From positions 1-29,113 of IMG/VR virus record IMGVR_UViG_3300042691_013693: DNA of 29,113 nucleotides; one strand, given 5' to 3'. Origin of the DNA: a virus. Within the stretch, counting starts at the first letter, position 1. Every line of letters starts with the position of its first letter. Shown one piece after another: positions 1 through 29,113 of this stretch. The notes under the pieces are model-generated. The model saw nothing but the letters and a program-made list of their open reading frames with translations. It was not told the DNA's origin and did no database searches. A program made the position numbers and the translations under genes.

Positions 1-2
1 GT

Positions 3-257
3 GATCCCGAAGCTTGGATTATGGATCGACTGGACAGCATGGGATTATTAGAAACGATGCAAAAAGAAGCCAATGTCAACATCAATGATGAGTATAGATT
101 TCGTGATTGGTTAAAAAGCACTCATAACAAAGATGTGCACCAACTGACACCACAAGAATACATAGTAATATCAAAACAATACAGAGACGAAAAAGCTAAA
201 CGAGCACCAGTAGAAAACCAAGAGCTTTCTTCTATTAAAAAGTTAGCTGGTATATAA
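3..257 (+). CDS. C-terminal part of an unknown phage protein (5' truncated by window edge)
   Basis: The frame is open from base 3 through the first in-frame ATG (base 21) to TAA at 255-257. No ribosome binding site precedes that ATG, so the gene probably starts upstream of the window. The visible 84 residues are hydrophilic and mostly helical in character, with no membrane segment or recognised motif. The protein ends in a short Ser-Ile-Lys-Lys-Leu-Ala-Gly-Ile tail. The DNA encoding this tail, with the bases after it, is repeated in degenerate form downstream (291-356). I do not recognise the family. If the ATG at 21 is the real start, the product is 78 residues. Confidence 0.6.
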   Translation, partial: DPEAWIMDRLDSMGLLETMQKEANVNINDEYRFRDWLKSTHNKDVHQLTPQEYIVISKQYRDEKAKRAPVENQELSSIKKLAGI

Positions 258-356
258 CTATATAATAAATAAGGTAAGTTTAAAATAGACGAATTATCAG
301 TAATTAAAAGGTAGCTGGTATATAAATATATAATAAATAAAATAAGTTTAAAATAG
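222..356 (+). repeat. Imperfect tandem duplication (222-288 and 291-356)
   Basis: Bases 244-288 and 312-356 match at 42 of 45 positions. The similarity extends weakly upstream, where copy 1 encodes the last residues of the preceding gene and copy 2 encodes a frameshifted relic of the same tail (Glu-Leu-Ser-Val-Ile-Lys). Both copies contain AATAAATA (264-271 and 332-339). Only copy 2 also has TATAAATA (321-328). Copy 2 lies just upstream of the next gene's ribosome binding site. Confidence 0.85.
321..339 (+). promoter_or_regulatory. Tandem T4-type late promoter motifs
   Basis: TATAAATA at 321-328 is the exact T4 late -10 consensus. The overlapping AATAAATA at 332-339 fits the relaxed NATAAATA form used by marine T4-like phages. 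Predicted starts fall about 20-30 bases before the ATG at 366, leaving room for the AGGAGA ribosome binding site at 355-360. Promoter activity is inferred from motif and position. Confidence 0.6.
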
Positions 357-365
357 GAGAAAACA

Positions 366-1316
366 ATGCAGGAAACAAAGAAAATAAAATGGCTAATAGC
401 ACATGAGCCAGTAGATTTATTCTTAAGAACCGCCAAAGCATTTTCTAAAGATGTTTACGAAAGAACCAATGGAGCTATCGAAATAGAAATTCTTACATCA
501 GCAGAGTTTTCAAAAAAATATAACAGACCAATTGAGAATCCTCTTTCATATATGGAAGAAGGTTTATTAGAGATGAGTCAATTGCATATAAGTCATCTTT
601 GGAAATATAATACTCCGGCATTTATGGCTTTAGAATTACCTTTCCTATTTAATGATCATGATCACGTTGCACGAGTAGTAGAAGGTAAAATTGGACAAGA
701 AATGTTAGAATCACTAAAAGAAAAAAGTCCAGCAAGAGGATTAGCATTCACATACAGTGGAGGATATCGTGTAATGTTGAGCAACGAAGAAATACACACA
801 TTAGCAGATTTTAAAAATTTAAAATTTTATACTGGCACTAATCCTATCGCAATGGATACAATAGAAGCAATAGGAGGAAGACCGGACCCTCAAGTAAATG
901 ATCAATGGGGTCGTAGAATAGCCGATGAATTAAAAATCAACCATGATGCAGTTGACACAACATTGCCTCGTGTACCAAATTTTGTAAAAGACAATTCTAC
1001 AAAACGTTATATAACCGATACAAAACACAGTATATTTTTAACAACTATAGTTGTAAGTGAAAAATGGTGGAATACATTGACTGATGAACTTAAATCAGCT
1101 ATTTCTAAATCTGCTGTTGATGCTGCTCGTTTAGAACGTCAGTGGTCGTTGGAAGATGCAGAAGAATTAATTAAAAATTCTACAGAACAAGGACTGTTTT
1201 ATAAAGAACTTGATCAAAAAGAAATGGAAAAATTTTATTCTTTGACTCAACCTTTATACACAAAATATGATTCTGTGTTTATGCCCGGATTTATAGATCA
1301 AATTAAAAATAGTTAA
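366..1316 (+). CDS. TRAP transporter solute-binding protein-like (DctP family), without signal peptide
   Basis: The 316-residue product resembles DctP/SiaP-type periplasmic binding proteins of TRAP transporters, which normally capture C4-dicarboxylates or other organic acids outside the inner membrane. Family-like stretches are the ELPFLF segment near 90-95, the GGYRVMLSN region at 132-140 and the following ADFKNLKF segment at 147-154. Two features are odd. The protein begins directly with charged residues and the first beta strand (KIKWLIAHEP), so it has no export signal. At the usual carboxylate-binding arginine of the G-L-K-I-R motif it has Tyr155. A good ribosome binding site (AGGAGA, 355-360) supports the start. 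No TRAP membrane subunits are nearby. Membership of the family is fairly secure; a transport role is doubtful, and a cytoplasmic or virion role is possible. Confidence 0.82.
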   Translation: MQETKKIKWLIAHEPVDLFLRTAKAFSKDVYERTNGAIEIEILTSAEFSKKYNRPIENPLSYMEEGLLEMSQLHISHLWKYNTPAFMALELPFLFNDHDHVARVVEGKIGQEMLESLKEKSPARGLAFTYSGGYRVMLSNEEIHTLADFKNLKFYTGTNPIAMDTIEAIGGRPDPQVNDQWGRRIADELKINHDAVDTTLPRVPNFVKDNSTKRYITDTKHSIFLTTIVVSEKWWNTLTDELKSAISKSAVDAARLERQWSLEDAEELIKNSTEQGLFYKELDQKEMEKFYSLTQPLYTKYDSVFMPGFIDQIKNS

Positions 1317-1342
1317 TTTTTTAATAATTCTATAAATGCCAT

Positions 1343-1816
1343 ATGCATATACAAGAAAATTTTTTACATTCTGAATATGTTAACAAGAAAAAAATTTTAG
1401 TATTTGGCATCAATAGAATACAGAGTCCTCCAACAATACTTCATATAAAAAAAATTGACAAAAATTACAATGAAATAATTTCTACCGGTATTGATGATAT
1501 TTTTTGTGTTTCGTTTTGTGATTTTTTATTATTTGATTTTTTAATGCCTAAATTATCTACAAATATTAAATTTTTTCAAGACAAAAATGATTTAAATCTA
1601 TCAGAGTTTCAAAAATTGTTAAAAAAAAGAGGACATAAAAATTTCTTAAAGAAATTTTGGCAATTTGTTTTTTATTTAGATAATGGCTCAGTAAAATTTT
1701 ATATGGAAGAACCATTTCCAATTGGAAACAAATTAGCTATCTTTGAAAATACATCTCAAAATATATATAATAGTATAGATCCAGAAATAATATTAAAAAA
1801 ATTAAGAAACAATTAA
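1343..1816 (+). CDS. Unknown AT-rich protein, 157 residues
   Basis: An uninterrupted frame of 157 codons follows the DctP-like gene after 26 bases. It is unusually rich in Phe, Lys, Ile and Asn, reflecting very AT-rich DNA even for this genome. No signal peptide, repeated motif or catalytic signature is visible. A Phe-rich stretch around residues 55-67 (FCVSFCDFLLFDFL) is hydrophobic but not a convincing membrane helix. There is no clear ribosome binding site before the ATG; TATAAATG at 1331-1338 is one base off a late promoter motif. The composition suggests a recently acquired orphan gene. Function unknown. Confidence 0.6.
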   Translation: MHIQENFLHSEYVNKKKILVFGINRIQSPPTILHIKKIDKNYNEIISTGIDDIFCVSFCDFLLFDFLMPKLSTNIKFFQDKNDLNLSEFQKLLKKRGHKNFLKKFWQFVFYLDNGSVKFYMEEPFPIGNKLAIFENTSQNIYNSIDPEIILKKLRNN

Positions 1817-1846
1817 TAAAATTACCAAATTTCATCATAGACAACA

Positions 1847-1854
1847 GATAAATA
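1847..1854 (+). promoter_or_regulatory. Possible late promoter motif upstream of gp32
   Basis: GATAAATA fits the relaxed NATAAATA late motif and lies 80 bases before the gp32 start. The surrounding gap (1817-1933) is AT-rich and has no other clear promoter. Given the base composition, a chance match is possible. Confidence 0.35.
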
Positions 1855-1933
1855 AGTGTGTATATTATTCTTTATGTCTAATATACATTAGGCAAATATA
1901 AAACAAACATAGGCACAATAGGAGGCTTACATT

Positions 1934-2905
1934 ATGGCTACACTAGCTGAAATAAGAGCGAGATTAAAATCTCAAGAAGTGAATCGCTCCACTTCATCAA
2001 CCGGTGGCGACAACGCCATCTACCCACACTGGAACATACAGGAAAATCAAGAAGCAGTAGTTCGTTTCTTACCTGACAAAGATCCAAGCAACACTTTTTT
2101 CTGGACAGAAAGAGCAATGATTAAATTGCCTTTTGCTGGAATTAAAGGACAAGCGGATTCAAGACCGGTGCAAGTACAAGTACCGTGCATGGAAATGTAT
2201 GGAGAAACTTGTCCAGTTCTAACAGAAGTTAGACCGTGGTTCAAAGACAAGTCAATGGAAGACATGGGCAGAAAATATTGGAAAAAGAAAAGTTATATAT
2301 TCCAAGGTTTTGTGTTACAAAATCCATTGTCAGATGACAAAACACCAGAGAATCCAATTAGAAGATTCATTATTGGTCCACAAATTTTTAACATAATCAG
2401 ATCTGCGTTACTGGATCCAGAAATGGAAGAGTTACCAACTGATGCTGTGAGAGGTGTGGATTTTAGAATAACCAAAACATCCAAAGGCGGATATGCTGAT
2501 TACTCTACTTCAAAATGGAGCAGAAGAGAAAGAGCTCTAGACGAAGCAGAAAGAGCAGCCATTGACAAGTTTGGATTGTTTAATCTTTCAGACTTCAGAC
2601 CCAAGAAGCCCACCGATGCAGAAGTAAAAATAATCAAAGAATTATTTGAAAAATCTGTAGAAGGTGAAGCTTATGATCTAGAAAAATATGGTCAGTATTT
2701 CAGACCAGCTGGAGTATCAGCTACAGCAAATGGTTCTGCGAACGGATCAGCATCAGTAACAGCTCCAGTTGATGGAGAAGCGATTGTTACCAAAGTAGAA
2801 GCGGTAAAAGCGGCTCCTGCTGCGGCAGCACCTCAACCATCTACTGACAGTGCTAAAAGAGCAGAAGATATCTTGAAACTGATTAGATCAAGACAAAGCA
2901 AATAA
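1934..2905 (+). CDS. 32: Single-stranded DNA-binding protein gp32
   Basis: This 323-residue protein has the layout of T4 gp32. A short basic N-terminal segment (LAEIRARLKSQE, residues 4-15) would mediate cooperative self-binding. The OB-fold core follows, with a cysteine pair (Cys85, Cys93) in the region of the structural zinc site. After residue 245 comes a low-complexity Ala/Pro/Ser-rich linker. It coats single-stranded DNA during replication, recombination and repair and loads with UvsX/UvsY, which are encoded just downstream. The start is firm: a full AGGAGG ribosome binding site sits at 1920-1925, the strongest in the window, as expected for a protein needed in stoichiometric amounts. 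Unlike T4, the C-terminus is not a strongly acidic tail but ends in a mixed, net basic segment (EDILKLIRSRQ). A large hairpin starts at its stop codon. Confidence 0.93.
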   Translation: MATLAEIRARLKSQEVNRSTSSTGGDNAIYPHWNIQENQEAVVRFLPDKDPSNTFFWTERAMIKLPFAGIKGQADSRPVQVQVPCMEMYGETCPVLTEVRPWFKDKSMEDMGRKYWKKKSYIFQGFVLQNPLSDDKTPENPIRRFIIGPQIFNIIRSALLDPEMEELPTDAVRGVDFRITKTSKGGYADYSTSKWSRRERALDEAERAAIDKFGLFNLSDFRPKKPTDAEVKIIKELFEKSVEGEAYDLEKYGQYFRPAGVSATANGSANGSASVTAPVDGEAIVTKVEAVKAAPAAAAPQPSTDSAKRAEDILKLIRSRQSK

Positions 2906-2958
2906 CACTAATTTCCCTTTTGGCTCCAGCATATTGACACTGGAGCCAATTAGTGTTA
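2903..2958 (+). promoter_or_regulatory. Two-tier hairpin between gp32 and uvsX
   Basis: An outer 11-bp perfect stem pairs 2903-2913 with 2948-2958. An inner 10-bp stem pairs 2920-2929 (TTGGCTCCAG) with 2940-2949, competing with the outer stem for two bases. The loop is 10 bases. The structure begins at the gp32 stop codon. No T-run follows on either strand, so it is not a standard rho-independent terminator. An mRNA 3'-end stabiliser or processing/attenuation element between the abundant gp32 message and uvsX is more likely. Confidence 0.75.
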
Positions 2959-2982
2959 ATATAAGAACATAGGAATAAAAAA

Positions 2983-4053
2983 ATGACAAAAGTATTTGAC
3001 GCAACAAAGTTTAGAAAAAGCATTACAAAATCAATTCAAGGTTTAGGTTTAGGATTCAATGATCCTACTGATTGGATCTCTACAGGCAACTACGCATTAA
3101 ACTATTTGATATCGGGAGACTTTAACAAAGGTATTCCACTAGGTAAAGTATCTGTGTTAGCAGGAGAATCAGGAGCAGGTAAATCTTACATAGCATCAGG
3201 CAATATAATTAAGAATGCACAAGCACAAGGTATCTATGTTATTCTAATTGATACTGAGAACGCACTAGACGAGGCTTGGTTACAAGCACTAGGTGTAGAC
3301 ACAGATGAGAAGAAATTATTAAAATTGAGTCTTTCAATGGTGGATGATGTTGCTAAAACAATATCAGAATTCATGAAAGGTTACAGAGAAGAGAACCCAG
3401 ATAATAGAGAAAATGCACCTAAAATTTTATTTGTTATAGATTCGTTGGGTATGTTATTAACTCCTACAGACGTTAATCAGTTTGAAGCAGGAGAGATGAA
3501 AGGTGATTTAGGTAGAAAACCTAAAGCCCTAACAGCACTGGTTAGAAATTGTGTAAACATGTTTGGTTCTTGGAATGTAGGATTAATTGCAACCAACCAC
3601 ACGTATGCATCACAAGATATGTTTGATCCAGATGATAAAATATCTGGAGGTCAAGGATTTATCTATGCTTCTTCTATTGTGATAGCAATGAAAAAATTAA
3701 AATTAAAAGAAGACGAAGCAGGTAATAAAATTTCAGAAGTAAGAGGTATTCGAGCAGCATGTAAAGTTATGAAAACTCGATATGCTAAACCTTTTGAAAG
3801 TGTACAGGTTAAAATTCCATATGACACAGGAATGGATCCTTATTCTGGATTGGTTGATCTTTTTGAAAAACAAGGAGTACTGGTTCAATCTGGCAACAGA
3901 TTAAAGTATGTGGATAGCAAAGGTAAAGAACATCTAGAATATAGAAAAGATTGGGATGGAGATAAATTAACAATGATAATGAACGATTATCAAAATGTTA
4001 AAAAACCAGAACCAAAAGAAGATGAAAAAGAAATTAAAAAAGATAAAAAATAA
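2983..4053 (+). CDS. uvsX: RecA-like recombinase UvsX
   Basis: The 356-residue product is a RecA-fold strand-exchange ATPase. Walker A is GESGAGKS at 61-68. Walker B is at about 148-153, ending in Asp153 (ILFVIDSLG). The DNA-binding loop 2 region carries GGQGF at 223-227. UvsX forms filaments on single-stranded DNA, displacing gp32 with the help of UvsY, and drives homologous recombination, repair and recombination-dependent replication. The C-terminus ends in a Lys/Glu-rich tail (from about residue 340). The start is supported by AGGAAT at 2971-2976. It lies downstream of gp32, separated by the hairpin, as fits shared regulation. Confidence 0.97.
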   Translation: MTKVFDATKFRKSITKSIQGLGLGFNDPTDWISTGNYALNYLISGDFNKGIPLGKVSVLAGESGAGKSYIASGNIIKNAQAQGIYVILIDTENALDEAWLQALGVDTDEKKLLKLSLSMVDDVAKTISEFMKGYREENPDNRENAPKILFVIDSLGMLLTPTDVNQFEAGEMKGDLGRKPKALTALVRNCVNMFGSWNVGLIATNHTYASQDMFDPDDKISGGQGFIYASSIVIAMKKLKLKEDEAGNKISEVRGIRAACKVMKTRYAKPFESVQVKIPYDTGMDPYSGLVDLFEKQGVLVQSGNRLKYVDSKGKEHLEYRKDWDGDKLTMIMNDYQNVKKPEPKEDEKEIKKDKK

Positions 4054-4057
4054 AGGA

Positions 4058-4132
4058 ATGTGGTCAGATGTTTTATGGATAGGAGGGACATCGTTGATTA
4101 CTTACTTAATTATTACAATATTTCAATTATGA
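4058..4132 (+). CDS. Possible 24-residue membrane microprotein
   Basis: A short frame starts at ATG 4058, four bases after the uvsX stop and just after AAAGG (4053-4056). It ends with TGA at 4130-4132. The peptide begins MWSDVLWIGG and continues as a hydrophobic stretch (TSLITYLIITIFQL) able to span a membrane. Its stop overlaps the next tiny ORF as ATGA. Too short for reliable coding statistics; the tight coupling on both sides is the main support. Confidence 0.45.
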   Translation: MWSDVLWIGGTSLITYLIITIFQL

Positions 4133-4230
4133 AAAAGAAAAAAAAGAAAAAAATCACAGGTTACTACGGTTGTTGGGATAGTAAAAAGAAAAAAAGAACA
4201 TTTAAAACACTTTGGCAGGATAAAAATTAA
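4129..4230 (+). CDS. Possible 33-residue lysine-rich microprotein
   Basis: This frame starts at ATG 4129 inside an ATGA overlap with the upstream tiny ORF and ends with TAA at 4228-4230, sharing its last A with the next gene's ATG (TAATG). Seven consecutive Lys follow the start Met, then ITGYYGCWDS, a second basic cluster and a C-terminal TLWQDKN. More than a third of residues are Lys/Arg, which would suit nucleic acid or ribosome binding. AGGAGGGA at 4081-4088 is too far upstream to serve this start. Translation probably depends on coupling. Confidence 0.45.
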   Translation: MKKKKKKKITGYYGCWDSKKKKRTFKTLWQDKN

Positions 4231-4454
4231 TGCAAGAGTTTACACACGAAGAAATAGAACAGATATGGAATTCAATCAGTCATTATGTGCCTGATAGACA
4301 GAAAGTAGACTGTGCCGTAGACTTTATTAAGACATTGGTAGATATTGGTGTTCCTACTAAAGTAATCAAATCCGCTGGAGAGTATGATGAAAAATTAGAA
4401 GAAGCAATTGAGAGCGTGTTTGAAGATGAAGAAGAAGACGGATACGACGAATAA
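4230..4454 (+). CDS. Conserved small acidic phage protein
   Basis: This 74-residue protein is strongly acidic towards its C-terminus (EDEEEDGYDE) and helical elsewhere. Its opening, MQEFTHEEIEQIWNSISHYV, is of a type I associate with short conserved proteins in the recombination region of T4-like cyanophages. I cannot name a function. It is sandwiched between a TAATG overlap upstream and a one-base overlap downstream (TAATG again at 4452-4456), so it is co-translated with the UvsY candidate. No catalytic motif or membrane segment is visible. Confidence 0.75.
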   Translation: MQEFTHEEIEQIWNSISHYVPDRQKVDCAVDFIKTLVDIGVPTKVIKSAGEYDEKLEEAIESVFEDEEEDGYDE

Positions 4455-4912
4455 TGAGCTGGTATACTAAAGTAAGTCAGGATATTAGTTTAATACCTGA
4501 TTGTATAAAACATTTTGATCAGGAACTAGAAACAGCAAGAAAAGAAATATATATCTTTGGAAATCTTGAAAAAGCAGCAGCAGCCCTACCTGGAGTGGTA
4601 GAACAAAGATTCAATCAATTACAAGAAATAGAAGCGATATTAGAATATCTTAACATAGAAAACAGAAGATTAAGATCTAAAACATTTAAGAAGTTTTTAG
4701 AAAATTATAATAGAGCATTAACATCTCGAGATGCTGACAAATATGTAGATGGCGAAGCAGATGTAGTGGATATGGAAAAAATTATCAATGAATTTGCTCT
4801 ATTAAGAAATAAATGGTTAGGCATAACCAAAGGATTAGATCAAAAACAGTGGCAGTTAACTAACATAGTTAAACTACGAGTGGCTGGAATGGAAGATGCC
4901 ACAATCAGATAG
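4454..4912 (+). CDS. uvsY: Probable recombination mediator UvsY
   Basis: The 152-residue helical protein has the size and position expected for UvsY, which loads UvsX onto gp32-covered DNA. Supporting features are a long amphipathic helical N-terminus, a basic central segment (LNIENRRLRSKTFKK, about 66-80), and a C-terminal region with conserved-looking Trp and Arg residues (RNKWLGITKGLDQKQW, ending KLRVAGMED). It lies four small frames downstream of uvsX in the same orientation. UvsY is poorly conserved and has no short signature, so the call rests on size, composition and context. It overlaps the next gene by 17 bases. Confidence 0.62.
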   Translation: MSWYTKVSQDISLIPDCIKHFDQELETARKEIYIFGNLEKAAAALPGVVEQRFNQLQEIEAILEYLNIENRRLRSKTFKKFLENYNRALTSRDADKYVDGEADVVDMEKIINEFALLRNKWLGITKGLDQKQWQLTNIVKLRVAGMEDATIR

Positions 4913-5489
4913 AATAATACTCACAGACGTTGACGGTGTACTATTGGAATGGGAAGACCATTTTAATAAATGGATGGCAACCAAAGGATTCCCCCAATTA
5001 GAAAACACAGATCATGAATACGATATGAGTATTCGATATGGCATACACAAAGATCTTTCGCGAGAATTAGTTAGAGAATTTAATAAGAGTGCATGGATGA
5101 GTATACAACAACCCATGCCAGATGCACAGACTTGGGTAAAATTATTACACGCCGAAGGCTGGACATTTATACCTATAACATCACAAACATCAGATATACC
5201 AGCACAAGAATTAAGAAAAAGAAGATTAGCAGAATTATTTGGAGATACTGTGTTTACAAATTTCTTTATATTAGAAACAGGAGATCATAAAGATGCAGCA
5301 CTGGCAGAGTTTCACGGTACAAATTTATGGTGGGTAGAAGACAAATGGACCAATGCTAAAAAAGGATTAGAATATGGTTTACGACCATTATTATATAATC
5401 ACGATTACAACCAGGGTTTAGAACATGAAAATATCACCCGAGTAAATAACTGGCAACACATACATAAAATCATACATGGAAAAAAATAA
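4896..5489 (+). CDS. HAD-superfamily phosphatase / nucleotidase-like
   Basis: The 197-residue protein carries the haloacid dehalogenase signature. Motif I is DVDGVL at 11-16 (nucleophile Asp11, acid/base Asp13). A Thr/Ser motif II is at about 95-96 (PITSQTS). A Lys (about 132) could be motif III. An acidic motif IV is at Glu148-Asp149 (WVEDKW). Length and layout resemble 5'(3')-deoxyribonucleotidase-type enzymes, which dephosphorylate nucleotides, but a sugar-phosphate or polynucleotide-end substrate is equally compatible. It overlaps uvsY by 17 bases and the kinase fusion downstream by 14 bases, indicating coordinated synthesis. The kinase next door makes a paired phosphorylation/dephosphorylation role plausible. 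Confidence 0.85.
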   Translation: MPQSDRIILTDVDGVLLEWEDHFNKWMATKGFPQLENTDHEYDMSIRYGIHKDLSRELVREFNKSAWMSIQQPMPDAQTWVKLLHAEGWTFIPITSQTSDIPAQELRKRRLAELFGDTVFTNFFILETGDHKDAALAEFHGTNLWWVEDKWTNAKKGLEYGLRPLLYNHDYNQGLEHENITRVNNWQHIHKIIHGKK

Positions 5490-6255
5490 AAAAATATTAG
5501 TAATGGGATTACCAGGATCAGGTAAGAGTTATCTATCTGATAAACTAGCGACCTTACTGGGTGCTGTGTGGCTAAATGCTGACAGAGTGAGAGCAGAAGC
5601 CAACGATTGGGATTTTTCTCCCGAGGGTAGAACAAGACAAGCAGAAAGAATGAAACGTTTAGCACAAGAAGGATTAGATAATAGTCGACATGTGATTGCA
5701 GATTTTGTGTGTCCTACAGAAAAAACTAGACAGGATTTTAATGCTGATTATACTGTATGGGTTGATACTATCAAAGAAGGACGATTTGAAGATACTAATC
5801 GAATGTTTGTACCACCACAAGAATATGATTTTCGAGTACCTACACAGAATGCAGAATTGTGGTCTTTAAGAATAGCAGATGAAATACAAGAGTATGTTTG
5901 GGATAATCGTAGACCCACAGCTCAAATGTTAGGTAGATGGCAACCATGGCACGAAGGACATCAAGCTCTGTTTGAAGAGATTGTTAAAAAAACAGGACAA
6001 GTAAACATACAGGTTCGCGATGTGCAAGGTGTAGGAGACAATCCGTTTGATTTTGAAACAGTTAAAAAGAATATAGAACAAGCATTAACACCTTATAAGA
6101 ACAGAATTAGAATAACTTTAGTACCAAATATAACTAATATTTGTTACGGTAGAGGAGTTGGTTATAAGATAGAAGAGATTGTTTTGCCAGAAAATATACA
6201 AAAAATCTCTGCTACAGATATTAGAAAGAAGATGAGAGAGGAAGGAAAACTATGA
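5476..6255 (+). CDS. Bifunctional P-loop kinase (APS kinase/PNK-like) fused to an HxGH nucleotidyltransferase
   Basis: Two domains lie in 259 residues. Residues 1-140 form a small P-loop kinase with Walker A GLPGSGKS (11-18), an Asp-x-x-Arg motif (Asp36-Arg39) and a PTEKTRQDF segment (80-88) like adenylylsulfate kinase; T4-type polynucleotide kinase is the alternative. Residues about 148-259 form a cytidylyltransferase-like Rossmann domain with GRWQPWHEGH (153-162, the HxGH motif) and ISATDIR (244-250, the ISxTxxR motif). That spacing recalls NMN adenylyltransferases and related enzymes. A kinase joined to a nucleotidyltransferase is the logic of making an activated nucleotide derivative (as in HldE), which would suit the adjacent glycan genes; NAD or sulfate metabolism are alternatives. 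It overlaps both neighbours. Confidence 0.88.
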   Translation: MEKNKKILVMGLPGSGKSYLSDKLATLLGAVWLNADRVRAEANDWDFSPEGRTRQAERMKRLAQEGLDNSRHVIADFVCPTEKTRQDFNADYTVWVDTIKEGRFEDTNRMFVPPQEYDFRVPTQNAELWSLRIADEIQEYVWDNRRPTAQMLGRWQPWHEGHQALFEEIVKKTGQVNIQVRDVQGVGDNPFDFETVKKNIEQALTPYKNRIRITLVPNITNICYGRGVGYKIEEIVLPENIQKISATDIRKKMREEGKL

Positions 6256-6926
6256 AAGTATATGTAGGTTATGATCCGCGAGAAGATATCACATATCAAG
6301 TATGTGAACATTCTATAAAACGTAGAAATCGAAATATTGAAGTAGTACCTCTAAAAATGAAAACTCTTAGAGAATCTGGAATTTACACTAGAGAAATAGA
6401 TCGACTTGCTAGTACAGAATTTACATTCACAAGATTCTTTATACCATATCTACAAAATTATCAAGGATGGGCAGTGTTCTGTGATTGTGATTTTGTTTGG
6501 CAAATAGATGCTGATGAATTAAAACAATACTGCGATGACAGCAAAGCAGTAGTATGTGTACAACACGATTACACCCCACCAGAAGGTGTTAAGATGGATG
6601 GGCAGATGCAACTAGCATATCCTAGAAAAAATTGGAGTTCGATGGTGTTGTGGAATTGCGCTCATCCTAAGAATCAAATATTAACACCAGAACTGTTGAA
6701 TAAAGAAACAGGCAAGTTTTTACATAGATTTAGTTGGTTAGAAGATTCTGATATAGGATCTCTACCTCATGAATACAACTGGTTAGTAGGTTGGTACAAA
6801 GAACCACGGGATGGCTCTCCAAAAATATTACATTATACCGAAGGCGGTCCGTGGTTTGAAAATTACAGAGATTGCGAGTATGCTGATGTTTGGAAGAAAG
6901 AATTAATAAATCTATTTTCGTCATGA
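6252..6926 (+). CDS. GT8-like glycosyltransferase
   Basis: The 224-residue protein looks like a compact GT-A glycosyltransferase. The N-terminus MKVYVGYDPRED and the DxD motif Asp78-Cys-Asp80 (VFCDCDF) would bind metal and nucleotide-sugar. The C-terminal ILHYTEGGPWF resembles the HxxGxxKPW-type region of GT8 enzymes. The likely role is transfer of a sugar to a lipopolysaccharide- or phage-linked acceptor in the cytoplasm. It starts within an ATGA overlap with the kinase fusion, linking nucleotide activation and transfer. It is the first gene of the glycan island. Acceptor and sugar cannot be told from sequence. Confidence 0.82.
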   Translation: MKVYVGYDPREDITYQVCEHSIKRRNRNIEVVPLKMKTLRESGIYTREIDRLASTEFTFTRFFIPYLQNYQGWAVFCDCDFVWQIDADELKQYCDDSKAVVCVQHDYTPPEGVKMDGQMQLAYPRKNWSSMVLWNCAHPKNQILTPELLNKETGKFLHRFSWLEDSDIGSLPHEYNWLVGWYKEPRDGSPKILHYTEGGPWFENYRDCEYADVWKKELINLFSS

Positions 6927-7384
6927 GCCACGATCGTTGGTTGATAGCTAAAGTTGATTGCAATAAAAATCCCATACCACATATTTGGTCTAGTACTCTT
7001 GTGCGTAGAGATGTTTATGATAGACTTTATGAACAATGGAATAATATAGAACATCAACATTGGCAAAATTTCATATATGAGATGTGTGTAGAATTATATT
7101 TTCATAATGATTTTACTAATATGTTAACTCCTAAAAAAAATAATGAATATATCGGGTATTGGTTTTTTCAACAACGCACAGATAAAAGTAAAGGCGGAGA
7201 AATAGAACTCTCAAATGGCTCTATTAAAAAAACATTAAGTTACTGGCATAATACTATATTAATAATAGAAACAAATAAAAGTTTTACAGTATTACCTAGA
7301 AAACACGAATTACCTCATAGACCGTTTTGTGAGGTTTATTTTGATTCTGTAACAAACGAAAAAATAAAAAAATTATTAAGTTAA
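6923..7384 (+). CDS. Unknown protein, possibly a degenerate 2-oxoglutarate oxygenase-like fold
   Basis: I start this frame at ATG 6923, which overlaps the stop of the upstream gene as ATGA and gives 153 residues; an upstream ATG at 6890 is less likely. The pattern GYWFFQQRTDKSKGGEIEL followed by NTILIIETNKSFTVLP resembles the double-stranded beta-helix of prolyl-hydroxylase-like oxygenases, where a GGEL strand and a later buried strand are typical. The metal-binding His-x-Asp is not present in the expected place, so it may be inactive or may not belong to the family. It ends convergently with the leftward operon, overlapping by four bases (7381-7384). The gene is AT-richer than its neighbours. 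Confidence 0.6.
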   Translation: MSHDRWLIAKVDCNKNPIPHIWSSTLVRRDVYDRLYEQWNNIEHQHWQNFIYEMCVELYFHNDFTNMLTPKKNNEYIGYWFFQQRTDKSKGGEIELSNGSIKKTLSYWHNTILIIETNKSFTVLPRKHELPHRPFCEVYFDSVTNEKIKKLLS

Positions 7385-8112
7385 TTTTTGTAATTGTCTA
7401 TAAATTCTTTTAATTTTTTAACATCAGCATCTAGATGACGATCTTTAATTTTATTCCAAACATAATCATCTCTAACGTTAATATTTAAATTTTTTCTAAC
7501 TAATATAGCAGTATCATCAAAAACTTTCTTTGCTTGAATTAATGTTTTAGTTAGATAAAAACATCTGCCAAGTTTTTTAGCAACAGTTTGATTGTATGTG
7601 TCCACATACCAGTGCCAAAAAAATGGAGGAACAAAATAGCCAAGTGCTTTCATCCAATTTCGATGCACAGCAAAATGAGGACTACCAACTCGTTCATTTT
7701 CTTTTAATTGATAGGGCTCTTCATTGGTTAATAATGCTGTGCCATTTCCTTTACCGTTGCCATCAAAAGGGGCAGCCATGCAAATCTTGTCTGGGAATTT
7801 TTCAAATACTTTTATAATATTAAGATCCCAATTTTTAGTCATAAACTGTATGTCATCACCTGCTAAAAATAATATATCGTGTTTGGCTGTTTCAGCTAAT
7901 TGGTTCCAACTGTAACAAGTGCTTTGATTGGGTCCTATTGTGTAATGTCTTTTATCAATATACTTTTTATAATCATTTAGTGTTGGATCATCCTCGTTTA
8001 GATACAACAATATTTCTATATTCTTAGGTTGGCTAACTGTTTTATAGGCAGTGTCTATCATTCTTTTAGCAAGCATTGGACGTCCTCGAGACGGACAACA
8101 AATAGAAATCAT
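7381..8112 (-). CDS. GT2-like glycosyltransferase
   Basis: The 243-residue protein starts MISICCPSRGRP, the opening of family 2 (GT-A) glycosyltransferases. It has FLAGDDIQF at 82-90, where Asp86-Asp87 takes the place of the metal-binding DxD. A later Trp/His-rich segment (PPFFWHWYVD) probably shapes the acceptor site. It would use a nucleotide-sugar in the cytoplasm to extend a glycan. It is the last gene of the leftward five-gene operon; its ATG overlaps the stop of the upstream methyltransferase as ATGA. No membrane segment is visible. Confidence 0.85.
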   Translation of the reverse strand: MISICCPSRGRPMLAKRMIDTAYKTVSQPKNIEILLYLNEDDPTLNDYKKYIDKRHYTIGPNQSTCYSWNQLAETAKHDILFLAGDDIQFMTKNWDLNIIKVFEKFPDKICMAAPFDGNGKGNGTALLTNEEPYQLKENERVGSPHFAVHRNWMKALGYFVPPFFWHWYVDTYNQTVAKKLGRCFYLTKTLIQAKKVFDDTAILVRKNLNINVRDDYVWNKIKDRHLDADVKKLKEFIDNYKN

Positions 8113-8645
8113 TTTCTTATCTCCACAATAACATCATCTTTTATATTTTTTAAATTCCTAAAATCAAAAATTTTAACAGTTACTCGATGACTATTTTCTA
8201 AATCTTTAAATTGTTGTATAGTACTGTCTATATCTCGTATATCTTCTATGATATAAACTCCATCTTCTTTTAATTTAGGATAGAGAAGATTAAAAGATTT
8301 AAGTTGGTCTTGTATTCTATGAGATCCGTCATCAATAATAATATCAATATCGTCAAGTTTTTTTACAGTTTCTTCTTTGGTGGCATCTCCGATAATATAA
8401 CGCATATTTTTTTTAGAGGGTTTATATGGTACGGTCATTTTTTTATCAATTCCTATTATTATACTATCTTCATTAAAATATTTTGCCCATAATTCTAAAG
8501 ATCGTCCAGCGTTGACACCAATCTCTAATAGAGTAATTGTTTTATCTTTGTAATTGGCTAAAGTTTTTTCGTAATACATTTCGATATAACTATGATGTGT
8601 ACCTTTATCGCTCTGTATCTCTGTATTAAGTTGCGACAATATCAT
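8109..8645 (-). CDS. Class I SAM-dependent methyltransferase
   Basis: The 178-residue protein has a clear AdoMet-binding Rossmann core: LLEIGVNAGRS (39-49, motif I), an acidic residue after strand 2 (IIGIDKK, Asp67), GDAT at 86-89, and DIIIDDGSHR (101-110). That last motif, with IIEDI at 132-136, resembles macrocin O-methyltransferase or cephalosporin-hydroxylase-like enzymes that act on sugars. O-methylation of a glycan built by the surrounding transferases is the natural reading, though the acceptor is unknown. It is coupled by ATGA overlaps to the epimerase upstream and the GT2 downstream in the leftward operon. Confidence 0.85.
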   Translation of the reverse strand: MILSQLNTEIQSDKGTHHSYIEMYYEKTLANYKDKTITLLEIGVNAGRSLELWAKYFNEDSIIIGIDKKMTVPYKPSKKNMRYIIGDATKEETVKKLDDIDIIIDDGSHRIQDQLKSFNLLYPKLKEDGVYIIEDIRDIDSTIQQFKDLENSHRVTVKIFDFRNLKNIKDDVIVEIRK

Positions 8646-9643
8646 ATTAATCTATCTTTCCAGGTCTTAGGAGTCTTGTCGCTGATTATTTCTAGAGGAA
8701 GATGATATTTGAATTTCCGTGTGCCTCTTTGTCGTATGTAATCAGCAGTTTTCTTTACAGCAGTTTTTAAATTAGTAGTGGTACGATAATTTAACAATCG
8801 ACGAGCTTTATCGGCTGAACAAGTGGCCAGTTTTACCTCTTTAGGACGATCTTCATAGTGTATGGGATCTAGGTTGCAGCCTGTTTCATTAGCACACAGT
8901 TCTGATAATTGATTAATACTTACAAATTCTTCGTCTGGGCCAATATTGATTATTTCTCCTTTAACATTTTCATTGAATGCTAGCTCATTTAAACAATATA
9001 GACAATCATCGATATAACTGAAACATCTTTTCTGTTCTCCATCGCCATATATCACCGGTGCTTTACCTTGCAACATTCTATTCAACATAATACTCATAAC
9101 ATTACGGAAAGGATCATCATATTTCTGTCTAGGTCCTACAATGTTGTGTGGCACTGCTATGTTCCATTCTATGCCGTGTGTGTCACATAAATTTTTAATT
9201 ACTCGCTCACCTGCTTCTTTAGCAATACCATATGGATCCTGTGGTTTAGGTTCGTATTCTTCTCGGAAAGGCACTTGATTGGTTCCATATCTTGCCATGG
9301 AACTGCAGTATACAAATCTTTTAACTCGATTCTTTATTGCTGCTGTTACTGTGGACACCGATGCTTCAAATATATTTTGAGTTACTAACAGTGGGCTGAA
9401 CACACTCAATCCTTCATAAGCAGTAGCAGCACAATGATACACTATGTCGCTGCCTCGCATGGCTTCAGTCATCTTATCTAAATCTCGACAATCAATTTGA
9501 TGAAACTCTACACCTTCTGGTATGTTATCGTTGTAGCCTCCGATCATGTTATCATTACCAGCAACCTGATGACTGTTAGATATCATTAGATCTGCTAGAT
9601 GTGATCCTAAAAATCCAGCAACACCTGTTATAAAAATTTTCAT
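8642..9643 (-). CDS. NAD-dependent nucleotide-sugar epimerase/dehydratase (extended SDR)
   Basis: The 333-residue extended short-chain dehydrogenase has the NAD(P)-binding TGVAGFLGSH (6-15, GxxGxxG) and the catalytic Tyr138-x-x-x-Lys142 (YGIAK), with Ser114/115 of YCSSM as the third catalytic position. Later come VGPRQ and FSYIDD segments typical of GalE-like UDP-sugar 4-epimerases. It would interconvert or modify nucleotide-sugars, supplying donors for the island's transferases. The exact sugar is not determinable. An ATGA overlap couples it to the methyltransferase downstream; six bases separate it from the FkbM gene upstream. Confidence 0.9.
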   Translation of the reverse strand: MKIFITGVAGFLGSHLADLMISNSHQVAGNDNMIGGYNDNIPEGVEFHQIDCRDLDKMTEAMRGSDIVYHCAATAYEGLSVFSPLLVTQNIFEASVSTVTAAIKNRVKRFVYCSSMARYGTNQVPFREEYEPKPQDPYGIAKEAGERVIKNLCDTHGIEWNIAVPHNIVGPRQKYDDPFRNVMSIMLNRMLQGKAPVIYGDGEQKRCFSYIDDCLYCLNELAFNENVKGEIINIGPDEEFVSINQLSELCANETGCNLDPIHYEDRPKEVKLATCSADKARRLLNYRTTTNLKTAVKKTADYIRQRGTRKFKYHLPLEIISDKTPKTWKDRLI

Positions 9644-9649
9644 GATATA

Positions 9650-10285
9650 TTAATTATTCCTAATAAAAACCTTGTCTGGCCATTTGTCTATTAATGTGGT
9701 AAAACCCAACTGCTGTAGATATTTTTCTATTTCTGCATTGCTAGAATTATATTTTTTTGAATTATTGTTTAATTCTATCATTAAAAAATTACAATTTTTT
9801 AGTGTATCTTTTGCTCCGCGAAGCACATTCATTTCAAATCCTTCTACATCTATTTTAATTAGATCAACGTTTTCAAATTGAAAAGAATCCACGGTCTTCA
9901 TTGATATATTACCTATTGAATAAATTCTTCTAGCTTGTGTAAAATCATCATCGGTCAATGATACTGTGGTTTCAATATCTCCCACAGCATAATCTAATAG
10001 TTCTATATTATCAAATGAAGAAAGGTTTTTTAAAAGACATTCAACGTGTGTTCGGTCTGGTTCAATAGCATATATCTTTTTACAATATGGTGCAAATTCT
10101 GCACTCCATGTTCCGCACCATGCTCCAATATCTAATACTGTATTAAATTTTTGATTATGGGCTTGGCACCAATCAAGAAATTCTTTAAGACATTTATTCT
10201 GCGTGAATGGTTGTCCTTGACGCCATTGTTCCACATGTATGTCGTTGCTGGGTACCCAAAATCCGTTTATTTTTTCTATGTTCAT
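9650..10285 (-). CDS. FkbM-family methyltransferase
   Basis: The 211-residue protein shows the FkbM layout: TVLDIGAWCGTWS (49-61, AdoMet motif I), IYAIEPDRTH (71-80, acidic residue after strand 2), and the family hallmark IKIDVEGFEMNVLRGA (143-158). FkbM enzymes typically O-methylate sugars or polyketides; here a glycan modification fits the context. It is the second gene of the leftward operon. Its ATG overlaps the stop of the capsule-type transferase upstream as ATGA (10282-10285). Confidence 0.9.
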   Translation of the reverse strand: MNIEKINGFWVPSNDIHVEQWRQGQPFTQNKCLKEFLDWCQAHNQKFNTVLDIGAWCGTWSAEFAPYCKKIYAIEPDRTHVECLLKNLSSFDNIELLDYAVGDIETTVSLTDDDFTQARRIYSIGNISMKTVDSFQFENVDLIKIDVEGFEMNVLRGAKDTLKNCNFLMIELNNNSKKYNSSNAEIEKYLQQLGFTTLIDKWPDKVFIRNN

Positions 10286-11094
10286 AACATTCTAATCTCT
10301 TTTAAAATATTGACAGCTGTGCCATTGGCAAATTCTTGAGGAGTAAATTGTTGATAAGCTAATGAATACAACCATTTTGTAGGATCTAAATATAATGGAT
10401 CTTCTATTTCAGATAGACTCGCAGATGACATAGACCAAGCAAAACTTTTTGGATCACTGAATACTGGCACTCCTTCTAGTGCTGCTGCTACTGCACTGAT
10501 ACTACAACTGGTCACACATGCCCATGCATTTTGTAAATCTTGTTCTAGTGGTACATCAGCCACAGCAGGACCAGATGTGCCAGCCTTTCTGGGTTTCTCT
10601 CTTATCTTAATAGGACGATCTGTATATTTTTTTATTTCTTTAACAGTATCATTCAACCAATTGGGTTTTTTAAGATATGTATGTATGCCCACACTGCTAG
10701 TACAGATAAGAATATATTTTCCTTGATTTTTATCTCTTGTTTTAATTTTTAAATTAAATTTGTTGAATCTGTCTGATGGACAATCTCTCCAGTATCTAGC
10801 ATGTATTTGATTCTTACAAATTCTCCAATAATGATTATCTTCTTTCAAATTATTATTATCAAATCTTCCAAAATAAGGAGTATCGGTATACCAATAATCC
10901 AATCCTTGCTGTTCTAACTGATGCACAAGATTAATATTGTTATTAACAAACCCCCAAAACATTGCAGGAGATTCGGCTATTTTTTCCAAATTACTCTTTA
11001 CACGAACGTCCGCGGGCCAAGATTTTTTAATACCATCGAATACTTCCCAACACTTGCTTTTGGTATTTTCTAGAGGTGCGTATATGGTTAACAT
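10282..11094 (-). CDS. Capsule-type glycosyltransferase paralogue A
   Basis: First gene of the leftward operon, 270 residues. It shares a layout with three other proteins in this island: a variable N-terminal half, a strand ending in a basic motif (RPIKIREKPR), a later strand-turn with Ser-rich and Gly-Pro residues (TSCSISAVAAALEGVPVFS), and a conserved C-terminal block (KWLYSLAYQQFTPQEFANG). This resembles the donor-binding half of GT-B proteins in capsule synthesis/export (KpsS-like), where the strand-turn meets a nucleotide-sugar. This copy has lost the HP pair seen in paralogues C and D (RPHP). The start is supported only by position after the divergent promoter region. Confidence 0.7.
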   Translation of the reverse strand: MLTIYAPLENTKSKCWEVFDGIKKSWPADVRVKSNLEKIAESPAMFWGFVNNNINLVHQLEQQGLDYWYTDTPYFGRFDNNNLKEDNHYWRICKNQIHARYWRDCPSDRFNKFNLKIKTRDKNQGKYILICTSSVGIHTYLKKPNWLNDTVKEIKKYTDRPIKIREKPRKAGTSGPAVADVPLEQDLQNAWACVTSCSISAVAAALEGVPVFSDPKSFAWSMSSASLSEIEDPLYLDPTKWLYSLAYQQFTPQEFANGTAVNILKEIRML

Positions 11095-11120
11095 CTGTAC
11101 TATTTTATAGTATAATTATA
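11088..11120 (+). promoter_or_regulatory. Divergent sigma70-type promoter
   Basis: On the plus strand, TTAACA (11088-11093) and TATAAT (11111-11116) are separated by 17 bases, close to the host sigma70 optimum. The -10 sits in a perfect palindrome, TATAATTATA (11111-11120), so the minus strand also reads TATAAT (11120-11115), though its -35 (A/T run) is poor. The two operon start codons are only 35 bases apart (11094 and 11130). The plus-strand transcript would have a leader of about seven bases. Inferred from motif quality and position. Confidence 0.65.
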
Positions 11121-11129
11121 GAAAATACA

Positions 11130-12206
11130 ATGATTGTAAAAAACATATCAGCCATACAATACTTCCAAGAACGCTTCGATATTCTGGATGTACCATACCA
11201 ATACACTGTGGATTATCATTCCGATGCTCCTAGGAAAACTTTTACCACTAATCCTACTTTTATGGCAGAATTTCATGATTGTGTAGCACACAGTCTACCA
11301 TTGATAATCACTAATGAAAATCACATGATCACTTCACATATCTGGCCATTGTTGCACAATACTCGATATAAACCACACAAGACTCACGGATTATGGCAAA
11401 CCTGGGGAGAGAATATAGATATATCTCTGCCTGCTTCTAGCAAACAACTTTTTGAAGAGTACAAATATGTATGGTTACCTATTGATGAACAGAGTGCTAA
11501 TAATGCTTGGCACATATGGATTGATGTAATATCAAAGTTTAGATTAATAGAAAAATATTTCAGTTCTAAATATACAGATTTTATCTATGTATTGAGTAGT
11601 CCTAGTGAATATTTTGATCGTGTGGCCAAAGAGTTATTTCCAGATCTAAGATATTATGTGATGCCTAAAAACACCACATGGAAATTTGCACATCTATTAG
11701 CCCCTTCTATGAGTAATCACGAAGATGGTATAACAGTGCCTGATACAGTAAAATGGTTGAGGCATAAATTTGGTAGAAAAATAAATCCTACTAGAAAAAT
11801 CTTTATCAGCAGAGATGATGCTCCTGCAAGGAAATTAATTAATGCTGAAGAAGTGTTCATGGCTCTACAGGGTTGGGAAACAGTAACATTGACTGGTATG
11901 AGCACACAAAAACAAATAGGACTTTTTTCAGAAGCTAGTCATGTGATATCCACCCACGGGGCTGGATTAACTAATTTGCTATGGTGTCAACCAGGAACAA
12001 AAGTGATAGAAATAAGTCAAAAAGAATTGTTAGAAAAGAAAGTTTATCCTGTATTAAGTCATCATTTAGGATTATCTCATCATGTATTATTAGGAGAAAA
12101 AGTACCAATAACCGGAGATAAAATTAAAGGTGTTAAAAGAAAAAAAGATTTTAATAATATATCTGTTAATACATCTGCACTGTTTGAATTAATTAACAGG
12201 TTATAA
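11130..12206 (+). CDS. GT61-like glycosyltransferase (DUF563)
   Basis: I start this gene at ATG 11130 (358 residues). An in-frame ATG at 11076 would run through the divergent promoter and overlap the opposite gene. Family features are NNAWHIWID (124-132), FISRDDAPARKL (225-236, the basic motif found in family 61 enzymes) and STHGAGLTNLLW (274-285, the donor-binding HGAGL motif), followed by IEISQKE. GT61 enzymes transfer xylose, GlcNAc or other sugars; in bacteria they occur in surface glycan clusters. First gene of the rightward operon. No ribosome binding site is visible and the leader is very short. Confidence 0.88.
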   Translation: MIVKNISAIQYFQERFDILDVPYQYTVDYHSDAPRKTFTTNPTFMAEFHDCVAHSLPLIITNENHMITSHIWPLLHNTRYKPHKTHGLWQTWGENIDISLPASSKQLFEEYKYVWLPIDEQSANNAWHIWIDVISKFRLIEKYFSSKYTDFIYVLSSPSEYFDRVAKELFPDLRYYVMPKNTTWKFAHLLAPSMSNHEDGITVPDTVKWLRHKFGRKINPTRKIFISRDDAPARKLINAEEVFMALQGWETVTLTGMSTQKQIGLFSEASHVISTHGAGLTNLLWCQPGTKVIEISQKELLEKKVYPVLSHHLGLSHHVLLGEKVPITGDKIKGVKRKKDFNNISVNTSALFELINRL

Positions 12207-12227
12207 AAATAGAATAATTAATAACAA

Positions 12228-13043
12228 ATGATATATCTTAGCAAAACCGATAGACCCGCTACAGAAAAATACATAACATGGGCACAACAAGGATTACCAG
12301 GATCAAAAATTTTATCATACGATCAAGTAATACAACAAAGAGATGCTGATAAAGTTGTATTAATGGGAATATTGAGAGGCACTAATATGGTATATTATTG
12401 GGCTCTAAAAAATAAGATTGATTTCTATTTCATGGATCGTCCTTACTGGGGAGAGAGCCGAGGCAATCCTTATCTAATGAGAATAACCAAAAACGGCCAC
12501 ACAAAGAATTTTTTAGAATCTAGACCCGATGATCGTTTTAAAAAATATTTTCCATTTAAAATAGAACCATGGAAGAAAGGTGGTCGTAAAATTGTGGTAT
12601 GTCCTCCCACGCACAGCATAGCAGTTATGTTTGAACAAGAAGACTGGCTATCTAAAACTTTAGAAACCCTACGAGCAAATACTGATCGAGAGATAGTTGT
12701 GAGGAACAAAGGTTACAATCCAGACAGTAAAATAGATGAGTTTGGTCGACTGATGCCAGGACCTAACGATACAGAAGACACAGCAACTCCGATCGATTGG
12801 AATGACACACATGCTATAATAGCGTTCAACAGCAACATAACCATAGAAGCCACGGCAAGAGGCATACCTGTATACACCGATGCTATGAACTCATGCGCTC
12901 CTATAGCAGAACAAGATTTTTCAAAAATAGAAACACCCAAATATGCAGATAGAGAACCTTGTTATTATTCTCTAGCATACGGACAATTCACAAAGGAAGA
13001 AATGAGAAACGGATGGGCATGGAGGATATTAGATGAAAGTTGA
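12228..13043 (+). CDS. Capsule-type glycosyltransferase paralogue B
   Basis: This 271-residue protein is closest in layout and length to paralogue A on the other strand: an FMDRPYWGES segment (A has YTDTPYFGRF), a basic strand (REIVVRNKGYNP), IIAFNSNITIEATARGIPVYT as the nucleotide-sugar-facing turn, and the C-terminal block YYSLAYGQFTKEEMRNGWAW. It probably binds an activated sugar in a GT-B-like C-terminal domain. It overlaps paralogue C by 11 bases. The initiation region (12207-12227) is AT-rich without a ribosome binding site, so reinitiation after the GT61 gene is likely. Substrate unknown. Confidence 0.72.
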   Translation: MIYLSKTDRPATEKYITWAQQGLPGSKILSYDQVIQQRDADKVVLMGILRGTNMVYYWALKNKIDFYFMDRPYWGESRGNPYLMRITKNGHTKNFLESRPDDRFKKYFPFKIEPWKKGGRKIVVCPPTHSIAVMFEQEDWLSKTLETLRANTDREIVVRNKGYNPDSKIDEFGRLMPGPNDTEDTATPIDWNDTHAIIAFNSNITIEATARGIPVYTDAMNSCAPIAEQDFSKIETPKYADREPCYYSLAYGQFTKEEMRNGWAWRILDES

Positions 13044-14016
13044 GATATTTCGAAGAACAGTAAAAGATAGACGTCGAGGGGCCAGTTGGGAACTATTACA
13101 ACACATGGCTGAGGGTGTACGAAAGTCTGGAGACGAACCTGTGATTGTTAATGAAAATCTCACAGGAGAGTGGCGTCAAGATGAAATGGAACCCACTGCT
13201 CCAATTGGTTGTATGTTTGGGTACGGTGGTGACAAACAGATGCATCACACCAAGGGTAGAAGGAGAGACCTTGTGGAGCGTGCCAAAAAGAAAGGTATCT
13301 ATATTATTACATTCGATGGGGGTCTACTGAGCAGTTTTGGAAACACAGTGGATCATCCTAAACATCACTGGAGAGTGGCTCTATATTCTCCTATGAACAA
13401 TGGTAACTTTTTATCGGATAACTCTCCACCAGATCGTTGGGAAATGATGAAAGGATTATGGAATATTAAAAATGATCCATGGAGAAAATCTAATCCAGAG
13501 GATCCAATACTGTTTGTTCTACAGCCTAAGGATAACTGGAGTATGAACGAGTTAGATCCAATTGACTGGTTTAATGGAGTTTATAAAACACTAAGACCAT
13601 TAACTGCTAGAAAGTTTTTAGTAAGACCACATCCTAATCATATGGCAGCCATAGCAGAAAGAGCAAAAGAATTTCCTAGTGATGTTGAGTTAGTGATAGG
13701 TCCTAAGTTTTTTTCTGGAGATAATAAAAAATTCTATAGATTTAATTTTCAAGAAGCAATTGCTAATTGTCATGCTGTGGTAACACACAATTCAACAGCT
13801 AGTACAGACAGTTGTGTGAGAGGTATACCTACTTTTTGTACTTCAGATCTAGCAATATGCTGGCCTGTAGCTAATCGAGATTTAACCAAAATAGAATCAC
13901 CCGAACTGCCTGATAGAACACAATGGTTGAATGATTTAGGGTATAAGATGTGGACTACAGAAGAAATTAAAAATGGTACAGTGTTTCGTAGATTCAAAGA
14001 GAGATTAGGATTATAA
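13033..14016 (+). CDS. Capsule-type glycosyltransferase paralogue C
   Basis: The longest paralogue, 327 residues. It has the most typical capsule/KpsS-like signatures of the four: RKFLVRPHPNH (basic strand with His-Pro), AVVTHNSTASTDSCVRGIPTF (Ser/Thr-rich turn that would contact the nucleotide-sugar) and the shared C-terminal block QWLNDLGYKMWTTEEIKNG. The N-terminal half is distinct, with a GYGGDKQMHH segment and an ITFDGGLLSSFGN segment. It is coupled to paralogue B by an 11-base overlap and to asparagine synthase by a one-base gap. A glycan transferase role is likely; the reaction is not known. Confidence 0.78.
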   Translation: MKVEIFRRTVKDRRRGASWELLQHMAEGVRKSGDEPVIVNENLTGEWRQDEMEPTAPIGCMFGYGGDKQMHHTKGRRRDLVERAKKKGIYIITFDGGLLSSFGNTVDHPKHHWRVALYSPMNNGNFLSDNSPPDRWEMMKGLWNIKNDPWRKSNPEDPILFVLQPKDNWSMNELDPIDWFNGVYKTLRPLTARKFLVRPHPNHMAAIAERAKEFPSDVELVIGPKFFSGDNKKFYRFNFQEAIANCHAVVTHNSTASTDSCVRGIPTFCTSDLAICWPVANRDLTKIESPELPDRTQWLNDLGYKMWTTEEIKNGTVFRRFKERLGL

Positions 14017-14017
14017 T

Positions 14018-15736
14018 ATGTGTGGCATATATGGTATAACGAAAAAAGATAGAGACTTTATAGAAAAGTATATAAAGATTTGTGAACATCGAGGACCAGA
14101 TGGACACGATATTTGGAACGATGACTATATTACTCTAGGACATAATCTTTTAAGCATAACCGATCAACCTACAGTTTCACATCAGCCATGGCGTACCGAA
14201 AGAGGTAACATATTAATCTATAATGGAGAAATTTTTAATTATTTTGATTTAATAAAAAAATATACAGAATTTCAACCCAAGACCACGTGTGATACAGAAC
14301 TGTTAGCGTGGGGATTAGACCATTATGGTGAAAAATTTGTTGAGCAGATTGATAGTATGCATGCCTTTGCTTATTATAATACCCAAACAAGACATTTAAT
14401 ATTAAGTCGAGATCACGCTGGTATTAAACCTTTATACTATGCCGAAACAGCAGAAGGATTAATATTTGGTTCTGAAATAAAAGGTATGTTGGATCGAGTA
14501 CCTGGTTCTAGAAAGATAGATCAGTTAGCAATCAGTTGTATGAGTCTTACAGGTATTAATGCTACTAGAAACACATTCTTTTCTAACATAAAACAACTGA
14601 TGCCTGGAGAAACAATCACTTATGATTGCACAAATAAAAGAATAAAATTATCAGAAAGAATTTATATCACTCCTAGATCTAACTCTTCTTTCGATCCTGC
14701 AGAGTTTAGAGATAAAGTTAGAAAAACTGTACAGATGTGCAGCATAGGACGAAGACAGATGGGAGTGTTTCTCAGCGGTGGATTAGACAGCAGTGTAGTA
14801 GCATACGAAATGATGAAGATACATGGTGCTGTGAATACATTTACTAATAAAATGCAGCCCAATGTTGTAACAGATGAAGATTACAATAGTGATGCTACCT
14901 GTGCAAAAATATTAGCACAACAAGAAAAATTTAATCACACAGAAGTTATTATTACTCCTAATGATGTGATTGCAGCATGGGAAGACAGCATCTATTACAT
15001 GGAGCAACCTGTATACAATCCTAGCATGAGCATGTATTATCATACTAATCGTAAATTATCCGAAGCAGGCACTATCATAACCATGGCAGGAGATATGGGT
15101 GACGAAATAATAGGAGGATATCCTAAGTACTGGAAGATGAAAGATGAAAAGTTTAATTCATGGAGTAGTATAATAGACAAATGGTTACAAAGAATAAAAA
15201 GACCATTAATAGTAGGGGTTCCAACTTTGCCAGCCACAGTGTTGAGAGAAGAATTAATAAAATTGTATCCCGATACTTTATGGAATCCTGCAGATCCTGT
15301 AGCGTCTTACATGGCACTCGATTGTGTGGCGCAAGCACCAAACGAATTCTTTTCTAGGAATGACAAATACGGTATGGCATTTGGTATGGAGGGAAGATTT
15401 CCGTTAACTACAAAAATGTTTATGCAATATTGTTTAGATATACCAACGAGTTATAAAATAGGTAAAAATAAACATGAGACCAAATTATTAACCAAAATTG
15501 CCTACAAAGGAATATTACCAGACACAATAATTAATAAACCGAAAACAGGATGGACTGTACCACTTGGACAATGGTTAGCAGGAGGTTCTGATAAAAATCT
15601 AAAAAACTTTTATACAAACAGCATGGGAGAAAAGTCTATGTTGGATCAAGTTACAGTGAGTCAAAAGTCAAGCAAAGCTCTAGTTCCGGCATGGATAATG
15701 AAAGATTGGATTAAAAAATATCAAACAACGTATTAA
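14018..15736 (+). CDS. asnB: Asparagine synthase (glutamine-hydrolysing)
   Basis: The 572-residue class II amidotransferase has both domains. The N-terminal glutaminase carries nucleophile Cys2 after Met processing (MCGIYGI), RGPDGHD (25-31) and NGEIFN (69-74). The C-terminal synthetase carries the ATP-binding PP-loop LSGGLDSSV (252-260) and GDMGDEI later. Active-site residues look intact, so it is probably functional. It would use glutamine, ATP and a carboxylate: aspartate gives asparagine, but homologues inside O-antigen clusters amidate uronic-acid sugars. Its position mid-operon between glycosyltransferases favours the latter, or a role in translation supply. The gene starts one base after paralogue C's stop, so it is translated from the same message. 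Confidence 0.95.
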   Translation: MCGIYGITKKDRDFIEKYIKICEHRGPDGHDIWNDDYITLGHNLLSITDQPTVSHQPWRTERGNILIYNGEIFNYFDLIKKYTEFQPKTTCDTELLAWGLDHYGEKFVEQIDSMHAFAYYNTQTRHLILSRDHAGIKPLYYAETAEGLIFGSEIKGMLDRVPGSRKIDQLAISCMSLTGINATRNTFFSNIKQLMPGETITYDCTNKRIKLSERIYITPRSNSSFDPAEFRDKVRKTVQMCSIGRRQMGVFLSGGLDSSVVAYEMMKIHGAVNTFTNKMQPNVVTDEDYNSDATCAKILAQQEKFNHTEVIITPNDVIAAWEDSIYYMEQPVYNPSMSMYYHTNRKLSEAGTIITMAGDMGDEIIGGYPKYWKMKDEKFNSWSSIIDKWLQRIKRPLIVGVPTLPATVLREELIKLYPDTLWNPADPVASYMALDCVAQAPNEFFSRNDKYGMAFGMEGRFPLTTKMFMQYCLDIPTSYKIGKNKHETKLLTKIAYKGILPDTIINKPKTGWTVPLGQWLAGGSDKNLKNFYTNSMGEKSMLDQVTVSQKSSKALVPAWIMKDWIKKYQTTY

Positions 15737-15748
15737 ATTAAATAGAAT

Positions 15749-16657
15749 ATGAAAATTAAAGTAATCACTTCCTACAAACCGGGTACATGGGATCTTTATT
15801 CTGGCAGAGGTATTAAGAGTATTGCTGAACAGTGGCCGAATGAAATTGATCTTGTGGTTTATCTTGAAGAGCCTAAACCCAATTACGATCATCCTAAAAT
15901 TACATGGGTGGATCTTAACTCTGCTGAACCAGAATTGTTAAAATTTAAAAATCAACATAAAAACGATCCTGTGGCATGTGGAGAATTACAAGAGATTGCA
16001 GGGGGGGTTAGAAGACCTGCTGCTCTACAACAACAAGGTGGATTGGATAAAAATAAAGGATCTTTTCTTTGGGACGCTGTGAGATTTAGTAATAAAGTTT
16101 TCTGTGTAATCAATGCTGTGAGAAATTCTCCCAATTATGATTATGTGCTATGGGTTGATGCTGATACTTTTACATTTAGACCGTTGCCATTAAACTTTCT
16201 CGAGACTCTATTACCTCGAGATACTATGTTAACTTTTTTAGGCAGAGAAAGATATGCATTAAACGATGGTGGCAAATATCCCGAGTGTGGATTTGTAGGA
16301 TATAATTTACAACATCCTAACATACAAGAGTTTGTTGCTGAATGGGAAAAATTATATATCTCCAATGAAGTATTTCAATTGTTAGAATGGCATGATAGTT
16401 TTGTATTCTGGCACTTAGCTAGAAAATTTCAAGAGAAATACAATATACAAGTAAATGATATTGGATATGGAAAAAATGTTAAAGGACATCATGTGTTTAT
16501 TAATAGTGAATTGGGTTTATATATGGACCACATGAAAGGCAAAAGAAAAAAACTAGGCAGCAGTGCTAAAGCAGATTTAAGACCTCCAATGAAGGATGCT
16601 CCTGTTAATGTATGGGACGTGGATTATTGGAAGAAAGCTCCAACATCAATAAAATGA
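15749..16657 (+). CDS. GT-A glycosyltransferase with DxD motif
   Basis: The 302-residue protein starts with a Rossmann-like strand (MKIKVITSYKPGTW) and has the metal-binding DxD at Asp137-Ala-Asp139 (VLWVDADTF), followed by an FLGRERYALNDGG segment and an FVGYN segment typical of family GT-A enzymes acting on surface glycans. Its reading frame contains a run of seven Gs (16001-16007) at residues 85-87, the longest G-run I noticed; a slip there would truncate the protein. It is read after asnB with a 12-base gap and overlaps the next gene as ATGA. Sugar and acceptor unknown. Confidence 0.83.
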   Translation: MKIKVITSYKPGTWDLYSGRGIKSIAEQWPNEIDLVVYLEEPKPNYDHPKITWVDLNSAEPELLKFKNQHKNDPVACGELQEIAGGVRRPAALQQQGGLDKNKGSFLWDAVRFSNKVFCVINAVRNSPNYDYVLWVDADTFTFRPLPLNFLETLLPRDTMLTFLGRERYALNDGGKYPECGFVGYNLQHPNIQEFVAEWEKLYISNEVFQLLEWHDSFVFWHLARKFQEKYNIQVNDIGYGKNVKGHHVFINSELGLYMDHMKGKRKKLGSSAKADLRPPMKDAPVNVWDVDYWKKAPTSIK

Positions 16658-17526
16658 AAATAGCAGTATTTCCAGAGAATGGTAGCATTAATAGCAGGCC
16701 TGTGTTTGCTGCTTTCATAGAACATCTACGAGCAAAAGGAGAAAAAATATCTATTAACAAAGACGAAGATTGCGATGTTGCTGTTATTTGGTCTGTGTTA
16801 TGGTCTGGCAGAATGTCTGCCAATAGAAAAATATGGAATAATTTTCAAGAAAGAAAAAAACCTGTTGTGGTAATGGAGGTAGGAGGACTTAAAAGAAACA
16901 GCACATGGAAGATGGGCATTAATGGCATTAATAGAGATGCCGATTTTGCAAATGATAATTTTGATGCTCAACGTTGGCCCAAGTTTAATATAGAAATGAA
17001 ACCATGGAAACAAAACGGAGATACTGTAATATTATGTGGACAACATGACACCAGTCATCAGTGGAGAGGCAAACCAATCATGGCAGACTGGATTGAGCAA
17101 CAAATAATTGAAATTAGAAAGTATAGTAGTCGTCCTATATTAATAAGACCACATCCTAGAAATATATTTAATTTTAATGAAAAAAAATATACAGATGTTA
17201 AAATAGGAGAACCACAGAGAGATAAGAGTACCTACGATGATACAGATTTTAAAAAAACTTTAAATTCTGCATGGGCAGTAATTAATCATTCTTCTAATCC
17301 AGCAATGGAATCTGTTATCAACGGTATACCTGTATTTGTAAGTGAATCAAGCCTATGCTATGACGTAGGAAACCATTCTTTAACAACAATTGAAAATCCT
17401 GTTATGCCTGAACGCCAGCAATGGGCAAATAAATTAGCTTATACGGAATGGACAGTGTCAGAGATACGAGAAGGCTTGCCATGGCAAAGAATAAGACAAA
17501 GACTTGAGGAGAAATACATTAAATGA
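16654..17526 (+). CDS. Capsule-type glycosyltransferase paralogue D
   Basis: I start this at ATG 16654, which overlaps the upstream stop as ATGA and opens with a hydrophobic first strand (MKIAVFPENG). The ATG at 16612 would run 46 bases into the previous gene. The resulting 290 residues have RPILIRPHPRN, WAVINHSSNPAMESVINGIP (the donor-facing turn) and the shared block QWANKLAYTEWTVSEIREG. Of the four paralogues this and C retain the RPHP pair. It is coupled by an ATGA overlap to the last gene of the operon. The reaction is unknown. Confidence 0.78.
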   Translation: MKIAVFPENGSINSRPVFAAFIEHLRAKGEKISINKDEDCDVAVIWSVLWSGRMSANRKIWNNFQERKKPVVVMEVGGLKRNSTWKMGINGINRDADFANDNFDAQRWPKFNIEMKPWKQNGDTVILCGQHDTSHQWRGKPIMADWIEQQIIEIRKYSSRPILIRPHPRNIFNFNEKKYTDVKIGEPQRDKSTYDDTDFKKTLNSAWAVINHSSNPAMESVINGIPVFVSESSLCYDVGNHSLTTIENPVMPERQQWANKLAYTEWTVSEIREGLPWQRIRQRLEEKYIK

Positions 17527-18260
17527 AAATTATCGGTAGATCAGAAGATATTAAACCTATAGAATGGCAACCATATATTGGAGAAACTATAGTAACAAAA
17601 ATAACAATCAAAGGCGGTAAAAAGATACAAGAGACTGCATTCTATGAGGATCAAGTTAAAGCTGTGCCAAGAGGTAATGCTTATATTATAGGTAACGGTC
17701 CTTCGAGAAAAGGATTTAATTTAAATCTTTTAAAAGCATCTGGACAAACATATGGATGTAATGCTCTCTATAGAGATTTTGTGCCTGATTATCTTTTCAT
17801 GGTAGATTCTAAAATTACTAAAGGTATAGTAGAGGATCGAGTTTATGAAAAATGTATATGCTATGCTCCCTCTTTAGAAGTTAATCGTTATCCTAGAAAA
17901 ATAAATCTTATACCTAATAATCCTTACTGGGTATCTGGACAACAAGCTATGTGGACTGCTTGTGTACACGGACACAAAAACATATATCTGATAGGATTTG
18001 ATTTTCAAGAGTATGGCCAAGGCAAACTCAACAATATCTATCAAGGTACAGAATTTTATGGCCCAAGGAATAGCGACACTGTGTTTGATGCTTGGTTACA
18101 ACAATTTAGAACTTTAATAAAACAAAGACCTTATTGTCAGTTTACTGTGGTTCACAATAATCCCACATTGCCTATGCATCATCTACAGAGTGGTACTGAT
18201 TTAGGTAATACTCAATTAATGACTTACGAGGAATTTACAAAGAAAGTCCTAAACCAATAA
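17523..18260 (+). CDS. Sialyltransferase/DUF115-like Rossmann protein
   Basis: The 245-residue protein has AYIIGNGPSRKGF (53-65), YGCNALYRDF (77-86) and SGQQAMWTACVHGHKNIYLIG (138-158) with FDF following. The first two recall GT42 sialyltransferases and the MptE-like DUF115 family, in which a GNGPS loop binds the nucleotide-sugar or nucleotide. Transfer of sialic acid or a related nine-carbon sugar would be consistent, but I see no sialic-acid synthesis genes here. It is the last gene of the rightward glycan operon, with an ATGA overlap upstream and a 26-base convergent overlap with the metalloprotease gene downstream. Confidence 0.68.
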   Translation: MKIIGRSEDIKPIEWQPYIGETIVTKITIKGGKKIQETAFYEDQVKAVPRGNAYIIGNGPSRKGFNLNLLKASGQTYGCNALYRDFVPDYLFMVDSKITKGIVEDRVYEKCICYAPSLEVNRYPRKINLIPNNPYWVSGQQAMWTACVHGHKNIYLIGFDFQEYGQGKLNNIYQGTEFYGPRNSDTVFDAWLQQFRTLIKQRPYCQFTVVHNNPTLPMHHLQSGTDLGNTQLMTYEEFTKKVLNQ

Positions 18261-18639
18261 ATTTAAATCTTGGTCTAAAACTATAGAACATACTGTTGTG
18301 ACAGCCGGTATCTTTCTTTAATGCAAACTGGTATAGATGTATCATCTCGTGTGCTAGTGTCTCTATAAAATCTCTTTTGGTTCTATATTTTTTTAGCATT
18401 TCTAATTCAAATCTTTTAGGATTTTTGTCTGGATAAGCACACACCTGCCCCATTGCCTGCTTTAACCATTTTTTAATTATAATCTTGTCAAAATTGGGCA
18501 ATTGGTTATCAAACACTGCTCGATTAATATAACGAAACCAAAGATCTATAGCACGTCTACTGGTAAGATAAGGACCCTGATTATTAAGTGTTTCCACTTG
18601 TATTTTACGTCTTAATTTTAGTGCTCTTTTTCTTCTCAT
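18235..18639 (-). CDS. SprT-like zinc metalloprotease
   Basis: The 134-residue protein has the zinc-protease motif HEMIH at 97-101 (His97, Glu98, His101) with a downstream His114 as candidate third ligand, and a following FRPRFK segment. The layout matches the SprT/Spartan family, which cleaves proteins cross-linked to DNA in cells. A role in clearing DNA-protein crosslinks or host DNA-bound proteins during phage replication is plausible but unproven. The N-terminus is very basic (MRRKRALKLRRK), fitting nucleic acid binding. It lies alone on the minus strand: convergent with the glycan operon (26-base overlap) and divergent from the promoter at 18656. Confidence 0.85.
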   Translation of the reverse strand: MRRKRALKLRRKIQVETLNNQGPYLTSRRAIDLWFRYINRAVFDNQLPNFDKIIIKKWLKQAMGQVCAYPDKNPKRFELEMLKKYRTKRDFIETLAHEMIHLYQFALKKDTGCHNSMFYSFRPRFKFIGLGLSL

Positions 18640-18655
18640 AAAAGCTCCAACACTG

Positions 18656-18683
18656 TTGACTTTTTCGTCCTTTGTGCTATACT
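18656..18683 (+). promoter_or_regulatory. Strong sigma70 promoter (extended -10)
   Basis: TTGACT (18656-18661) and TATACT (18678-18683) are 16 bases apart, with TG at 18675-18676 giving the extended -10 TGCTATACT. This would let host RNA polymerase transcribe the uvsW cluster early. The predicted start lies about nine bases before ATG 18699. Confidence 0.8.
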
Positions 18684-18698
18684 GTAATTATCTTAAAA

Positions 18699-20033
18699 AT
18701 GACAAATTCAAACACACCGCTTCGTAAGATAGAATCCATGGAGGCTGCTCTTAGAATACTGGCCTATAATACTGGGGGTGTTTTTCAGAATTCTGGAGTG
18801 CATGATAAAGATTTTAAAACTATACAGAGTCTTGCAGATGCTCCTTATGCTTGGACTGAGAAACAGGCCAACCTAGCTAGGATGTTTCTAAAGAGATATA
18901 AAACTTTAGTAGATAAATTTGGATTTGATACGGATGAATTAATAAACAATCCACGTTATGATCAACCATTTAGAACAATCAGTTTTGAAAAGAGTATAGA
19001 TGTTTTTGCGGCTGAGGATGGCAGAGAAGTTTTAGAAATAAGATTTCCTTATAACGAGAAATTTATTGCGTTGATAAGATGCCTTAAAAAGAAAACACAA
19101 GGGCTGGTTCCTATGCTCTATGACGGAGAAACCAAAAAGTGGACCATGAACTACTCCGACACAGTAGCCTACTATGCTGCACTGATGGCTGTGAGATATG
19201 ATTTTAAAATACTCAACACAAAAATATTAAAAGACTACGATGAAATTAAACAAGAAAAAAAGAAATATCTGCCTGTTGTTGCTGATATAGATAACAATGC
19301 TATAAGATTAATCAATGCTTCTGAATCACTGACAGAGTATTGGCAAGAACACTGTCAATCGCTGTCATATCTTCAACAGAGAGATCAATTAAAACAATTC
19401 TGTATTCCTTATGTTAGAAATAATTCCGCACCTGCTACAACTCTAGCAGAAAAAATAGCTTATGCATCGGATACTAATCTGTATGTAGATAGAAAAGTTT
19501 ATGATAAAAAAACACTGTTGGAAGCAGTTATAGCATTGAACGATTTACCAGCACTCTGCCCATTTAGCGGAGAGATACAATCCAAAGAAGAGATTGTTAC
19601 AATTCGTGAATGGTTGGAAGCATTTGAATCTGTGGGCATATTCAAAGATAATATCGCTTTTGGTTTTGAATTTGATCGTCCTATAAACATTGATCCCAAT
19701 CCTGAAGTGGAGCAATTTCCATCTCCTGATTTCTTTTACGGTGCAGACACTCCTATGGAAGAACGAGCAAAAATATATGCCGATTGGAAAAAACTCTATG
19801 ATCTAAGTGCTGACAATCGTAAAATTACCTCAGCAACAAAAATTATATTTGTTAGAAACAAAATACCAAGAGCTCTTTTAAAATCTGGTATTAAACCCAA
19901 GATAGCATTCATGCTACAGGATTATCCCAACTGGCCTATGTCTACCAATACGTTAGATAAGTTGGTTGAAAATTTGCCAAAAAGATTGTATTATATGAGT
20001 CAGAAACCATCTGACACAATGCAATCTATATGA
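18699..20033 (+). CDS. Conserved phage protein upstream of uvsW
   Basis: I start this at ATG 18699 because the ATG at 18672 lies between the -35 and -10 of the promoter; the product is 444 residues. It is soluble, mixed alpha/beta, and I recognise it only as a type of protein encoded beside UvsW in T4-like marine phages. A segment EIRFPYNEKFIALIRCL with a following YDGETKKWTMNY resembles the DNA-binding HARP region of annealing helicases, which would fit a partner for UvsW, but this is a weak resemblance. Its stop overlaps the uvsW start as ATGA, so the two are translated together. No catalytic motif is visible. Confidence 0.8.
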   Translation: MTNSNTPLRKIESMEAALRILAYNTGGVFQNSGVHDKDFKTIQSLADAPYAWTEKQANLARMFLKRYKTLVDKFGFDTDELINNPRYDQPFRTISFEKSIDVFAAEDGREVLEIRFPYNEKFIALIRCLKKKTQGLVPMLYDGETKKWTMNYSDTVAYYAALMAVRYDFKILNTKILKDYDEIKQEKKKYLPVVADIDNNAIRLINASESLTEYWQEHCQSLSYLQQRDQLKQFCIPYVRNNSAPATTLAEKIAYASDTNLYVDRKVYDKKTLLEAVIALNDLPALCPFSGEIQSKEEIVTIREWLEAFESVGIFKDNIAFGFEFDRPINIDPNPEVEQFPSPDFFYGADTPMEERAKIYADWKKLYDLSADNRKITSATKIIFVRNKIPRALLKSGIKPKIAFMLQDYPNWPMSTNTLDKLVENLPKRLYYMSQKPSDTMQSI

Positions 20034-21499
20034 GTTCATGCAAACTGGTAATTCGAGACGAAGTAAACGTCAAATTTGAAAATCTTTCTCTAGAACATAG
20101 AAAACATCTCAGCAACAAATTTAAATTTGAAATACCATATGCTCGACATCTACCAGCAGTAAAACTTGGCAGATGGGATGGCAAAGTCAGTTTCTTTGGA
20201 TTAGGCGGCAATACCTACCTAGCTCTAGTTGGACAAATATTACCTATATTGGAAGACGCTGGAGTATATGTAGAATTAGAAGATCAAAGAACTCCTCACA
20301 ACTTTGAATTTAAATTAATAAATCAAAATTATCTATCAGATATTAACTGGCCCAAGAATCATCCTAATGCTGGACAATCTATAGTATTGAGAGATTATCA
20401 AGTGGAAACTATAAACAAGTTCCTAGAGAATCCTCAGTGTATTCAAGAGATTGCCACCGGAGCAGGTAAGACCATTATCACAGCAGCTCTATGCAAATTG
20501 GTTGAGAACTATGGACGTACTCTAACTATTGTACCCAATAAGAGTTTGGTTACACAAACGGAAGATGATTTCCTGGCATGTAATTTAGATGTAGGAGTAT
20601 ACTATGGTGATAGAAAAGAATTGGGTCGACAGAACACCATTGCTACTTGGCAATCATTGAATGTGTTAGAAAAGAAAAGTCGTGATGATGAAACCACCGC
20701 ATTCTTAGAAGCCATAGAAAATATCAATACTATAATAGTAGATGAGGTACACATGGCGAAAGCAGATGTGTTAAAAAGAATGTTAACAGGACCGTTTGCC
20801 CGATGTGGTATACGTTGGGGACTTACGGGCACAGTGCCGAAAGCCGATTATGAATTTTTTGGATTAAAATGCAGCATAGGAGAAGTAGCTAACCGAATAG
20901 CAGCCAAAGAATTGCAAGACAAAGGAGTATTAGCACAATGCAATGTTAATGTGTTACAAACACAGGATCATCCAGAATTTAAAAATTATCAAGAAGAATT
21001 AAAATGGTTAACCACTGATGAAACTAGAATGTCGTGGATTGCAAAAACCATAGAAGATATTGCAACCACAGGCAATACAATGATTCTAGTGGATAGAATA
21101 TCTGCTGGTGAGTTGTTAGAAAAGAAAATACCAGACAGTGTGTTTATTTCTGGTTCTACAAAGAATACTGAAAGAAAAGAACACTATGATGAAGTTTCTA
21201 TAGCACAACATAAAGTTATTATTGCTACCTATGGTGTGGCTGCTGTGGGAATAAACATACCTAGAATCTTTAATTTGGTATTGATAGAACCCGGTAAGAG
21301 CTTTGTGCGTGTGATACAGAGTATCGGCAGAGGTATTAGAAAAGCAGAAGATAAAGATCACGTTAACATTTGGGATATAACTTCTAGTTGTAAATTTGCA
21401 AAAAGACATCTTGGGCAAAGAAAAAAGTTTTACAAAGAGGCCAATTATCCGTATAATATAGAAAAGATAGATTATGAAAATCCTTACATTAGAAAATAA
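20030..21499 (+). CDS. uvsW: ATP-dependent DNA/RNA helicase UvsW
   Basis: This 489-residue superfamily 2 helicase has the full motif set. Motif I is ATGAGKT (142-148), motif II is DEVH (238-241), a LTGTVPK motif III follows, and motif VI is QSIGRGIRKA near residue 440. UvsW unwinds R-loops and branched recombination intermediates and helps switch T4-type replication from origin-dependent to recombination-dependent. Length is close to T4 UvsW (about 500). It is translated with the upstream protein by an ATGA overlap and runs 26 bases into the next gene. Confidence 0.95.
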   Translation: MSSCKLVIRDEVNVKFENLSLEHRKHLSNKFKFEIPYARHLPAVKLGRWDGKVSFFGLGGNTYLALVGQILPILEDAGVYVELEDQRTPHNFEFKLINQNYLSDINWPKNHPNAGQSIVLRDYQVETINKFLENPQCIQEIATGAGKTIITAALCKLVENYGRTLTIVPNKSLVTQTEDDFLACNLDVGVYYGDRKELGRQNTIATWQSLNVLEKKSRDDETTAFLEAIENINTIIVDEVHMAKADVLKRMLTGPFARCGIRWGLTGTVPKADYEFFGLKCSIGEVANRIAAKELQDKGVLAQCNVNVLQTQDHPEFKNYQEELKWLTTDETRMSWIAKTIEDIATTGNTMILVDRISAGELLEKKIPDSVFISGSTKNTERKEHYDEVSIAQHKVIIATYGVAAVGINIPRIFNLVLIEPGKSFVRVIQSIGRGIRKAEDKDHVNIWDITSSCKFAKRHLGQRKKFYKEANYPYNIEKIDYENPYIRK

Positions 21500-21977
21500 A
21501 ACATACGTACTGGAAAAGATACCAGAATATGTAGACGACAAATTAAGATTTGCAGTGCTAGACAATTCTAACCCAGCTGACCCAGATTATTTCTTTATAC
21601 CACTGATATTCTTAGAATCATTCAATGCTCCAGCAGCAGTGTTACAAATTGGACCATATAAAATTAAAATGCCGCTGGATTGGAAAATGATTATAGGAGA
21701 TCCTGAACAGGGAGAATTGCATGTGTTGCCATTGACCAGTTTAAATGACCGAGGATTCAATGCATTCATGTTCAATCCCATATCAGATTCTAAACCCACT
21801 TTTGCTGAAGTGGATATTGTGGACATATATCAAGAAGTTAAATGGTACTTCCCCAAAGTTAAATCAGGACAGATATTGGCAGTGCCTCTTACAGATGATG
21901 ACAATCCCCCGTGTGCATATTTTGTCAAAGATATATCTAGACAATCAGAATTTCTAGAATATGGAGCAGTATGGTAA
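21474..21977 (+). CDS. Conserved hypothetical phage protein
   Basis: This 167-residue protein is rich in Pro and aromatic residues with a beta-rich profile (MKILTLENKTYVLEKIPEYV at the start), and has no membrane segment, signal peptide or catalytic motif. It overlaps the end of uvsW by 26 bases and the next gene by seven bases, so it is part of the uvsW message. In marine T4-like phages small conserved proteins of unknown function occupy this position. No function proposed. Confidence 0.75.
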   Translation: MKILTLENKTYVLEKIPEYVDDKLRFAVLDNSNPADPDYFFIPLIFLESFNAPAAVLQIGPYKIKMPLDWKMIIGDPEQGELHVLPLTSLNDRGFNAFMFNPISDSKPTFAEVDIVDIYQEVKWYFPKVKSGQILAVPLTDDDNPPCAYFVKDISRQSEFLEYGAVW

Positions 21978-22213
21978 GAAAAAAAGACAATGTGGTTCGT
22001 ATGGAAGCACCTGTTATCATGGTTCCAGATGAACAGGACAGAGAGATACCTGTGTTAATGAACAGGCACTACATTGAGTGGATCATGGAACATGCTAGAA
22101 AAAAACGATTAAGCATACAAGGGTATCAACTACGAGGCAAGAACATAGAAATAACTTTTAAAAATCCCAAACACGCATCTGTGTTTGCACTGACATGGAA
22201 AGAAGATGAGTGA
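21971..22213 (+). CDS. Small conserved phage protein
   Basis: This 80-residue protein starts inside the preceding gene and ends eight bases into the next one, indicating translational coupling. It has a basic central region (HARKKRLSIQGYQLRGKNIE) and no known motif. The pattern of one or two short conserved proteins after uvsW is familiar from marine T4-like phages, but I cannot name a function. Confidence 0.7.
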   Translation: MVRKKDNVVRMEAPVIMVPDEQDREIPVLMNRHYIEWIMEHARKKRLSIQGYQLRGKNIEITFKNPKHASVFALTWKEDE

Positions 22214-22652
22214 AAAGAAGAAATTTTTTGAATTAAGGAACGGTATGAAAGCCATAGACTTTCGCAACAAAGACTATTACGATCGAATAGATGATCATGA
22301 GAGATCCTTGTATAGTCCTTACATGATCATGCGTTATGCTTCTGCTGTGTCAGGAGATAGATTCTATCAAGAACATTATGTGGAGATGATCAATGAGTTT
22401 GTTAATAAACATCTTTTTACATTGAGCGGCAAGCATAAAAAACTGTGCTGGCAGTTAACTTCCATGTGTGGCGGATTAAAACAACAGTTCCATCCATGGA
22501 TCAAGCCTATGAAGAAAACTCCCAACAAGTCTTTGCAAACTCTAATGGATATCTATCCCAATACTAAACTGTCAGATTTAGAGACATTGGATAAGATTAT
22601 AACCGACAGCGAACTAGAACAACTGCTAGAGGATCATGGAAAGCAATCTTAA
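22206..22652 (+). CDS. Possible clamp-loader small subunit gp62-like protein
   Basis: The 148-residue helical protein has NKDYYDRIDDHERSLYSPYM near the N-terminus and a central VNKHLFTLSGKHKKLCWQL segment. These patterns recall the small clamp-loader subunit (gp62) of marine T4-like phages, which works with gp44 to load the sliding clamp gp45. gp62 diverges strongly and has no compact signature, so the call is tentative; neither gp44 nor gp45 is in the window. It overlaps both neighbours (8 and 17 bases). Confidence 0.5.
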   Translation: MSEKKKFFELRNGMKAIDFRNKDYYDRIDDHERSLYSPYMIMRYASAVSGDRFYQEHYVEMINEFVNKHLFTLSGKHKKLCWQLTSMCGGLKQQFHPWIKPMKKTPNKSLQTLMDIYPNTKLSDLETLDKIITDSELEQLLEDHGKQS

Positions 22653-23322
22653 TACCTGTACATTCTGCAGCAAGAGTTTTACAAAAGAAAGAACTCTACA
22701 AGTTCACGTGTGTGAACCCAAACGCCGACATCTACAGAAAAATGAGAAATGGGTGCAGAATGCTTTTTTGGTATTTCAAAAATTTTATCAAGTGCATCAG
22801 AATAATGGAAAACCCAAAACCTACGAAGACTTCTGTAAGAGTGCTTATTACAATGCCTTTGTAAAATTTGGCAGATACATCATGCATGTCAATCCTCTGT
22901 ATCCAGAAAAATATGTGGACTATGTGGTACGTTCTAGAATCAAATTGGACAACTGGGCTAGAGATGATCTTTATGAGGCTTACCTTATAGACACACTCAA
23001 GACAGAACCAGTAGAAGCTGCTCTACAAAGAAGTATACAAACCATGATGGATTGGGCTGAAGAACAGAATGTACAATGGGCAGATTATTTTCGTTTGGTC
23101 AATACACCTCGAGCTGTGCAACATATACAAACTGGAAAATTATCTCCGTGGTTGGTACTCGGTTGTGCAGCTGGTAAAAAAATGTTAAAATCATTCACAG
23201 ACGAACAATTACAAATGGTACAGAGATTCATCAATCCAGAATTTTGGTCAAACAGATTTAAGACCAACATGGCAGATGCTCTGTTTGTGCAAGAGACAGC
23301 ACGGGAGGCTAAAATTGAGTAA
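22636..23322 (+). CDS. Conserved phage protein with N-terminal zinc finger
   Basis: The 228-residue protein opens with a single zinc-finger-like unit: Cys8-x2-Cys11, then His24 and Cys26 or His32 (CTFCSKSFTKERTLQVHVCE). The remainder is helical with many aromatic residues (YYNAFVKFGRYIMHVNPLYP; MMDWAEEQNVQWADYF) and no enzymatic motif. Zinc-finger proteins of this size next to replication genes are familiar in T4-like marine phages and probably bind nucleic acid or replication partners. It overlaps its neighbours by 17 bases upstream and eight bases downstream (TTG start). Confidence 0.78.
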   Translation: MESNLNTCTFCSKSFTKERTLQVHVCEPKRRHLQKNEKWVQNAFLVFQKFYQVHQNNGKPKTYEDFCKSAYYNAFVKFGRYIMHVNPLYPEKYVDYVVRSRIKLDNWARDDLYEAYLIDTLKTEPVEAALQRSIQTMMDWAEEQNVQWADYFRLVNTPRAVQHIQTGKLSPWLVLGCAAGKKMLKSFTDEQLQMVQRFINPEFWSNRFKTNMADALFVQETAREAKIE

Positions 23323-23539
23323 CAAGATCGCAATCGAAGAAGGAATAGATGTGGCAGTGGGAGATTCAATTATAGTGATCAAAGAAGACGGCTCTATCGG
23401 TCAGGTGATTCTACCGGAGGTTAATAATCCTGCACAGGAGAGCAAAGGTTACAAATTAACTCTAGACATATTGGAATTTATTGACAAAGAAAAAGGATCA
23501 TTGATAAGATCGGCTACTAACCGAAGGAAATACAACTAA
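23315..23539 (+). CDS. Small conserved protein with TTG start
   Basis: I place the start at TTG 23315 because a strong ribosome binding site (GGGAGG, 23303-23308) lies six bases upstream. The ATG at 23276 has none and overlaps deep into the previous gene. The 74-residue product has a compact beta-rich N-terminus (VAVGDSIIVIKEDGSIGQVILP) that looks like a small barrel, then a helix (LTLDILEFIDKEKGSLI) and a basic tail. It overlaps the zinc-finger gene's stop by eight bases and shares TAATG with the next gene. Function unknown. Confidence 0.72.
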   Translation: MSNKIAIEEGIDVAVGDSIIVIKEDGSIGQVILPEVNNPAQESKGYKLTLDILEFIDKEKGSLIRSATNRRKYN

Positions 23540-24102
23540 TGCCTGATGTAGATATAGATTTTGCAAATAGAGAACAAGCACTGAAACTTTTTAAACATGT
23601 GCCTGCTGCTATCATCAAAGATGATGATGTAGAGAAACACAAGACGGGTGTATATTTTCAAGAAGTACCTGTGGATCCTATTAATAATTGTTGCAGTTTT
23701 GATTATAAGAAAGCAGAAGAACGTGGATATTTCAAAATAGATTTATTAAATGTAAATCTCTATGAAGGAATCAAGACAGAACAAGAGTTAGTAGAGTTAA
23801 TGTTGGAAGAACCAGACTGGAACATGTTAAAAGATAAAAACGTTGTGGATCAACTGTTTCATATCAACGGACATTTTGATATTGTATCTAAATTAGAACC
23901 AAAGAATATAGAACAGTTAGCAGCAGTATTAGCAATCATACGACCAGCCAAAAGAAATCTCATGCACAAATATTGGTCTGAAATATTGAAAGAAGTTTGG
24001 TTAAAACCTAAAGACGACAGTTATTTTTTTAAGAAATCACATGCTGTGGCCTACGCTCAGGCAATTGTGGTGCAGATGAATCTCATACGCAAGAATACAT
24101 AG
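23539..24102 (+). CDS. Miniature DnaE-like (DNA polymerase III alpha-related) protein
   Basis: This 187-residue protein contains, in order, several landmarks of bacterial polymerase III alpha: MPDVDIDF at 1-8 (the PDxDxDF motif with two catalytic Asp), HKTGVYFQ at 34-41, GYFKIDLLN at 63-71 (position of the third catalytic Asp, Asp68), an LAAVLAIIRPAKRN segment (127-140, cf. the RPG region), and FFKKSHAVAYA (163-173, cf. the FNKSHAxAY motif). Full DnaE proteins exceed 1,100 residues, so nearly all of the thumb, fingers and PHP domain are gone. It may be a regulatory mimic of the host polymerase or a minimal nucleotidyl enzyme. Coupled upstream by TAATG; a late-promoter motif lies just downstream. 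Confidence 0.7.
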   Translation: MPDVDIDFANREQALKLFKHVPAAIIKDDDVEKHKTGVYFQEVPVDPINNCCSFDYKKAEERGYFKIDLLNVNLYEGIKTEQELVELMLEEPDWNMLKDKNVVDQLFHINGHFDIVSKLEPKNIEQLAAVLAIIRPAKRNLMHKYWSEILKEVWLKPKDDSYFFKKSHAVAYAQAIVVQMNLIRKNT

Positions 24103-24112
24103 AAGTCTTTCT

Positions 24113-24120
24113 TATAAATA
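24113..24120 (+). promoter_or_regulatory. T4-type late promoter motif
   Basis: TATAAATA, an exact late-promoter match, lies in the 22-base gap after the DnaE-like gene. The predicted start falls at about 24126, only a base or two before ATG 24128, so the message would be nearly leaderless. Confidence 0.55.
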
Positions 24121-24127
24121 GACTGTG

Positions 24128-24346
24128 ATGAAAAAAATTATTGAATTTATAAAAAATCTTCCTGAGCACGTGATATTAGTGATAGTTTGGTTGTTACTGG
24201 GTCCTGGCGCTGTGTTGTTGTATCAAACTGTGTGGAATAACACTGGATCACAAAAAGTTGCCTATGTTGGTTTAGGACCATTAGCACTTTCTACAGGATT
24301 AATCTGTGCTCTAGCACTGTATATATATTACAAGGATCGAGACTGA
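24128..24346 (+). CDS. Small two-helix membrane protein
   Basis: I start at ATG 24128 (72 residues) rather than GTG 24125. Two hydrophobic segments are visible: VILVIVWLLLGPGAVLLYQT (about 15-34) and VGLGPLALSTGLICALALYI (about 47-66), separated by a short polar loop and ending in a charged tail (YKDRD). It is probably an inner-membrane protein of unknown function; small two-helix proteins in phages include holins and superinfection-exclusion factors, but nothing proves either here. Coupled to the next gene by a TGATG overlap (24344-24348). Confidence 0.65.
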   Translation: MKKIIEFIKNLPEHVILVIVWLLLGPGAVLLYQTVWNNTGSQKVAYVGLGPLALSTGLICALALYIYYKDRD

Positions 24347-24468
24347 TGAACGCAGATCTAATACTAATTGGTGGATTGGTAATCATTGTGACTGCTATCG
24401 CTTATGTGCTTAAAACCATGGATGACATGGATCACAAAAGACGAAATAAAAAAAATAAAAAAAATTAA
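24346..24468 (+). CDS. Small single-helix membrane protein
   Basis: This 40-residue frame starts at ATG 24346 within a TGATG overlap with the preceding membrane protein and ends with TAA at 24466-24468. It has one hydrophobic helix (LILIGGLVIIVTAIAYVL) followed by a cytoplasmic-looking basic tail of alternating Asn and Lys. Its stop overlaps the end of the convergent gene by four bases. Together with its upstream neighbour it could form a two-component membrane pair; this is inference from coupling alone. Confidence 0.6.
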   Translation: MNADLILIGGLVIIVTAIAYVLKTMDDMDHKRRNKKNKKN

Positions 24469-24839
24469 ACTGGTCGACGCATCAACTGTATAGTTCTGCG
24501 TTTGATTCTTTTTTTAGATATATCTTCTAGTCTTACCACAGGTCCGTGTACTATTTTTATATCTTTACTAGATAGAGTTACCACTGTTGGTTTAAAATAA
24601 GCAAAATCTTTCTTTAAGAATATATTGATTGGAATTTTTCTATTAGATTCCCACCACCAAGTTTCTCCTAGTTTTAAAAATTTCATTTTATCAGCTGGTA
24701 ACATGATTCTTCCATAATCATAGAAGCTGGTTACTTGACTGTCTTGATTTTGTATTATGCCCACATATTCCAAGTCGCCCTTGCGTATAAGCGATAAGAA
24801 CGGAAACTTGGTCTTTAGCGTTTCAAAAATTTCATTCAT
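24465..24839 (-). CDS. Conserved phage protein of unknown function
   Basis: I start at ATG 24839 (124 residues), since the upstream ATG at 24878 would overlap the divergent gene and the late promoter. The protein has MNEIFETLKTKFPFLSLI, a GETWWWESNRKIPINIFLKKD segment (central, conserved-looking) and a basic C-terminus (KKRIKRRTIQLMRR). This pattern is familiar to me from short conserved proteins in T4-like cyanophages. It is transcribed leftward, opposite to the flanking genes. No enzymatic motif is visible; a nucleic-acid-binding role is possible from the basic tail. Confidence 0.8.
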   Translation of the reverse strand: MNEIFETLKTKFPFLSLIRKGDLEYVGIIQNQDSQVTSFYDYGRIMLPADKMKFLKLGETWWWESNRKIPINIFLKKDFAYFKPTVVTLSSKDIKIVHGPVVRLEDISKKRIKRRTIQLMRRPV

Positions 24840-24848
24840 AGTATATTC

Positions 24849-24856
24849 AATAAATA
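24849..24856 (+). promoter_or_regulatory. T4-type late promoter motif upstream of virion protein
   Basis: AATAAATA (NATAAATA class) lies 16 bases before ATG 24873 in the short divergent gap 24840-24872. The expected start near 24862 gives a leader of about ten bases. A late promoter fits the structural-protein assignment of the gene downstream. Confidence 0.6.
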
Positions 24857-24872
24857 CAGTGAGCAATGAACT

Positions 24873-25673
24873 ATGCAAACTGTATCAAGGTATTTACTAA
24901 ACAACGTGGTAATTATAGGTATATCTGGTTATCATGGAAGGAATCCAATGGTGTACGATAGGCGATTAAAGCTGTATAAAGGGGTTTCAAACCCACTTAC
25001 TTTTACTTTTAAAAACGAAGATCAAAAAGCACAGGATATCACAGCCAAAACTTACGAATTTAATCTAATTGATTCTGAAACTAAACAATCGGTTGTAACT
25101 AGAAATTTAACTATACTAGACGATGGCTCCACAATTACTAAAAAAGGCACTGCGAGTGTTACAATCACAGAAGGTGATCTTTTAACGCTGGATGCAAAAT
25201 TCTACAATTATGCTATCAAAGAAGTGGCAGCAGATAACACACGAACAGTGACTTTTGCTGATACTGCTTACAATGCAGCTGGTACTGTGGAAGTATTAGA
25301 TGGTGCTTATCCTGATATGATTGACAGCACTGAAATTAATTCTTTTACTAGCACCACAGGACCTTTAACTTATACCAGTTCTGCTATAGATGCTAATCCT
25401 GGTATCAATAATAATGTGGCTCTACACACTATCGCTGTCTACACAAAATCTTTTTCAGGATCTTTAAGAATACAAGGTACTATGGTTTCTACTCCGGGTG
25501 ATTCTGATTATTTTGATATTACTGCCACAGATCAATCATCACCGGTAGCATTCACAAATTCTAATGGAGTTACCTACTACAATTTTACAGGTGTTTACCA
25601 GAATGTAAGATTTAGTTGGGCTAATGCTAGTGGTAATACCGGACGCATTGACAAAATCCTTTATAGACATTAA
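24873..25673 (+). CDS. Probable virion structural protein (baseplate/fibre-associated)
   Basis: The 266-residue protein contains VYDRRLKLYKGVSNPLTFTF with FKNEDQKAQDIT following, a pattern of beta-rich virion proteins in T4-like marine phages. It continues with Thr/Ser-rich, beta-sandwich-like sequence (FTSTTGPLTYTSSAI; SGSLRIQGTMVSTPGDSDYF) suggestive of a surface or fibre-attachment domain. A late promoter motif lies immediately upstream. The start at 24873 is not backed by a ribosome binding site; the first 25 residues do not look typical, and ATG 24948 (MVYDRR) is an alternative. It is followed after nine bases by the primase gene. Confidence 0.75.
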   Translation: MQTVSRYLLNNVVIIGISGYHGRNPMVYDRRLKLYKGVSNPLTFTFKNEDQKAQDITAKTYEFNLIDSETKQSVVTRNLTILDDGSTITKKGTASVTITEGDLLTLDAKFYNYAIKEVAADNTRTVTFADTAYNAAGTVEVLDGAYPDMIDSTEINSFTSTTGPLTYTSSAIDANPGINNNVALHTIAVYTKSFSGSLRIQGTMVSTPGDSDYFDITATDQSSPVAFTNSNGVTYYNFTGVYQNVRFSWANASGNTGRIDKILYRH

Positions 25674-25682
25674 ACTATAAGA

Positions 25683-26699
25683 ATGAATCTGATTCAGTCT
25701 ACAATTCTGACATCGTTACCGGCTGGCCGTAAAAAGACACCATCTGGGTGGATGAGTTTCAATGCACCGTGTTGTGTGTACAATGGAGAATCTCCAGATA
25801 AAAGAAAACGTGGGGGAGTAATGACATCTGCTGATGGTACTCTAAGCTATCACTGTTTCAATTGTGGTTACACAGCAAGTTATGTGATTGGTCGCAAACT
25901 ATCTGCTAAGATGAAAACACTATTGGGTTGGCTAGGCGTTGCTGATGACACAATTAAAAAATTAGCCATAGAAGCCATGCGTCATGAAGAGGCTGATGTT
26001 AAGTATGAAAAAAAGAAATTCGTCTCATTCCAAAAAAAAGAATTGCCAAAGAACAGTTTTAAATTAGAACATTGGTTAGAAAAATACGTTGCAGAAGATC
26101 TTACAACTGCACAGTATGAAAAGATAGATCAGTTATTAAACTATTTAAAGAAGAGAGGCATAGCACCCGAGTGGTATGATTTCTTTTACTCTCCAGATCA
26201 AACTGCTGATTTCCATCGTAGAGTGATTGTGCCGTTTTATTGGCGCGGAGAAGTAGTAGGATACACAGGAAGATTATTTGATACTCGCAACAAAGAGATA
26301 AAGTATTATACAGAGACACAGCCGGGTTATGTATTCAATATGGATGCCCAAGACTGGCAAAGAAAGTTTGTGTTGGTAATGGAAGGACCGTTTGATGCCA
26401 TAACATTGGGTGGTGTGGCTATTCTAGGTTCAGAGATTAACGATACGCAAAGAGAACTGATACAAGGATTAAACAGGCAGGTAATTGTAGTACCAGACAG
26501 AGATCAACCAGGACAAAAACTAATAGATCAAGCAAAAGAGTTTGGTTGGAGTGTGGCATTTCCACAATGGCACGAATCGGTTGTGGACGTGGCAGAAGCT
26601 GTGTTAAAATATGGTAGATTGTTTACATTACAATCAATACTTAAATCTACAGAATCCACAGCATTAAAAATAGATTTAAGAAGAAAGATTTATGGCTGA
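25683..26699 (+). CDS. 61: DNA primase gp61
   Basis: The 338-residue primase has an N-terminal zinc-binding region with Cys30/Cys31 (NAPCCVYNG) and Cys58/Cys61 (HCFNCGY), used to recognise the priming site. A helical linker follows, then a TOPRIM catalytic domain: VMEGPFDAITLGG (232-244, catalytic Glu234) and PDRDQPG (271-277, Asp272/Asp274). It makes short RNA primers for lagging-strand synthesis in complex with helicase gp41, encoded directly downstream with an eight-base overlap. Length matches T4 gp61 (about 340). Confidence 0.92.
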   Translation: MNLIQSTILTSLPAGRKKTPSGWMSFNAPCCVYNGESPDKRKRGGVMTSADGTLSYHCFNCGYTASYVIGRKLSAKMKTLLGWLGVADDTIKKLAIEAMRHEEADVKYEKKKFVSFQKKELPKNSFKLEHWLEKYVAEDLTTAQYEKIDQLLNYLKKRGIAPEWYDFFYSPDQTADFHRRVIVPFYWRGEVVGYTGRLFDTRNKEIKYYTETQPGYVFNMDAQDWQRKFVLVMEGPFDAITLGGVAILGSEINDTQRELIQGLNRQVIVVPDRDQPGQKLIDQAKEFGWSVAFPQWHESVVDVAEAVLKYGRLFTLQSILKSTESTALKIDLRRKIYG

Positions 26700-28128
26700 T
26701 TACAGTTTTGATGTACAAAAATTATATTTAGAAATGCTGCTGGCAGATGCAGAGTCATTTGCAAGAGCACAGAATATATTTGACAGCAACAGTTTTGATA
26801 GAAAATTACAACCTATTGCAAAATTTATTAAAGATTATGCAGAACAATATAAAGTACTACCAGAAGTGGAGCAAGTTAATGCTAAACACGATATTAAATT
26901 AAAAGCAGCAAAAGATTTAGATCCATCACACTTTACATGGTTGTTGGATGAGTTTGAAACATTCTCTAGACACAAGGCATTAGAAAAAGCCATATTAGAA
27001 TCTGCAGATTTATTAGAGCATGGTGACTATGCTCCGGTAGAAGACAAGATCAAAGCAGCAGTTAACATTGGGTTAACTCGAGACATAGGTACAGATTATT
27101 TTGATGATCCTCGAGGAAGATTAGAAAGATTAAAAAATTCTAATGGACAGATTAGTACAGGATGGATTAATATTGATAAGAAATTATTTGGTGGATTCAA
27201 TCGTGGAGAGTTGAATATATTTGCAGGGGGTTCTGGAGCAGGTAAATCTCTATTCTTACAAAATTTAGCAGTTAACTGGGCAAGCGCAGGATTAAATTGT
27301 TGTTATATTAGTTTTGAATTAAGTGAGATGTTGGTAGCGATGAGATTAGATGCAATGATCACTAATATACCTACAAGAAAGATATTTCCAGAAATTGACA
27401 ATGTTGAAATGAAACTTAAAATGATTGCTAAAAAAGCAGGCAATTTACAAATCAAATATTTGCCATCAGGCAGCACAGTGTTAGATATTAAAACATACAT
27501 AAAAGAATTAGAGCTTAAAACTAAAAAGAAAATAGATTGTATACTAATTGACTATCTAGATCTTATGATGCCAAAGAGTAAAAAAGTATCACCAGCAGAT
27601 TTGTTTATTAAAGACAAATATGTGTCAGAAGAGTTAAGAAATTTAGCAGTAGAATCAAAGATGTTAATGGCCACAGCATCACAGTTAAACAGAGCATCTG
27701 TAGAAGAGATTGAATTTGATCACAGTCACATAGCAGGCGGATTGTCCAAAGTACAAACAGCAGACAACGTGTTTGGTATATTCACTAGCCGAGCAATGAA
27801 AGAGCGTGGCAGATATCAAGTGCAGTTTATGAAAACTAGAAGCAGCAGCGGTGTAGGACAGAAAGTGGATCTTGAATTTGATGTGGATACACTGAGAATT
27901 AAAGATTTAATCGAAGAAGAGGGTCAGCATCAATTCAAAAAGCAAACATCCACTGTGTATGATTCATTAAAACAAAAAAGCAAAATTTCCGGAGAAGGTA
28001 CTCCTACAGATGCTAGACTAGAACCAGATCCTACTAGAGGTGATGAAATTGGTAAAGTTAGAGCCACCGTGGAAGGCAGCAAATTAAGACAACTGTTAAA
28101 CGATCTACATTCAGACGAAGAGCAATAA
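26692..28128 (+). CDS. 41: Replicative DNA helicase gp41
   Basis: The 478-residue DnaB-type helicase has an N-terminal helical domain (about 1-140) and a RecA-like motor with Walker A GGSGAGKS (179-186) and a Walker B strand ending CILIDYLDLM (283-292, Asp287). YISFELSEM (205-213) corresponds to motif H1a. It forms a hexamer that unwinds the replication fork 5' to 3' and activates gp61. The C-terminal 50 residues are charged and poorly structured. It overlaps gp61 by eight bases and is followed by a T-rich terminator. Confidence 0.95.
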   Translation: MADYSFDVQKLYLEMLLADAESFARAQNIFDSNSFDRKLQPIAKFIKDYAEQYKVLPEVEQVNAKHDIKLKAAKDLDPSHFTWLLDEFETFSRHKALEKAILESADLLEHGDYAPVEDKIKAAVNIGLTRDIGTDYFDDPRGRLERLKNSNGQISTGWINIDKKLFGGFNRGELNIFAGGSGAGKSLFLQNLAVNWASAGLNCCYISFELSEMLVAMRLDAMITNIPTRKIFPEIDNVEMKLKMIAKKAGNLQIKYLPSGSTVLDIKTYIKELELKTKKKIDCILIDYLDLMMPKSKKVSPADLFIKDKYVSEELRNLAVESKMLMATASQLNRASVEEIEFDHSHIAGGLSKVQTADNVFGIFTSRAMKERGRYQVQFMKTRSSSGVGQKVDLEFDVDTLRIKDLIEEEGQHQFKKQTSTVYDSLKQKSKISGEGTPTDARLEPDPTRGDEIGKVRATVEGSKLRQLLNDLHSDEEQ

Positions 28129-28151
28129 GCGCAGCGTCAGCGCATTTTTTT
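28129..28151 (+). terminator. Probable rho-independent terminator after gp41
   Basis: Directly after the gp41 stop, GCGC (28129-28132) pairs with GCGC (28140-28143) across a seven-base loop, followed by A and seven Ts (28145-28151). The stem is short but all G/C. It would end the primase-helicase message and insulate the porin. Confidence 0.55.
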
Positions 28152-28251
28152 AAAACAGCGACAGCGTAAATTAGCGCAAAATGTTTTTGACTCAGAAAGA
28201 ATATAGAGTGATCGTCTTGTAATATAATTACCAGTAAATTGCCCGGAAATT

Positions 28252-28289
28252 AACCTAGCAATACAATAGGTTGCATAAAAACACAACCT
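28252..28289. promoter_or_regulatory. Alternating AACCT/AGGTT repeats (operator or switch element)
   Basis: AACCT at 28252-28256, its inverse AGGTT at 28268-28272, and AACCT at 28285-28289 recur at 16-17 base intervals and overlap the porin promoter. As DNA they look like operator half-sites; as RNA the middle copy can pair with either neighbour (six base pairs each). Confidence 0.5.
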
Positions 28290-28299
28290 GCAGTATAAT
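28271..28299 (+). promoter_or_regulatory. Sigma70-type promoter of the porin gene
   Basis: TTGCAT (28271-28276) and a perfect TATAAT (28294-28299) are 17 bases apart. The predicted start is near 28306, about 40 bases before the porin ATG. The -35 matches only three of six bases, suggesting it may need an activator. Confidence 0.6.
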
Positions 28300-28303
28300 C
28301 ACG

Positions 28304-28323
28304 TTTCTTGCTTTGGCAAGAAA
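28304..28323 (+). other. 5'-end hairpin of the porin mRNA
   Basis: TTTCTTGC (28304-28311) pairs perfectly with GCAAGAAA (28316-28323) across a four-base loop, at the predicted 5' end of the porin transcript. No T-run follows, so it is not a terminator. Such 5' stems stabilise porin messages such as ompA; the ribosome binding site (AAGGAA, 28330-28335) lies free just after it. Confidence 0.55.
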
Positions 28324-28345
28324 TTAAAAAAGGAAAAAAACAAAA

Positions 28346-29113
28346 ATGAAGATAATAAACAAAACAATTCTAGCCCTGCTAGCATCTACCATGATAGCCA
28401 GCTCGGCCGGAGCTCAAACAACTGCTCCGTCAGTTTCTATATACGGTAGATTAGATGCTGGTGCACAGAGTTTTGACACTGGTTCAGAAACTGTGATCAG
28501 AGCGGGAGAGAGTGGATTACTTCCTAGCATTTTGGGATTCAAAGGTAAATCTCAAGACCTGGGTGGTGTACAATTCAACTTTCAATTAGAGGGTGGATTG
28601 AAACCTAATACGGCTCAAATGGGTTCTTCTACAACTACAGGAGCAATATTTGCTCGTGAGGCTTGGGTGGGGATCAGCGGATCGGCCGGAGAAGTTAGAT
28701 TCGGTACGACCGATTTATCAGATGCTGCGGAGATGGATACTATAGCCAGACAATTTGGAAAATTTGGTAACCATGCTGTGAATGGATCAGCAATTGAGAT
28801 TGGTGACGACGTGAACAACGTGATGAAATACATGTCACCGACCATTGGTGGATTGCAAGCACAACTGGGTTACTCAGGTAACTCCTCGTCGGCTACCACT
28901 GACACAACATCTGCTATCAAAAGTGGATCTTTGACTTATACCAATGGTCCATTAAAGACAGGTGTGGGGTATGCAGCGAAAGATGGAGCAACAGAAGTGG
29001 CAAAGACTGATGCCAAGAGCATCGGTGGTCTTTATAATTTTGGAGCAGCATCTGTAGGTGCAGCTTACATCTATGGAGACAACTCCACAACCGGCACAGT
29101 GAAATCCACTGCC
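28346..29113 (+). CDS. Outer-membrane porin, 3' truncated by window edge
   Basis: The open frame encodes 256 residues without reaching a stop. It begins with a typical signal peptide (MKIINKTILALLASTMIASS, cleavage expected after Ala-Gly-Ala at 21-23), then the mature N-terminus SVSIYGRLDAG. The SxxLYGxxDAG-type opening, the LPSILGFKGKSQDLGG segment (59-74) and REAWVGISGSAGEVRFG (103-119) are hallmarks of trimeric general porins of Betaproteobacteria. A 16-strand barrel forming a diffusion channel is expected. Its DNA is clearly richer in G+C than neighbouring genes (43-52% in three 60-base stretches counted, against 37% in one gp41 stretch), suggesting recent acquisition from a host. It has its own promoter and a ribosome binding site at 28330-28335. 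Confidence 0.93.
   Translation, partial: MKIINKTILALLASTMIASSAGAQTTAPSVSIYGRLDAGAQSFDTGSETVIRAGESGLLPSILGFKGKSQDLGGVQFNFQLEGGLKPNTAQMGSSTTTGAIFAREAWVGISGSAGEVRFGTTDLSDAAEMDTIARQFGKFGNHAVNGSAIEIGDDVNNVMKYMSPTIGGLQAQLGYSGNSSSATTDTTSAIKSGSLTYTNGPLKTGVGYAAKDGATEVAKTDAKSIGGLYNFGAASVGAAYIYGDNSTTGTVKSTA

Follow-up and report, generated by a model that had tools for sequence, protein, structure and literature searches.

It is a defining trait of the solute-binding proteins of TRAP transporters that they act outside the cytoplasm. In the DctP family, an arginine corresponding to SiaP Arg147 is present in 96.8% of sequences, and its replacement in SiaP (R147A, R147K) leads to loss of high-affinity binding, although closure around the ligand is retained in crystals (PMC4646407). 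Host-derived transport components are also carried by phages, as is the case for pstS in cyanophages and tctA in SUP05 phages, where they have been discussed as uptake helpers (PMC6359870, PMC4164917). The phage DctP family presented here resembles them in this respect, but it has lost its export signal, which the TctC proteins encoded beside it have not. Our search of the literature on phage DctP/TRAP genes returned nothing on point. Two proteins from uncultured Caudovirales phages, A0A6J7WI33 and A0A6J7WKL0 ("TRAP transporter solute receptor DctP/TeaA"), align structurally with one half of our protein (N- or C-terminal), with 46% and 30% sequence identity, respectively. They differ from it in being half proteins of 159 and 162 amino acids with automatically assigned names, and no publication on either was found.

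The stretch of DNA analysed here (the window) is an IMG/VR fragment of 29,113 bp carrying T4-like phage genes (gp32, UvsX, UvsY, helicases and primase). The features relevant to this study are as follows:

264..271, + strand: AATAAATA, T4-type late-promoter-like motif, upstream copy of the tandem
321..328, + strand: TATAAATA, T4 late-promoter consensus
332..339, + strand: AATAAATA, about 27 bp ahead of the start codon (loci L002 and L003 have NATAAATA at the same place)
354..356, + strand: in-frame TAG stop, four codons 5' of the ATG at 366, excluding an N-terminal extension
356..361, + strand: probable ribosome-binding site GGAGAA, read from the sequence
366..1316, + strand: signal-less DctP-family protein (TRAP solute-binding fold), 316 amino acids, Tyr at the SiaP Arg147 position
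1343..1816, + strand: c5, peroxiredoxin-5-like fold without the peroxidatic T-x-x-C (PHROG 2281, E 4e-12; profile against 1nm3, E 1.6e-19)
1934..2905, + strand: gp32-like single-strand DNA-binding protein, context for a T4-like phage
2983..4053, + strand: UvsX-like recombinase, 69% identical to that of the Sinorhizobium jumbo phage Phosso, context

A DctP protein without an export signal

The product of 366–1316 is a full-length DctP protein (PF03480, E 7e-38, 131 bits, residues 21–301). Its AlphaFold2 model, built with 44 homologues as input, has a pLDDT of 92.5 and a pTM of 0.90, and the matches found with Foldseek and VIA-align are TRAP solute-binding proteins throughout, with Z up to 34.5 over about 295–299 residues (34 against both 7bbr and 4nq8). 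The whole fold is shared with SiaP and DctPAm (Z of about 32–34), as are the family motifs at approximately residues 92–107 and 125–135. The window protein differs from these in lacking a signal peptide, in having no DctQ or DctM adjoining it in the 29-kb window, and in carrying Tyr instead of Arg147. A reading made previously from the sequence alone had described a DctP-family protein that has no export signal and starts at the first core strand, and this is borne out by the model, in which strand 1 spans residues 5–11 and the protein begins four residues ahead of it. Strand 1 starts as early as residue 5, and judging from N-terminal hydrophobicity there is no hydrophobic segment ahead of it. 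The same reading had seen no upstream start encoding a signal peptide, and rightly so: the in-frame sequence reads stop-Glu-Lys-Thr-Met, with the stop at 354 leaving no room for a longer start or a hidden signal. The dN/dS is 0.18 between the window gene and that of L002, and 0.07–0.18 among relatives overall; since these values are low, the gene is under purifying selection.

Using an alignment as query, 334 matching stretches were found in IMG/VR viral contigs. All 104 DctP proteins containing the first-strand motif (from 95 loci, window included) start 2–6 residues before strand 1, the Met closest upstream of the motif being taken as the start; some frames open further upstream, with no clear signal in those inspected. 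The same short N-terminus was seen in 89 further N-terminal matches in 80 loci, some of which are from the same contigs as the 104. Maximum N-terminal hydrophobicity is 0.7–1.5 in the viral family, versus 2.3–3.4 in signal-bearing cellular cousins. The absence of Sec-signal export in the viral family is therefore well supported, and an annotation artefact or single-contig oddity was rejected, given the hundreds of contigs and the low dN/dS. The gp23 capsid protein is encoded in 10 of the 13 contigs examined. No family member was found among 50,697 isolate-phage records with three family queries, which only matched ordinary DctP genes at about 21–27% identity, some of them in phage-labelled records. 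One 180-kb phage contig (IMGVR_UViG_3300022602_000031; L011, L020) carries three signal-less DctP paralogues.

In cellular genome contigs, a single-protein query matched nothing and the alignment query gave matches. The closest cellular relatives found are AHEP-motif DctP-like proteins from Bdellovibrionota and Elusimicrobiota MAGs, in which the same first-strand motif is preceded by a clear signal peptide. The Bdellovibrionota forms have the pocket motif of the phage family, with residues W9, H13, P15, T129, R202, H221 and T226 common to both. Apart from keeping their signal peptides, the Bdellovibrionota and Elusimicrobiota proteins differ in that several adjoin NMT1-type ABC transporters and AMP-binding ligases, the latter being frequent beside the Bdellovibrionota cousins. 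In the phylogenetic trees, nine MAG genes group with the signal-less phage proteins on one side of a supported branch, with an SH-aLRT of 97 when two long-branch L126 rows lie inside the clade and 95 when four doubtful long-branch genomes are removed. This topology suggests that the export signal was probably lost once; another two MAG proteins without a signal (L121 and L129) are placed outside the clade. Five of the nine MAG genes adjoin bacterial-looking genes, among which there is mostly an MFS transporter gene; the signal-less form is therefore present in some bacterial bins too. Bacteriovorax and gammaproteobacterial MAG contigs (L102, L105, L106, L109 and L120) form a possible bacterial reservoir. 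In all of them a c54-like gene adjoins DctP, in most the MFS-type transporter gene lies just 5', and flagellin genes are near in L102 and L120.

Some members of the family are naturally split. We found 26 genes for the N-terminal half that stop at residue ~155, nearly all followed by a separate gene for the remainder, which begins with MK[ILV]R[TA]N[RK]NPV. The junctions differ, some having overlapping frames, others TAATAAATG within a single frame, gaps of about 70–90 nt, or extra (tandem) copies of the C-terminal half. The split members form one clade (support 98). Both halves are maintained, as indicated by a dN/dS of 0.15 and 0.09 (L021 versus L027). They offer a rare two-chain solute-binding protein to study. 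The split loci are L147–L169, L182 and L209, together with L021:5989-6940, L027:5982-6939 and L231:4896-5874.

Residue 155 and the ligand pocket

In several sequence alignments, Tyr155 of the window protein is aligned with the arginine of the LKxR motif of solved DctP proteins, which is the position of SiaP Arg147. The sequence-only reading had placed a tyrosine at the expected arginine, and this holds without any register shift, a mis-registered arginine being rejected by the same alignments. Among 101 signal-less viral proteins, 76 have Arg at residue 155, 11 have Tyr, 9 have Ala and 5 have another residue. All but one of the representatives lacking Arg155 fall in one clade, which has 16 non-redundant members and contains the window, and c5 adjoins DctP throughout this subclade. 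Of 13 Bdellovibrionota cousins that bear a signal, 6 are missing the same arginine. As most signal-less proteins keep the arginine and nearly half of these signal-bearing cousins are without it, export and Arg155 vary independently. The proposal that Tyr155 is evidence of repurposing was consequently rejected as stated, since exported cousins lose this arginine too. Repurposing as such fares better: the window protein is a DctP protein that is not Sec-exported and it appears repurposed, and the late-promoter reading discussed below extends across the family.

Other pocket-side residues are strongly conserved, with H13, Y130 and R202 invariant in all 43 non-redundant phage proteins and R135 found in 41 of them. 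H13 and R202 are newly invariant in the phage family compared with DctP/SiaP. R202 is also invariant in the Bdellovibrionota cousins, and none of the canonical proteins compared has it; from this pattern of conservation, we infer that it contacts the ligand. In the subclade of the window, it may take over the anchoring of the ligand.

Late-promoter-like motifs

Tandem late motifs had been noted upstream of the gene, and they are indeed present at 264, 321 and 332. At 332 and 321 the NATAAATA element lies 25–50 bp upstream, as for T4-type late genes, and constitutes a predicted promoter. The number of matches in the window is by itself not above chance, with 5 found for two late-motif patterns versus 10–11 expected, and it is across relatives that the enrichment becomes apparent. 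NATAAATA occurs in sense orientation within 120 bp upstream of 28 of 43 non-redundant DctP genes, versus 3 in antisense and 2.8 expected from shuffles; kinship of the sequences inflates these counts, but the contrast between sense and antisense is strong nonetheless. It is found upstream of 27 of 47 DctP genes, compared to 65 of 419 other genes of the same loci (Fisher 1e-9). Some lineages (L090–L096) lack the motif upstream of DctP.

In the window, NATAAATA is also present at 24113–24120 and 24849–24856, just 5' of the ORFs at 24125 and 24873, the latter having a weak match to a virion-protein PHROG. GATAAATA is found at 1847–1854, upstream of the gp32-like gene at 1934, and the late-type motif may therefore serve a replication gene here too.

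Neighbouring genes and proposed role

Within three genes of DctP, a c1 or c2 (PP-loop) gene is found in 28 out of 42 non-redundant cases, a TctC-like gene in 14 and c5 in 15. The SGGxDS PP-loop motif is present in c1 and in most c2 proteins. The best matches of the c1 model are beta-lactam and asparagine synthetases, although these are weak (E 5e-4, TM 0.3); neither c1 nor c2 has a Pfam match, and nothing meaningful was matched in a PDB profile search with c2. In nearly all TctC-like neighbours, the N-terminus contains a hydrophobic segment corresponding to a signal, which makes the loss of the signal specific to DctP. Among 13 large contigs, 5 carry TctA and 10 carry c2, and in L234 the gene order is c2, TctA, signal-bearing solute-binding protein and signal-less DctP. 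What these neighbourhoods have in common is the uptake of small acids and their ATP-dependent activation, and they favour a cytosolic small-molecule role for DctP, although adjacency of genes is indirect evidence.

Our preferred reading, to which we give about even weight, is that this TRAP-type solute-binding protein stays in the cytosol of the infected cell and captures a ligand there. Late in infection, it would close on a small metabolite, probably one with a carboxylate group, and hold it or hand it on. Across most of the family, this metabolite would go to the adjoining ATP-dependent ligase of asparagine/beta-lactam synthetase type (c1, c2), and in some phages the supply would come from the phage-encoded uptake proteins TctC and TctA. 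In the subclade of the window, the partner would instead be the cysteine-less peroxiredoxin fold (no T-x-x-C, from the peroxidatic P-x3-T-x2-C of peroxiredoxin-5, in 16 aligned c5 members) and the carboxylate-clamping Arg has become Tyr, so that its ligand probably differs. We put forward the more complete scheme tentatively: phages may import a carboxylate by TctC/TctA, hold it in the cytosol with the signal-less DctP (two-chain in one subclade), and use it in a phage ATP-dependent ligase to make a metabolite or modification for late infection. A signal dropped once, a kept pocket, mostly late-type promoters and ligase-like neighbours together suggest an intracellular job for this fold, and the family points to chemistry of late infection, as yet undescribed, in uncultivated T4-like and jumbo phages.

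A late promoter also fits a virion protein. DctP could be made late together with structural genes and travel inside the particle or on its tail, so that it is delivered to the next host or acts on it, and in one lineage (L055, L067) it is encoded between neck/tail-completion genes, named from reading of the sequence, and a large terminase gene confirmed in that contig. However, T4-type late promoters drive non-virion genes too, and the genomic position of DctP varies by lineage, its usual neighbours being metabolic or transport genes with no conserved virion partner. We consider a virion-carried protein unlikely, but it is the strongest of the alternatives. Another explanation is a cytosolic sensor or scaffold which regulates or structures its partner (the peroxiredoxin-fold protein in the subclade of the window) with no hand-over of ligand. 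This could account for the loss of the Arg147 position beside a protein without its own catalytic cysteine, and for the division into two chains in the sister subclade, but the conserved pocket described above (H13, Y130, R202, and R135 in nearly all) fits retained ligand binding, and we regard such a role as rather improbable.

The complete DctP fold and the presence of TctA or DctM on some contigs could also point to an auxiliary metabolic gene for uptake, whose product would reach the periplasm without a Sec signal and feed a host or phage TRAP transporter. This is very doubtful considering that every viral member examined has lost its signal, TctC neighbours keep theirs, and the contig with DctQ and DctM has its own Sec-signal DctP. 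On that 228-kb contig (L227/L228), the DctQ-DctM-DctP operon is complete and includes the signal-bearing DctP, and two further DctP copies located elsewhere are both signal-less family members (AHEP-type). Its phage status rests on IMG/VR, as it gave no gp23 or terminase match. Labelling the genes of this phage family as uptake genes is probably wrong. Finally, a horizontally acquired gene decaying without function would be consistent with the signal and a key ligand residue having been lost, but is scarcely credible for a gene with a conserved promoter motif and a dN/dS of 0.07–0.18 that is conserved over hundreds of contigs.

In L227:4067-10551, the TRAP operon (DctQ, DctM, signal-bearing DctP) is followed by c2, TctA and a TctC-like protein. 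As a point against the preferred reading, none of c1, c2, TctA and DctM is found near DctP in the 29-kb window, DctM having no match anywhere in the fragment. The window does contain a gene for a full asparagine synthase (GATase and synthase domains) at 14018–15736, which is 12.7 kb from DctP and belongs to a glycan-type cluster at about 7.4–18.3 kb, together with glycosyltransferases, methyltransferases and an epimerase.
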